Source: Pseudarthrobacter equi (GTDB lineage Bacteria; Actinomycetota; Actinomycetes; Actinomycetales; Micrococcaceae). Taken from it: 64,000 nt of DNA. Position numbers and translations under genes: made by a program. Under the pieces are notes generated by a model, which saw only the letters and a list, made by a program, of their open reading frames with translations, ran no database searches and had not been told where the DNA came from. The DNA is taken from assembly GCF_900105535.1 (NCBI RefSeq), contig NZ_LT629779.1, forward strand, positions 4,216,001 through 4,280,000, given 5' to 3'. How positions within the stretch are numbered: position 1 is the first letter of the stretch; every line of letters begins with the position of its first letter. This document shows positions 1 to 64,000 of this stretch, piece after piece.

Positions 1-21
1 GTATACGCTGATCTCCAACCT

Positions 22-52
22 AATATATCAGTACGCAACACAGGAATATATC
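22..52. promoter_or_regulatory. Candidate operator region upstream of purU
   Basis: Two AATATATC copies lie 23 nt apart (22-29 and 45-52). The first continues as AATATATCAGT, the same core found at 5135-5146 and 16547-16558 upstream of other genes of the C1 island. Between them, positions 32-41 read on the minus strand as GTGTTGCGTA, which resembles boxes at 7631-7640, 9416-9425 and 16485-16494. The recurrence is seen directly; that a regulator binds here is inference. Confidence 0.45.
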
Positions 53-68
53 TATAGAAGGAGGAGAC

Positions 69-989
69 ATGACCCTGGTGGAAACAGCCTCATCGACGGC
101 CCTCGGCGGGACCACGCTTACCGAAACGGTTGAGCAGCCGACGGATCAGAAGTTTGTCCTGACCCTGTCCTGCGGCGAGCGCGCCGGCATCGTCCAGGCC
201 GTGACAACCTTCCTGTTCGACCGCGGCTTCAACATTGACGAGCACCAGCAGTTCGATGACAGCCTCCGCGAAACGCTGCACCTGCGTACCGCGTTCTCCG
301 GTTCGCCGGCCTACACCCGGGAAACGCTCGAAGAAGAGTTCCGTCCCATCGCAGACCGGTTCGACATGAAGTTCAGCTTCAACGACCAGACCCAGCAGCG
401 CGTGCTGGTGATGGTGTCCAAGTTCGGGCACTGCCTCAACGACCTCATCTTCCGCTGGCGCGGCGGCACCCTGGGCGGTGACCTCGTTGCAGTCGTGTCC
501 AACCACGAAACCCACCGCGCGATGGCCGAGGCCGCCGGCCTGCCGTTCATCCACATTCCCGTCACCGCGGACACGAAGGCGGACGCCGAGCAGCGCCTGC
601 TGGACCTGGTGGAGGAATACGACGTGGACCTGGTGGTCCTGGCCCGCTACATGCAGGTCCTGTCCAACGATCTGTGCCGTGCCCTCGAAGGCCGCGCCAT
701 CAATATCCACCACTCCTTCCTGCCCGGCTTCAAGGGTGCAAAGCCCTACCACCAGGCCCACGCCCGCGGCGTCAAGCTCATCGGTGCCACCGCGCACTAC
801 GTCACCGCCGATCTGGACGAGGGTCCCATCATCGAACAGGAAGTCATCCGGGTTGACCACAGCTTCGGACCGGGCACCCTGTCCACCGTGGGACAGGACG
901 CCGAAGCCCTCGCCCTGTCCCGCGCCGTGCGGTGGCACTGCCAGCACCGCGTCCTGCTGGACCAGACCAGCACCGTGGTGTTCCGCTAG
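69..989 (+). CDS. purU: Formyltetrahydrofolate deformylase
   Basis: PurU hydrolyses 10-formyl-tetrahydrofolate to formate and tetrahydrofolate in the cytoplasm. The 306-residue protein has an N-terminal ACT-type regulatory domain (about 28-105) and a C-terminal formyltransferase-fold domain (about 110-290). The family's catalytic Asn, His and Asp appear as N212, H214 and D250, with the same N-to-D spacing as in glycinamide ribonucleotide formyltransferase. The start has a strong AAGGAGGAG ribosome site at 58-66. It is the first gene of an operon with dimethylglycine oxidase, fchA and folD. This context points to a catabolic role, releasing formate and recycling folate, rather than purine balance. 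The N-terminal 25 residues are a low-complexity extension before the ACT domain. Confidence 0.95.
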   Translation: MTLVETASSTALGGTTLTETVEQPTDQKFVLTLSCGERAGIVQAVTTFLFDRGFNIDEHQQFDDSLRETLHLRTAFSGSPAYTRETLEEEFRPIADRFDMKFSFNDQTQQRVLVMVSKFGHCLNDLIFRWRGGTLGGDLVAVVSNHETHRAMAEAAGLPFIHIPVTADTKADAEQRLLDLVEEYDVDLVVLARYMQVLSNDLCRALEGRAINIHHSFLPGFKGAKPYHQAHARGVKLIGATAHYVTADLDEGPIIEQEVIRVDHSFGPGTLSTVGQDAEALALSRAVRWHCQHRVLLDQTSTVVFR

Positions 990-3536
<2,547 letters not shown>

Positions 3537-3538
3537 CC

Positions 3539-4210
3539 ATGGCCGAACAGCAAGCGGACAGCGCAGGTTCCCCCGGCCCGGCGTCAATAGGCGCAGAGAC
3601 CATCAGCGGCTACCTCGCCCGGCTCGCCTCCCGGCAGCCGACCCCCGGGGGCGGCGCCGCTGCGGCCCTCCATGCTGCGCAGGGCGCCGCCCTGGTGGCC
3701 ATGGTTGCCCGGTACACCACGGGTCCCAAGTATGCGGAACACGCGGCGCTGGTGGAGCGGATCACCGGCATCGCCGACGAACTCGCCACCGAAGCCCTGC
3801 GGCTGGCGGATTCGGATGAGCAGGTCTTCCAGGCGGTCATCGATTCCTACAAGCTGCCTGCCGACACGGAGGAACTGAAGGCTGCCAAGAGCGGCGCCAT
3901 CCAGGCGGCCCTCGTCCAGGCAGCGCAGACCCCGGCTCAGCTCATCAAACTCGCCGGTTCGGTGGTGCAACTCGCCACCGAACTGGGCGAGGTGGCAAAC
4001 CCGAACGTCATCAGCGACGTCGCAGCAGCGGCGGATGCCGCCCGGGCCGCCGCAACCACCGCCAGGGTGAACATCGACATCAACCTCGTGGCCATCAAGG
4101 ACCCGTCCGTCAGGTCGCTGCTGGCCGACCAGACGGACGGCCTCGCAGACAAGGTTGTTGCGGCAGCGGACAGCCTCGCGGCCCGGGTACGGGAAAGGAT
4201 CCTTCGATGA
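3539..4210 (+). CDS. fchA: FchA-type methenyl-THF cyclohydrolase / cyclodeaminase family protein
   Basis: The 223-residue protein belongs to the formiminotetrahydrofolate cyclodeaminase family (FTCD_C fold). The family signature region PTPGGGAAAA lies near residues 32-41, and the rest is a helical bundle. In Methylorubrum extorquens the FchA member of this family is a methenyl-tetrahydrofolate cyclohydrolase. That role fits here better than histidine degradation, because no hut catabolic genes adjoin it and its neighbours are dimethylglycine oxidase and folD. The start is 2 nt after the dmg stop, and its end overlaps folD by ATGA, so translation is probably coupled. The adjacent FolD lacks the usual catalytic lysine, which would make a separate cyclohydrolase useful. 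Family assignment is firm; the exact reaction is inferred. Confidence 0.85.
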   Translation: MAEQQADSAGSPGPASIGAETISGYLARLASRQPTPGGGAAAALHAAQGAALVAMVARYTTGPKYAEHAALVERITGIADELATEALRLADSDEQVFQAVIDSYKLPADTEELKAAKSGAIQAALVQAAQTPAQLIKLAGSVVQLATELGEVANPNVISDVAAAADAARAAATTARVNIDINLVAIKDPSVRSLLADQTDGLADKVVAAADSLAARVRERILR

Positions 4211-5088
4211 GCACCTCGACTACCACAACACTGTCCGGAAAAGCGCTGGCCGGAGTCATCCGGCAGCGCGCCCAGGACGAAGCCCGGGCACTCGAGCGGG
4301 ACGGTGGGCATCCGTCCCTGGCCGTGGTCATCGCCACCGACGACGAGTCAACGCACTGGTACGTCCGCTCCATCGAACGGGCGGCTGAAGCTGCGGGCAT
4401 CGGCTGCCGCATCATCGACCTCGGGCACGATGCCACCGAGCAGGTGCTGGCCAACGTCCTGCGGGACCTCAGCGCGGAGCCCTCGGTCCACGGCATCATC
4501 CTGCAGACGCCACTGCCGGCAGGAGTCCGGAGCGATGCCCTGGTGGGCCTGATCGCGCCGGAAAAGGACATTGACGGCGCCAACCCGCTTAGCCTCGGCA
4601 GGCTTGCCGTGGGGCAGCCGGCCTTTGCACCGGCAACCGCCCGCGCCGTGGTGGAAATCCTCGACCACTACGACGTCCCCGTTGCAGGCCGCAGCGTGGC
4701 CGTGGTGGGCCGGTCCGCCGTCGTGGGCAAACCCCTGGCGCTGCTGCTGCTGGAACGCGACGCGGCCATCACCGTGTGCCACTCCCGTTCCGGCCCGCTG
4801 GAACGGCACACCAGGCAGGCGGACATTGTGGTGGTGGCCGCCGGAAGGACAGGGCTGGTGAACGGCAGCCACATCTCGCCGGACACCGTGGTGGTGGACG
4901 TTGGCACCAACGTCCTCCCAGACGGCTCCTTGGTGGGCGATGTGGACGGGGCAAGCGTGACCGGCATCGCCGCCGCACTGACCCCGGTCCCCGGCGGCGT
5001 CGGCTCGGTGACCACCGCGCTGTTGCTGCTGCACACGGTGGAGGCTGCCCGGCAGCAGTCGCCGGTCCAGCTCCTGGAAAACGCCTAG
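4207..5088 (+). CDS. folD: FolD-family methylene-THF dehydrogenase (catalytic Lys replaced)
   Basis: The 293-residue protein has the FolD layout: an N-terminal substrate domain, the NADP-binding motif VVGRSAVVGKP (about 165-175), and the C-terminal signature PVPGGVGSVTT. FolD normally oxidises 5,10-methylene-THF and hydrolyses methenyl-THF to 10-formyl-THF. The usual YxxxK element reads Y52-VRS-I56, so isoleucine stands where the cyclohydrolase lysine (human MTHFD1 K56) belongs. The motif KDVDGFHP is also altered, to KDIDGANP. The Gln and Asp of the active site (in LQTPLP and KDID) are kept. I infer that dehydrogenase activity remains and cyclohydrolase activity is reduced or lost, with FchA supplying that step. 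It overlaps fchA by ATGA and is the last gene of the operon. Confidence 0.88.
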   Translation: MSTSTTTTLSGKALAGVIRQRAQDEARALERDGGHPSLAVVIATDDESTHWYVRSIERAAEAAGIGCRIIDLGHDATEQVLANVLRDLSAEPSVHGIILQTPLPAGVRSDALVGLIAPEKDIDGANPLSLGRLAVGQPAFAPATARAVVEILDHYDVPVAGRSVAVVGRSAVVGKPLALLLLERDAAITVCHSRSGPLERHTRQADIVVVAAGRTGLVNGSHISPDTVVVDVGTNVLPDGSLVGDVDGASVTGIAAALTPVPGGVGSVTTALLLLHTVEAARQQSPVQLLENA

Positions 5089-5134
5089 CGTTCAAAAAAA
5101 GTGTGGACACGGCATCCACTACTCACCTAACATA

Positions 5135-5171
5135 ACTGATATATCTTTAGTCGCAAGAATGAGATATCAGT
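5135..5171. promoter_or_regulatory. Two copies of the GATATATCAGT-like motif upstream of moeA
   Basis: Positions 5135-5146 read ACTGATATATCT, the reverse complement of the AGATATATCAGT at 16547-16558. A second, shorter copy, GAGATATCAGT, is at 5161-5171, just before the moeA leader hairpin. The spacing suggests a dimeric regulator acting at the moeA-fdhD promoter. No clear -35/-10 pair could be assigned. Binding is inferred from recurrence only. Confidence 0.45.
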
Positions 5172-5260
5172 CGCCCGTTGCTCGTAGACGGTGCTTCGAT
5201 GGCCTGAAACCTGGGGAGGTATTCCTCGTCGAAGCACCGCTTACGGGCAACGGGCGTTTT
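5172..5260 (+). promoter_or_regulatory. Large structured 5' leader of moeA (candidate cis-regulatory RNA)
   Basis: Two 28-nt arms, 5172-5199 and 5229-5256, are complementary at 25 of 28 positions; the outer 10 pairs (CGCCCGTTGC with GCAACGGGCG) and inner 11 pairs are perfect. The enclosed 29 nt contain a second small hairpin, GAGG-TATT-CCTC. TTTT follows the right arm at 5257-5260, so the fold could act as a terminator or attenuator, and moeA starts 26 nt later. The position ahead of a molybdenum-cofactor gene makes a cofactor-sensing riboswitch an attractive idea, but I could not match it to the known Moco RNA consensus. Confidence 0.6.
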
Positions 5261-5285
5261 CGCTTCAACTCCGCAAGGGGCATCC

Positions 5286-6602
5286 ATGATGACGTTTACG
5301 CCCATCGCAGATCCCACGTCCCCAATGGCGGGGACCGGACTGCACTCGATCGATTGGCCGGAAGCCAGGCGCCTTGCCTACGACTGCGCAGGACCCCTCC
5401 CCTCCGTTCAGGTTCCGCTCCATCAAGCGGCCGGACGAACCCTCTCCAGCGCAGTGACCGCGTTGCAGGACCTGCCCCACTACGCCTCTTCGGCAATGGA
5501 CGGCTGGGCACTGAACGGGGATGGACCCTGGCTCCTGGCCGGCGGGCAGCATCCACTGGCGCCGGGAACGGCCGCAGTCATCGCCACCGGCGGCCTGGTT
5601 CCGGACGGCGCAACAGCGGTGCTCCGCAAGGAAAGCGGCCTGGTGGCTAAGGACGAAACGGGGCGTCCCGCCCTTACCGTCCGCGCCGACGCGAAGCCGG
5701 GCGAACCCCGGCCGGGCCAGCACGTGCGCCCCGCAGGGACCGAGGCATTGGCCGGCGAAACGCTGATCCCCGCGGGCACAGTCCTCAACCCCGCCCACCT
5801 GGCCCTTGCCGCCGTGGCCGGCCATGACCAGGTGGAGGTGCAGTCACAACCGGTGGTTTCCGTCGTCCTGACCGGCTCCGAGGTAGTGACGTCAGGCATT
5901 CCTGCCCCCGGAAACGTCCGGGACACCTTCGGACCGCAGCTGGGCACCGTCATTTCCCAGCTGGGCGGCATACCGGGCACTTTCATCCGCATTGGTGACT
6001 CCTTCGATGCTTGGCTGGAGGCGCTGGAAGGCTCCGGTGCCGGTTCGAAGTCGCGGTCCGACGTCGTCATCACCACCGGGGGGACCGGCAAGTCCGGCAC
6101 CGACCACTTCCGGGACGCGGTGGCCGCGCTGGGCGGACGCCTGCTGCTGGACGGCGTCGCCATGCGCCCCGGACACCCTGCCGTCCTGGCCGAACTGCCC
6201 GACGGGCGCTTCGCCGTCGGACTTCCCGGAAATCCCCTGGCCGCCATGATGGCGCTGGCCACCATCGGCGCCCCCTTGCTGGCCGCGCTGGGGAACCAGC
6301 CCCTGCCGCAGGTCCGGCACGCCGCCTCCGGCAATGACTTCGGCCCCGACGGCGGCTGCAGCGACGGGAAGGGGCGGACGCGGCTCATCCCGTGCCGGTT
6401 CCTGTCCGGGCTGGCCTTTCCCGTGGACCACACCGGACCGGGCATGATGCGCGGCCTGGCGTGGGCGGAGGGCGTCATGGTGGTGCCGCCCGGCGGCGTC
6501 GACTCCGGGGAACCGGTGGCGATACTGCCTCTTCCCTGGACCCCTGCAGCCGCCACCCCGATGGGCGCGAACGCTGGAAGGAGCACGCTTTGGCACGCAT
6601 GA
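5286..6602 (+). CDS. moeA: Molybdopterin molybdenumtransferase
   Basis: MoeA inserts molybdate into adenylylated molybdopterin, a late step of molybdenum cofactor synthesis. The 438-residue protein has the MoeA N-terminal region with the signature SAMDGWAL (about 65-72), and the MoCF/MogA-like domain with TTGGTGKSG and the GNPLA segment typical of the family. The start has AAGGGG just upstream at 5275-5280; a second ATG at 5289 is also possible. The end overlaps fdhD. Being paired with fdhD beside a formate-dehydrogenase-type gene suggests it serves that molybdoenzyme. It is preceded by a long hairpin leader that may control its expression. Confidence 0.95.
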   Translation: MMTFTPIADPTSPMAGTGLHSIDWPEARRLAYDCAGPLPSVQVPLHQAAGRTLSSAVTALQDLPHYASSAMDGWALNGDGPWLLAGGQHPLAPGTAAVIATGGLVPDGATAVLRKESGLVAKDETGRPALTVRADAKPGEPRPGQHVRPAGTEALAGETLIPAGTVLNPAHLALAAVAGHDQVEVQSQPVVSVVLTGSEVVTSGIPAPGNVRDTFGPQLGTVISQLGGIPGTFIRIGDSFDAWLEALEGSGAGSKSRSDVVITTGGTGKSGTDHFRDAVAALGGRLLLDGVAMRPGHPAVLAELPDGRFAVGLPGNPLAAMMALATIGAPLLAALGNQPLPQVRHAASGNDFGPDGGCSDGKGRTRLIPCRFLSGLAFPVDHTGPGMMRGLAWAEGVMVVPPGGVDSGEPVAILPLPWTPAAATPMGANAGRSTLWHA

Positions 6603-7483
6603 CGCAGCGCCGCAAGATCCACCGCTTCCAGCTGGACGGCTCGGGCACGGAATATCCGGTCCGGTTCAAGGAGGATGTGATCGCCGCGGAAGAGCCCTTG
6701 GAGATCCGGCTGGGCGGCCGTTCGTTCGCCGTCACCATGAGGACGCCGGGCGACGACTTCGACCTCGTGGCCGGGTTCCTCGTCTCCGAAGGTGTAATCC
6801 GGGACGGGTCCGAGCTGGTGTCCCTGCGCTTCTGCGCCGGCGGTCCCGACGAAGTGCAGAACTTCAACGTGGTGGACGCCCAGCTGCGTCCGGACGTGCC
6901 CCTGCCCGAAACGATGCGGCATGTCTACACCTCCAGCTCGTGCGGCATCTGCGGAACGGAGTCCATCGAGGCAGTGCGGAAGACCCTGCACTACGATCCC
7001 TCGGCGGACCCGCTGAAGGTCCCGGTTGACGCACTCGCCGCCCTCCCGGACAAGCTCCGGGAAGCCCAGGCCGTATTCGACAAGACCGGCGGTGTCCACG
7101 CTGCCGGCCTCTTCCGGGTGGGGGGTGGCGAGCCCGAGCTGCTGTGCCTGCGCGAGGACGTGGGCCGGCACAATGCCGTGGACAAGGTGGTGGGGTGGGC
7201 CCTCCGGCAAGGCCTGCTGCCCCTGCGCGGCACGGTGCTGCAGGTGTCCGGCCGGGCGTCGTTTGAACTCGTCCAGAAGGCCGCACTTGCCGGCATTCCA
7301 GTGCTCTCCGCGGTGAGCGCCCCGTCAAGCCTGGCCATCGACCTGGCGGTTGAAACCGGCCTCACGCTGGCGGGATTCAGCAGGGGCCACAGCCTGAACG
7401 TCTACGCGGGCCGGGACCGGTTGGACCCGCCACGTGCCGTAACAGAAGACCTTCTCCAGGCAGGCGCCGGCCAGAACAACTAA
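6590..7483 (+). CDS. fdhD: Formate dehydrogenase accessory sulfurtransferase
   Basis: FdhD passes sulfur from a cysteine desulfurase to the molybdenum cofactor of formate dehydrogenases, a step needed for their activity. The 297-residue protein carries the redox motif C118-G-I-C121 (E. coli C121/C124) and conserved REDVGRHNAVDKV and GRASFELVQK segments. I chose the TTG at 6590 because GGAAGGAG ends 6 nt before it and the resulting MARMTQRRKIHRF matches the usual actinobacterial N-terminus. An ATG at 6599 is the alternative. The gene overlaps the end of moeA, so the two are probably co-translated. It supports the view that the molybdoenzyme at 12173-14524 is a formate dehydrogenase. Confidence 0.94.
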   Translation: MARMTQRRKIHRFQLDGSGTEYPVRFKEDVIAAEEPLEIRLGGRSFAVTMRTPGDDFDLVAGFLVSEGVIRDGSELVSLRFCAGGPDEVQNFNVVDAQLRPDVPLPETMRHVYTSSSCGICGTESIEAVRKTLHYDPSADPLKVPVDALAALPDKLREAQAVFDKTGGVHAAGLFRVGGGEPELLCLREDVGRHNAVDKVVGWALRQGLLPLRGTVLQVSGRASFELVQKAALAGIPVLSAVSAPSSLAIDLAVETGLTLAGFSRGHSLNVYAGRDRLDPPRAVTEDLLQAGAGQNN

Positions 7484-7849
7484 CGCCCCGCGGCGCCAGT
7501 TCGAGCCTGCCACTCCCCCGTCGCCGGGGGCGCGATTCCTGCTGCCCATTTTCAGGGCGGGCGCCAGTGCTGGGCATCGCAATTACCGGCCGACATCTTC
7601 TTGACAACGGGTGTGACCTGGCGCACTGTTTTGTTGCATAACACGAAGCATGTTGATCATCCCGGAACGAGTACCTTCTCAGATGCGCGTACTTCCCATT
7701 CCTCGGCACCGGGCCTAGGCAACTGGGACGCGATCACTTCAACGAGAAACCCGACCTTGCGGTGGCCGCTGGTGGAGGAACCCTGCTCCCCAGCGGCCCC
7801 CGCTGCGGCGAGCATCCCGCTGCCGCAACAAAACCCGAAGGAACTGTTG
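7484..7849. other. Intergenic region before the MFS gene
   Basis: This 366-bp gap has no supported gene. A GC-rich hairpin (CCCCCG-TCGC-CGGGGG, 7515-7530) may end the moeA-fdhD transcript. The promoter block at 7601-7640 resembles that of the second dimethylglycine oxidase gene. The rest is a leader of about 200 nt with no further structure I could define. Confidence 0.5.
7601..7640 (+). promoter_or_regulatory. Promoter/operator block shared with the dmg paralogue
   Basis: A perfect TTGACA (7601-7606) is followed by N5, TGTGACCTG and, further on, TGTTGCATA (7632-7640). The first 20 nt match the block at 9389-9408 at 16 of 20 positions, and both contain TGTTGCATA downstream, with a 3-nt spacing difference. 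TTGACA-N5-TGTG also occurs on the minus strand before the mycothiol dehydrogenase gene (16545 downward). It is likely a -35 region with an embedded operator. Confidence 0.5.
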
Positions 7850-9256
7850 ATGACAATCCAAGGTGGCAGCACCATCGATCAAAGCAGAGCAGAAAGTACC
7901 AGCTCCACGTTCAAACGCCGCTTCATGATTCGGCTTGTCGCTGTCTTCATCGGCGGGATGTTCCTCGACGGTTACATCCTCGGAATCATCGGTCCCGTCA
8001 CGGGACTGATGCGGTCAGACCTCCAGCTCGACGCACTGTCGCTGGGCATGATCGCCGCCGGCCCGCTGGTGGGTATCTTCGTCGGTTCCCCGTTGGCCGG
8101 CTGGGCTGCCGACAAGTTCGGACGCAAACCGATGTTCCTCGTGGACATGGGCCTGTTCCTGGCCGCCTCAGCAGCGCAGTTCTTTGTAACCTCCGGCGAC
8201 GGCGCCGTGATCCAGCTGGCCATCATCCGGTTCTTCATGGGCGTCGCGATCGGCGGCGAATACTCAATCGGCGGACCCCTGCTGTCAGAGTTCTCCCCTC
8301 CAAAGCTCCGCGGGCGGCTGCTCGGACTGACCCTGGTGGCCTGGTACGTCGGCTTCATGATGGCGTTCATCATCGGCACGCTCCTGCACGACGCCGGCGC
8401 ACCATGGCGCCTCGTCCTCGGCTCGAGCACGATCATCGCAGCCGTCCTGTTCGTCGCCCGCATCGGCCTCCCCGAATCGCCGAGCTGGCTCATCACGAAG
8501 GGACGGCGGGAAGAGGCACTGGCGATCGCGCACCGGTACGTCGAATCGCCCCAGATGCACGACAGCATCACCGAAGAGATCGACCTCAGGATGATTCAGG
8601 AGGCCCAGGCCGCGAAGAGCAGGAGCAAAATCAAGACCGCCTCCGTGGGGATGCTGTTCTCGAAGCAGTACTGGCGCACCACCCTCTTCACCTCAGGTTT
8701 CTGGTTCTGCGCTGTCACCCCGTACTTCGCAATCGCCACCTTTGCCGACGAAGTGCTCAACCAATTCGGTTTCGGCGGCGGCTGGGCCGGTGGAGTGGGC
8801 CTGTCCGCCCTTGCAACCGCAGGTGTTGTCACCTCAGTGCTCCTGATTGACCGGCTCGGCCGCCGGATCCTTACCGTGCCCGGGCAGTGGCTGTGCGCAG
8901 GCATCCTGCTGGTCATCGGCGTCTGGGCAGACGCACCAGCGATCCTGATACTCGTCCTGTTCTTCGCGTTCTCCTTCTTCAATGCCGGCTACACCACGAT
9001 GACCCAGGTCTATCCGTCCGAGGTATTCCCCGGCCACCTGCGCGGCATCGGAACGGGCTTCGCGGCCGCCTTCAGCCGCATCGGCGCCGCACTCGGCACC
9101 TTTGCCCTGCCGTGGGCGATCAGCAACATCGGCATGGGCCCGAGCATGGTGGTAGCCGCCGCCGTCGCACTGCTCGGCGCAGCGCTCTCGCAATGGCTCG
9201 CGCCAGAGACGAAGGGGCGCACCCTCGCCGAGATCTCGGCAGACTTCTCCCACTGA
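7850..9256 (+). CDS. MFS transporter, sugar-porter/metabolite:H+ type
   Basis: A 468-residue inner-membrane protein with about 12 predicted transmembrane segments. It carries the family motif GWAADKFGRKP between helices 2 and 3 (about 83-93), a second RLGRR loop motif near the middle, and PESPSWL after helix 6, typical of the sugar (and other) transporter family. The start ATG 7850 is preceded by GAAGGA. The substrate is not evident from sequence. Lying between moeA-fdhD and a dimethylglycine oxidase paralogue, and sharing a promoter block with the latter, it may import a methylated glycine such as dimethylglycine or sarcosine. That is inference from context. A terminator follows. Confidence 0.85.
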   Translation: MTIQGGSTIDQSRAESTSSTFKRRFMIRLVAVFIGGMFLDGYILGIIGPVTGLMRSDLQLDALSLGMIAAGPLVGIFVGSPLAGWAADKFGRKPMFLVDMGLFLAASAAQFFVTSGDGAVIQLAIIRFFMGVAIGGEYSIGGPLLSEFSPPKLRGRLLGLTLVAWYVGFMMAFIIGTLLHDAGAPWRLVLGSSTIIAAVLFVARIGLPESPSWLITKGRREEALAIAHRYVESPQMHDSITEEIDLRMIQEAQAAKSRSKIKTASVGMLFSKQYWRTTLFTSGFWFCAVTPYFAIATFADEVLNQFGFGGGWAGGVGLSALATAGVVTSVLLIDRLGRRILTVPGQWLCAGILLVIGVWADAPAILILVLFFAFSFFNAGYTTMTQVYPSEVFPGHLRGIGTGFAAAFSRIGAALGTFALPWAISNIGMGPSMVVAAAVALLGAALSQWLAPETKGRTLAEISADFSH

Positions 9257-9301
9257 CCCGGGACTGCTCGAAACGACCCGGGGCATAACCGGGCCGCCAA
9301 G

Positions 9302-9342
9302 GAGAGGCCTTCGCCGCATTTGCGGCGGGGGCCTTTCTCTTT
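9302..9342 (+). terminator. Terminator-like hairpin after the MFS gene
   Basis: GCCGC-ATTT-GCGGC forms the core, extended by imperfect pairing of GAGAGGCC with GGCCTTTCTC and followed by a T-rich run. It separates the MFS gene from the next promoter. Confidence 0.7.
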
Positions 9343-9388
9343 GCCCCCGAAATACTCCCGCCGGCTCCGCAACAAAGCAGGCAGCCCC

Positions 9389-9425
9389 TTGACATCTGAT
9401 GTGAGCTGCGCCACCGTGTTGCATA
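9389..9425 (+). promoter_or_regulatory. Promoter/operator block of the second dmg-like gene
   Basis: TTGACA (9389-9394), N5, TGTGAGCTG, then GTGTTGCATA (9416-9425) repeat the arrangement seen at 7601-7640. An alternative -35/-10 pair, TTGCAT (9419-9424)-N17-TCATAG (9442-9447), is also present, so the block may be an upstream activator or repressor site rather than the core promoter. Confidence 0.5.
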
Positions 9426-9474
9426 TGGTGATGTGCGTTGCTCATAGCGAAGCGACAGCGCAGCTCCCACTTAA

Positions 9475-12009
<2,535 letters not shown>

Positions 12010-12026
12010 TTCACTTTCCTCCCACA

Positions 12027-12071
12027 GGGTGGTTGGGCCTGCCTGAGACCTGCAGGCCCAGCCACCCTTTT
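12027..12071 (+). terminator. Intrinsic terminator after the dmg paralogue
   Basis: Arms 12027-12042 and 12052-12067 pair at 15 of 16 positions (GGGTGGTTGGGCCTGC with GCAGGCCCAGCCACCC), with TTTT at 12068-12071. Confidence 0.9.
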
Positions 12072-12124
12072 GTTTGCCGGCAGAAAGGAAAAGCCGCTCA
12101 ACAGCAGAACGCCGGCCAGCAGCA

Positions 12125-12160
12125 GAACGCCCCCGCCTCCTTCCGGAAGCGGGGGCGTTC
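12125..12160. terminator. GC-rich hairpin between convergent genes
   Basis: A perfect 12-bp stem (GAACGCCCCCGC with GCGGGGGCGTTC) around a 12-nt loop. It sits just beyond the stop of the minus-strand molybdoenzyme gene. There is no T-run, so termination is presumed. Confidence 0.6.
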
Positions 12161-12172
12161 GTGTGGTGAAAC

Positions 12173-14524
<2,352 letters not shown>

Positions 14525-14566
14525 CGTTCCAACTTCCTTACCGGCATATGTTGATCTATTGCTGAG

Positions 14567-14598
14567 GGAGGCGTGCCGGGGTTTCCCGGCACGCCTCC
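14567..14598. terminator. Perfect 14-bp hairpin between the MBL gene and the molybdoenzyme gene
   Basis: GGAGGCGTGCCGGG pairs perfectly with CCCGGCACGCCTCC around GTTT. It follows the stop of the minus-strand hydrolase gene and precedes the molybdoenzyme start by 42 nt. Without a T-run it may be a partial terminator or a processing/stability element. Confidence 0.6.
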
Positions 14599-14622
14599 AC
14601 TGCGCGCTCTTCTGGACTGCGC

Positions 14623-15243
14623 CTACTCCGCGATCTTGGCCAGGGTTTCCTGTTCGGCCGCGATGGTGGTGTTGTCACCGTGGCCGGTGCGCACCACCGT
14701 GTCGGCCGGCAGGGTCAGCAGCCGTTCGCGGATGGAGGTGAGGATGGTGGGGTAGTCGCTGTACGAGCGGCCGGTGGCACCCGGTCCGCCGTTGAACAGG
14801 GTGTCCCCCGTGAACACGGTGCCTTCGCTCGCCAGGTAGAAGCAGGTGGATCCCGGCGAGTGGCCCGGCGTGTGGATGGCCTTGAGCACGGCGCCGCCCA
14901 CTTCGAACTCGTCGCCGTCCCCGTGGTACTGGTCCGGGGCGGCGTCCGGGTATTCCTGTTCCCAGAGGACCAGGTCCTCCCGGTTCAGGATGATCGGTGC
15001 ACCCACGGCTTCGGCCACCTCGCGGGCAGCGCTGATGTGGTCGTTGTGCGCGTGCGTGAGGATGATGGCCTTGACCGTGCGGCCCTTGACCTGGTTGATG
15101 ATGGCCGCGGCGTCATGCGGGGAATCGATGATCACGCATTCGGTGCCGTTGCCCACGATCCAGACGTTGTTGTCCACGTCCCAAGTGCCGCCGTCGAGCG
15201 AAAAAGTGCCCGAGGTGACCAGGTTCTCGATGGTGACGCTCAT
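14623..15243 (-). CDS. Metallo-beta-lactamase-fold hydrolase, likely S-formylmycothiol branch
   Basis: A 206-residue protein of the metallo-beta-lactamase fold with the metal-binding motif HAHNDH (HxHxDH, about 65-70), a later His in HTPGHSPG, and GDTLF. In mycobacteria and other actinobacteria a hydrolase of this type sits beside the mycothiol-dependent formaldehyde dehydrogenase. The same pairing here, with an ATGA overlap between the two genes, suggests that it hydrolyses the S-formylmycothiol product to formate and mycothiol. The pairing is seen; the reaction is inferred from context. Confidence 0.8.
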
Positions 15244-16358
15244 GCGGAGGCACCCGCGGTTCCGGTACCGGCCTGGATTTCGACGACCGAGCGCAGGACC
15301 TTGCCCTCGTGCATCTTGCCGAAGGCCTCCTCCACCTGGTCGATGGTGATCCGCTCGGAGACGAAGGCGTCCAGGTCCAGGTTGCCCTGCTTGTAGTGGG
15401 ACACGAGCATGGGGAAGTCCCGGGACGGCAGGCAGTCGCCGTACCAGGAGGACTTCAGCGACCCGCCGCGGCCAAAGACGTCCAGCAGCGGCAGTTCCAG
15501 CTGCATCTCCGGCGTCGGAACGCCCACCAGGACCACGCGGCCGGCGAGGTCGCGGGCGTAGAAGGCCTGCTTGAAGGTTTCAGGACGGCCGACGGCGTCA
15601 ATCACCACGTCCGCGCCGTTGCCTCCGGTGAGGGCCTGGATGGCCTCCACGGCGTCCTGCTGCTTGGAGTTGACGCCGTGGGTGGCGCCGAGGTTCTTGG
15701 CCATGTCGATCTTGTTGTCATCGATGTCCACGGCGATGATCGTGGTTGCGCCGGCGAGCTTCGCCCCGGCGATCGCCGCGATGCCCACGCCGCCGCAGCC
15801 GATCACGGCCACGGATTCGCCGCGCTTGACCTCACCGGTGTTGATGGCGGCGCCAATGCCGGCCATCACGCCGCAGCCCAGCAGGCCCACAGCGGCAGCA
15901 TCAGCCTCGGGATCCACCTTGGTGCACTGCCCGGCGGCAACGAGGGTCTTTTCAGCGAACGCCCCGATGCCCAGCGCGGGAGACAGCTCGGTGCCGTCCT
16001 CAAGGGTCATCTTCTGGGTGGCGTTGGCGGTGTTGAAGCAGTACTGGGGCTGGCCCTTGGCGCAGGCGCGGCACTGGCCGCACACCGCACGCCAGTTCAG
16101 GATCACACGGTCACCCGGCGCCACCTCGGTGACGCCCTCGCCCACGGCGTTGACCACGCCGGTGGCCTCGTGGCCCAGCAGGTAGGGGAAGTCATCGCCA
16201 ATACCGCCCTGCTTGTAGTGCAGGTCGGTGTGGCAGACGCCGCAGGTCAGGATGTCCACCAACGCCTCGCCCGGGCCCGGATCCGGCACCAGGATGGTCT
16301 CCAGCGACACCGGAGCGTTCTTCTCACGGGCAATGACAGCTTGAACTTTGTGAACCAT
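15240..16358 (-). CDS. S-(hydroxymethyl)mycothiol dehydrogenase
   Basis: A 372-residue zinc-dependent medium-chain alcohol dehydrogenase that oxidises the formaldehyde-mycothiol adduct with NAD, the actinobacterial equivalent of glutathione-dependent formaldehyde dehydrogenase. Visible features are the catalytic zinc ligands in TCGVCHTD and GHEATG, the structural zinc cysteines in [15 protein letters not shown], and the Rossmann motif GCGGVG. I chose ATG 16358, giving the normal N-terminus [12 protein letters not shown]; the open frame runs further upstream without homology. It is co-translated with the hydrolase downstream. The role fits neighbours that release formaldehyde when methyl groups escape folate capture. 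Confidence 0.93.
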
Positions 16359-16377
16359 GGTTCTGTGTTCCTTTCCT

Positions 16378-16393
16378 GGATCCGGCCGGATCC
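16378..16393. promoter_or_regulatory. Perfect 16-bp palindrome in the mycothiol dehydrogenase leader
   Basis: GGATCCGGCCGGATCC is a perfect palindrome 20 nt upstream of the start codon. It could be an operator or an RNA hairpin. No homologous copy was noticed elsewhere in the window. Confidence 0.35.
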
Positions 16394-16516
16394 GGTGAGT
16401 CGGCACCAGCTGCCAATCTAGCCGACACGGCAGGGTGGCTGCCCGCCGGCGACTTGGTCGGCACGCGCCGCATGTATTGCGCATTACACAACACGGCGCA
16501 CATAGTGCTACTAGAG

Positions 16517-16558
16517 AATATGACAGCGGCCACAGTTGGTGTCAATAGATATATCAGT
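16517..16558 (-). promoter_or_regulatory. Promoter plus operator-like motif of the mycothiol dehydrogenase operon
   Basis: On the minus strand TTGACA (16545-16540) is followed after 17 nt by CATATT (16522-16517), a good primary-sigma promoter. Directly upstream, abutting the -35 box, is AGATATATCAGT (16547-16558, plus-strand reading), the motif also seen upstream of purU and moeA. The -35 region also follows the TTGACA-N5-TGTG pattern of 7601 and 9389. Confidence 0.6.
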
Positions 16559-16677
16559 CATATCGCTGGGCGGACAGTGCCGGCCCTCCCCTTCCCGCGC
16601 GCCGCACGCCGGCGCCGGGCCTCCCGGCTCCGCGGCCGCATTACGCGCACCAAATCTCCGGCAGTAGGCTGGATGGC

Positions 16678-16992
16678 ATGTCTTCGAACCAACCCCCTGC
16701 CGAGCGGCGCGAGGTAACTGTCCGCCGGGCCCCCAAATTCGTACCGTTCCTGGTCCTGGGCGCACTGGTGGGCTTCGCAGCAGCTGCAATCGCGGCATTC
16801 GGGGTGCCCGCGGACGAGGACTTCGATCCGGGCGCCGTTTTCGGCTTCCTGATGATCACGTTCGGCGCCGCCGGAGCCGTCCTCGGTGCGGTCCTGGCGC
16901 TGATCCTGGACCGCCGGAGCGTGCGCAGGCAGCAGCGCGTCGTCGTCGAATCCGTTCCGGACTCAGAACCGGACACCGACCCGCAGCCGTGA
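16678..16992 (+). CDS. Small membrane protein of unknown function
   Basis: A 104-residue protein with two likely transmembrane helices (about 20-41 and 52-76), a short charged N-terminus and an acidic C-terminal tail. I do not recognise a functional domain. It lies upstream of purF on the same strand, about 100 nt away. TAGGCT at 16665-16670 ends 7 nt before the ATG, so the transcript may be leaderless. Confidence 0.7.
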   Translation: MSSNQPPAERREVTVRRAPKFVPFLVLGALVGFAAAAIAAFGVPADEDFDPGAVFGFLMITFGAAGAVLGAVLALILDRRSVRRQQRVVVESVPDSEPDTDPQP

Positions 16993-17096
16993 CCTCCGCC
17001 ACCGGCAGCATGCCCCGGCGTCCGGGCGCGTGACGCTGCCGGGTCACAAAGGGGAGCGGGAAAAAGTCCTACCCCATGTCGTGCGATAATCGATCA

Positions 17097-18767
17097 GTGG
17101 CACGCGGCGATGGAAAACTTTCCCATGATCTTCTTCCCGGCGAAAAAGGCCCGCAGGACGCCTGTGGCGTCTTCGGCGTCTGGGCTCCCGGTGAAGAAGT
17201 AGCAAAACTAACCTATTACGGGCTGTACGCACTGCAGCACCGTGGCCAGGAGTCGGCTGGTATCGCTACCAGTGACGGCAAACGGATCAATGTCTACAAG
17301 GACATGGGGCTGGTGTCCCAGGTCTTTGACGAGACAACCCTGAACACCCTCACCGGGCACCTGGCGGTGGGGCACTGCCGCTACTCCACCACCGGAGCCA
17401 GCCACTGGGCCAACGCCCAGCCCACCCTCGGCGCCACCTCCACCGGCACCGTCGCCCTGGCGCACAACGGCAACCTGACCAACACTGCCGAGCTCAACGC
17501 CATGATCACCGAACGCAACGGCGGCCAGCTCACCGGCGAAATGAAGCAGGGCAACACCTCGGACACCGCCCTGGTCACGGCCCTCCTTGAAGGCGAGCCC
17601 GGCAAGACCCTTGAGGAAACCGCCACCGAACTGCTGCCCAAGATCAAGGGCGGCTTCTGCTTCGTCTTCATGGACGAAGGCACCCTCTACGCAGCCCGCG
17701 ACACCTACGGCATCCGCCCGCTGGTCCTGGGCCGGCTGGAACGCGGCTGGGTAGTGGCGTCCGAGCAGTCCGCACTGGCCACCGTGGGCGCCAGCTTCAT
17801 CCGCGAGATCGAGCCCGGCGAATTCATCGCCATTGACGAAGAAGGCGTGCGGTCCAAGAAGTTCGCTGAGCCCACTCCGGCCGGCTGCGTTTTCGAGTAC
17901 GTGTACCTGGCCCGCCCGGATGCTGCGATTGCCGGCCGTTCCGTCTACGAATCCCGCGTGGAAATGGGCCGCCAGCTGGCCCGCGAAAACACCCACGAAG
18001 CGGACATCGTCATCCCCGTCCCGGAGTCGGGCACCCCCGCCGCGGTGGGTTACGCCGAAGAATCCGGCATTCCGTTCGCACACGGCTTCGTCAAGAACTC
18101 CTATGTGGGCCGCACCTTCATCCAGCCCTCGCAGACGCTGCGCCAGCTGGGTATCCGGCTCAAGCTCAACGCCCTTGAGTCCGTGATCCGCGGCAAGCGC
18201 GTGGTGGTGGTGGACGACTCGATCGTCCGCGGCAACACCCAGCGGGCCATCGTCCGGATGCTGCGGGAAGCCGGCGCCGCCTCCGTGCACGTCAAGATTT
18301 CCTCCCCGCCCGTGCAGTGGCCCTGCTTCTACGGCATCGACTTCGCGTCCCGCGCCGAGCTGATCGCCAACGGCGCCACCATCGAGGAAATCTCCCAGGC
18401 CATCGGGGCCGATTCGCTGGCCTACATTTCCGAAGACGGCATGATCGACGCCACCCGCCAGCCCCGGGAACGCCTCTGCACCGCTTGCTTCACCGGCAAG
18501 TACCCGATTGCGCTGCCGGGTGCCGACAAACTGGGCAAGAACCTCCTGGAACGCACCGACCTTGTTGGCCTGGCGCCGTCGCCGTCCGCCCTGCCGGGCG
18601 AAACCGCAGCCCTCGCCGTTGACTCGGTAGAGGACCCTGCCGAAAAGGCCGGCGCTACCGGTTGCGATCCCGGCCCGGACTCCGAGTTTGAAAACCTGCT
18701 GACCGACGCCGACATGGTGCCAGACGTACACGCCGCCGCAGGCACTGACAAGAAAGAGTCCGTATGA
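17097..18767 (+). CDS. purF: Amidophosphoribosyltransferase
   Basis: PurF makes 5-phosphoribosylamine from PRPP and glutamine, the first committed step of purine synthesis. From the GTG start the protein is 556 residues: a 22-residue propeptide, then the nucleophile C23 (ACGVFG) of the N-terminal glutaminase domain, and a phosphoribosyltransferase domain with the PRPP motif VVVVDDSIVRGNT. Cysteines in GCVFEY, WPCFYG and LCTACF match the 4Fe-4S ligands of the Bacillus-type enzyme. I prefer GTG 17097 because GATAAT (17085-17090) ends 6 nt before it, implying a leaderless transcript; ATG 17076 would place this box inside the gene. The C-terminal 60 residues are a variable acidic tail. It overlaps purM by ATGA. 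Confidence 0.95.
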   Translation: MARGDGKLSHDLLPGEKGPQDACGVFGVWAPGEEVAKLTYYGLYALQHRGQESAGIATSDGKRINVYKDMGLVSQVFDETTLNTLTGHLAVGHCRYSTTGASHWANAQPTLGATSTGTVALAHNGNLTNTAELNAMITERNGGQLTGEMKQGNTSDTALVTALLEGEPGKTLEETATELLPKIKGGFCFVFMDEGTLYAARDTYGIRPLVLGRLERGWVVASEQSALATVGASFIREIEPGEFIAIDEEGVRSKKFAEPTPAGCVFEYVYLARPDAAIAGRSVYESRVEMGRQLARENTHEADIVIPVPESGTPAAVGYAEESGIPFAHGFVKNSYVGRTFIQPSQTLRQLGIRLKLNALESVIRGKRVVVVDDSIVRGNTQRAIVRMLREAGAASVHVKISSPPVQWPCFYGIDFASRAELIANGATIEEISQAIGADSLAYISEDGMIDATRQPRERLCTACFTGKYPIALPGADKLGKNLLERTDLVGLAPSPSALPGETAALAVDSVEDPAEKAGATGCDPGPDSEFENLLTDADMVPDVHAAAGTDKKESV

Positions 18768-19921
18768 CTTCCGCAAACACTGCCGCCGGTTCCGCATCAG
18801 AGAAGGCAGGCATCACGTACGCCTCCGCGGGCGTCGATGTCGAAGCCGGCGACCGTGCCGTCGAGCTCATGAAGGGCGCCATCAAGGCGACCCACAACCC
18901 GTCGGTGATCGGCGGAGTGGGCGGCTTCGCCGGCCTCTATGACGTCTCAAAGCTGCTGACGTACAGGAAGCCGCTGCTGGCCACCTCCACGGACGGTGTG
19001 GGAACGAAGGTTGCCATCGCCCAGGCCATGGACATCCACGACACCATCGGCTTCGACCTCGTTGGCATGGTGGTTGACGACATCGTCGTCGTAGGCGCCG
19101 AGCCGCTCTTCATGACCGACTACATCGCCTGCGGCAAGGTGGTTCCCGAGCGCATTGCCGGCATTGTGCGCGGCATCGCCGCCGCCTGCTCCGTGGCCGG
19201 TACCGCCCTGGTGGGCGGCGAAACCGCAGAACACCCCGGCCTGCTGGGCGAGCATGAATACGACGTGGCCGGTGCTGCCACCGGCGTCGTCGAAGCAGAT
19301 GCCCTCCTCGGACCGGACCGCGTCCGCACGGGCGACGTCGTGATCGGTATGGCCTCCTCCGGCCTGCACTCCAACGGCTACTCGCTGGTCCGCCGCGTGA
19401 TCAACCACGCCGGCTGGGCTCTGGACCGCCAGGTCTCTGAGCTGGGCCGCACCCTGGGTGAAGAACTGCTCGAACCCACCCGCGTCTACGCTGCCGACTG
19501 CCTGGACCTGGCCCGTACCTTCCCGGTCACCGGTTCTGCAGCGGTCCACGGCTTCAGCCACGTGACCGGTGGTGGCCTCGCAGCCAACCTGGCCCGCGTC
19601 CTGCCGCAGGGCCTTGTAGCCACCGTGGACCGCGCCACCTGGGAACTGCCGGCCATCTTCAAGCTCGTTTCCGAACTCGGCAATGTGCCGCTGGCGGACC
19701 TGGAACGCACCCTGAACCTGGGCGTGGGCATGGTGGCCATCGTCTCCCCCGAAGCCGCGGATGCCGCCGTCGCGCGTTTGAACGAACGCGGGCTGCCGTC
19801 CTGGGTGATGGGCACCGTGGCCGCGGACTCGGATTCCATCCTGAAGTCCGGCCCGGACTACGTCCAGGGCGCCAAGGGCGTGGACGGCGGCGCAGTCCGC
19901 ATGGTCAACGCCTACGCGTAG
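18764..19921 (+). CDS. purM: Phosphoribosylformylglycinamidine cyclo-ligase
   Basis: PurM (AIR synthetase) closes the imidazole ring using ATP, the fifth step of purine synthesis. The 385-residue protein shows the family N-terminal GITYASAGVDVEAGD, the TSTDGVGTK segment, and the ATP/substrate regions VGGETAEHPG and SSGLHSNGYSLVR. It is translationally coupled to purF by an ATGA overlap, the usual actinobacterial arrangement. A short Ala/Ser-rich N-terminal extension of about 13 residues precedes the conserved part. A hairpin terminator follows. Confidence 0.96.
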   Translation: MTSANTAAGSASEKAGITYASAGVDVEAGDRAVELMKGAIKATHNPSVIGGVGGFAGLYDVSKLLTYRKPLLATSTDGVGTKVAIAQAMDIHDTIGFDLVGMVVDDIVVVGAEPLFMTDYIACGKVVPERIAGIVRGIAAACSVAGTALVGGETAEHPGLLGEHEYDVAGAATGVVEADALLGPDRVRTGDVVIGMASSGLHSNGYSLVRRVINHAGWALDRQVSELGRTLGEELLEPTRVYAADCLDLARTFPVTGSAAVHGFSHVTGGGLAANLARVLPQGLVATVDRATWELPAIFKLVSELGNVPLADLERTLNLGVGMVAIVSPEAADAAVARLNERGLPSWVMGTVAADSDSILKSGPDYVQGAKGVDGGAVRMVNAYA

Positions 19922-19935
19922 CCAACACTCATCGG

Positions 19936-19964
19936 GTCCCCGCCGGCGCGCTGCCGGCGGGGAC
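19936..19964. terminator. Bidirectional hairpin between purM and the VOC gene
   Basis: GTCCCCGCCGGC pairs perfectly with GCCGGCGGGGAC around a 5-nt loop. It lies between convergent genes and can serve both. Confidence 0.75.
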
Positions 19965-19990
19965 ACGCTGTTTAAGAAGCCAGCCGTAGC

Positions 19991-20755
19991 TTAGCCGGCA
20001 ACCTCGATCAGGCTCAGGACACCGCCCTGCGGGTCGCGGATGGTGGCCGGCCCCTCGCCGGAGCTGTCGTCCGGTGCCACCAGGACCTCGCCGCCCGAGT
20101 CCCTGACGGCCTGCACGGCAGCGCTGAGGTCCGCCACGCCAAAGTAGATCTGCCAGCCGGCCGGTCCCTCGTCCGGTGCCACCCCGGCCACTTCCGTGCC
20201 GTCCACCATCAGCGTGCTGTACGTGCCGCCGTCCTCCTGCGGGTACTCCGTGACGTCATGCCCGAACAGGTGCTGGAAGAATCCGATGGCGGCCTGGGGC
20301 TCCGGGGTAAGCAGCTCGGCCCAGGACAGTGCACCGGGCCCGTTGTACCGTCCTGAGCCACGGTGTGTTCCGGCCTGCCACACTCCGGTGGTCCCGCCGC
20401 CCGGCGGGTCCAGGAAGACCATGACGCCGGTGTCCGCCACCTCTTCGGGGCCGAACTGCACGGCACCGCCGGCGTGCACTGCTTCGCCGGCTATGCTGCG
20501 GGCGTCCTCCGCGGCCAGGTAGACGTTCCACTGGGCAGCCGGACCAGGTGCCTGCATGGGGCTTTGCGGTGCGATGGTGGCCACCACGTCGTTGCCCAGG
20601 AAGGCCATCGCGTAGCTGCGGCCATCGGGAGTTGGGTGGTCCTCGAAACGCCACCCGAACACCGCTGCGTAGAACTTCTTGGCGGCGTCGATGTCCGGCG
20701 TCTGAATGTCAGCCCAGCACGGGGCACCCTGGGGGTAGGTGTTCACAGTTGGCAT
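19991..20755 (-). CDS. VOC (glyoxalase/bleomycin-resistance fold) family protein
   Basis: A 254-residue protein with two tandem vicinal-oxygen-chelate domains (about 8-120 and 130-253), each with the pattern W..L.TPD/E..AA..FY/F..LFG. Such two-domain proteins bind a metal between paired repeats, but the substrate cannot be read from sequence. I start it at ATG 20755 (MPTVNTYPQG), since the upstream frame is proline-rich and non-homologous. On the minus strand TAGCGT (20768-20763) ends 7 nt before the start, a leaderless arrangement. It is a single-gene unit. Confidence 0.85.
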   Translation of the reverse strand: MPTVNTYPQGAPCWADIQTPDIDAAKKFYAAVFGWRFEDHPTPDGRSYAMAFLGNDVVATIAPQSPMQAPGPAAQWNVYLAAEDARSIAGEAVHAGGAVQFGPEEVADTGVMVFLDPPGGGTTGVWQAGTHRGSGRYNGPGALSWAELLTPEPQAAIGFFQHLFGHDVTEYPQEDGGTYSTLMVDGTEVAGVAPDEGPAGWQIYFGVADLSAAVQAVRDSGGEVLVAPDDSSGEGPATIRDPQGGVLSLIEVAG

Positions 20756-20885
20756 GCGACCAACGCTACACGGACGCCTGTGGGAAGCCCCGGCCGCCGT
20801 CCACGCGGCATCCGGTCGGTGCGCCGTGGAGTTGAACGGTAGTCCCGGAGGCGGCAGAGGCGGCAAAGGGCATGACGACGACGGA

Positions 20886-20932
20886 AAGGCCCGTGGGCAC
20901 GCACTGTGAAGAGGCGTGCCCAAACGGGCCTT
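20886..20932. terminator. Strong hairpin terminator after the DUF3073 gene
   Basis: AAGGCCCG plus TGGGCACGC pairs with GCGTGCCCA plus CGGGCCTT, with a 2-nt bulge, giving a stem of about 17 bp ending in TT on both strands. Confidence 0.75.
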
Positions 20933-20986
20933 GTGACCGAGGTCAGCAATAATGGTGCTGCAAAAGAATTCGCTCAGTGGCGGCGA

Positions 20987-21220
20987 CTAGCCGATGCGAC
21001 GGGTGTCTACCTCGTCGTCGTCATCTTCCAAATCATCCGCGTACTTATCCACATAAGCCGAATAGTCCGGTTCCACCGGCTCATTGGCGTAATGGCTCGT
21101 TGCACGACTGCCTGGGCCCGTCAGCTCGCGCTGAAGTGCAGTGTAGTCAGTGTTCGGGGAGTAGTACTTGATGTCCCGAGCCTGCTTGGTAGCTTTTGCC
21201 TTTTGACGGCCGCGCCCCAT
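20987..21220 (-). CDS. DUF3073 family protein
   Basis: A 77-residue protein matching the small actinobacterial DUF3073 family: a basic N-terminus (MGRGRQKAKATKQAR), then the conserved segment YYSPNTDYTALQREL, and a very acidic C-terminus with EDDDDE. The function is unknown. I chose ATG 21220, which has AAGGGGG about 8 nt upstream; a GTG at 21307 in the same frame would add 29 residues without family similarity. Confidence 0.85.
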   Translation of the reverse strand: MGRGRQKAKATKQARDIKYYSPNTDYTALQRELTGPGSRATSHYANEPVEPDYSAYVDKYADDLEDDDDEVDTRRIG

Positions 21221-21556
21221 GGCGTGACCCCCTTTTGTACTTGGACCGGAGGTGGTCACCTTGGCGATCGGTGAGGCCCCGGAATGTTTGGTCAATTTGT
21301 CGTACACCTAGATTACATGCTTTCTGCGGCCCCTGCTTGCCGCCCGATGCGCTCCCGTGGGCGTTTGGGTTACCATTCCCCGGTCCGCCCGCGGGTTTCC
21401 GGGTTTTTTCTTCGGTAGAGTCGCTTCAGGTAGCTGCCAAAACCCTTCGGATAGCGGGTTTTTTCTTCGGTAGAGTCGCTTCAGGTAGCTGCCAAAACCC
21501 TTCGGATAGCGGGTTTTTGCAGTACTGACGCGACGACAACGCAGGAGGATGCAGCC
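21221..21556. other. Intergenic region between divergent genes
   Basis: This 336-bp region includes the DUF3073 leader and the two 55-bp tandem repeats at 21401-21510. No gene is supported, although the repeat is open in two minus-strand frames by chance. Confidence 0.5.
21401..21510. repeat. Two perfect 55-bp tandem repeats
   Basis: Units 21401-21455 and 21456-21510 are identical, and the first 8 bases of a third copy follow. Each begins GGGTTTTTTCTTCGGTAGAG and holds AAAACCC near its end, so AAAACCC-TTCGGATAGC-GGGTTTT can form a small hairpin with a T-run at each unit junction. It lies upstream of the septum-formation-family gene. Confidence 0.9.
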
Positions 21557-22264
21557 GTGAACCCCCAGGACGTCCCGCCGAAACCAGCCTCCCCGCCAAC
21601 GGCCGGCATCCCCAGGGTAGAAGCCGCCCCAGCCCCGGCCTCCGTGACGTGGCCCCCGCAGCATGCCGAACCCGCCCCCTCGGCCTCCGGAGCCTCCGAT
21701 TCCACCCCATCCGGCGCCACCGCACCGAAGCAGGCACCCAAGGCAAAGGCACTGTGGAAGGCGCTCTTCGCCGTCGTGCTCATTGCCGTGGTGGGCGGCC
21801 TCGTGTGGCTGGCCCTGTGGCTTAACTCGGGCGCAGCATCCCCCGAGGCCCAGGGCGGCCAGGCCAGCGTCCTGGAAACCACCCCCACCCCGCGGGCGAC
21901 GCCGCTGCCGCTGCCCAGGGACGGCGTCAAGCCTGCTGACTACGCCGTGGGTGACTGCTTCAAAGACTTTGACCCGGAATCGCTTACCTCGACAGCGGTG
22001 CCCTGCGACACGGGCCATTCCGCGCAACTGGTGGGCGTCTTCCGTTATCCCGCAGATGAGCGCTATCCCGGCGCCGAAACGCTGAAGGCCAAGGCCCTGG
22101 AGATCTGCCAGGCCACCAAGCTGGGTCCTGCCGCCAATAACTTCCAGCTCAACTACCAGCGCAGCTTCCCCAGCAGCACCAGCTGGGACGCCGGGGACCG
22201 CAGGGCGGACTGCTACGTGACGGCCCCGAACGGCAACGTCATCAACGCGAGCGTGCTGCCCTGA
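21557..22264 (+). CDS. Septum formation family protein (membrane anchored)
   Basis: A 235-residue protein: a proline/alanine-rich cytoplasmic N-terminus (1-70), one transmembrane helix (about 72-93), then an extracytoplasmic domain with paired cysteines in VGDCFKDF, VPCDTGH, EICQAT and ADCYVT. This four-Cys pattern is typical of the actinobacterial septum formation (Septum_form) family. The start is GTG 21557 with GGAGG 8 nt upstream. Its precise role is not known from sequence. It is convergent with clpB, with only a 36-nt gap. Confidence 0.75.
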   Translation: MNPQDVPPKPASPPTAGIPRVEAAPAPASVTWPPQHAEPAPSASGASDSTPSGATAPKQAPKAKALWKALFAVVLIAVVGGLVWLALWLNSGAASPEAQGGQASVLETTPTPRATPLPLPRDGVKPADYAVGDCFKDFDPESLTSTAVPCDTGHSAQLVGVFRYPADERYPGAETLKAKALEICQATKLGPAANNFQLNYQRSFPSSTSWDAGDRRADCYVTAPNGNVINASVLP

Positions 22265-22300
22265 CGGTTACCCGCCCGGACAGCACGCTGTGAGGGTCAA

Positions 22301-24943
<2,643 letters not shown>

Positions 24944-24977
24944 AGAGGGCTCCTTTCAGGGGCGGGTTTTTCTTAAG

Positions 24978-24998
24978 GTTGAGTGTACTACGCTCAAC
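24978..24998 (-). promoter_or_regulatory. HAIR-like HspR operator before clpB
   Basis: GTTGAGT-N7-GCTCAAC (plus-strand reading) closely follows the established HAIR consensus CTTGAGT-N7-ACTCAAG, with exactly 7 nt between the arms. The location just upstream of clpB matches known HspR targets in actinobacteria. Confidence 0.8.
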
Positions 24999-25096
24999 TT
25001 TGAAAAACGCAGTCCTTTGGCCCTGTTTTCCCAGAGCGAACCTTCGGCGCTTCACTGCAGAGTCCCCGCCGGGGCCGGTTTCGCGGCGGGACGCGC

Positions 25097-25136
25097 AAAA
25101 ACCGGCGGGCGGCTCCCCCAACAAGCCACCCGCCGG
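25097..25136 (-). terminator. Intrinsic terminator of the protease gene
   Basis: On the minus strand, a stem of 13 bp with one wobble (CCGGCGGGTGGCT with AGCCGCCCGCCGG) is followed by TTTTT (25101-25097). Confidence 0.85.
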
Positions 25137-25216
25137 CCGGCCGGCCCCACGGAACCCCCGGGAACCGGCACCGCCCGCCCCTTACCGGGACGGGCGGAAT
25201 TCGCGAAGACCGGAAC

Positions 25217-25969
25217 TCAGGAGGCGCCCACCCCTGAGACGCTGGTGATCCAGCTGAGGTTGCGGGACACGGATGCATGATCGTTGTAGTACCTGGTGAA
25301 GCTGGACGGGTTGGGGCTGGGCAGGATGCTCGACGTCGACAGGACACCTGCCAGCTTGCCGTTGACAATGAGCGGGCCGCCGGAGTCGCCGCCCAGGGTG
25401 TGCCCGCTTTGGGACTGCGTCCGGACGGAGGGTCCGCCGTAGGTGTCCGTGCCCTGGCCGGCCACGGTGACGTCGGCCGTCTTGAGGTTGTAGGACATGG
25501 TGCCCGCGCCTTCGGTCTGGTCTCCCCAGCCGTACACCTTCGCCGGAGCCCCGATGGCGGGGAACGAGCCGGAGAGTCCCACGTAGGAGCCGTAGTGCGG
25601 GGTGGACAGTTTCAGCAGCAGGACATCGCCGGTGCTGGAGGCGTAGCGGGCGGCCACGGTCTTCACGGTGCCGCCGGCCTCCAGATAAGTGGTCCCCAGC
25701 CGGACGGACTGCAGGGAGGCGGAATTGCAGTGCTTCGCCGTGATCACCCAGCTGGCCGAGATTTGGCTGCCGGTGCATCCCACGTTGGTGCCGGTGGCAT
25801 CGAAGGAGATCTGCGCTGCATAAGGGGCTGCGGAAATGGTGGTGGTGCTGCCGCCCGCAATGTCGGGGCTTGCCGTGTCACCGCCCGGCGCGGGCGCGGC
25901 CTGTGCGGACAGCGGGCCCATCAGCGCTGCAGTCGCGGCAACGGCGGCGAGGATTCTGGCGATTTTCAC
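25217..25969 (-). CDS. Secreted trypsin-like serine protease
   Basis: A 250-residue S1-family protease. A Sec signal peptide occupies about residues 1-25 (cleavage near SAQA-A). The catalytic triad is visible as H80 (ITAKHC), D115 (TGDVLLLKL) and S196 (GGDSGGP). A cysteine pair around the His loop is present (C65 and C81). A short pro-segment precedes the mature start near residue 39 (AGGSTT). It is likely exported and degrades extracellular protein. It is a single-gene unit with its own terminator. Confidence 0.9.
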   Translation of the reverse strand: MKIARILAAVAATAALMGPLSAQAAPAPGGDTASPDIAGGSTTTISAAPYAAQISFDATGTNVGCTGSQISASWVITAKHCNSASLQSVRLGTTYLEAGGTVKTVAARYASSTGDVLLLKLSTPHYGSYVGLSGSFPAIGAPAKVYGWGDQTEGAGTMSYNLKTADVTVAGQGTDTYGGPSVRTQSQSGHTLGGDSGGPLIVNGKLAGVLSTSSILPSPNPSSFTRYYNDHASVSRNLSWITSVSGVGAS

Positions 25970-26136
25970 AGCGGTGGCTCCTTCGCAGGTGACCCCGCAC
26001 CGCTGCCGGTTGAGGCGCGGACGGGGTCAGTTCCGGTTGATGGGTGGAGGCGATGGCCTGCCGCCCATCCGAACGGTACCGGAAGGCTGTGAAGTTTGTC
26101 ACTGATCTTGACAGAATATGTAAATAACTTTGGACA

Positions 26137-27222
26137 TCACGTCGCGTAGATGAAAACAGCCGCGGACTTGATCACGAAGTGGGCCCGGACCCCCGGCGCC
26201 AGGCCCAGCTCTGCCGAGGCCGCGGGTGTGATGTCCGCGGCCAGGCCGCCTCCCCGCACCCGGATCTGGTCTCCATGGGGCTCCAGCTCGGTGACCTCCA
26301 CGGGAAAGGAATTGCGGGGGCTTCCGTGTGCGTCCGTCAGGAATACGGACACGGCCGACGGCGGAAACACGGCCGCGCCCGGCAGCCCGGCGGCGCCTGC
26401 CTGGCCTGTTTCGCCCGGCTCCTCCAGGTGCCCCGCGATCTCCAGGCCGGGGCCGATTCCCTGGCCGCCCGCCGTCCGGATCCCGGAAGCCGTCAGCGTG
26501 CCGGTGACGAAGTTGAGCCCGGCCAGGCCGGCGGCGAACGGGCTGCGGGGCCGCTCCAGCACCTCGCGGGTGGGCCCGTCCTCAGCGACGCGCCCATTCT
26601 CGAGGACCACCACGCGGTCCGCCAGCATGAGCGCATCCAGCACGTCGTGGGTGACGATGATGGCCTGCCGGTCCGCGAGTACCCGCTTCAGCAGCCGCCG
26701 CAGCAGCGGAGCCGAATGGATGTCCAGGGCCGCCATGGGCTCGTCCAGCAGGAGGAGGCCGGGGTCGGCAGCGAGGGCACGGGCGACCGCGACGCGCTGC
26801 GCCTGGCCGCCGGACAGCCCGGCTGGGCGGCGGCCAGCCATGGCTTCAGCCTCTACTTCGGCCAGCCACTGGAGGGCGCGTTCCCTTGCCTTTCGCGGCG
26901 GGACCCCGGCGCTCCGGGGCCCGAAGGCAACATTCTCCGCCGCTGTGAGGTGCGGAAAGAGCAGGGGTTCCTGGGCCAGGAGTGCCGTTCCCCGGCGGTG
27001 CGGCGGAGTCCACTGATGGATCCCGGACCCCAGATGGAAGAGCGTCCGGCCATTGAGCTCGGCCCGCCCGGAGTCCGGCCGGACCAGGCCCGCGATGCTG
27101 GACAGCAGGGTGGATTTGCCCGCGCCGTTGGGCCCCATCACCGCCACGGTTTCGGTGGGCCCCAGCGCGAGGGACACGTCAAAATCCCGCTGGGCCACGG
27201 CAGCCTGGAACGAAAAGCTCAC
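26137..27222 (-). CDS. modC: Molybdate ABC transporter ATP-binding protein
   Basis: A 361-residue ABC ATPase with Walker A GPNGAGKS, signature LSGGQAQRV, Walker B LLLLDEP and the switch His in VTHDVLDA, followed by a C-terminal TOBE-type regulatory region (about 240-361). It powers molybdate import through ModB. I chose GTG 27222 because it overlaps the modB stop as GTGA and begins at the ABC domain; the frame extends upstream to 27279 without homology. It is the last gene of the mod operon. Confidence 0.9.
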
Positions 27223-28094
27223 CGGACCGTCCCGCCCGCGGTGCCCGCCGTCGTCGGGCGCTGGGAAGAGCCGCCCCATAGTGCCGGGCCTTGACGCTGC
27301 AGTCCGCCGGGGCGGCCGTAGGCAAGTGCCACCACCGCTACCGCGACGGCCACCAGGACAAGTGACAGGGCGACGGCGGCGTCGGGATCGGTTTCACGCT
27401 GGAGGTAGATTTCCAGCGGCAGTGTGCGGGTGACCCCCTGGAGGCTGCCGGCAAAGGTGAGCGTGGCGCCGAATTCGCCCAGGCTGCGGGCAAACGAAAG
27501 CACTGCTCCGGAGGCCAGCCCGGGAAGGATCAGCGGGAGGGTGACGCGGCGGAACACGACGCCCGGCGGTGCGCCGAGGGTGGCTGCCACGGCCTCATAC
27601 TTCTGCCCGCCGATCCTCAGCGCCCCTTCTAGGCTGACCACCAGGAACGGCAGTGCCACGAAGGTTTGCGCAAGGACCACGGCGGCGGTGGAGAAGGCGA
27701 TCTGGATGCCGAGGACCTGCAGGGCGCCGCCCAGGAGTCCCTGCCGGCCGAAGGTGTAGAGCAGCGCAATGCCGCCCACCACCGGCGGCAGCACCAGCGG
27801 CAGCAGCACGAGGGAGCGGAGCAGCCGCTGGAAGGGGAAGCTGCCGCGGGCCAGGACGAGGGCGAGGGGGACACCGAGCACGATGCACAGGAGCGTGCTC
27901 GCAGCCGACGTGCGCAGGCTCAGGGCCAGGGCGTCCAGCGCGGACTCAGAAGTGACCAGCGGGATGAAGTTTGCCCAGTTGACCCGTGCCACGATGGCTG
28001 CCAGGGGCAGGACCACCACCAGGGCCGCCAGGACAGCGAGTCCGGAAACCCACCGAGGGATGCCGGTATACGGCTGCCGCGCCCGGAGTTTCAT
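27219..28094 (-). CDS. modB: Molybdate ABC transporter permease
   Basis: A 291-residue inner-membrane permease with about six transmembrane helices and the binding-protein-dependent transport motif [21 protein letters not shown] contacting the ATPase. Family members form a homodimeric molybdate channel. It overlaps modA by ATGA at its start and modC at its end. The C-terminal 30 residues are a low-complexity hydrophilic tail not usual for ModB. Confidence 0.92.
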
Positions 28095-28885
28095 TGTCCG
28101 CCTGCGCCGAACCCGGCTTTGGCGAGAACCTGCTGGCCGCCGGGCCCCAGCACGAGGTCAATAAAGGCCTTGGCGGCTTCCTTGTCCTTTGCTCCGGACA
28201 GGGATGTGATGGGGTAGCTGTTGACGGCCGCTGCGGCCTCTGGGAACGGGATGCTGTCCACCTTGTCCCCGGCTGACCTGACGTCCGTGACGTACACCAG
28301 GCCGGCGTCGGCTTCGCCGGAGGTGACTTTGCCCAGGACGTCGGTCACCGCGTTTTCCTCGCTGACCGGGCGGAGGGCAACCCCTGCCTTGCCCGCCACC
28401 GTAGCTGCGGCCGCACCGCAGGGCACCTGCTTGGCGCACGTCACCAGCCGGAGGCCGTCCCTGGCAAGGTCCTGGAACCCGGTGACATGTGCGGGATTCC
28501 CGGCCGGGACCGCAATGGCCAGGGTGTTGGTTGCGAAAACCCGGGGCTCGCCGCCGGCCAGGCCCGCCCCGGTGACTTTGTCCATGTTTTTGGTGTCCGC
28601 GGAGGCAAAAACGTCCGCGGGGGCGCCCTGGTTGATCTGGGTGGCGAGGTCCGAGGAGCCGGCGAAGCTCAGGTTGACGCGGGTGCCGGGATGCTGCGCC
28701 TCGAACGTGTCTGCCAACTCGGTGAAGCTGGACTTGAGTGACGCAGCGGCGAAGACGGTCAGGGTTATGGCGGCAGCGTCAGATGAGGTGCCTGCGCCGC
28801 CCGCCGGTGCGCTGCCGCCCGCGCATCCGGCCAGTCCGGCCGCCAGCGCCAGCGCCGCGACCGTCGCCGTAATGCTTCGTTTCAT
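28091..28885 (-). CDS. modA: Molybdate-binding lipoprotein
   Basis: A 264-residue periplasm-side (cell-surface) substrate-binding protein. The lipobox LAGC places the lipid-anchored cysteine at residue 21. The family segments [14 protein letters not shown] and [24 protein letters not shown] are present. It captures molybdate for ModBC. It is overlapped at both ends by its operon neighbours. Confidence 0.93.
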
Positions 28886-29292
28886 ACCGTTCCCTTCCCC
28901 TGCGGGGTTTCGATGATGACGGTGGTGGCCTTGACCACGGCCGTGGCCACCGAACCCAACTCAAGCCCCAGGTCCCGGACGGCTTCGCTGCTCATCAGCG
29001 ACACCACCCGGAAGGGCCCGCACTGGAGTTCCACCTGCGCCATGACTTTGTCTGCCGTAATGCCGGTCACCAACCCCACGAACCTGTTGCGCGCCGAACT
29101 TCCGGTCCGGTGCGGGTCGTCGGGAAGCTGGGCGAGTTTCTGGGCGTGCCGGGCGAGCTCCAGCCCGTCCACGGCCAGCCGGCCGGACTCGTCCCTGAGG
29201 GCTGTGAGGGAACCGTTGTCCGTCCAGCGGCGCACGGTATCGTCACTGACACCGAGGAAGCGTGCGGCCTCCGAAACGCGAATGAGATTCAT
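28882..29292 (-). CDS. HTH-TOBE molybdenum-responsive regulator
   Basis: A 136-residue protein with an N-terminal MerR/excisionase-type helix-turn-helix (SEAARFLGVSDDTVRRW, about 5-21) and a C-terminal TOBE/Mop domain (about 68-132: SARNRFVGLV...VMAQVEL). TOBE domains bind molybdate or tungstate, so this is probably the oxyanion sensor controlling the mod operon that it leads. On the minus strand TACGAT (29304-29299) ends 6 nt before ATG 29292, so its transcript may be leaderless; the longer frame to 29481 is not supported. It overlaps modA by ATGA. Confidence 0.82.
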   Translation of the reverse strand: MNLIRVSEAARFLGVSDDTVRRWTDNGSLTALRDESGRLAVDGLELARHAQKLAQLPDDPHRTGSSARNRFVGLVTGITADKVMAQVELQCGPFRVVSLMSSEAVRDLGLELGSVATAVVKATTVIIETPQGKGTV

Positions 29293-29424
29293 GCGCCCAT
29301 CGTAGTTCGTATTTGCGGACAAAATCACCGATTCATTCCGCAGATCGGATTGTGAGTGCAGCGTTGTTTCCGGCGGGTGTCGCGCTGCCGGGCGGCGGCG
29401 GGGCCGCGGCACTACACTTCCTGC

Positions 29425-30294
29425 ATGGCCATTTACCTGGACCCGCCATTGTGGCCTGCCCACGGAACACACTTCTCGCACCTGGTGTCAGACACGTCGC
29501 TGGATGAGCTGCATGCCTTCGCCGGCGCAGCGGGCATCCCGGAGCGGGCGTTCGACGGCGACCATTACGATGTGCCGGAGCGCCGCTTTGATGACCTGGT
29601 GGCTGCCGGCGCGGTGCCCGTTGAGGCCCGCGTCCTGGTGCGGAAGCTGATCGCCAGCGGCCTGCGGATCCCGGCGCGGCAGCGGAACAAATCCCTCAAG
29701 GTGCCGCTGCTGAACCGGTGGAACACCATCATGGACGGCCATGACGCCCTGTTCCTGGACCTGCTGGACCGCTGGAGCGAACCGCACCGGCACTATCACG
29801 GCTGCACCCACCTGCTCTCGGTCCTCGAGTCGCTGGACCTGCTCACGGAGCCCGCCGAACCTCCACGCACGGTGCTGCTGGCCGCCTGGTTCCATGACGC
29901 CGTCTATCGCGGAATCGCCGAACAGGACGAGGAGGAATCGGCCCGCCTGGCCGAGGACCGGCTGGCGGAAGCCGGGCTCCCCGAAGCTGACGTGGACGAG
30001 GTTGCCCGACTGGTGCGCCTGACCTCTGACCACCGGCCAGAACCGGGGGACGACGGCGGCGCCCTGCTCTGCGACGCGGACCTTTCCGTCCTCGGCGGGG
30101 AACCGGACCAGTACGCGCGCTACGTGGCTGCCGTGCGCCAAGACTATGCACACATCGGCGACGCCGACTTCGCCGCCGGCCGTGCCGCCGTCGTACGCCA
30201 TCTGCTCGAACTGGACCCGCTGTTCCGCAGCCCCCGCGCAAAGGCGCTGTGGGAGGACTCCGCGCACCGCAACCTGAAGGGCGAACTGGCATGA
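29425..30294 (+). CDS. DUF4031 domain fused to an HD-type hydrolase domain
   Basis: A 289-residue protein. Residues 1-85 match the small DUF4031 family (MAIYLDPPLWPAHGTHFSHL, then HYDVPERR). Residues 100-289 look like an HD-fold metal-dependent phosphohydrolase, with HYHGCTH, WFHDAVY and a later DADLSVLG. The two are usually separate proteins, so this is a fusion. TACACT at 29413-29418 ends 6 nt before ATG, indicating a leaderless start. The stop overlaps the next gene by ATGA. The biochemical role is unknown. Confidence 0.75.
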   Translation: MAIYLDPPLWPAHGTHFSHLVSDTSLDELHAFAGAAGIPERAFDGDHYDVPERRFDDLVAAGAVPVEARVLVRKLIASGLRIPARQRNKSLKVPLLNRWNTIMDGHDALFLDLLDRWSEPHRHYHGCTHLLSVLESLDLLTEPAEPPRTVLLAAWFHDAVYRGIAEQDEEESARLAEDRLAEAGLPEADVDEVARLVRLTSDHRPEPGDDGGALLCDADLSVLGGEPDQYARYVAAVRQDYAHIGDADFAAGRAAVVRHLLELDPLFRSPRAKALWEDSAHRNLKGELA

Positions 30295-31106
30295 ACGCAC
30301 CCGGCTCGAACCCGCGGCACACCAGGACGGCGAATGCCGCGCACTGGCAGCTTCCCTATACTGTCCGCTTCGAGTGGGGACCGGATGCAGCCGCCATCAC
30401 TTCCGGCGCCGACCTTGCCGTGGTGGTGGACGTCCTGTCCTTCACCACCTGTGTGAGCGTGGCGCTGGACCGCGGCGCGGAGGTGCTCCCCTACGCGTGG
30501 AGGGACACCAGCGCCGAGGACTTCGCCGCCCACCACGGGGCACAGCTTGCCGGACCGCGCGACGGCGGCGGGCTGAGCCTGTCCCCCGCCAGCCTCCGTG
30601 CCGCGGACTCCCTGGACCGGGTGGTGCTCCCCTCCCCCAACGGCTCAGCGCTCTGCCATGAACTGGCCGGCCACGTTCCGCTGGTGGCCGCGGTGTCCCT
30701 CCGCAACGCGGCGGCAACGGCCGACTGGGTGGCTGAGAACGTGCCGGAGGACGCAGTGATCGCCGTGATCGCCGCCGGCGAGCGCTGGCACGACGGAACC
30801 CTCCGCCCCGCCGTTGAGGACCAGATCGGTGCCGGCGCCTTCATCGCAGGCCTGGCGGCCTCGGGCAGGGGCGGCTACGACGCGGATGAAGGCAGGGACG
30901 GCCGGCACGGCTACTCGCCCGAATCAGTGGCGGCGATGGCGGTCTACGAGGCGGCCGAACCGCGGTTGCGGGAGATGCTGCACGGGTGTGCCAGCGGCCG
31001 CGAACTGGCCGGCGCCGGCTACGCCGCGGACGTGGACATCGCCGCGGAGCTGGACGACAGCGACGCCGTGGCCATCTTGGCGGACGGGGTCTTCCGGCGC
31101 AGGTGA
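30291..31106 (+). CDS. 2-phosphosulfolactate phosphatase (ComB) family protein
   Basis: A 271-residue protein of the ComB family (2-phosphosulfolactate phosphatase), with the family segments VVVDVLSFTTCVSVA and LPSPNGSALC, and VIAAGERW. Archaeal ComB acts in coenzyme M synthesis, a pathway not expected here, so the actual substrate is unknown. It is translationally coupled to the DUF4031-HD protein, which suggests a shared task. Confidence 0.78.
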   Translation: MNAPGSNPRHTRTANAAHWQLPYTVRFEWGPDAAAITSGADLAVVVDVLSFTTCVSVALDRGAEVLPYAWRDTSAEDFAAHHGAQLAGPRDGGGLSLSPASLRAADSLDRVVLPSPNGSALCHELAGHVPLVAAVSLRNAAATADWVAENVPEDAVIAVIAAGERWHDGTLRPAVEDQIGAGAFIAGLAASGRGGYDADEGRDGRHGYSPESVAAMAVYEAAEPRLREMLHGCASGRELAGAGYAADVDIAAELDDSDAVAILADGVFRRR

Positions 31107-31129
31107 GGAACGGTACTGCGAAGGGCCGG

Positions 31130-31426
31130 CTACTGGGTGAACTGCTGGACGGCACCCGGTATGGAACCCAAAGTGCTGATCAACGCCAATGTGGCAATCC
31201 CGTAGCCGATCACCAGGGCCGCGATTGCCAGCAGCTTTCCCCGCTCGCCCCGGAGTCGGATTTGATTCAAGGCAACATGCCCGGCACCCACCGCAAAGAC
31301 TGCAAGGACGGCCACCCCGAAAATCCACAACCCTGATGCTGCTACCGCAGCCAAAACCAGGGCTGCGACAGCAAATTTGTTCAATTCACCGGTTGCCGTG
31401 TGCGTCGGTTCTGTCGATGTGCTCAT
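31130..31426 (-). CDS. DUF4190-like small membrane protein
   Basis: A 98-residue protein with two hydrophobic helices (about 20-45 and 65-88) linked by VALNQIRLRGERGK. This arrangement (helix, GHVALxQI, basic loop, helix) is typical of DUF4190 proteins. I chose ATG 31426 over the frame start at 31453 because GGGGGA lies just upstream and the extra residues are not family-like. The function is unknown. Confidence 0.7.
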   Translation of the reverse strand: MSTSTEPTHTATGELNKFAVAALVLAAVAASGLWIFGVAVLAVFAVGAGHVALNQIRLRGERGKLLAIAALVIGYGIATLALISTLGSIPGAVQQFTQ

Positions 31427-31588
31427 CCTGGTCCCCCAACCTTTGGTGTGCATGGGAGTCTAGCCTGACCCGGGTCCTGGCAAATGACCAGCCCGCAAAG
31501 CGGACGGCGCCTGGAGGTCACGCCACGCGCCAGGACTCATATCCTGTCTGTATTTGGAAAGCCGAAAGTGGGGGCATGAATGGATGCG

Positions 31589-31613
31589 AGAGTTCTTCGC
31601 GGAGAAGAACTCT
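31589..31613. terminator. Perfect 10-bp hairpin in the gap before yccF
   Basis: AGAGTTCTTC pairs with GAAGAACTCT around GCGGA. It lies 72 nt beyond the stop of the minus-strand YccF gene. There is no T-run. The remaining 31427-31684 shows no gene. Confidence 0.45.
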
Positions 31614-31684
31614 TCTGAGGAATTTCAGGCGCATCAAAGCGGCCCGGGTCAATGACGTCCCGTTCGTCATGACCAGGGCCGGGA

Positions 31685-32086
31685 CTAGCGGTAGGTGCTC
31701 ACGAACGGGGTGCTGGTGGGCACAATCTGCTTGCCCAGCGGCATCAGCGATACCGGGATGAGCTTCAGGTTGGCGATTGCCAGCGGGATGCCGATGATGG
31801 TGATGGCCATGGCGAAGGCGGTGACCACATGTCCCACGGCAATCCAGATGCCGGCCACCAGCAGCCAGATGACGTTACCCAGCAGCGAGAAGACACCGTT
31901 GCCGCCGGGCTTGTCCACCACCATGCGCCCAAACGGCCACAGCGTGTAGGACGCGATCCGGAACGAGGCGATGCCCCACGGAATGGTCACGATCAGCAGG
32001 CAGCAGATGACCCCGGCCGCGAAGTAGCCCAGGGCCAGCCAGAAGCCGCCGAATACCAGCCAGATGATGTTGAGCAGTGTCTTCAT
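31685..32086 (-). CDS. yccF: YccF domain-containing membrane protein
   Basis: A 133-residue membrane protein with two YccF (DUF307) repeats, each having the pattern NIIWL/NVIWL, hydrophobic helix, and a TIPWGI/TIIGIPL segment. About four transmembrane stretches are visible. The function is unknown in general. I chose ATG 32086 (MKTLLNIIWLV). Confidence 0.85.
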   Translation of the reverse strand: MKTLLNIIWLVFGGFWLALGYFAAGVICCLLIVTIPWGIASFRIASYTLWPFGRMVVDKPGGNGVFSLLGNVIWLLVAGIWIAVGHVVTAFAMAITIIGIPLAIANLKLIPVSLMPLGKQIVPTSTPFVSTYR

Positions 32087-32191
32087 GCATCCATTGTCCA
32101 CCGCGTCTGCGGACCGGAACGTGGGGGATCCCCCTGAGCGGACCCTGAATTGGCCCGGCTGACAGCGCCGGCAACAGGGTTCCGGGCAGCC

Positions 32192-32803
32192 CTAGACCTT
32201 CGCGCCGGCCTTCGCGGCACCAACGAAGGCACGGATCTTTGCCAGGTCCTTGACGCCGCGGGATGCCTCCACACCGGAGGACACATCAACGCCCCAGGCG
32301 TGGGCTGCCAAGGAAGCGTCACGGACATTGCCTGCGTCCAGACCGCCGGCGAGCAACCACTGGCGGCCCTGCAGGACGGGGAGGTCCGCCATGGACGCGT
32401 AGTCCCAGCTCTCACCCGAGCCGGGCACGGCGGCATCGATCAGGAGGAGGTCTTCGCCCCAGTCCTTCAACTCATCCGGCCCGGCACCAACGGTGACGGC
32501 CCTGACCAGCTTCATGCCGGCGTCGTGCACTGTGGCAACATCCGCGCGGGTGCGCTCGCCGTGCAGCTGGATCCACTGCAGTCCCGCAGCGCGGGCAATG
32601 GCAATGGCGTCGGCCACGGGCTCGTGGCGGAAAACAGCAATGGGGGAAACGTTAGCCGGCACGTCCGCCAGCAAGGCGGCAACCTGGCCCGGCGAGACCA
32701 CCCGCGGGCTGGCGGTCAGGACGAATCCCACCGCGTCCGCCCCGGCATCCACCGCTTCCCGGATGGATTCAGACGTGCTGAGACCACACACTTTGACGAA
32801 CAT
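32192..32803 (-). CDS. trpF: Phosphoribosylanthranilate isomerase
   Basis: TrpF catalyses the Amadori rearrangement of phosphoribosylanthranilate in tryptophan synthesis. The 203-residue TIM-barrel protein shows VKVCGL at the N-terminus (catalytic Cys region), QLHGE, LLIDAA and LLAGGLDAGNV, and the C-terminal VDVSSGVE phosphate-binding motif. It lies alone, away from other trp genes, which is common in this group. Confidence 0.93.
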   Translation of the reverse strand: MFVKVCGLSTSESIREAVDAGADAVGFVLTASPRVVSPGQVAALLADVPANVSPIAVFRHEPVADAIAIARAAGLQWIQLHGERTRADVATVHDAGMKLVRAVTVGAGPDELKDWGEDLLLIDAAVPGSGESWDYASMADLPVLQGRQWLLAGGLDAGNVRDASLAAHAWGVDVSSGVEASRGVKDLAKIRAFVGAAKAGAKV

Positions 32804-32953
32804 TCCCGGGCTCCTTCAGGCTGTTTTCGTGTTGACCCCCCGCAGGAGAGTAGCAGGGACGGGTCCAACCTGCGATGCGTGCCCACGTAACCAAACCGCA
32901 CACTGGCCAGGCGGCGGGACCGGTCAGCGCCGGCCGCGAACTAGGCTGGGCAG

Positions 32954-33520
32954 ATGCAGATCATCCGCTTCGCAGAACTCAAGGCCCAACCCTGGCGCAA
33001 CGGCGGCGGCGCCACGCGGGAAATCCTCAGTGGCCCGGCAGACCAGGCTGACGGATGGGGCTGGCGGGTCAGCCTCGCCGATGTCACCAAGGCCGGTGAT
33101 TTCTCGGCATTCCCGGGTTGCGAGCGCGTGCTCACCGTGGTGGAGGGCGAACTCCTGCTGCTCAGCGTGGACGGCTCCGAACGTCCCGTCGAAAAGTACC
33201 GGCCCTTCCGGTTCGACGGCGGCGCTCCCACCACCGCCGCGCTGCCCACCGGAGACATCCGGAACCTGAACGTCATCACCAGGTCCGACGCTTTCAAGGG
33301 CTACGCATCCGTCATCGAAATTTCGAAGAAGCGCGCCCACCCGGTCTTTGCAGGACAAATCGCCGTGCTGCTGCAGGGGCAAGCCACGGTGGGTGACGGA
33401 GACGGCGGCTCCGCTGACCTGGGACGCTATGACGCGGTGGTGGGATCCGATGATGCCACTCCGGAGGTCACCGGCCGCGGGTTCCTGGCCGTGGTGTCCA
33501 TCGATCCTGCAGCGGACTGA
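32954..33520 (+). CDS. hutD: HutD/Ves family cupin-like protein
   Basis: A 188-residue protein of the HutD/Ves family (RmlC-like fold), recognised by QPWRNGGGATREI and WRVSLADVTKAGDFSAFPGCERVLTVVEG-like segments. HutD is a suspected limiter of histidine use in pseudomonads, but no hut genes are nearby. TAGGCT at 32942-32947 ends 6 nt before the ATG, a leaderless arrangement. Confidence 0.82.
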   Translation: MQIIRFAELKAQPWRNGGGATREILSGPADQADGWGWRVSLADVTKAGDFSAFPGCERVLTVVEGELLLLSVDGSERPVEKYRPFRFDGGAPTTAALPTGDIRNLNVITRSDAFKGYASVIEISKKRAHPVFAGQIAVLLQGQATVGDGDGGSADLGRYDAVVGSDDATPEVTGRGFLAVVSIDPAAD

Positions 33521-33622
33521 ACCGCCCGCGAACCGGCCCCAGCAAGGGACACGGACAAACCTTGCGAGGCCCGAAATTTCCCCCTCTGGTGAGGGCTCCG
33601 GTCCGTCCCTACACTCGGCACT

Positions 33623-34153
33623 ATGACCACAACAACGTTCAACGCGCTCCTGTCCACCCAGATCGGCAACGAGTTCACGGCGTCCCAGCAGTACATCGCC
33701 GTTGCCACGTGGTTCGCCAACGAGGACCTGCCCCAGTTGGCCCGCTACTTCTACCGCCAGTCCGTGGAGGAGCGGAACCACGCCATGATGATGGTCCAGT
33801 ACATGCTGGACAGGGACATCCCCTTTAACATTCCAGGCGTTCCTGCAGTCCGGACCGACTTCGCCAAGGTCACCGAGCCGCTGGCCCTTGCGCTGCAGCA
33901 GGAAAAGGAAGTCACCAGGAACATCGAGGACCTGTTCCGTGCTGCCCGCACCGAAAATGACGCCCTGGGCGAGCAGTTCATGCTCTGGTTCCTCAAGGAA
34001 CAGGTGGAGGAGGTGGCGTCCATGACCACCCTGCTGAACATCGCCGAACGCGCGGACAACCTCTTCGACATCGAAAACTTCATCGCCCGGGAAACCGTCG
34101 GCGACGGCGGCCGCGACGCCAACGCACCGGAAGCCGCAGGCGGCGCGCTCTAA
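33623..34153 (+). CDS. Ferritin (BfrB-like)
   Basis: A 176-residue non-heme ferritin. It stores iron after oxidising Fe(II) at a ferroxidase centre; likely ligands are seen in NEFTASQQY, EERNHAMMM and in the later helix QFMLWFLKEQVEEV. A disordered tail of about 15 residues ends the protein. TACACT at 33610-33615 ends 7 nt before the ATG, a leaderless arrangement. No Fur-type box was identified. Confidence 0.92.
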   Translation: MTTTTFNALLSTQIGNEFTASQQYIAVATWFANEDLPQLARYFYRQSVEERNHAMMMVQYMLDRDIPFNIPGVPAVRTDFAKVTEPLALALQQEKEVTRNIEDLFRAARTENDALGEQFMLWFLKEQVEEVASMTTLLNIAERADNLFDIENFIARETVGDGGRDANAPEAAGGAL

Positions 34154-34314
34154 CCCCCGGCCAACTGGGTAGCAGGCACCCGTGGTGAGCTTGGGCACCA
34201 ACGGTGGCCACCCGGCGTCGGGCATTGCTATGTTGTAAACCAAGGCTCCGCACCCGAGCCTCCGGACGACGGTTCAGTACCCGGCACGCGACAAGACTGG
34301 CCAAAGGATCTGTC

Positions 34315-34638
34315 ATGTCGTGGTTAATCCTGGTTCTCTCCGGGGCGCTCGAAGCAGTCTGGGCCGCCGCCCTGCACCGCGCAGCGCAGGCAACCGGCAA
34401 ACGCCGCATCGCCCCCTCCATCCTCTTCCTGGTCTCCGTCGCCGCCAGCACCGGCGGCCTGGCCCTCGCCATGCAAACCATCCCCACCGGCACCGCCTAT
34501 GCGGTGTGGGTGGGCGTCGGCGTGGTCCTGACGTCCGCCTACGCGATGGCCAGCAAGGTTGAACGCCCGACGGCGGCGCGCCTGCTCCTGCTGACCGGCA
34601 TCGCCGCGTGCGTGGTTGGCCTGAAGGTGGTGGCGTGA
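34315..34638 (+). CDS. SMR family transporter subunit (Gdx/SugE-like), first of a pair
   Basis: A 107-residue small multidrug resistance protein with four transmembrane helices and the essential Glu at position 13 in GALEAVWAAAL. The LExVWA and PTGTAYAVWVGVG segments resemble the SugE/Gdx guanidinium-exporter subtype. The next SMR gene overlaps its stop as TGATG, so the two probably form a heterodimer. Export of guanidinium or a cationic drug is inferred from subtype only. Confidence 0.82.
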   Translation: MSWLILVLSGALEAVWAAALHRAAQATGKRRIAPSILFLVSVAASTGGLALAMQTIPTGTAYAVWVGVGVVLTSAYAMASKVERPTAARLLLLTGIAACVVGLKVVA

Positions 34639-34997
34639 TGTTGAAGCGTTCAGCTCCGTGGCTGGTGCTGCTGGCATCGGCCGTCCTCGAAGCGGTCTGG
34701 GCTACTGCGCTGGGCCTGTCCGACGGCTTCAGCAAGCCGTTGCCCACGGCGGTCTTCCTGGTCACCGCCACCCTCAGCATGCTGGGCCTGGGCCTGGCAA
34801 TCCGGTCCATCCCGCTGGGCACCGCGTACGCCATCTGGGTAGGCATCGGGGCTGCCCTGACAGTTGGCTGGGCCATGGCCACCGGCGTGGAACCTTTCAG
34901 CGTGCTGAAGCTGCTGTTCATCGCCGGGATCGTGGCCTGTGCCGCCGGACTCAAGGCATTGCCCACTGAGAAGAAGCAGCCGGCTCCCGCGCGCTGA
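34638..34997 (+). CDS. SMR family transporter subunit, second of a pair
   Basis: A 119-residue SMR protein with four helices and the conserved Glu at position 18 in AVLEAVWATAL. It starts within the stop of the first SMR gene, indicating coupled translation and a likely heterodimer. Its stop codon (34995-34997) lies inside the left end of a 94-bp palindromic repeat. The short basic tail EKKQPAPAR follows the last helix. Confidence 0.82.
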   Translation: MLKRSAPWLVLLASAVLEAVWATALGLSDGFSKPLPTAVFLVTATLSMLGLGLAIRSIPLGTAYAIWVGIGAALTVGWAMATGVEPFSVLKLLFIAGIVACAAGLKALPTEKKQPAPAR

Positions 34998-35087
34998 CTT
35001 TCACCACCTTTGAGGCGGGCTGGCGGCGTGTCCCGGCGACCCGCCGCCGTCCGCCGCCATGGTGGCCGCAAAGGTGGGGAGGTTCAG
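34994..35087. repeat. 94-bp palindromic repeat, copy 1
   Basis: It begins CTGA and ends TCAG. The outer arms pair CCACCTTT with AAAGGTGG, and the interior is GC-rich with further complementarity (GGCGGCG with CCGCCG). A second copy of exactly the same length is at 35785-35878. Both share CACCTTTGAGGCGGG, CGGCGTGTCCCGG and AAAGGTGGGGAG. The left end supplies the SMR stop codon. Confidence 0.8.
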
Positions 35088-35117
35088 CGGCGCTGCCCTG
35101 GCCTTTAGGCTTTTGCC

Positions 35118-35744
<627 letters not shown>

Positions 35745-35784
35745 CCAACCCGCGTTCCAAGCGGCCAGCCTGGCGGCAGCGCTG

Positions 35785-35878
35785 CTGAGTTTTCCCACCT
35801 TTGAGGCGGGCCGACGGCGTGTCCCGGGGACACGCCGTCGTACCTGCCATCCTCACGGCGAAAGGTGGGGAGTTTCAG
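35785..35878. repeat. 94-bp palindromic repeat, copy 2
   Basis: Same length and ends (CTGA...TCAG) as copy 1. Here the interior forms a very good second stem, CGACGGCGTGTCCC with GGGACACGCCGTCG. It lies between the kinase stop and the stop of the convergent choline oxidase gene, so it may double as a terminator. Confidence 0.8.
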
Positions 35879-35885
35879 CGGAAGG

Positions 35886-37469
35886 TCAGGCTGTGCGGGC
35901 CGCCCGCACCAGCTCGGCACACCGTTCGCCGATCATCATCGTGGTGATGTTCGGGTTGACGGTGGTCAGCTCCGGCATGACGGACGCGTCGGCCACCCGC
36001 AGGCCGGTGACGCCCTTGACCCGGAGTTCGGGATCCAGGGGTGACATGGCGTCGTCGGGCGCTCCCATCCGCACAGAACCCGCCGGGTGGTACACCGTGT
36101 TGTGGGTCTGGCGGATGTATTCGGTGATCTCTTCATCGCTTTGGATGTCGGCGCCGGGGTACAGCTCGGTTCCCACCCACTCGGACAGCGCCGGCTGGGC
36201 GGCGATCTCCCGGGCTTTCCGGATGCCGGCCACCATCACGCGCATGTCGTGGCCCTCGGGATCGGTGAAGTAGCGGGGGTCCACCTTGGGCTTGTCCCGG
36301 AAGTCCTTGCTGCGCAGTTTCACGGTCCCGCGGCTGCGCGCGTGCGTGACGTTGGGCGTGAGGCAGAAGCCGTTCTCCGTAGTGGGGAAGCCCTGGCGCA
36401 GGGTGTGCATGTCGAACGGCACGGACCCGTAATGGAACATCAGGTCCGGGCGGTCCAGGCCGTCTTCGGTGGTGGTGAAGATGCCGGCCTCCCACCACTG
36501 GGTGGACGTCTGCGTCATGGGCTGCTTGGCTTCCCACTGGATGACGCCCTCGGGGTGGTCCTGCAGGTGCTCGCCCACGCCGGGTGAATCCACCCGGACG
36601 GGGATGCCGAACTCCTCAAGCTGGGCCGCCGGGCCGATGCCGGAGAGCATCAGCAGTTTGGGCGAATCGATGGCACCGGTGGACACCACCACTTCGGCGC
36701 GGGCGGTGAGCTGGTGCGTTTTGGCGAAGGCGTTGTCCACCACTGCCACGCCGGTGCAGCGGTTGGCGTCGTCGAACGTGAGCTCCTTGGCGCGCAGGCC
36801 GGTCAGGAGGGTGAAGTTCTTCCGGTCCATGATGGGGTGGATGTAGGAAACCGAGCTCGAGGACCGGGTGCCGTCGGCGCGGCGGTTGATCTGGAAGAAG
36901 CCGGCACCGTTGATGACCGTGTCTCCGGTGTTGAAGTGCGCCTTCGGGATTCCGGCCTGTTCGCAGGCTTCCAGCATGGCCCGGCCCGTGGGGTCCGACG
37001 CCGGGACGTTCATCAGGTGCACCGGTCCGGAGTCGCCGTGGTGCGGTGCGTCCGGGCCGGCGTCCTGGTTGGTTTCCAGCTGCTTATACAGGCGGTAGGC
37101 CAGGTCCGAGGTCCAGCCGGTGGCGCCGAACTTCTGCTCCCACTCATCAATGTCCTCGCGGGGCGCCCAGAAGGCGATGCAGGAGTTGTGGCTGGAGCAG
37201 CCGCCCATCACCTTGGCCCGTGCATGGCGCATGAAGGAGTTGCCGTTTTCCTGCTCTTCGATGGGGTAGTCCCAGTCGTAGCCGGATTCCAGCAGTTCCA
37301 TCCAGCGGTCCAGCTGCAGGATCTCGGGGAGGTCGCGGTCGTCCGGACCGGCTTCCACCAGGGCAACCTCCAGCGAGGGGTCTTCGCTGAGGCGGGACGC
37401 CACTGCCGCCCCGGCCGAGCCGCCGCCGATCACGATGTAGTCGAAGTCTGTCTTTGCTGCTGCGCTCAT
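35886..37469 (-). CDS. codA: Choline oxidase
   Basis: A 527-residue GMC flavoprotein that oxidises choline to glycine betaine in two steps using O2. The sequence is very close to A. globiformis choline oxidase and keeps its key residues with a constant offset of five: H94 (covalent FAD, H99), S96 (S101), H461 (H466) and N505 (N510). The N-terminal FAD motif is GGGSAGAAV. Many databases would label it choline dehydrogenase BetA, but these matches favour the oxidase. It is the last gene of a minus-strand operon with betT and betB, starting 2 nt after the betB stop. Its betaine product can feed the methyl-oxidation island at 1-16 kb. Confidence 0.9.
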   Translation of the reverse strand: MSAAAKTDFDYIVIGGGSAGAAVASRLSEDPSLEVALVEAGPDDRDLPEILQLDRWMELLESGYDWDYPIEEQENGNSFMRHARAKVMGGCSSHNSCIAFWAPREDIDEWEQKFGATGWTSDLAYRLYKQLETNQDAGPDAPHHGDSGPVHLMNVPASDPTGRAMLEACEQAGIPKAHFNTGDTVINGAGFFQINRRADGTRSSSSVSYIHPIMDRKNFTLLTGLRAKELTFDDANRCTGVAVVDNAFAKTHQLTARAEVVVSTGAIDSPKLLMLSGIGPAAQLEEFGIPVRVDSPGVGEHLQDHPEGVIQWEAKQPMTQTSTQWWEAGIFTTTEDGLDRPDLMFHYGSVPFDMHTLRQGFPTTENGFCLTPNVTHARSRGTVKLRSKDFRDKPKVDPRYFTDPEGHDMRVMVAGIRKAREIAAQPALSEWVGTELYPGADIQSDEEITEYIRQTHNTVYHPAGSVRMGAPDDAMSPLDPELRVKGVTGLRVADASVMPELTTVNPNITTMMIGERCAELVRAARTA

Positions 37470-37471
37470 GG

Positions 37472-38971
37472 TCAGTTCCCCTCTGCAGTTGCGGCGGCGT
37501 GGTCAGCGAACCAGCCGGTGACCTGCGGATCGATGTTCTGGTAGACGTGCTTGGCTTCCTGGTACTCGGCCAGGCCGGTGGGGCCCAGTTCACGGCCGAC
37601 GCCCGACTGCCCGAAGCCGCCCCATTCCGCCTGCGGCAGGTAGGGGTGGAAATCGTTGATCCAGATGGTGCCGTGGCGCAGGGCCCGGGCCACCCGCTGG
37701 GATTTGCCGGCGTCCTGTGACCAGACGGCCCCGGCGAGGCCGTAGTGGGTGTCGTTGCCGAGCTTCACGGCCTCGGCCTCGCTGGTGAAGGTTTCCACCG
37801 TCACCACGGGCCCGAACGCCTCGTCCACCAGCACGGACATTCCGCTGGTGACCTGGTCCAGGACGGTGGGCAGGTAGTAGAAGCCCTTTTCCAGGTCCCC
37901 AGTTCCCCAGGCGCCGCCGCAGCGCAGGCGGGCACCCTCGGCAACGCCCTTGTCCACGTAGGCGGTGACCTTGTCGCGGTGGGCTGCGGAAATCAGCGGG
38001 CCGGTCTCGGCGTCGGGGTCGAACGGGCCGCCCAGCCGGATCTGGCCTGCACGGCGCACCAGCTCATCGACGAACTTCTCCGCAATGGATTCCTCCACGA
38101 TCAGGCGGGCACCTGCGGAGCAGACCTGGCCGGAGTGGACGAACGCCGCGTTGAGGGCGTTGTCCAGGGCGGCGTCGAAATCAGCGTCGGCGAAGACGAT
38201 GTTGGGGTTCTTGCCGCCCAGTTCCAAGGCAACCTTCTTGACCGAGGCGGCCGCCGAGGCAGCAATCACCTTGCCGGTTTCCAGTCCGCCGGTGAAGGAG
38301 ACCAGGTCCACGTCGGGGTGGCTGGACAGTACGGCGCCCACGGTCTTGCCGTCGCCCAGGACCAGGTTCGCGACGCCGTCGGGCAGTCCCAGCTCCTGGA
38401 GGACGTCCATCATCAGAATGGAGGTGTGCGGGGTCAGCTCGCTGGGCTTGAGGACGAAGCTGCAGCCGGCCGCCAGCGCCGGGGCGATCTTCCAGGCCGC
38501 CTGCAGCAGCGGGTAGTTCCACGGCGCGATCAGGGAGCAGACACCCACGGGCTCGTACTCGATGCGGCTGACCACCATGGGGCTGCCGGCATCCACCAGG
38601 CGGCCGGATTCCTGCCCGGCCAGCTTGCCGAAGTATTCGAAGCAGTTGGCGATGTCGTCAATGTCGATCTCGCTTTCCACCAGGCGCTTGCCCGTGTCCA
38701 GCGTTTCGGCGCGGGCAAAGTCATTCTTGCGGTCGCGCAGCCGGTCGGCCACCTTGAGCAGGAACGAGCCGCGCTCCAGCGGAGACTTCCCGGACCACTC
38801 GCCGGCGTCGAAGGCAGCACGTGCAGCCAGCACCGCGCGGGCGGCGTCGTCAGCCGTCCCCTCCGCGACGGTGCCCACCAGCTCGCCGTCCGCCGGGCAG
38901 TGAATGTCCCGCGTGCCGCCGTCGGACGCTCCGGTCCAAGTGCCGCCGATGAATAGCGTTGAGGCGCTCAT
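37472..38971 (-). CDS. betB: Betaine-aldehyde dehydrogenase
   Basis: A 499-residue aldehyde dehydrogenase that oxidises betaine aldehyde to glycine betaine with NAD(P). The family marks are the catalytic Glu in LELGGKNP and the catalytic Cys in SGQVCSAGAR, and the NAD site near FTGGLETGK. ATG 38971 has AGGAGG about 7 nt upstream; the longer frame to 39007 overlaps betT unnecessarily. It overlaps betT by ATGA. It may collect betaine aldehyde that leaves choline oxidase before the second oxidation. Confidence 0.92.
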   Translation of the reverse strand: MSASTLFIGGTWTGASDGGTRDIHCPADGELVGTVAEGTADDAARAVLAARAAFDAGEWSGKSPLERGSFLLKVADRLRDRKNDFARAETLDTGKRLVESEIDIDDIANCFEYFGKLAGQESGRLVDAGSPMVVSRIEYEPVGVCSLIAPWNYPLLQAAWKIAPALAAGCSFVLKPSELTPHTSILMMDVLQELGLPDGVANLVLGDGKTVGAVLSSHPDVDLVSFTGGLETGKVIAASAAASVKKVALELGGKNPNIVFADADFDAALDNALNAAFVHSGQVCSAGARLIVEESIAEKFVDELVRRAGQIRLGGPFDPDAETGPLISAAHRDKVTAYVDKGVAEGARLRCGGAWGTGDLEKGFYYLPTVLDQVTSGMSVLVDEAFGPVVTVETFTSEAEAVKLGNDTHYGLAGAVWSQDAGKSQRVARALRHGTIWINDFHPYLPQAEWGGFGQSGVGRELGPTGLAEYQEAKHVYQNIDPQVTGWFADHAAATAEGN

Positions 38972-41142
38972 TTCGTTTCCTCCTGCATGTCGAAATCGGA
39001 TTCCCAATTGTCTTTAGCCACCTGGTCCTCGACCAGGACGGTGTTTCCGGGCGCTGCACGGTTCAGGTGCAGGAATTCAAGGTGCTGCTCGTAGTGGTCC
39101 AGGACATCGGTGATGACCTGTTCGCGTGTGTATCCCATGAGGTCGTAGCCGTGGCTGCCTTCCTGCGAGAACACTTCCATCCGGTAGTAGCGGTCCTCCG
39201 GATCGGCACGGCGGGTGGCGTAGCTGGGCGTCTCGTACTGGACCGGGTAGATCTGGTACTTGAACGCCCGCTCCTCCCCCATGGCCAGCTGCAGGTCGAT
39301 GCTCTGGATGCCGCAGGGCTCCACCGTGGCTACCGTCAGCGACGTCTCAGCGCCCTGGGATTTGAGCTCCGCCTCGACGTCCTTCAGCGCCGGAAGTGCC
39401 ACGGTTTCGGCAAACCGGGTTGTCTGTCTGCGGCCCGGGTAGCTCATGGCGCGGGTGAGCCGCTGCCGCCAGGTCCGTCCGCCGCGCTGGTCCAGGGACC
39501 TGCCCGTGATGATGCCGGGCAGGCTGGCGCGGTAGCTGTCGTTGAGTGAGTTCTCCACCCGCAGCGCCTTGTAGAGCCCCAGCATGATCAGCACCAGCAG
39601 CAGTGAGAGCGGCAGGCCCATGATGATGGTGGCGTTCTGCAGCGTGGGAACGCCGCCCACCGTCAGCATGGCAAGGGTCAGCAGGCCGGTAGCCACCGCC
39701 CAGAAGACGCGCATCCACTCGGGGCCGTCGGAATCGGCGTCCTTGAGGTGAGAGGTGAAGTTGGACATCACCAGGGCGCCGGAATCGGCCGAGGTCACGT
39801 AGAAGAGCAACCCTGTGAACGTGGCCACGGCGGCGGTGACGGGTACGGCGGGGAACTGTTCCAGCAGGCTGTAGAAGCCGCGTTCCGGGTGGCTCATGGC
39901 CGCCTCGCCGAACGCCGCGTTGCCGTTCATGATCAGGTCAAGGCTGGAGTTGCCGAAGATGGAGATCCACAGCACGATGAAGATGAAGGGCACGGTCATG
40001 GTGCCCAGGACGAACTGGCGGATGGTGCGGCCACGGGAAATGCGGGCCAGGAACAGTCCCACGAACGGGGCCCAGGCGATCCACCAGGCCCAGAAGAACA
40101 GGGTCCAGGCGTTCATCCAGTCCGTGGGCCGGTCATAGGCGAAGGTGTCCAGGGTCATGGCTGGGAACCGGCTCATGACGTCGCCGATGTTCTGGGCGAT
40201 CCCATCCAGCAGGAAGCTGGTTTTGCCGGTGACCAGGACGAAAAGCATCAGGGCGACGGCCAGGATCACGTTGAGTTCGGAGAGCCGCCGGATTCCCTTC
40301 TCGACGCCGGAAACCACGGACACGGTGGCCATCACCACGGACAGGACGATCAGGCCGATCTGCACGGCCAGGTTCTCGGGAATGCCGAACATAAAGTTCA
40401 GCCCGTAGTTGAGCTGGACGACGCCGATGCCCAGTGACGTGGCGATCCCGAAGATGGTGCCAAGGAGGGCCGCGATGTCCACCGCGTGCCCCACCGGCCC
40501 CTCGATCTTCTTGCCGAAGATCGGGTAAAGGGCGGAGCGGATGCTCAGCGGCAGGTTGTGCCGGTAGGAGAAGTAGCCCAGCGCGAGCCCCATGAGGGCG
40601 TACAGCGCCCAGCCGGTGATGCCGTAGTGGAACAGCGTCCACACCAGGGCCTGGCGGGCGGCCTCCGGGGTTCCGCCCTCGCCCTGCGGCGGGGCCAGGT
40701 ACTGGCTGACCGGTTCGGAGACGGAGAAAAACATCAGGTCGATGCCGATGCCGGCGGCAAACAGCATGGCCGCCCAGGTGAACATGCCGAACTGTGGTTT
40801 GGAGTGGTCCGGCCCGAGCTTCGTCTTTCCCACCCGTGACAGGGCGGCCACCAGGACGAAGATGACCACGGCGGTGACGATCATGAAGTAATACCAGCCC
40901 ATGTTTGTGGACACCCAGCCCACCATGGCCCCGATGACCGCCTCCGCGTTGTCCTTGGCCAGAATGGCCCACAGGGCAATCGCCACCACACCGGTGGCGG
41001 AGCCCAGGAAGACTGTCTTGTTGACCCGGGTTTTGGCTGCCGGGCCGGCGCTGTTGGTGGTGTCTCCGCCGTTCGCGGGTGGCTTTCGTTCTTCTTTCTC
41101 AGGACCCGTGGTGTCCACGGGCGGTACTGCATTCTGGCTCAT
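38968..41142 (-). CDS. betT: BCCT-family choline transporter
   Basis: A 724-residue betaine/choline/carnitine transporter with 12 predicted helices, including the family segment around WTLFFWAWWIAWAPFVGLFLARISRGRTIR. A long C-terminal cytoplasmic domain (about 550-724) with EDRYYRMEVFSQEGSHGYDLMGY is typical of BetT-type choline carriers and is linked to osmotic control in that family. The N-terminal 50 residues are hydrophilic. I chose ATG 41142. As the first gene of the operon with betB and codA it should supply choline to them. Confidence 0.9.
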   Translation of the reverse strand: MSQNAVPPVDTTGPEKEERKPPANGGDTTNSAGPAAKTRVNKTVFLGSATGVVAIALWAILAKDNAEAVIGAMVGWVSTNMGWYYFMIVTAVVIFVLVAALSRVGKTKLGPDHSKPQFGMFTWAAMLFAAGIGIDLMFFSVSEPVSQYLAPPQGEGGTPEAARQALVWTLFHYGITGWALYALMGLALGYFSYRHNLPLSIRSALYPIFGKKIEGPVGHAVDIAALLGTIFGIATSLGIGVVQLNYGLNFMFGIPENLAVQIGLIVLSVVMATVSVVSGVEKGIRRLSELNVILAVALMLFVLVTGKTSFLLDGIAQNIGDVMSRFPAMTLDTFAYDRPTDWMNAWTLFFWAWWIAWAPFVGLFLARISRGRTIRQFVLGTMTVPFIFIVLWISIFGNSSLDLIMNGNAAFGEAAMSHPERGFYSLLEQFPAVPVTAAVATFTGLLFYVTSADSGALVMSNFTSHLKDADSDGPEWMRVFWAVATGLLTLAMLTVGGVPTLQNATIIMGLPLSLLLVLIMLGLYKALRVENSLNDSYRASLPGIITGRSLDQRGGRTWRQRLTRAMSYPGRRQTTRFAETVALPALKDVEAELKSQGAETSLTVATVEPCGIQSIDLQLAMGEERAFKYQIYPVQYETPSYATRRADPEDRYYRMEVFSQEGSHGYDLMGYTREQVITDVLDHYEQHLEFLHLNRAAPGNTVLVEDQVAKDNWESDFDMQEETK

Positions 41143-41440
41143 CAGATCCCGTTCCAGTTTTGAGGCTGCGGTCCAGACGCCGGGCGTACGGTGCCGCTCA
41201 GGGCACACCGAATGAAGATCAGGCCGGGCGTCGCATTGAGTCTGGCTTGGCTTTCGACGCTATCAACCGGTCCACGGAAGGGCAGACTTTTATGAATCCG
41301 GTCACGGCCGCCCGTGATGCGGCCAACGGCAGAAATCACGCGGATGCGCCCGGGTTCGCGGGGGAAGAAACCGGTCCCGGTGCTGGTTGCAGCAGTAGGG
41401 TTGGCTGGACCGGCCTTACTCCCACAAGCCAAGGAGCACC
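41143..41440. other. Divergent intergenic region of the choline operon
   Basis: About 300 bp with no gene. It must contain the betT promoter (minus) and the start region of the monooxygenase-fold gene (plus). I could not assign a convincing -35/-10 pair, and I do not see the GATATATCAGT motif here. Confidence 0.4.
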
Positions 41441-41743
41441 ATGCCCGCCATTGTCCATTTTGAGGTTCGGATCGATCCTGCACGCCGGGATGAGGCCGCG
41501 AAGTATCTGGCCGAAACCCTCGCCGCCACCCGCGCCTGGCCCGGCAACCAGGGCATCGAGGCGCTGGTGGACGACGCCGATCCCTGCCACATCCTGGTGG
41601 TGGAAACTTGGGCCACAACGCAGGACCATGACGACTACGCGGCCTGGCGCACCACTCCGGAGGGCAAGAGCACCCTGGGCGAGATCCTGGCAGCACCCCC
41701 GTCCAAGCAGGTCTACTCGGAAACCCTGCCGCTGGGCCTGTAG
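41441..41743 (+). CDS. Antibiotic biosynthesis monooxygenase (ABM) fold protein
   Basis: A 100-residue dimeric alpha/beta-barrel type protein similar to putative quinol monooxygenases (YgiN group): VHFEVRIDPARRDE, TRAWPGNQGIEAL, LVVETWATTQDHDDYAAWR. The exact substrate is unknown. It has a clear AAGGAG ribosome site 5 nt before ATG. It is divergent from the choline operon, but a link is unproven. Confidence 0.8.
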   Translation: MPAIVHFEVRIDPARRDEAAKYLAETLAATRAWPGNQGIEALVDDADPCHILVVETWATTQDHDDYAAWRTTPEGKSTLGEILAAPPSKQVYSETLPLGL

Positions 41744-41803
41744 CGCCGGTATGGCGGCCCGGGTTCCGGAGCCCGGGCGCCCGGCGTCCCTAGACTGAAG
41801 CCT

Positions 41804-42454
41804 ATGGACTCACTTCTGTACGACCTGCCGGCACTGACCATCCGCAGTATCTCCGTCAGCGAGATGGACAACAACGTGTACCTGCTGACGGCGAAGGAGA
41901 GCGGCGCCCAACTGTTGATTGACGCCGCCGACGACCTCCCGGCCATCCGGCAGCTCATCGCGGACGGCGCCGCGGACACCAAGGCCGAGCCGCACTTGGC
42001 CCTCATCGCCACCACGCACCAGCACTGGGACCACGTACGGGCGCTGAAGGAACTCGTGGAGGCTACCGGGGTACGCACCGCCGCGGGAACGGACGACGCC
42101 GAGGCGCTGCCCGTTCCGGTGGACGTCCGGCTCAGCCACGGCGACGTGGGCACCTTCGACGGCTTCAATGTGACGGCGGTGCACCTGCGCGGCCACACAC
42201 CGGGCTCAATCGCGTTTGTGTACGAGGACCCTGAAGGGCCGGCGCACATCTTCTCCGGCGACTCCCTGTTCCCGGGCGGCGTGGGCAACACCCAGAAGGA
42301 CCCGGAACGGTTCGCCCAACTCCTGGACGACGTCTCGGAGCGGCTGTTCAACGCCTACCCGGACACCGCCGTCGTCCATCCCGGCCATGGCAAGCCCACC
42401 ACCCTGGGCGCCGAACGGCCGCACCTGGAGGAATGGCGCGCCCGCGGCTGGTAG
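41804..42454 (+). CDS. Metallo-beta-lactamase-fold hydrolase
   Basis: A 216-residue hydrolase with the metal motif THQHWDH (HxHxDH), a further His in LRGHTPGSI, GDSLFPGG and VHPGHG, which is the glyoxalase II-like set. The substrate is unknown. TAGACT at 41791-41796 ends 7 nt before ATG, so the transcript is probably leaderless. Confidence 0.82.
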   Translation: MDSLLYDLPALTIRSISVSEMDNNVYLLTAKESGAQLLIDAADDLPAIRQLIADGAADTKAEPHLALIATTHQHWDHVRALKELVEATGVRTAAGTDDAEALPVPVDVRLSHGDVGTFDGFNVTAVHLRGHTPGSIAFVYEDPEGPAHIFSGDSLFPGGVGNTQKDPERFAQLLDDVSERLFNAYPDTAVVHPGHGKPTTLGAERPHLEEWRARGW

Positions 42455-42458
42455 CCCT

Positions 42459-42520
42459 TAAAAACGAGTGCTCCGTAACTGCCCTTATGAAGCTTCAAAA
42501 GGACAGTTACGGAGCACTCG
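42459..42520 (-). terminator. Long hairpin terminator of the DEAD-box helicase gene
   Basis: A perfect 17-bp stem (CGAGTGCTCCGTAACTG, 42465-42481, with 42504-42520) continues after one mismatch with CCTT/AAGG, and the loop itself contains GAAGCTTC. On the minus strand it is followed by TTTTTA. It lies 19 nt beyond the helicase stop. Confidence 0.9.
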
Positions 42521-42539
42521 ATGAACTATCTAGCGGGGA

Positions 42540-44426
42540 TTAGCGTCCGCGGCGCTCGTTCGACGCGGGCGCGGAAGCGCGGCGGGGACCGCTGCGTGCC
42601 GGACGGCCGGAACCGTTACCCGAGCCAGCGCTGTAGGAACCGCCCGAGGTGCCGCCGGTGTTGGAGGACCAGACTGCCTTGGAACCGCCGCTGGCTGCTC
42701 CGGCGGAACGCTGGCCACGGCCACCGGACGCACCGGCTGCTGCACGCTGGCCGGTAGCCGGACGTCCGCTGCGCTGCCCGCCGCCCGAAGCGGGACGGCC
42801 GGAGCCGCCACGGGGTGCCTCGCTGCGGGTAATGCGTGAATCGGTGCGGCCCTCCGAAGAGCGTCCGTCCGAACCGCGGCCGGCAGCTGCACGGCCGCCT
42901 GCTGCGGGGACGTCGTTGCGGTGGGTGCTGGCGGTGCCACGGCCGCGGGCATTGCGCCGGGCAGCTGCTGCCGCCACGGAGCGGTCCTCGTTCTGCTCCC
43001 GCACGGCGTCGACCGCGGCGCGGGCCTCGGTGCGGCCTTCGAAGGCAGCAGCGCGGCGCTGGGCGCGGGGAACGTCGGTACGGGTGGGCTCGGCGGAGAC
43101 CTTGCCCCTGCCGCCACGGCCGCCGCGGCCACCGGCCGACGGGGACGCCTGGCGGCGGGCGCGCTTGCGCTCGGCGTTGGCACCGGTGGAGGTGCCGCCG
43201 CCCTGCTGCGCAGCCTTCTTGGCCAGCAGCGCAGCGCGGGTCCGCGGATCGATCTTGTCAGCCATTTCGCCCACCAGGTCGGCGACCAGCGGGGAGTTTG
43301 CGGTGACGCGCTCGAAGCTGACCTCAACACCGGCGGCCTTCATCAGCTTCTTCACGTCGGACTGCTGCTCCGGCAGGGTCAGCGTGACCACGGTGCCGTC
43401 GGAACCGGCGCGGGCGGTACGGCCCGAGCGGTGCAGGTACGCCTTGTGCTCGGTGGGCGGGTCCACGTGGATAACCAGTTCGACGTCGTCCACGTGCACA
43501 CCGCGGGCGGCGACGTCGGTGGCCACCAGGACGCGGACGTCACCGTTGGAGAACTCGGCCAGGTTGCGGTCACGGGCGTTCTGCGAGAGGTTGCCGTGCA
43601 GGTCGACGGCGGGAATCCCGGCGTCGGTGAGGGTCTTGGCCAGCTTGCGGGCGTGGTGCTTGGTCCGCATGAAGAGGACGCGGCGGCCGGCGCCGGAGGC
43701 GAGCTCCACGATCAGCTGCTTCTTGACGGTCTGGTCGTTGACCACCAGCACGTGGTGTTCCATGGTGGTCACCGCTGCCTGCGGATCATCCACGGAGTGG
43801 GTCAGCGGGTTGGACAGGTAACGCTGGACGATCTTGTCCACGCCGTTGTCCAGGGTGGCCGAGAAGAGCAGGCGCTGGCCCTGGCTGGGGGTCATGTCCA
43901 TCAGCTTCTTGACCACGGGCAGGAAGCCGAGGTCCGCCATGTGGTCTGCCTCGTCGAGGACGGTGATTTCCACGGCTTCGAGGGTGAGGATGCGCTGGCG
44001 GATCAGGTCCTCCAGGCGGCCGGGGCAGGCGATGACGATGTCGACGCCGGCGCGCAGCGCCTTCTCTTGGCGGGCCTGGGAGATGCCGCCGTAGATCACG
44101 GTGGTGTTCAGGCCGGCGGCCTTGGCCAGCGGCTCGATGGTGGCGTTGATCTGGGTGGCCAGTTCACGCGTGGGTGCCAGCACCAGGCCCATGGGGCGGC
44201 CGGGCTTGCGGAAGTGCTTGGCTTCCCGCTCAGCGAGTCTTGCTACAAGCGGGATAGCGAAAGCGATGGTCTTACCGGAGCCGGTCCGGCCGCGGCCCAG
44301 GACGTCGCGTCCTGACAGCGTGTCCGGAAGGGTCTTGACCTGAATGGGGAACGGCTCAACAATTCCCTGCGCGGTAAGGGTGTCTGCAAGTGCCTTGGGA
44401 GTTCCGAGGGCAGCGAAAGTAGTCAT
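42540..44426 (-). CDS. DEAD-box ATP-dependent RNA helicase
   Basis: A 628-residue RNA helicase. The core (1-360) has the Q-motif region, Walker A GRTGSGKT, DEAD in VLDEADHMADLG, SAT in FSATLDNG, and the motif VI HRSGRTARAG. The C-terminal 200 residues are Arg/Gly/Ser-rich low complexity (RGGRGGRGK, GGSGRPASGGGQ), typical of RNA-binding tails in actinobacterial CsdA/RhlE-like helicases involved in ribosome assembly and cold response. A minus-strand terminator sits about 170 nt upstream in its leader, suggesting attenuation. Confidence 0.93.
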   Translation of the reverse strand: MTTFAALGTPKALADTLTAQGIVEPFPIQVKTLPDTLSGRDVLGRGRTGSGKTIAFAIPLVARLAEREAKHFRKPGRPMGLVLAPTRELATQINATIEPLAKAAGLNTTVIYGGISQARQEKALRAGVDIVIACPGRLEDLIRQRILTLEAVEITVLDEADHMADLGFLPVVKKLMDMTPSQGQRLLFSATLDNGVDKIVQRYLSNPLTHSVDDPQAAVTTMEHHVLVVNDQTVKKQLIVELASGAGRRVLFMRTKHHARKLAKTLTDAGIPAVDLHGNLSQNARDRNLAEFSNGDVRVLVATDVAARGVHVDDVELVIHVDPPTEHKAYLHRSGRTARAGSDGTVVTLTLPEQQSDVKKLMKAAGVEVSFERVTANSPLVADLVGEMADKIDPRTRAALLAKKAAQQGGGTSTGANAERKRARRQASPSAGGRGGRGGRGKVSAEPTRTDVPRAQRRAAAFEGRTEARAAVDAVREQNEDRSVAAAAARRNARGRGTASTHRNDVPAAGGRAAAGRGSDGRSSEGRTDSRITRSEAPRGGSGRPASGGGQRSGRPATGQRAAAGASGGRGQRSAGAASGGSKAVWSSNTGGTSGGSYSAGSGNGSGRPARSGPRRASAPASNERRGR

Positions 44427-44752
44427 GTATATATACGGTCTTTCAGGCGGTATCCAGGCGGATATCGGCCCCCGGCACCGGTTGGACCAGGGGTTCGCCG
44501 AAGAAAAGTCAGGTGATCAACCGTGCTGCTGCATAAAGGGGCAGCCAGCCGGGACCAAATGGAACGCGTTCATCGACGCAGGATGTGCCTCTCACATGAA
44601 AAAAGCCCTGTCCCTAAATGAAGGGTTACCAGGGCATCACTGCACATCAAGTTCCACTATCGTAGCATCCCTGCCCCATCGGCGTATAAGTGGCGGCCTC
44701 CGAGGCCAGTTCAGCCGTTGCCCTGCGGGGTGCCACAGGGCAGGGTTGAGGC
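44427..44752. other. Long leader of the DEAD-box helicase gene
   Basis: About 326 bp between divergent genes without a supported coding region. It contains the minus-strand intrinsic terminator at 44599-44635 and, near the helicase start, the AT-rich GTATATATAC. A transcript beginning upstream of 44640 would meet the terminator before reaching the helicase. Confidence 0.5.
44599..44635 (-). terminator. Intrinsic terminator inside the helicase 5' region (possible attenuator or sRNA end)
   Basis: On the minus strand GCCCTG...CAGGGC with an inner CCCT/AGGG stem is followed immediately by TTTTTT (44604-44599). No minus-strand gene lies upstream, because the neighbour is divergent. The terminated transcript must therefore start in the 100-120 bp before it. 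Confidence 0.7.
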
Positions 44753-45559
44753 ATGAGCGAACACGCGGCGCACCACCACGAAACGCACGACGACGGCGCC
44801 TCAACCGGCGGGCACGGCACCAACGCGGACAGCACCAGTGCGGACCACCACAGTGCTGACGGCACCAGCGCGGAACATTACGGAGCCGAAGGCGCCATGG
44901 CCGCCATCGATCCGGCCGCGGCCTGGGACGAGCGGTACCGCACCAAGACGCAGCTCTGGAGCGGAGACCCGAACCCGCAACTGGTCCGTGAAGCCGGGGG
45001 CCTGAAACCGGGACACGCGCTGGAACTGGGCTGCGGCGAAGGTGCCGACGCCATCTGGCTGGCCCATCACGGCTGGACGGTCACCGCCGTCGACGTCTCA
45101 GCGGTTGCCCTGGAACGGGCGCGGTCCCACGAAAAAGCCGTGTTCGCGCGCGAGAGCGTGCAGGCTGCGGAGGGTGCGCCGGCCAGCCGTATCACCTGGC
45201 AGCAGGCCGACCTGGAACAGTGGCAGCCTGAGGGCGCCTTCGACTTGGTGACCTCGCAGTTCCTGCACTCCGAGGAACTCGACTGGCGGCTTCCGCTGCG
45301 GACCGCAGCAGCGGCCGTGAAACCCGGCGGGACGCTCCTGGTGGTTGGGCACCACCCGGACCGGCTGCCGCCGTGGGGCGGCGGGCACCACCACGGGGAC
45401 ATGTTCTACAAGGGTGAGGACCTAATCCGGGAACTGTCCCTGGAGGGCCCGGGCTGGCAGGTGGAAGTGCTGACCAGCCGGGAGCGCCCGGTTACGGGGC
45501 CGGAGGGCCAGCAGGCCACCATCGCGGACGTCGTGCTGCGGGCCACCCGGCTCCCCTGA
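44753..45559 (+). CDS. Class I SAM-dependent methyltransferase with His-rich N-terminus
   Basis: A 268-residue protein. The methyltransferase core starts near residue 50, with motif I ALELGCGEGADAIWLA (about 88-103), VTAVDVSAVALERAR and a DLVTSQFLH segment. The first 43 residues are unusual: nine histidines with many Asp/Ser/Thr (AAHHHETHDD, ADHHSAD), and HHH recurs in GGGHHHGDM. This could bind a metal such as Ni or Zn, or reflect simple-sequence expansion. The methyl acceptor is unknown; TehB-like or ubiE-type small-molecule methylation are options. Confidence 0.82.
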   Translation: MSEHAAHHHETHDDGASTGGHGTNADSTSADHHSADGTSAEHYGAEGAMAAIDPAAAWDERYRTKTQLWSGDPNPQLVREAGGLKPGHALELGCGEGADAIWLAHHGWTVTAVDVSAVALERARSHEKAVFARESVQAAEGAPASRITWQQADLEQWQPEGAFDLVTSQFLHSEELDWRLPLRTAAAAVKPGGTLLVVGHHPDRLPPWGGGHHHGDMFYKGEDLIRELSLEGPGWQVEVLTSRERPVTGPEGQQATIADVVLRATRLP

Positions 45560-45568
45560 CCGGAGGGC

Positions 45569-46960
45569 TCACCCCGCGCGGGAGGTGACCCGCGGCGCCA
45601 CCACCGCCGCGGCGACGCCCACCAGCGCAGCGAAGGTGAAGACGCCGGCGAAGGATGCCGCCGTCGTCGTGAACGCCGTGAAGACGATGCCCGTGGTGGC
45701 CAGGGCGAGCGCCCCGCCGAGGGAGTCGGAGATGGACATGGCCGAGGAGTTGAAGCCTTCGTTGTCCTTTGTGGACAGTGCCAGGGTCATCACGCTGAGC
45801 CGCGGATAGAGCAGGCCCATGCCGCCACCGGCGAAGATCCAGCCCACGATCGCAACGGCGGCGGGCCAGTGCAGCGCGGTGGTGGCCAGCGCGAGGATCA
45901 CCGCGCCGAGGACCATGAACGCCCCGGTGCGGACCGCGCCGGGGTGGGACAGGCGGTCACCCAGCCGGCCCTGCACGGCGGCGGCCGCCGCCCAGGCCAG
46001 CGCGCCGCCGGTGAGGGTGAGGCCGGCGAAGGTGGGCGAGAAGCCATACTGTTCGATCAGCAGGTACGGCAGGTAGACCTCGGCGCCGAAGAACGAGGCT
46101 GACGCGAGTCCGCGGGCCAGGATGACGCTCGGGAGCCCGCGCTTGGCGAGGAGGGTGCCGCGGGGCACCAGTGGCCGGACGGCGGCGAGGGCAAGCGCGA
46201 CGGCGGCGACGGCCAGGACCGCAGTGGCGGCTGGAAAGCCCTGGATGCGGACCTCGGCGGACAGGTTCAGCCCCAGGACCGCGACGGCGGCGAGCGCCGC
46301 CCAGCCCAGCCGGCCGATGGCCCACGGCGTTGCGGGTGCCGCCGCTCCCGGCCGGTCCATCCCCTTCAGCACCGGGGCAATCATGAGCAGGGCCGGAATG
46401 ACGAGGCCCACGACGCCCAGGAAGACCCAGTGCCAGCTGAAGACCTGCGCCACGATGCCGGCGGCAAACGGTCCCACGAGTGACGGGATCACCCAGGCGG
46501 CGGAGAACGCCGCGAAGATCTTGGGGTGGAGCGCGCCCGGAAAAATCCGCGCCACCAGGACGTAGAGCGCCACGGTCAGGGCGCCGCCGCCGAGGCCCTG
46601 GACCAGCCTGCCGACTACCAGCATCGGCATGGACACGGCGGTGCCCGCGATCAGGAGGCCAACCACGAACAGGGCCACGGAGGCGTAGAGGGGAACGGTG
46701 GGGCCGCGGCGGTCGGACCAGTTGCCGGCGGCCACGTTGCCGATCACCCCCGCGGCCAGGGGGCCGGCGAAGGCTAGGGCGTAAAGGCTTGCGCCGTCCA
46801 GTTCGCGGCTGACCAGCGGCATGATGGTGGTTACCGCCAGCGATTCGAAGGCAGCAAGGAAGACCAGCGCGCAGGTCCCCACGGTGACCCACAGGTAGGG
46901 CCGCTGCAGGATGCCGGGCGTGGGCTCTGTTGCGGGGAGGGTGGAGTCGTGCACTGCCAC
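45569..46960 (-). CDS. MFS drug-exporter-like transporter
   Basis: A 463-residue membrane protein with about 12-14 hydrophobic segments. The MFS motif GNWSDRRGPTVP lies between helices 2 and 3, and GRLVQGLGGGALTVALYVLVAR resembles the DHA (EmrB/QacA-like) antiporter motifs. Export of a small toxic compound is probable, but the substrate is unknown. It starts with GTG directly after the stop of the preceding MFS gene, so the two are co-transcribed. Confidence 0.82.
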   Translation of the reverse strand: MAVHDSTLPATEPTPGILQRPYLWVTVGTCALVFLAAFESLAVTTIMPLVSRELDGASLYALAFAGPLAAGVIGNVAAGNWSDRRGPTVPLYASVALFVVGLLIAGTAVSMPMLVVGRLVQGLGGGALTVALYVLVARIFPGALHPKIFAAFSAAWVIPSLVGPFAAGIVAQVFSWHWVFLGVVGLVIPALLMIAPVLKGMDRPGAAAPATPWAIGRLGWAALAAVAVLGLNLSAEVRIQGFPAATAVLAVAAVALALAAVRPLVPRGTLLAKRGLPSVILARGLASASFFGAEVYLPYLLIEQYGFSPTFAGLTLTGGALAWAAAAAVQGRLGDRLSHPGAVRTGAFMVLGAVILALATTALHWPAAVAIVGWIFAGGGMGLLYPRLSVMTLALSTKDNEGFNSSAMSISDSLGGALALATTGIVFTAFTTTAASFAGVFTFAALVGVAAAVVAPRVTSRAG

Positions 46961-48280
46961 CTACCCCACGTACCTGTTGCGGCCGGCGCGGTAGCCAAAG
47001 ACTGCGGCGAGCAGCCCCACCACGAGGAACAGGAAGCCGGCGGCGGCAAACGATCCTGTTCCCTGGTGCAGCTGCCCCACCATCAGGGTCCCGGTGGAGC
47101 CCAGGCCGTACCCGACGCCCTGCATCATGCCGGACAGGTGCGCGGCCGTGTGCCCGTTGCGGGTGCGGAGCATGATCATGGTGAGGGCCACCGCGGTGAG
47201 GCTGCCCTGCCCCAGCCCCAGCAGGCCCGCCCACACCCAGACCAGGTCCAGCGGCCCGAAGATGCTCAGCGCGAAGCCGCCTCCGGTCATCAGGGCAACA
47301 ACGGTATTGATGGCCCGCTGGTCCCGGAGCCGTGCCGCCAGGGCGGGGGCGAACAGCGAACCCAGCATCTGCAGCACGATGCTCACCGAGACGATCAGCC
47401 CGGCAGTGGCGCCGTCCACGCCGCGTTCCCGCAGGATGGGGGCCAGCCAGGCGAAGACGCTGAAGGACATCATGGCCTGCAGCACCATGAAGATGGTGAC
47501 CTGCCAGGCCACCGCTGAACGCCACACGTTCACGCCGTCCCTGACGGCCTGGTGCCGGTCCGGGTGCTGGCGCAGGGCCACAGGAAGGAACAGGAGAAGC
47601 ACGACGGCGGCCGGCAGCGCCCAGAACCACAGCGCCACGGTCCAATCCCCCGCAGCCGAGTAGACCGGGTAGGTGAAGCCCGCCCCAAGCGCGGCCGAGG
47701 CACAGATAGCCGTGGTGTACAGCCCGCCCATCAGGCCCAGCCGGTGCGGGAAGTCGCGTTTGACCAGGCCGGGGAGCAGGACATTGCACAGCGCGATGGC
47801 CGCACCGCACGCCGCAGTTCCGGCGAGGAGGCCGGGCAGGTGCCCTCCGGGAAGTCCAGGGTCGGCCGGGCGGAGCAGCAGCCCCGCGGTCAGCACGGCC
47901 ATGGCACCGAGCAGCACGCGTTCGGCGCCGAACCTCCGCGCCAGCACCGGCGCCAGCGGCGCGAACACGCCCAGCAGGGTGACCGGTACCGTCGTCAGCA
48001 CCACGACGGCCCAGCCGGGGAGGGACGCCTGCGCCGTGATCTCGGGGAGCACCGCCGAGAAGCTGGAGAACACGGTGCGGAGGTTCAGCCCGATCAGCAC
48101 CAGGCACAGTCCCAGGTAGGCCAGTTGCCTGCGGCTGCCCACCCGGGTTGGTGCGGGGGCGGGCGTTTCGTCGATCTCGGCATCCACCAGGCTGCTGCCG
48201 CCTGGGCGCATCCTGGGGCTCAGGTCATCCGGTTCCTGTTGCCGCTGCTTCCTTGCCCCAGCACTCGTTGCTTCCGTCAC
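46961..48280 (-). CDS. CynX/NimT-family MFS transporter
   Basis: A 439-residue MFS protein with a hydrophilic N-terminus of about 50 residues and 12 helices. The segments LNLRTVFSSFSAVLPEI and AALGAGFTYPVY fit the CynX/NimT group (cyanate, nitroimidazole or other anion transport). The GTG start at 48280 has AAGAAT 6 nt upstream, a weak leaderless-type -10. The next gene begins immediately after its stop. Confidence 0.82.
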   Translation of the reverse strand: MTEATSAGARKQRQQEPDDLSPRMRPGGSSLVDAEIDETPAPAPTRVGSRRQLAYLGLCLVLIGLNLRTVFSSFSAVLPEITAQASLPGWAVVVLTTVPVTLLGVFAPLAPVLARRFGAERVLLGAMAVLTAGLLLRPADPGLPGGHLPGLLAGTAACGAAIALCNVLLPGLVKRDFPHRLGLMGGLYTTAICASAALGAGFTYPVYSAAGDWTVALWFWALPAAVVLLLFLPVALRQHPDRHQAVRDGVNVWRSAVAWQVTIFMVLQAMMSFSVFAWLAPILRERGVDGATAGLIVSVSIVLQMLGSLFAPALAARLRDQRAINTVVALMTGGGFALSIFGPLDLVWVWAGLLGLGQGSLTAVALTMIMLRTRNGHTAAHLSGMMQGVGYGLGSTGTLMVGQLHQGTGSFAAAGFLFLVVGLLAAVFGYRAGRNRYVG

Positions 48281-48496
48281 CCGCCCATTCTTGCAGCACC
48301 GGCGCTGGCGGGTGCCCGCCGGGGCTCCGGCAACTTGCCGCTGCCAGTCCGCACCCGGAGGTTATCCACATACGGGCGCCGGTGGCTTTTGGGGCGGCCT
48401 GCGCTTTCCTAGTTTGGAGACGCGGACCACTGCCAAACGAAGTCCTTTACCCGTCCGCTGCCCAACTACCGGCCGCTCCGGCCCAGCAGGGAGAAC

Positions 48497-48877
48497 ATGA
48501 GCGCGCAGCCCCTCCAAGAGTCCATTCCGCCCGTCCCCGGACAGCGGGTTTCCGCGAAGGCCATCGCCAGCCTGGTGCTATCCATCGTGGCACCGGCCAC
48601 GCTCTACATTTCCAGCCCCTTGGCGTTTATCGCCGTGCTGATGACCTATCCGGATGAAGGTCCGTCGCATGCGCCCTGGGTGGCGCCGCTGGTCTTCCTG
48701 AGCCTGCCGCTGGCCTGCTGGCTGGTGGCCGTCCCGTTGGCTGTATCGGTCATCAGGAAGTCCACAGGCCGATCGGGCGGTTGGGGGCTGGCGGTGGCAT
48801 CACTCTGGGTGTCCGGCGCCCTCTTCGTGATTGCCCTGGTCCTCTCGCTGAGGTATGTGCCCATGCTGTTCTACTGA
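48497..48877 (+). CDS. DUF4190-like membrane protein
   Basis: A 126-residue protein with three hydrophobic helices (about 20-48, 62-84 and 96-120) and a proline-rich N-terminus. No catalytic motif is visible. AGGGAGA lies 6 nt before ATG. The function is unknown. Between it and trmB is a GC-rich stretch with short direct repeats (GGGCGGACGGCTGC occurs twice, at about 48945 and 48970). Confidence 0.65.
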   Translation: MSAQPLQESIPPVPGQRVSAKAIASLVLSIVAPATLYISSPLAFIAVLMTYPDEGPSHAPWVAPLVFLSLPLACWLVAVPLAVSVIRKSTGRSGGWGLAVASLWVSGALFVIALVLSLRYVPMLFY

Positions 48878-49065
48878 TCCCGCAGGGTCCGTGCGGGTTC
48901 GCGAGTCCATCCGTCCGCCTGCGGCCGGACCGCGGGCGGGCAGCGGGCGGACGGCTGCAGCGGTGGGACGGGCGGACGGCTGCGGCGGTGGAGCGGGCGG
49001 GCGGCGGGGCCGGCCAAGCAAGGCAGGGCGGGCGGCCGGCGTTGCCTGCCGGTATTCTGGAAGGG

Positions 49066-49995
49066 ATGAGCGATTCCCCCGAAAACCCCCAGCAGCCGCA
49101 TGTTCCCAGGCCGGTGACGCCCGGAACGCAGGCGTCCTTCGGCACCTACGGTGGCCGGCCGGTCAGCTTCGTGCGCCGCGGCACCCGCCTCCAGGGCCGG
49201 CGACAGACCGCCTGGGAGGAGCACGCAGAACGGTGGGCCGTGGACGTCCCCCGGCACGTCGCCAATACGTCGGTCCACCCGGACTACACGTTCGACGCCG
49301 AGGCGGAGTTTGGCCGCAAGGCGCCGCTGGTGGTGGAAATCGGCTCGGGCCTGGGCGATGCCATCTGCCACGCCGCCGAACAGAACCCGGGCACGGATTT
49401 CCTGGCTGTTGAGGTCTACACGCCCGGCCTGGCCAACACCATCATCAAGATCAACGGCCGGGGCCTCACCAACGTCCGCGTGGTGGAGGCCAACGCCCCC
49501 GAGGTGCTGGCCACCATGCTGCCCGAGGGCTCCGTCGATGAACTCTGGGTCTTCTTCCCGGACCCCTGGCACAAGTCACGGCACCACAAGCGCCGGCTCA
49601 TCCAGCCCGAGTTCGCCGGACTTGCCTCCCGTGCGCTGAAGCCCGGCGGACTGTTCCGGATTGCCACCGACTGGTCCAACTACGCCATCCACGTCCGCGA
49701 CGTGATGGCAGGGTCCGCCGACTTCGAGAACCTGCACACCGGCGAGCGCCGCGGACCGGAGAGCCCGCTGACGCAGGTGTGGCAGTCCGGCGTCGAATCC
49801 GTGGTGGGCGGCGCCCCCGTCCGCGAGGGCCGCGCCCCGGTCAGCACCGGCCACACCGGTCCCAACGAGGGCGTTGACGAGACCGGCGGCTGGGCTCCCC
49901 GGTTCGAGGGCAGGATCAGGACCAGCTTCGAGGCGAAAGCCCATGAAGCGGGCCGGCTGATCTTCGATCTTTGCTACCGCAGGCGCCAGGCCTGA
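49066..49995 (+). CDS. trmB: tRNA (guanine-N7-)-methyltransferase
   Basis: TrmB adds the m7G46 modification to tRNA using SAM. The 309-residue protein has a disordered N-terminus (1-60), SAM motif VVEIGSGLGDAI (about 88-99), and the family-specific FFPDPWHKSRHHKRRLIQ. It is longer than bacterial TrmB (about 220-240), owing to the N-terminal extension and an internal Gly/Pro-rich insertion around residues 240-275. I chose ATG 49066, where TATTCT (49053-49058) ends 7 nt upstream, suggesting a leaderless transcript. Confidence 0.92.
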   Translation: MSDSPENPQQPHVPRPVTPGTQASFGTYGGRPVSFVRRGTRLQGRRQTAWEEHAERWAVDVPRHVANTSVHPDYTFDAEAEFGRKAPLVVEIGSGLGDAICHAAEQNPGTDFLAVEVYTPGLANTIIKINGRGLTNVRVVEANAPEVLATMLPEGSVDELWVFFPDPWHKSRHHKRRLIQPEFAGLASRALKPGGLFRIATDWSNYAIHVRDVMAGSADFENLHTGERRGPESPLTQVWQSGVESVVGGAPVREGRAPVSTGHTGPNEGVDETGGWAPRFEGRIRTSFEAKAHEAGRLIFDLCYRRRQA

Positions 49996-50029
49996 CAGCC
50001 GGGCGCTGCAACCGCGCCGGCCGAACGAT

Positions 50030-50476
50030 TCAGCTGACGTTGATGGCGGAGACGACGTCCTTGAGCAGGTCCAGGCGCGGCTCCGCTTCGGGGCTGGCGT
50101 AGGGCCAGATCACCACGACGCCGATGAACCGGCCGTTTTCCAGCACGCCTACGGTCGCTGCTACTTTGGGTGATCCCTGTGCGTCGCTGTAGCCAGCCAC
50201 CACGGCGTACGCGGACTTGCCCGGCAGGCCGAGCTCGCCTTCAGCCAGCAGTGTTCCGCCGCGCTCCTCCAGGTAGAACCCTGCCATCAGGTGCGCCCAG
50301 CCCGTGGCCTGCGGCGCGTCCTGCACCGAGTTGTCGTCCTTGATGACGGTGACCAGGACTCCGCCCAGCAGGCCGTATTGCTCCGTGTTGGGACCGGCGC
50401 TGGAATCATCCAGGACCTGGGTGTACTCGGGGAAGTCTGCGGTAAACCCCAGCGGGGATTCGATGTGCACTGACAT
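50030..50476 (-). CDS. Hypothetical protein, partner of the WXG100-headed protein
   Basis: A 148-residue soluble protein without signal peptide or membrane helix. It begins VHIESPLGFTADFPEY, and the alternating hydrophobic pattern (VAATVGVLENGRFIGVVVIWPYA) suggests an alpha/beta fold that may resemble the LpqN/DUF1795 type. I do not recognise the family with certainty. It starts 4 nt after the stop of the WXG100-headed gene, so the two are surely co-expressed; a chaperone or immunity-like role is only a guess. Confidence 0.6.
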   Translation of the reverse strand: MSVHIESPLGFTADFPEYTQVLDDSSAGPNTEQYGLLGGVLVTVIKDDNSVQDAPQATGWAHLMAGFYLEERGGTLLAEGELGLPGKSAYAVVAGYSDAQGSPKVAATVGVLENGRFIGVVVIWPYASPEAEPRLDLLKDVVSAINVS

Positions 50477-50480
50477 GGGT

Positions 50481-52061
50481 TCAGAGCCTCTCGAGCTTGG
50501 TGTCGTTGGGGACCTTATAGTACGTGGACACGTTGGTGGTGGCCGAACTCTCGGTCTTGACCTCCACCTCGCCCAGCTTCACGTCGAAGCCGGCCTCGTT
50601 GGAGGCGGTTACCACGCTGTTGACCTGGACGGTGGCCGAGCCGGCCTCGTACAGCTTGGCGGCGTCACGCGCTGCACCGTAGTCGTTGCCCAGGGCGACG
50701 TTGCGCAGGTAGCTGTCCACCACTGCCCGGTTCTCCGGGGTGTAGTCCACGTTGATCTTCACGGTGCCCTGGGTTCCCGCGGACACGGAGGATTCCACCT
50801 TGGCCGCCTTCACGTCGGTTCCCTCGGTAACGCCCTGCGCCACGGTGCCTTCCATCGAGACCGTCACGGAATCGATGTTATTGCCTTTGTCCATGTTGAC
50901 CTGCAGGCCACCCTTGCCGGAGGCTTCGAACGTCCGACCGTCCAGGTTGAGCTTGCCCTGGGCTGACACTTCGCCGCTGGCGGTGGCCGTGCCGTCCGTG
51001 AGGTTCCGTTCGTAGGAGAGGTCCAGCTTGGCTGAACCGGAGGCTGCCCCGCTCTCGCCCTCTGCCTCGAGGGACAGCGTGCCCTTGGCCTTGTCCGTCT
51101 GGCCGGTTGAGCCGTTGTCCCCGGCGGCATCGTTGATGGTGTCCAGGACGTAGCCGGGCGGGTTGCCGGCGACGTCCTTGATGTCGCCGATGCTGTCCGG
51201 CGGCAGGTCCCGGTACATCTGGGCCCGCGCAGCCATGGCTTCCTCCACGCTGCCGAACTTGTACTCGCGGGAGACTTCGCCGCTCAGGGTGACGCCGGCC
51301 GTGCCCGAGGTGTCGTTGACGCCCAGGCCCATGTTTCCGTAGACCTTCATGGTGGCGGAACCGTCAGCGTTCTCCACCACCTCGGTGCCCACTTCGGCAC
51401 CGCCGTGCACCCAGGCGACGCGGGCTTCGATGGAGGCTTTGCCGGTCTCCGTGTAGACCGGAATGTCCGCTTTGGCCAGTTCCTGCAGGTGTTCCTTGGC
51501 CAGCTGCTGCGCGGACTCGGGAATGCCGCCGTCCATGCGCATGAGGTCTTTGGCGAAGGGGCCGTTTTCGCCTTCGCCCTCGATCAGGTACTTCCGGTCC
51601 GCCTCGGAGAGGCTTGCCCACCACTTGGCCTGCTCCTCGGGGCTGGCGTTGAGCATCTTGTCCAGGCCTGACTCAAGTTCCTTGCGGTGCTCGGCCGCTG
51701 CCGCTGCGGCCGCTGCCTGCTCCTGCAGCCAGTCCCGCGCCTGCCCGGCCAGGGACTTGATCTTGTCCCAGGTGCCGCCCCCGCCGCCTCCGCCGGAAGA
51801 GTTGGAGGATTTCTCCTGCTCGTCCGCGTGCTTCATCAGGATCTTGGAGTTGGCCCGGAGGCTGGAGACCACCTTCTCCAGGTTGGGCCGGTGGCTGGAG
51901 CTCCAGTCCTGGCGGAAACGGGCGCCGTCGGCCCCTTTCCACGGTGCGGACTGGATCTGGCCCTGCAGCGAACCTGCGCGGCTGCTCAGCAGGGAGGCGG
52001 CCTGGTCCACTGCCTTGGCCAGCGCCCGCAGCTGGCTGACGTCAGCGCCGTAAAAAGTCAT
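50481..52061 (-). CDS. WXG100-headed protein with large beta-rich domain
   Basis: A 526-residue protein. Residues 1-85 form a WXG100-like helical hairpin with the turn motif W41-K-G43 and a conserved RFRQDW. A Gly7 linker follows (about 90-96), then an Ala/Glu-rich helical part (97-200), and a long segment (about 205-510) of alternating strands rich in Gly, Ser, Thr and charged residues with no known catalytic motif. WXG100 domains mark type VII secretion substrates, but no secretion gene is in the window. There is no obvious C-terminal toxin domain. It is the first gene of a two-gene unit with the 148-residue protein. The architecture appears unusual. Confidence 0.65.
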   Translation of the reverse strand: MTFYGADVSQLRALAKAVDQAASLLSSRAGSLQGQIQSAPWKGADGARFRQDWSSSHRPNLEKVVSSLRANSKILMKHADEQEKSSNSSGGGGGGGTWDKIKSLAGQARDWLQEQAAAAAAAAEHRKELESGLDKMLNASPEEQAKWWASLSEADRKYLIEGEGENGPFAKDLMRMDGGIPESAQQLAKEHLQELAKADIPVYTETGKASIEARVAWVHGGAEVGTEVVENADGSATMKVYGNMGLGVNDTSGTAGVTLSGEVSREYKFGSVEEAMAARAQMYRDLPPDSIGDIKDVAGNPPGYVLDTINDAAGDNGSTGQTDKAKGTLSLEAEGESGAASGSAKLDLSYERNLTDGTATASGEVSAQGKLNLDGRTFEASGKGGLQVNMDKGNNIDSVTVSMEGTVAQGVTEGTDVKAAKVESSVSAGTQGTVKINVDYTPENRAVVDSYLRNVALGNDYGAARDAAKLYEAGSATVQVNSVVTASNEAGFDVKLGEVEVKTESSATTNVSTYYKVPNDTKLERL

Positions 52062-52245
52062 GGTGTTCCCCCGGGTGGTTCGCGGTGAGTGTGAATCGCT
52101 GAAGCTTATGGTTGCACAACCGCCGGACCGGGGCGATGGGGATCCCTCCCCATCACCCGGACCCGTGGCACGATTACCTTATGTGGGGCACGCCTACCGG
52201 TGAACCACAGCGCCGCCGCCCGGCGCATGCACAAAAGGAACTGCC

Positions 52246-53076
52246 ATCAAAAGAGAACTCAAGCAGGCCGCCGATGCCGCTGAAACCGTCACCAACTCAC
52301 GGGCACTGGAAGTGCTGGCCAGGGCGGGATTCGCGGCCAGCGGCATACTGCACCTCCTGGTGGGTGCCATTGCCATCCGCCTGGCCACCGGCGGAACCGG
52401 CAGCGCGGACTTCAGCGGTGCCGTGGCCGAGCTGGCCACCCAGCCGGCCGGACCGTTCCTGCTGTGGGCCAGTTTCGCCGCCTGCGCTGCCCTGGCCATC
52501 TGGCAGGCCAGCGATGCGATCTTCGACTACACCCACCTTCCCACCAAGCAGAAGGCCGCCAACAAGGCCAAGGCCGCAGCGCAGGCCGTGGTGTTCGCCG
52601 GCATGGCCCTGACGCTGATGTCCTTTGCCATGGGCACCGGTTCCGATGGCGACAACCGAAAAGCCGCCAGCGACCTGACTTTCTCGCTGATGAAGGCCCC
52701 GGGCGGCGTCGCCCTGCTGGTACTGCTGGGGACCGCCATCGCCGTCACCGGCGTCGTGTACGCCATCCGCGGGCTGCGGAAATCGTTCGAAAAGCACCTG
52801 GTACTGCCCAGCAATCCCACCGCCAGGACCGCCGTCACGGTGCTGGGCGTGGCAGGCTACGTGGCCAAGGGAACGGTGCTGTTGCTGACCGGGCTGCTGA
52901 TCGCCATTGCCGCGTGGCAATCCCATCCTGAACAATCCACAGGCCTGGACGGCGGCCTGCGCGGCCTGCGGGACCAGCCCCTGGGGGTCTACCTCCTGGC
53001 TGCGGTGGGGGCAGGGCTGATTTGCTACGGCGTGTACATGATCGTGCGGGCCAAGATCGCCCGGATGATCAAGTAG
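52246..53076 (+). CDS. DUF1206 membrane protein (apparent AUC start)
   Basis: An approximately 276-residue membrane protein with three DUF1206 repeats (two helices each; the repeat core looks like VLARAGFAASGILHLLVGAIA). Such proteins normally begin 20-25 residues before the first core. Here that region is in frame (KRELKQAADAAETVTNSRALE) but has no ATG, GTG or TTG before GTG 52312, and an in-frame stop is at 52201. The codon at the expected start is ATC (52246), with AAAAGGA ending 6 nt upstream. I therefore propose initiation at AUC; GTG 52312 is the conventional alternative. The function is unknown. Confidence 0.75.
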   Translation: MKRELKQAADAAETVTNSRALEVLARAGFAASGILHLLVGAIAIRLATGGTGSADFSGAVAELATQPAGPFLLWASFAACAALAIWQASDAIFDYTHLPTKQKAANKAKAAAQAVVFAGMALTLMSFAMGTGSDGDNRKAASDLTFSLMKAPGGVALLVLLGTAIAVTGVVYAIRGLRKSFEKHLVLPSNPTARTAVTVLGVAGYVAKGTVLLLTGLLIAIAAWQSHPEQSTGLDGGLRGLRDQPLGVYLLAAVGAGLICYGVYMIVRAKIARMIK

Positions 53077-53172
53077 TCCGGCAGGACGTACTTGAGGTGG
53101 CCGGGCATGGCCGCCTCGAAGATCCGGGCCGGCGCGGCCGGGGGTTGCTGCGCGTGTCGCTAGGGTTGGACC

Positions 53173-53661
53173 ATGCCCCAGGTACGCGCTGAACGCCATA
53201 TCCGCACCGATCCAGAGACGGCCTTCGCTTTCTCCCAGACCACGGGTTCCTTCCGCTTGAAATGGGACCCGTTCATCTCCGCGCAGGGCTTCCTGGACGG
53301 AGCGGCCCAGGCCGGCAAGGGGGTCAGGACCCGGACGCGGTCCCGCCCTGGCCTGGTGATGGTCAGCGAATACGTCTCCTATTCGCCGCCCCGCAACGTG
53401 GGGATGACCATGGTGGCCGGGCCCTGGTTCTTCGAAAACTTCGGCGGGGGCTGGCGCTTCACCGCGGACGACGGCGGCACCCGGGCCGTGTGGAAGTACA
53501 CCTTTTCCTGCCGCCCGGCGCTGCTGCGGCCGCTGATGGAAAGGATCGGCACCTGGCTGCTGGGCCGGGAGATCGAAAAGCGGATCGAGGCGTTCGCACG
53601 GGCGTGCGAGGACGCCGGCCTCCAGGCGGAGTTCCGGGAACTCCACGACCGGACCGCCTAG
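53173..53661 (+). CDS. SRPBCC (START-like) family protein
   Basis: A 162-residue protein with the polyketide-cyclase/START-like fold: ERHIRTDPETAFAF at the start, a central beta sheet (GMTMVAGPWFFENFGGGWRFT), and a long C-terminal helix (IEKRIEAFARACEDAG). It would bind a hydrophobic ligand; no specific function can be assigned. TAGGGT at 53161-53166 ends 6 nt before ATG (leaderless). Confidence 0.8.
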   Translation: MPQVRAERHIRTDPETAFAFSQTTGSFRLKWDPFISAQGFLDGAAQAGKGVRTRTRSRPGLVMVSEYVSYSPPRNVGMTMVAGPWFFENFGGGWRFTADDGGTRAVWKYTFSCRPALLRPLMERIGTWLLGREIEKRIEAFARACEDAGLQAEFRELHDRTA

Positions 53662-54431
53662 GGAACGGTGATGACGGCGACCGCCTGCTGCGTCCCGTCC
53701 CGCAATTCCACACTGGAGATCCTGCCCAGCTGGATCGGCGTGGCGCCGGTGACCTTGACCCGGCCGCTGGGCGTGGCCGTCCAGGCGCAGGCGCGGTCCT
53801 CGCCGCCGTCGCGGTCCCTGACCCACAGCGAGAGCGTCCCGTCGGACGGCAGGCTGCTGCCGTTCACCGCCAGTTCGGTTCCCCAGGTCTTCCGGGCCAG
53901 GTCGATGCGGAACTGCAGCCCTCCACCGGACTGCACCGAGTAGGTGGCATCAGGCTGCGGCGCCCGCACCAGCAGCGGTCCCACGGCGAGGCCAACCGCA
54001 AGGCAGGCAGCGGCGGCCGCGCCGGCGAGCGCTACCCACCGCCGTCGCAATGTCCGGCGACGGCGCGCAAGTTCGTGCAGCAGCGGCTGCGAAGCGGGAA
54101 CCTGGTCCGCGGCCGGGCGGGGAAAGGCTGCCGGCAAGGCGTCCGCCAGCCCGGCCGCAGGCACTGGCTCCATGACACCGGGCTCCTTGAAACTAGGCTC
54201 ACTGGCACCGGGCTCCGCGACACCGGATTCCGTGGCGCCGGGAACCGACGTGAGGGCCAGGGCGTCCGGCACGGGAAGGGCGTCGAGCAGCGCGGGGAGT
54301 GTCTCCAACCCGGCCAGTTCGTCCCGGCATTCGCGGCACTGCGCCAGGTGCGATTCGAACACTGCCGTGTCTCCGGCGTCGAGCCCGCCCAACAGGTAGG
54401 CACCCAGCAGGTGGTGGGGGTCCGAGGTCAT
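53658..54431 (-). CDS. Zinc-binding anti-sigma factor (RslA-like)
   Basis: A 257-residue membrane anti-sigma factor. The cytoplasmic N-terminus has the ZAS motif H28-x3-C32-x2-C35 in ESHLAQCRECRDEL. A linker contains degenerate PGxxEP repeats (about 70-88), then a transmembrane helix (about 132-152) and an extracytoplasmic RskA-like domain. The zinc cysteines suggest redox control of the sigma factor, as known for RslA/RsrA-type proteins. It overlaps the sigma gene by ATGA. Confidence 0.87.
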   Translation of the reverse strand: MTSDPHHLLGAYLLGGLDAGDTAVFESHLAQCRECRDELAGLETLPALLDALPVPDALALTSVPGATESGVAEPGASEPSFKEPGVMEPVPAAGLADALPAAFPRPAADQVPASQPLLHELARRRRTLRRRWVALAGAAAAACLAVGLAVGPLLVRAPQPDATYSVQSGGGLQFRIDLARKTWGTELAVNGSSLPSDGTLSLWVRDRDGGEDRACAWTATPSGRVKVTGATPIQLGRISSVELRDGTQQAVAVITVP

Positions 54432-54928
54432 GGTTCCACCCCCATCTCGTCGAGGATAGTCCGCAGGGCCCGCACGGCGTAGTAGGCGCGGGACTTCACG
54501 GTGCCGCTGGGGATATTGAGCTGGGCGGCGGCCTCGTTGACCGTGAAGCGGCGGTAGTGCAGCGCCACCAGGACGTCCCGGTGTTCCTTGCTGAGGCGCA
54601 AGAGGGCCTCCTCGATCAGCACCCGGTTCAGCAGGCCGTCCACGCGCTCCATAACCCCGGCCTGGCGGGTTGGCTCGCCCTCCAGCGTTTCGGCGGGGCG
54701 GCGCTGGGCGCGCCGGTAGTTGTCGATCATGATGTTCCTGGCCGTCCGGTAGAGGTAGCTGCGGATGCTGCCGTTGATGTCAGGTGCCTGCTGCCAGACG
54801 CGCAACACGGTTTCCTGCACCACGTCCTCGGCCAGCTGCGGGTCCCGCGATGCACTGAGCACGAACCGCCGCAGCGCCGTGCCGTGTTCACGGTAGAGGG
54901 ACTCCACCGCATCCTCGTCGAGCGGCAT
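54428..54928 (-). CDS. sigL: ECF RNA polymerase sigma factor (SigL-like)
   Basis: A 166-residue ECF sigma factor with region 2 (LYREHGTALRRFVLS to IRSYLYRTARNIMIDNYRR) and region 4 (LRLSKEHRDVLVALHYRRFTVNEAAAQLNIPSGTVKSR). It is closest in type to mycobacterial SigL, which is also paired with a ZAS anti-sigma. The upstream minus-strand promoter TGAACC-N16-CGTC (54995-54970) indicates autoregulation. The start has AGGAGG 5 nt upstream. Confidence 0.88.
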   Translation of the reverse strand: MPLDEDAVESLYREHGTALRRFVLSASRDPQLAEDVVQETVLRVWQQAPDINGSIRSYLYRTARNIMIDNYRRAQRRPAETLEGEPTRQAGVMERVDGLLNRVLIEEALLRLSKEHRDVLVALHYRRFTVNEAAAQLNIPSGTVKSRAYYAVRALRTILDEMGVEP

Positions 54929-54969
54929 CCCATCCTCCTGCCCGCGTTCATCCGCTGTTTGTCCATTCA

Positions 54970-54995
54970 GACGCCGTTTCCGGGCAAATGGTTCA
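54970..54995 (-). promoter_or_regulatory. ECF promoter of the sigma/anti-sigma operon
   Basis: On the minus strand TGAACC is followed after exactly 16 nt by CGTC. This matches the SigL-type promoter form (TGAACC, N16-17, CGT) and is identical in both boxes and spacing to the divergent promoter at 55029-55054. Confidence 0.75.
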
Positions 54996-55028
54996 ACCGC
55001 ACGGGCCTACCCTGTTTTGCCACCGCCT

Positions 55029-55054
55029 TGAACCATTCTTCACCCGGAGGCGTC
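55029..55054 (+). promoter_or_regulatory. ECF promoter of the divergent lipoprotein gene
   Basis: TGAACC (55029-55034), 16-nt spacer, CGTC (55051-55054). Same boxes and spacing as the sigma operon promoter, so both genes should respond to the same sigma factor. Confidence 0.75.
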
Positions 55055-55106
55055 ATACCGGTTAGCGTCCGGTGATCCGACGCCGGACACCAGCAAAGGA
55101 GCAACC

Positions 55107-55646
55107 ATGAAATCCCGTTTGGGTGCAGGTTTCGCCATTTTGGCCCTCACTGCTGCACTGGCCGCCTGCGGCGGAAGCAGCGGAACCACGCCGGCTTCCA
55201 CCCCGGCCGGCACGGCCAGCGCCCCGGCCACGTCCGCGGCGCCTTCCGCCACCTCCACCGGTACCTCGAGTGCCGCCGTCGACCTCAAAACGGAGTCCTC
55301 CAGCGCGGGCACCATCGTTGTGGATGCCAAAGGCATGAGCGTCTATTTCTTCACGAAGGACACCAAGGACTCAGGTACCAGTGCGTGTGCTGATGCCTGC
55401 CTGAAGGCGTGGCCGCCGCTGACCACCACGTCCTCCACACCGTCGGCCGACGGCGTGACAGGAAAGCTGGGCACCATCACCACGGCGGACGGCAAGCAAC
55501 AGGTCACGCTTGAAGGCATGCCGCTGTACTACTTCGCCAAGGACACCAAGCCAGGCGATGTCCTCGGCCAGGGCGTCAACAACGTCTGGTACTTGGCAAA
55601 CCCGTCCGGCAGCATGATCCAGACGGCCAGCGGCGCCGCCTATTAG
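55107..55646 (+). CDS. Secreted-repeat lipoprotein (COG4315-like)
   Basis: A 179-residue lipoprotein: lipobox LAAC with the anchored cysteine at residue 21, a Ser/Thr/Pro/Ala linker (22-60), and two secreted-repeat (PF03640-type) units, seen as KGMSVYFFTKDTK..SACADACLKAWPPL and EGMPLYYFAKDTKPGD. The paired cysteines in CADAC are conserved in this family. The function is unknown; an envelope redox or stress role fits its predicted control by the adjacent ECF sigma factor. Confidence 0.85.
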   Translation: MKSRLGAGFAILALTAALAACGGSSGTTPASTPAGTASAPATSAAPSATSTGTSSAAVDLKTESSSAGTIVVDAKGMSVYFFTKDTKDSGTSACADACLKAWPPLTTTSSTPSADGVTGKLGTITTADGKQQVTLEGMPLYYFAKDTKPGDVLGQGVNNVWYLANPSGSMIQTASGAAY

Positions 55647-55690
55647 GGGCGGACTGATCAGCCTCAGGCACAGAGACGGGCTGCAGGCGC

Positions 55691-56488
55691 CTAGTGGTGG
55701 GGGGCTGCAGGAAGTGTTGTGGGCAGCGGAAGCTGCGGCACTTCCGGCAGTGGCACCTGCGGCCGCTGGGGCAGCCTGTCCGTGACCTCCGTGGGGACGG
55801 CCGTGGGCAATGACCCTGGCCCGGGCACGCCAGCAGGATTGCCCGGTGTCGCGGCCGGAGACGGGATGCCTTCCGGAACAGCGGGAGCGTCCGACGCCGG
55901 CGCCCCGGCACGTGCCTCAGCCTGCGCAGGTGCCGTGGGCACCGCGGCCGGGCTCACCGGCGTGGCCGGGGCAGGCGCCGCCGGTTCCCCCGGATGCGCC
56001 GGGGGTACGGGGGCCTGCCGTTGTCCGGCGGGCCCGGATCCCGTGACGAAGGAGGTCACGGCGTGGTTGAGGTGGGTGAACGAATCGCGGATGCCCTGAT
56101 CGGACGCGGCAGCAACAGCGCCGCCGGCGGTCAGGGTGACGCCCAGGGTCAGCGCGGTGAGGGCAGCCCGGCCCTTCGCCCGGCGCCGCCCGGCAAGCTC
56201 GTCGCCGGGTGAGCCGGTGGCGCCATGCGGGGCATCGGCCACGGCGGCAGGGGAATCCGCCGCGGCGGGTTCAGCCGGGGAAGCAGCCTCAGCAGCGGTT
56301 TCGCTGGAACCGGCAGTGCGGGCACGCTCGAGCAGCGCTGCGACGGCGGCCGAGGGCTCGGGAACTTCGGCGCCCAGGGCGCGGAGCTGCAAAAGGGCGG
56401 GGCGGAGCTGGCCGTCGTCGTCCAGGTCCGCCTCGAGCAGCAGCTGGTCAACGAATCCTTCACTGCGGGATCCTGCGGTGTCACTCAT
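55691..56488 (-). CDS. Putative anti-sigma-like membrane protein with Pro/Ala-rich tail
   Basis: A 265-residue protein. The N-terminal 55 residues are acidic and helical (EGFVDQLLLEADLDDDGQLRP), followed by a low-complexity linker, a transmembrane helix (about 109-128), and a long Pro/Ala-rich outer segment. There is no ZAS motif. Its ATG overlaps the end of the ECF sigma gene by 8 nt, which suggests that it is the cognate anti-sigma factor or a membrane partner. I do not recognise a family; the role is inferred from position and topology. Confidence 0.65.
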   Translation of the reverse strand: MSDTAGSRSEGFVDQLLLEADLDDDGQLRPALLQLRALGAEVPEPSAAVAALLERARTAGSSETAAEAASPAEPAAADSPAAVADAPHGATGSPGDELAGRRRAKGRAALTALTLGVTLTAGGAVAAASDQGIRDSFTHLNHAVTSFVTGSGPAGQRQAPVPPAHPGEPAAPAPATPVSPAAVPTAPAQAEARAGAPASDAPAVPEGIPSPAATPGNPAGVPGPGSLPTAVPTEVTDRLPQRPQVPLPEVPQLPLPTTLPAAPHH

Positions 56489-57059
56489 GATTCGCCTGGT
56501 TTCTTTTGAGCGTCTGTGCCTTGAGGTTTTGGAGGGCCCTGCGCTGGAGCTGCTTGATGGCTCCGGCGCTCTTGCCCATGATGGCGGCCACCTGTTCGAT
56601 GGACAGGTCCGCCACGATGCGGAGGGCCAGGACTTCCTGGTGTTCATCGGCCAGCCCTTCGAGCATGGCGGCCGCCCCTCCGGTGAGTTCCACCGCGTGG
56701 TCCTCCGCGGACGGGGATGTCCGGGCGTCGTCGTGGGGATCGTAGGGCGTCAGCAGCGGCCTGCGCTCCAGCCGGCGGTAGTGGTCCACCATGCGGGCGT
56801 GAGCGATGGAGAAGATCAAGGATTTGGCGCCCTGCAGGCCGCCCGTGAGGCTTTCGATCCTGGGGTAGAAGGCCAGGAAGACGTCCTGGGTCACGGCCTC
56901 GGGATCATCGACGCCGCGCGCTGTGAGGTAACCCTGGACCGGGCCGGCGAAGGACCGGTAGGCAGCAGCAAACAACACAGCGGGATCTGCTCCGGCTGTG
57001 TTCTCGAATTCTTCGGTTTCTGCGTGGGCCAACGTGTCCAGCACCAGCGGCTCCTCCAT
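56481..57059 (-). CDS. ECF-type RNA polymerase sigma factor
   Basis: A 192-residue sigma-70 family protein with region 2 (AAYRSFAGPVQGYLTARGVDDPEAVTQDVFLAFYPRI to HARMVDHYRRLERR) and region 4 (LADEHQEVLALRIVADLSIEQVAAIMGKSAGAIKQLQRRALQNL-like helix-turn-helix). It heads a two-gene unit with the membrane protein downstream and lies after the 243-residue secreted-type protein gene, from which it is separated by a hairpin. No clear ribosome site is seen at ATG 57059. Confidence 0.83.
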   Translation of the reverse strand: MEEPLVLDTLAHAETEEFENTAGADPAVLFAAAYRSFAGPVQGYLTARGVDDPEAVTQDVFLAFYPRIESLTGGLQGAKSLIFSIAHARMVDHYRRLERRPLLTPYDPHDDARTSPSAEDHAVELTGGAAAMLEGLADEHQEVLALRIVADLSIEQVAAIMGKSAGAIKQLQRRALQNLKAQTLKRNQANHE

Positions 57060-57141
57060 TCCGGGAACGGCGTGCGCACGCCCTTCCCGGTTCCATCTGC
57101 AGGCTGCCGGCGCGTTGCCCCGGCTGCGGCTTACCAGCCGC

Positions 57142-57188
57142 GGTGGACTGCGGGGGCAGGCGGCAAAGGCCGTTTCCCGCAGTCCACC
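57142..57188 (-). terminator. 13-bp hairpin after the Ala/PAVP-rich gene
   Basis: GGTGGACTGCGGG (57142-57154) pairs perfectly with CCCGCAGTCCACC (57176-57188) around a 21-nt loop. It lies between the minus-strand gene at 57203 and the sigma gene. Confidence 0.65.
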
Positions 57189-57202
57189 CTAGCCAACTGC
57201 TG

Positions 57203-57934
57203 CTAGCGGGCGGAAACGGAAGGTACGTCTACGCTGTTGCCCGGAATGGCGGGAACTGCGGGCACAGCCGGAACCTTGGGGGCGTCGTCAACGCCGGGGA
57301 CGGCGGGAACAGCAGGAACAGCCGGCACGGTGGGAACGGCCGGGAGTTCCGGGCGGTGGGCGTCGACGGCGGCGGAACCGTTGGCGGACGCGGCAGCCTT
57401 TGCTGCGGCATCGGCGTCGGCCGCGACGTCGGTGCAGTAGCTCTCGATGTTGGCTTCGCCGTCGGCGGCGAGCTTCAGCGAGGAGAAGCCCTCGGAAGAA
57501 GCGTTCAGGCCACCGTGGGTGAAGGCGGTGCAAAGGCCGATTGCTGCGGCACCTGCGGCGTCCACGGCGGAGTTGGCGGCGGCGGAAGCGGAGCCCTTGG
57601 CAGCAACGCTGTCCTCGCTGACCTCGGCGTCGGCGTCAGCGGAAGCAGTTGCGTCTGCGGAGGCTGTTGCCTTCGCCGTGGAATCAGCGGCAGCCTTGAC
57701 GTCTTCAGCACCAGTGTTGGCTGCGGCGCCGGCGGTGCCTTCAAGAGCGTCGGAAGCGGCGTTGGCGGCCAGCTTCGGAGCCGGAGCGCCGAAGAGTTCG
57801 TGCGCGGTCTGCTGGGCTTCGGCGGGGAGGACACCGGAAGCGGCGGCTGCGCCGGTTCCGCCTACGGCCAGGGTGCCTGCTGCCAGGACTCCGGCGGCGA
57901 CTTTGCTGGTTGCGAGAACGGTGAACAACGACAT
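57203..57934 (-). CDS. Ala-rich protein with C-terminal PAVP repeats
   Basis: A 243-residue protein. The N-terminus (MSLFTVLATSKVAAGVLAAG) is a hydrophobic signal or anchor, followed by a short conserved-looking segment (LPAEAQQTAHELFGAPAP). The centre is extremely rich in Ala, Ser, Asp and Glu, and the C-terminus has repeats of PAVP/TVP/AIP. Two cysteines occur (GLCTAF and SYCTDV). I do not recognise a function; a cell-envelope structural protein is plausible. GGAG lies 6 nt before ATG 57934, and an ECF-like promoter is upstream (58027-58002). Confidence 0.65.
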   Translation of the reverse strand: MSLFTVLATSKVAAGVLAAGTLAVGGTGAAAASGVLPAEAQQTAHELFGAPAPKLAANAASDALEGTAGAAANTGAEDVKAAADSTAKATASADATASADADAEVSEDSVAAKGSASAAANSAVDAAGAAAIGLCTAFTHGGLNASSEGFSSLKLAADGEANIESYCTDVAADADAAAKAAASANGSAAVDAHRPELPAVPTVPAVPAVPAVPGVDDAPKVPAVPAVPAIPGNSVDVPSVSAR

Positions 57935-58001
57935 AAGACACTCCAAAACGTAGACAACACTTTGTGGTTCGGGCCCGCCGGGCGGGCCCATCACCTCCTA
58001 C

Positions 58002-58027
58002 ATCGCCGGACGGTCCGGAAAGGTTAC
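58002..58027 (-). promoter_or_regulatory. Possible ECF promoter of the PAVP-repeat gene
   Basis: On the minus strand GTAACC (58027-58022) is followed after 16 nt by CGAT (58005-58002). The AACC core and spacing are ECF-like; the sigma factor encoded at 56481-57059 is a candidate user. Confidence 0.4.
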
Positions 58028-58094
58028 GGGTGCTGTGAAAGTTTTTCCGGAAGCCCGGTTTCGGAGCGCCGGTCAGCCGTTTTTTTGACGGGAA

Positions 58095-58134
58095 GGGCCC
58101 GCATTCGCTGCTGCGTGACAGCGGATGCGGGCCC
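58095..58134. terminator. Hairpin after the DMP19-like gene
   Basis: GGGCCCGCAT-T-CGCTG pairs with CAGCG-G-ATGCGGGCCC, a 16-bp stem with one mismatch, 41 nt beyond the stop of the minus-strand gene. Confidence 0.65.
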
Positions 58135-58174
58135 CCGACGCTCAACGGCCGTAAGCAGGACAGGCAGGCCTGTC

Positions 58175-59026
58175 CTACGCTTCGACCAGCCCGGCGTCAG
58201 CCTCTTCGAACTCCACGGCCGCCACGATCTCCTGGGTTTCGGGGTTGATCATGAAGGCTTCGTCATCCTCCTCGACCATGAGGAAGTCGCCGTGGTCGGT
58301 GCTGAAGTACCACGCGAGGGTCTTTTCGCCGTCGTGCACGTAGTTGGGGTCGCCCATGGTGATCCTGGCCAGCTCGTAGCCGGCGATGCTGCACAGTTCA
58401 CGGATGATGATTTCGAAGTCGGGGGCGTCCTCCAGGGCTTCCTCTGCCGCCCTGGCCTGGCGCTCGGCCAGGTCCGGGATCTGGGCGGCGAGCTGCTGGA
58501 TGTAGGGGCCCACCTCTTCGTCGTCGAGGACCAGCAGGTCCGCCTGACCGCGCAGCCACGCCGCGTTCAGGGCCGTGATGTTCTCCCGTTCCAGCAGTTC
58601 CTCGAACTCGCCGTCGAGCTCTTCCATGGCGACGACCCCGGCCGGCACCTCGTCATCGTCATCCAGCGGTCCGTCCAGGTAGTGCTCCGCATCCTCTTCG
58701 GACAGGTCCCCGTAGGCTTCCACTGCGCGGTTGAACAGGTCAAGGTGCGCTGTGGCGCCCATGCCGGCCATGCCCTCCCGGATGAGGGTGTCCGTTTCGC
58801 TGCGGTCAACGGACATGAAGGCGTACTGCGCGAACCCGCCCTCCAACGCCTGGGTGAGGTAGAAATCCACGTAGTAGCTGCGGACGGCAACAGGCGACAT
58901 TTCATCAGTAGCCAGGTGCGCGGTGTGCATGGCATCCACCACGCTGACGTTGGCCGCTACGGCTTCCTCATCACTTGCTTCGATGCTGCTGCTGGTCAGG
59001 ACGACGGGCTGCTGGGTGGTGATCAT
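58175..59026 (-). CDS. DMP19-like (DUF4375) family protein
   Basis: A 283-residue acidic cytoplasmic protein. Residues about 50-115 match the DMP19/DUF4375 pattern (YYVDFYLTQALEGGFAQYAF, then a helical ALxxMGA region). DMP19 proteins are acidic DNA mimics in Neisseria, but most members are uncharacterised. The rest is also strongly acidic (DDDDEV, EEDDEAF). I prefer ATG 59026, with AGGG 6 nt upstream, over a GTG 12 nt earlier. Confidence 0.7.
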   Translation of the reverse strand: MITTQQPVVLTSSSIEASDEEAVAANVSVVDAMHTAHLATDEMSPVAVRSYYVDFYLTQALEGGFAQYAFMSVDRSETDTLIREGMAGMGATAHLDLFNRAVEAYGDLSEEDAEHYLDGPLDDDDEVPAGVVAMEELDGEFEELLERENITALNAAWLRGQADLLVLDDEEVGPYIQQLAAQIPDLAERQARAAEEALEDAPDFEIIIRELCSIAGYELARITMGDPNYVHDGEKTLAWYFSTDHGDFLMVEEDDEAFMINPETQEIVAAVEFEEADAGLVEA

Positions 59027-59241
59027 GGAATCCCTCACTGCTGGCTGGTGCTGCGGACATTTTCACGCTACGTCCGCAAAACTGCCGCCCCGTGGAGGGG
59101 GACATGAACGTCCGGCGAAGTTTTCATGGGAGGCAGGTGCCGGGGCCGCGGCACGGCCGGGCTGCCGGGCGAACTAAGATGGATCAGATAACCACCCGAC
59201 GGACCCGGCCCTTCCGTGGGCTGCTGAAAGTAGCGCGCACC

Positions 59242-62200
59242 ATGCCATCCCAACCGGACGAGAGTGCGGCACTGGCAATACAGACCCCCGCCATCAACGA
59301 CCGCTCGCTCGCGGCCGGGCTTGCCTATGCCATGGGCAGCCGGGTCACCGGGATATCGTTCGACGCCGGCACCGGGCTCATGCTGGGCAAGGTCCGGGGA
59401 AGCGCGGACACCCCGTATTCCACCACCGCCAAGCTGGTCCGCAAGGGCGGCGGCTGGAGCTGCACGGTGGGTGTGTGCAGTTGCCCGGTGCGGAAAGACT
59501 GCAAGCACGTTGCCGCCCTGCTGTTCGCGGCTGAAGACAACCCGGCCACACGGGTCCAGTTGCTGGCCCCGTCAAGTTCCACGCAGGTCTCGCACCAGCC
59601 CGGCGGGGCCGTCCTGTCCGACTGGGAGCAGGCCCTCAACCCGCTGATTGCCAAGCCGGGATCGGCTCCTGCGGGCAGCGGGGTGCCGCTGGCGCTGCAG
59701 TTCGAGGTTGAAGAACCGGCCCCGCACTTCTCCTACACCGGCCGGCGGGACCCGGTGCGCAGCGTCCGGCAACTCAAGGCCCGGCCCGTGATCATGGGCG
59801 CCAAAGGCAAGTGGATCCGCGGCGACGTCTCCTGGAACACCCTGAACTACCTGAACTTCCGGCGGGAATCGAACCAGGAACACGTGGAGTGGCTGCAGGA
59901 ATTCCTGGCATCACACTCGGCGGCGGCCAGCCGGATGCACAACGCCTCCGGGCTGTGGCTGGGACTGAACTCCTACTCGGGGAAGAACCTGTGGAGCCTG
60001 CTGGCCGACGCCGGGAAGATCGGGCTCGTTCTGGTCAACTCGCGAGGCTCTGAGCCCGTGCGGCTCGCCGAGGCGCCTGCCGCCGTCGCGCTTTCCCTCA
60101 GCCGCTACGGCACTCCGCTCGCGGGATCGGAACAGCCGGAACCCGCCAGCCCCGGCAGTACGTCCGACGGCGGCCTGGAGCTGGCGCCCACCATCACCGT
60201 GGAGGGCGAAGAGATCGATCCGGCGGCCGCCGGGACCATTGGCCGGCCCGCGCACGGGATTTTCTTCACCACCGGGGAGGCATCGTTGCCGGGCGTTCCC
60301 GATCCGGACGGCGTCCTCACGCTGGCACCCCTGGAGGGCGGGCTCAGCGAGGAATTGCTGGCGTTCGTCACGGCAGGCAGCACGCTGCACATCCCGGCCA
60401 AGGACGAATCCAGGTTCCTCACCGGCTTCTACCCCAAGCTGAAGCAGACCGCGCGGGTAACGGCCCGGGACGAATCGGTGGAGCTGCCCACGCTGGCCGT
60501 TCCTTCACTGTCCCTGCTGGCGAACTACGGCAACGACCACCGGGTCCGGCTGCACTGGGAATGGCATTACAAGAGCGGCAACCACGTGACGGCCCAGCCC
60601 CTGTGGCGCCACCCGGGAGACCAGGGCTACCGGGACGACACCGCGGAGTCCCGCATCCTGGAAGGCATCGGGCAGCCGTGGAACGTTGTGGCCGCGCTGG
60701 GCGAGTCCTCCACGGGCGGCTGGGGCACACCCCGGCTGGCGGCCTCCGCCGAGCTCAAGGGGCTGGACACCCTCGCCTTCACCGAGGAGGTGCTGCCGCG
60801 GCTGCGCGAAGCACGGGACGTGGACGTGGAAACGGCCGGGGACATCGCGGACTACCGCGAAGCCGAGGAAGCGCCGGTGGTATCCATCTCCACCAAGGCC
60901 ACCGAGCAGCGCGACTGGTTCGACCTCGGCATCCAGATTTCGCTGGAGGGCCAGCCGGTGTCCTTCGCCGCCGTGTTCTCCGCATTGGCTTCCGGGCAGA
61001 CCAAAATGCTGTTGCCCAGCGGCGCGTACTTCTCCCTGGACCTGCCGGAACTGCACCAGCTTCGCGCCCTCATCGAAGAGGCCCGTTCGCTGCAGGACAA
61101 CAAGGACGCGCCGCTGCAGATCAGCCGGTTCCAGGCAGGCCTCTGGGATGAGCTGGCGCAGCTGGGAATCGTGGACCAGCAGGCGGCCACGTGGCGCTCC
61201 GCGGTGGGCGGCCTGCTGGAGGGCGGCATGGACGGGCTGCCGCTGCCCGCCTCCCTGAACGCCGAGCTGCGCCCATACCAGCTCGAAGGGTTCAACTGGC
61301 TCAGCTTCCTGTACAAGCACAGCCTGGGCGGGGTCCTCGCGGACGACATGGGCTTGGGCAAAACCGTGCAGGCGCTCGCCCTGATGTGCGCGGCGAAGGA
61401 ACTCGCCGTCGAGGCCGCTGCGGCGCTACTCGAAGATTCGGTACCGGACGCTTCGGATTCGGAGACCGCGGTTTCGGGGGCTTCGGTTCCGGGGGACTTG
61501 GCTTCGGCGGCTGTCGACGGCTCGTCCGACGTCGGCACTGGCACCCCGGGTGCGCAGCCTGCGGAAGCCAGGCCCGCCGCCGCCGCGCCCTTCCTGGTGG
61601 TGGCCCCCACCAGCGTGGTGGGCAACTGGGCGCTCGAAGCCGCGCGCTTCGCCCCTGGCCTCACCGTCCGCACCGTGGGCGAAACTTTCGCCAAGAGCGG
61701 GCAGGACGTGGCGGATGCCTTGGGCGGCGCCGACGTCGTGATTACCTCCTACGCGCTGTTCCGGATCGATTACGAGTCGTATGCCTCGCGCGAGTGGTCC
61801 GGGCTGGTGCTGGATGAGGCGCAGTTTGTGAAGAACCACCAGTCCAAGGCGTACCAGTGCGCCCGGAAGCTGCCGGCGGCGTTCAAGCTGGCCATCACCG
61901 GTACCCCGCTGGAGAACAACCTGATGGAGTTCTGGGCGCTGACGTCCATCGTGGCCCCCGGCCTGTTCTCCAGCCCCAAGCGCTTCGCGGAGTACTACCA
62001 GAAACCGGTGGAAAAGAACGGCGACAAGGGCCAGCTGGAGAAGCTGCGGCGCCGGGTCCGCCCACTGATGATGCGGCGCACCAAGGACCAGGTGATCAAG
62101 GACCTGCCGCCCAAGCAGGAACAGATCCTGGAAGTGGTGCTGAACCCGCGGCACCAGAAGGTCTACCAGACGCACCTGCAGCGCGAGCGGCAGAAGATCC

Positions 62201-62823
62201 TGGGGCTGATCGAGGACGTCAACAAGAACAGGTTCACCATCTTCCAGTCGCTGACGCTGCTGCGGCAGCTGAGCCTGGACGTCTCGCTGGTGGACCCTGC
62301 TTTGTCCGCGGTCCGGTCGAGCAAGCTGGATGTGCTGTTCGAGCAGCTCGAGGACCTGGTGGCTGAGGGGCACCGGGCCCTGATCTTCAGCCAGTTCACC
62401 GGTTTCCTGGGGAAGGTCCGGGAGCGGCTGGACGAGGAGGAGATCGAGTACTGCTACCTCGACGGCGGCACCCGGAACCGTGCCGACGTGGTCAGCGAAT
62501 TCAAGAACGGCAGGGCACCGGTGTTCCTGATCTCGCTGAAGGCCGGCGGATTCGGGCTCAACCTCACCGAAGCCGACTACGTCTTCCTGCTCGATCCGTG
62601 GTGGAACCCGGCGTCGGAGGCCCAGGCCGTGGACCGGACCCACAGGATCGGCCAGGCCCGGAACGTGATGGTGTACCGGCTCGTCGCCAAGGACACCATC
62701 GAGGAGAAGGTCATGGCGCTGAAGACCCGGAAGTCGCAGCTGTTCGCCGACGTCATGGAGGGCGATGCCCTGTCCGGCGGTGCCATCACAGCCGAGGACC
62801 TGGCGGGGCTGTTCAAGGAGTAG
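59242..62823 (+). CDS. SNF2-family helicase with SWIM zinc finger
   Basis: A protein of about 1193 residues. An N-terminal SWIM zinc finger is visible as C79-x-C81-x5-C87-x-H89. A long middle region precedes the SNF2 ATPase: Walker A DDMGLGKT (about 700), DEAQ box (about 857), and the helicase C domain with KAGGFGLNL and QAVDRTHRIGQ. Between Walker A and the next motif is an insertion of about 60 Ala/Ser/Asp/Gly residues not usual in the fold. It probably remodels DNA-protein complexes. The start is uncertain: ATG 59242 begins the conserved part, ATG 59179 and 59092 are in the same frame. Confidence 0.85.
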   Translation: MPSQPDESAALAIQTPAINDRSLAAGLAYAMGSRVTGISFDAGTGLMLGKVRGSADTPYSTTAKLVRKGGGWSCTVGVCSCPVRKDCKHVAALLFAAEDNPATRVQLLAPSSSTQVSHQPGGAVLSDWEQALNPLIAKPGSAPAGSGVPLALQFEVEEPAPHFSYTGRRDPVRSVRQLKARPVIMGAKGKWIRGDVSWNTLNYLNFRRESNQEHVEWLQEFLASHSAAASRMHNASGLWLGLNSYSGKNLWSLLADAGKIGLVLVNSRGSEPVRLAEAPAAVALSLSRYGTPLAGSEQPEPASPGSTSDGGLELAPTITVEGEEIDPAAAGTIGRPAHGIFFTTGEASLPGVPDPDGVLTLAPLEGGLSEELLAFVTAGSTLHIPAKDESRFLTGFYPKLKQTARVTARDESVELPTLAVPSLSLLANYGNDHRVRLHWEWHYKSGNHVTAQPLWRHPGDQGYRDDTAESRILEGIGQPWNVVAALGESSTGGWGTPRLAASAELKGLDTLAFTEEVLPRLREARDVDVETAGDIADYREAEEAPVVSISTKATEQRDWFDLGIQISLEGQPVSFAAVFSALASGQTKMLLPSGAYFSLDLPELHQLRALIEEARSLQDNKDAPLQISRFQAGLWDELAQLGIVDQQAATWRSAVGGLLEGGMDGLPLPASLNAELRPYQLEGFNWLSFLYKHSLGGVLADDMGLGKTVQALALMCAAKELAVEAAAALLEDSVPDASDSETAVSGASVPGDLASAAVDGSSDVGTGTPGAQPAEARPAAAAPFLVVAPTSVVGNWALEAARFAPGLTVRTVGETFAKSGQDVADALGGADVVITSYALFRIDYESYASREWSGLVLDEAQFVKNHQSKAYQCARKLPAAFKLAITGTPLENNLMEFWALTSIVAPGLFSSPKRFAEYYQKPVEKNGDKGQLEKLRRRVRPLMMRRTKDQVIKDLPPKQEQILEVVLNPRHQKVYQTHLQRERQKILGLIEDVNKNRFTIFQSLTLLRQLSLDVSLVDPALSAVRSSKLDVLFEQLEDLVAEGHRALIFSQFTGFLGKVRERLDEEEIEYCYLDGGTRNRADVVSEFKNGRAPVFLISLKAGGFGLNLTEADYVFLLDPWWNPASEAQAVDRTHRIGQARNVMVYRLVAKDTIEEKVMALKTRKSQLFADVMEGDALSGGAITAEDLAGLFKE

Positions 62824-62993
62824 GCTCGCGCCGGCGCACTCTCGACACGTAAGCCCAACTTCGATGCGCAGATCCGGTTTCGCGGCCCGGATCTGCCCAG
62901 CGTCAGCGAACCTGCGCAGCGCCAACGCATTCACGCGTCCGAAATCGCCGTCTATGCTGGTATCCAGCCGAAAACTACAACGTTGGAGAAAAA

Positions 62994-64000
62994 GTGCCCC
63001 AGCCACAGCAGGCCGAGCAACTTGTCCCTGATGCGCCGGCCCCGCAGGCCCTGCCGCACCTGAGCCCTGACGCCTTCACGGTCCCCTACCTCGACCCCGT
63101 TTGGGACGGCCCCACCGATCCCGTCCTGGTGGCCGACCACCTGGCCAATGAGTGGGTGCTGTTCTACACCCAGCGCCGCGCCACCGCTCCGGGACTGAGC
63201 GGCGTGGAATGGGTCCACGGGACCGGCATCGGCGTTGCGAGATCGTCCGACGGCGGCGAAACCTGGCGCTATCAGGGCACCGCGGAGGGGCTCATCCCGC
63301 CCGGAACGGAACTGCCGGCAACCCTCTGGGCGCCCGACGTCGTCCGCATCGGGGACCTGTGGATCATGTACCTTTCCGTACTCGGCGGACGGCGCACGGA
63401 CTGGACGGGGAAAGCCGAAATCGTCCAGTTCGCCAGCCGGGACCTCAACCACTGGGAGTACCTCGGCCCCATCGACCTCGACTCCCCCAGGGTCATCGAC
63501 GCCGCCGTGGCCCGGTGCGGGGACGGCCGCTACCGGCTCTGGTACAAGGACGAGACCCGCGGTTCGAACACCTGCAGCGCGGTCAGCGACACCCCGGAAG
63601 ACCCGGCGTCGTGGGTCCTTGAAGGCGTGGCGATCCCCGGGCGCCCGCACGAGGGACCCAAGGTCTTCCGGCTGGGCGGCAGCTACTGGATGATCGTGGA
63701 CGAATGGCGCGGCCAGGCCGTCTACCGTTCCGAAGATGCCGCCGGCGCCTGGATCCGGCAGGAACACCTGGGCGGGCTGATCCTCACGGCGCCGGAAACC
63801 GTGGACGGGCGGCCCGTCGTCGGACGCCATGCGGACGTGGTGCCGCTACCCGTTCCGCCTGCAGCAGGAACGTACGACGGCGGCGCGCAGCAGGCGCTGC
63901 TGGTCTACTTTACGCACCCGCACTGGGGCGGTGAGGACATTGGCACCATGGCGCCGGACCCGCGCACCCGCCTGAGCCACGTCCGCGCCGCGGTGCTGGA
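62994..64000 (+). CDS. Beta-propeller glycoside hydrolase-like protein (partial, runs off the window)
   Basis: An open frame from GTG 62994 to the window end (335 complete codons, no stop). GGAG is 6 nt upstream of the start. The protein shows propeller-type segments: YLDPVWDGPTDPVLV, ATLWAPDVVRIGDLWIMYLSV, RVIDAAVARCGDGRYRLWYKDE and RPHEGPKVFRLGGSYWMIVDEW. This spacing of an early Asp, a middle Asp and a late Glu (HEGP) is like five-bladed glycosidases of the GH43/GH32 type. No signal peptide is seen, so it may be intracellular. The substrate is unknown. Confidence 0.75.
   Translation, partial: MPQPQQAEQLVPDAPAPQALPHLSPDAFTVPYLDPVWDGPTDPVLVADHLANEWVLFYTQRRATAPGLSGVEWVHGTGIGVARSSDGGETWRYQGTAEGLIPPGTELPATLWAPDVVRIGDLWIMYLSVLGGRRTDWTGKAEIVQFASRDLNHWEYLGPIDLDSPRVIDAAVARCGDGRYRLWYKDETRGSNTCSAVSDTPEDPASWVLEGVAIPGRPHEGPKVFRLGGSYWMIVDEWRGQAVYRSEDAAGAWIRQEHLGGLILTAPETVDGRPVVGRHADVVPLPVPPAAGTYDGGAQQALLVYFTHPHWGGEDIGTMAPDPRTRLSHVRAAVL

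Follow-up and report, generated by a model that had tools for sequence, protein, structure and literature searches.

Why is a FolD that lacks its catalytic lysine encoded directly behind an FchA-type gene, when a single FolD normally does the work of both proteins? This question is raised by one gene run in the window, i.e., the whole 64,000-nucleotide stretch of Pseudarthrobacter equi DNA analysed here. The answer, which gene content and active-site residues make quite probable, is that FolD and FchA would divide between them a step normally done by FolD alone, being fed by the dimethylglycine oxidase (DMGO) and drained by the 10-formyl-tetrahydrofolate (10-formyl-THF) deformylase PurU encoded beside them.

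The gene run and its two folate proteins

The purU, DMGO-type, fchA and folD genes (Table 1) form a single run on the + strand (window 69–5088), and thus an operon that contains both DMGO and PurU. Dimethylglycine is presumably the substrate of DMGO, judging by its domain make-up and by what is known of the family. The preliminary description had noted an ATGA-coupled neighbour of the cyclodeaminase family, and this is indeed what the gene is: the protein matches FTCD_C with 175 bits, and the fchA TGA (4208–4210) overlaps the folD ATG (4207–4209) by 4 bases. The fchA ATG in turn lies two bases downstream of the DMGO stop at 3536, and its translation may rely on coupling to DMGO. By eye, a clear ribosome-binding site for fchA was not found in window 3519–3541. 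In addition, a second DMGO-type protein (window 9502–12009, + strand), 66.5% identical to the first, is encoded 4.4 kb past folD next to a transporter gene, and a second DMGO copy is similarly placed in the relative locus L037.

Table 1. Features of the Pseudarthrobacter equi window and the evidence for their assignment
Feature	Window position	Strand	Evidence
purU, 10-formyl-THF deformylase (10-formyl-THF to formate + THF)	69..989	+	NCBIfam TIGR00655 PurU 318 bits, cut-off 285.95
DMGO-type dimethylglycine oxidase, proposed 5,10-methylene-THF source	1020..3536	+	Pfam DAO, FAO_M, GCV_T, GCV_T_C
fchA-type gene, FTCD_C family, proposed methenyl-THF cyclohydrolase	3539..4210	+	FTCD_C 175 bits
Lys-less folD, proposed monofunctional methylene-THF dehydrogenase	4207..5088	+	both Pfam THF_DHG_CYH domains
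FolD codon 56, ATC = Ile, at catalytic Lys position	4372..4374	+	sequence; gapless motif alignment
ATGA overlap, fchA stop / folD start	4207..4210	+	sequence
moeA-like molybdenum cofactor gene, possible formate dehydrogenase support (link inferred)	5286..6602	+	Pfam MoeA_N, MoCF_biosynth, MoeA_C
fdhD, formate dehydrogenase accessory protein; start position provisional	6569..7483	+	Pfam FdhD-NarQ 230 bits
molybdopterin oxidoreductase, candidate formate dehydrogenase	12173..14524	-	Pfam Molybdopterin, Molydop_binding

Regarding FolD, residue 56 had been read as Ile instead of Lys, which holds: the protein reads HWY52VRSI56ERA, and at the motif the alignment with YVxxK relatives is gapless. Both Pfam domains, the PGGVG loop (P262–G266), Tyr52, Gln100, Asp123 (equivalent to Asp125) and the KDxDG aspartates are present and the predicted fold is intact, so the protein belongs to FolD. 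The catalytic Lys of the YxxxK motif, which marks the bifunctional enzymes, is absent, and since Ile56 replaces it, the window FolD should probably not be filed as bifunctional. Two more differences are Thr in place of Ser49 and SV in place of PM at 267–268. The change from KDVDGFHP to KDIDGANP, also reported earlier, is correct as sequence but was rejected as a sign of lost activity: it is weak evidence because position 126 varies among Lys-type FolDs as well (H in 34, T in 8 and S in 5 of 51), with the K-D-x-D core retained. The Ser49 and PM changes appear more telling. In the cofactor site, Ser193 aligns with Ser197 of human MTHFD1. According to the available text of a study of MTHFD2, Ser197 is tied to NADP+ preference (PMC9173628). 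The second FolD of the same genome (C1:1620852-1621724) reads YVSMK, i.e., it has Lys, and is 33% identical to the window FolD.

As for FchA, the FTCD_C domain covers residues 21–198 of 223, which makes it a stand-alone domain protein, and among solved structures the closest to it in sequence is methenyltetrahydrofolate cyclohydrolase 7vg4 (E 8.8e-27). The score against the NCBIfam FchA equivalog NF045657, 142.6 bits, is under the cut-off of 275; the proposed function is thus FchA-like, yet the protein falls outside the curated equivalog. The genome carries a second FTCD_C paralogue (C1:537479-537958; L222 2857-3594, - strand), which has SPGGG instead of TPGGG. It was rejected as a FolD partner, no FolD being present in the surrounding 6.5 kb.

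Residue 56 and FTCD_C in relatives and across the phylum

Within the family, a FolD match was found in 148 of 149 genomes, and 20 of them, the present one included, have a copy of the window FolD (49–100% identical) together with at least one additional FolD match each. Residues were read for 30 of these matches. All 20 close copies have Ile (18) or Leu (2) at position 56 and an adjacent FTCD_C gene, and the 10 others all have Lys, with FTCD_C within 1.5 kb in none. Since Ile or Leu is kept in every close copy, the change at residue 56 is not a chance substitution.

A separate scan of contigs (genome_contigs) returned 334 relatives, the best 80 of which all have Ile56, with FchA adjacent in 79. 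Lys-type FolDs are not expected in this set, since the search patterns were derived from Lys-less FolDs, and it overlaps with the family set, as 7 of the 20 family loci match its loci over the FolD core. Among the same best 80, DMGO directly precedes FchA in a DMGO-FchA-FolD series in 67 loci, DMGO is found somewhere in 68, PurU in 73, and a homologue of the molybdopterin oxidoreductase (at least 45% identity over at least 250 residues) in 49, all counted within flanks of at most 8 kb that contig ends cut in some cases. One of these loci (L112) belongs to Arthrobacter globiformis NBRC 12137. The sole exception to FchA adjacency, L117, has what appears to be an FchA remnant (7881-7961, a match of 27 residues), followed by an intact Lys-less FolD, and its strain carries a second, intact FchA-FolD pair at L094. 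Ile56 with adjacent FTCD_C also occurs in Embleya and Nonomuraea records of the plasmid collection.

Two side observations concern other FolDs. A PurU-FolD pair without FchA (L052 8155-9913, relative G007) has a FolD that retains Lys and is a naturally occurring contrast to that of the window. A 453-residue FolD-like protein (P0002) contains a partial internal FolD repeat, for which an assembly error is possible.

Lys loss had been expected to co-occur with fchA. Several overlapping samples bear this out for single loci and, more clearly, for whole genomes, but not absolutely. In a survey centred on FTCD_C, 133 of 396 phylum genomes have the domain, and 140 of the 147 places listed were read (110 in a first set, 27 in a second, and 3 others: the present locus L003, G009 L012, and G256 L332). 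A same-strand FolD neighbour is found at 71 of the 140 places, and all 71 FolDs are without Lys, having Val, Ala, Ile or Leu (65 from the first set, 3 from the second, i.e., G188, G368, and G173, and the 3 others). At the remaining 69 places no FolD lies in the sequence stretch covered, some stretches ending at a contig end.

The survey centred on FolD comprises 110 phylum genomes, 103 of them with FolD, and 121 places, all of which were read. None of the 88 Lys-type places has an FTCD_C neighbour within about 1.5 kb on each side; of the 33 Lys-less places, 25 have FTCD_C adjacent and 8 do not. At the genome level, FTCD_C is present in 11 of the 71 genomes (of 103) with Lys-type FolD only, in 11 of the 12 with both types, and in all 20 with Lys-less FolD only (linked in 19, unlinked in G197). 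The exception among the 12, G196, has a Lys-less FolD and no FTCD_C match anywhere in the genome, but a Lys-type FolD is present.

For the class, 197 genomes were surveyed, and the 36 best-ranking hits to the alignment of Lys-less FolDs were read along with 20 second copies. One of the 36 (G009) was already counted; the remaining 35, the window gene included, are all Lys-less. FTCD_C adjoins 24 of them and occurs elsewhere in the genome for 2 (G197 and G382), and the genomes of the other 9 gave no FTCD_C match, so the Lys-less subfamily can persist without FchA. All 9 of these genomes, however, also have a Lys-type FolD, and the 20 second copies, from 19 class genomes, are without exception Lys-type. 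Altogether, a Lys-less FolD without FTCD_C was seen in 10 genomes, each of which has a Lys-type FolD. By contrast, five genomes from the family to which these 9 belong (G557, G589, G603, G655, and G679) have FTCD_C and a single FolD, which is Lys-less (for G603 the count is two matches to the Lys-less alignment and one to the FolD family). This swap within one family is the best evidence, at the level of gene content, that a Lys-less FolD would need FchA or a second FolD. In three of the 9 FTCD_C-less genomes the Lys-less copy (L369, L370, and L384) has lost Tyr52 as well (to Phe, Phe, and Ser, respectively), possibly reflecting a shift in function, or degeneration while a Lys-type FolD is present. 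Some Lys-less FolDs are thus unlinked to FchA or located in FchA-less genomes, i.e., co-occurrence is not absolute.

Outside the phylum, the search for both genes covered a single Clostridia record, of 2.6 Mb, from Acetoanaerobium noterae (Bacillota), which has Ala56 in its sole FolD and two FTCD_C genes elsewhere. Around two Lys-type FolDs of Clostridia (L340 and L341), the sequence covered contains no FTCD_C.

Other positions change together with residue 56. Based on 51 Lys-type and 40 Lys-less FolDs (70% redundancy), Ser49 is present in 50 and 4, Gln100 in 51 and 12, and Met268 in 45 and 0 sequences, respectively. Tyr52 is found in 50 of the Lys-type and in all 40 Lys-less FolDs; Asp123 in all 51 and in 33, the other 7 having Glu. 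In a tree of 91 rows, built with a quick method after removing the columns of residues 50–62 and 96–106, only 2 changes between the Lys and non-Lys states are needed, and an independent-pairs test has at most 2 pairs. The origin of the Lys-less FolD is therefore old and the locus counts above are not independent. For the same reason, a scenario of many independent Lys losses, each with a gain of FchA, was rejected, and the association of Lys loss and FchA is, judging by the tree, inherited linkage plus later swaps. Fisher p-values calculated for it, from counts preceding the final ones, therefore serve as description only. The earlier suggestion that a bifunctional FolD was split in this organism likewise fails, since the Lys-less subfamily is old and an intact housekeeping Lys-type FolD is kept.

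The proposed route and its alternatives

From the observed residue change, gene order and its conservation, genome-level complementarity and predicted fold, we infer all activities, the direction and the cofactor of the following route. The adjacent dimethylglycine oxidase would supply 5,10-methylene-THF, and FolD, without Lys56 but with the folate-binding Tyr52, Asp123 and the cofactor site kept, would oxidise it to 5,10-methenyl-THF, probably with NADP+. Hydrolysis by FchA would give 10-formyl-THF, from which PurU would release formate and free THF, and the nearby candidate molybdenum formate dehydrogenase could complete the oxidation to CO2. The route would represent a catabolic branch running alongside the housekeeping bifunctional FolD. 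That PurU and the pair lead from methylene-THF to formate was already suggested in the preliminary description, and the DMGO and PurU neighbours, as well as the DMGO-FchA-FolD series in 67 of the 80 loci, support it.

The role of the lost residue bears directly on whether FolD could still be bifunctional, with FchA just adding cyclohydrolase capacity at times when dimethylglycine overloads the folate pool. In the available text on human MTHFD1, Lys56 is ascribed a part in both activities, together with Gln100 (PMC3368264), and modelling of MTHFD2 suggests that Lys56 mainly serves binding for the dehydrogenase, although a catalytic cyclohydrolase role is described there as not excludable (PMC9173628, available text). 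In the Bombyx mori homologue, however, the Lys53Ala enzyme (Lys53 being the Lys56 position) reportedly retained both activities, with a cyclohydrolase kcat/Km of 0.097 vs 0.13 for the wild type (PMC6443876, available text). Lys loss alone thus need not abolish the cyclohydrolase, and the sequence supports a dehydrogenase-only FolD without proving it. Besides this near wild-type mutant, the window FolD's own Gln100 and Tyr52 speak for retained bifunctionality. Such a reading, however, leaves unexplained why Lys is absent from all 71 FTCD_C-adjacent FolDs, why Ser49 and the PM motif change along with it, and why FTCD_C is present in all 20 Lys-less-only genomes, and the role in both activities ascribed to human Lys56 also opposes it. 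We consider it unlikely.

Reversal of the pair, i.e., reduction of 10-formyl-THF to methylene-THF for formate assimilation as in acetogens, where FolD and FchA run in the reductive direction, seems very unlikely. Reductive flux is possible in principle because a gene for the formate-THF ligase Fhs exists elsewhere in the genome (C1:3340110), but it lies about 0.88 Mb from the operon. The pair is instead flanked by PurU and DMGO, both present in 67 of the best 80 of 334 relatives' loci, and PurU is described as irreversible in the available text of PMC5023230. Finally, that FchA is a formimino-THF cyclodeaminase only incidentally beside FolD, as the Pfam family name and the score under the FchA equivalog cut-off might suggest, is hardly credible: no match to the formiminotransferase domain FTCD_N (PF07837) was found in the genome, with Thermotoga maritima positive as a control, which weakens a formimino-THF role, while the PDB entry closest in sequence is a methenyl-THF cyclohydrolase and linkage to FolD is kept in 79 of the best 80 of 334 relatives.

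Known systems and implications

In Methylorubrum extorquens, dehydrogenase and cyclohydrolase reside on separate proteins, MtdA and FchA, the latter of the same family as the window FchA. MtdA, however, is a different, only distantly related dehydrogenase, whereas the FchA partner in the window has the FolD fold. Yeast Mtd1 (PDB 1edz) is 21% identical to the window FolD over aligned residues and NAD-dependent according to the entry title; the window FolD, by contrast, retains the Ser of the NADP type. Closer to the present case, FolD and FchA of Clostridium perfringens were reportedly treated by Aluri et al. in 2016. FchA of this species and of acetate oxidisers belongs to the FTCD_C family. 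As far as the available accounts go, both systems likewise combine a FolD-family dehydrogenase with a separate methenyl-THF cyclohydrolase FchA, and for a syntrophic acetate oxidiser the available text names the FolD and FchA genes within the Wood-Ljungdahl pathway (PMC3584212). In contrast to that setting, the pair described here is coupled to DMGO and PurU, in a soil member of the Actinomycetota with a separate housekeeping FolD. Its reading as a variant of the known FolD/FchA split appears well supported.

A second FolD cluster of Arthrobacter sp. 31Y, called unique in 2015, is apparently of the same type as that in the window, judging by its description (PMC5023230); the available text of that account mentions neither the changed Lys nor a broad distribution nor a rule at the genome level. 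Similarly, the accessible part of the paper on the Rue61a genome locates a DMGO homologue and refers to the Arthrobacter globiformis dimethylglycine oxidase structure 1PJ7, but names no FolD pairing (PMC3534580). Within the open-access literature, with subscription papers outside the scope, no statement on Lys loss in FchA-linked FolDs was found. The present analysis contributes the Lys loss, its phylum-wide lock-step with FchA, the complementarity across whole genomes, and the connection to dimethylglycine oxidase.

Several Lys-less FolDs are labelled bifunctional in public annotation. In Collinsella aerofaciens (L342 2366-3855) a Lys-less FolD is annotated in this way though a cyclodeaminase/cyclohydrolase gene adjoins it. 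A broader reading, which may equally well hold or fail, is that Lys-less FolDs (Ile, Leu, Val or Ala at 56, with Ser49 and PM changed) are ancient, phylum-wide obligate dehydrogenases, dependent on FchA or a second FolD and misannotated as bifunctional, that residue 56 predicts the need for FchA from a single genome, and that the pair in Arthrobacter relatives was recruited to isolate the one-carbon flux from dimethylglycine from biosynthetic 10-formyl-THF. These enzymes also provide a natural means of testing whether dehydrogenation requires the FolD Lys or whether hydrolysis alone does. If the proposed split is right, one residue and one neighbour gene would separate dehydrogenase-only from bifunctional FolDs, a distinction that would matter to all metabolic models in which FolD is taken to supply 10-formyl-THF, and the set of genes leading from dimethylglycine to formate would be complete for Arthrobacter globiformis.
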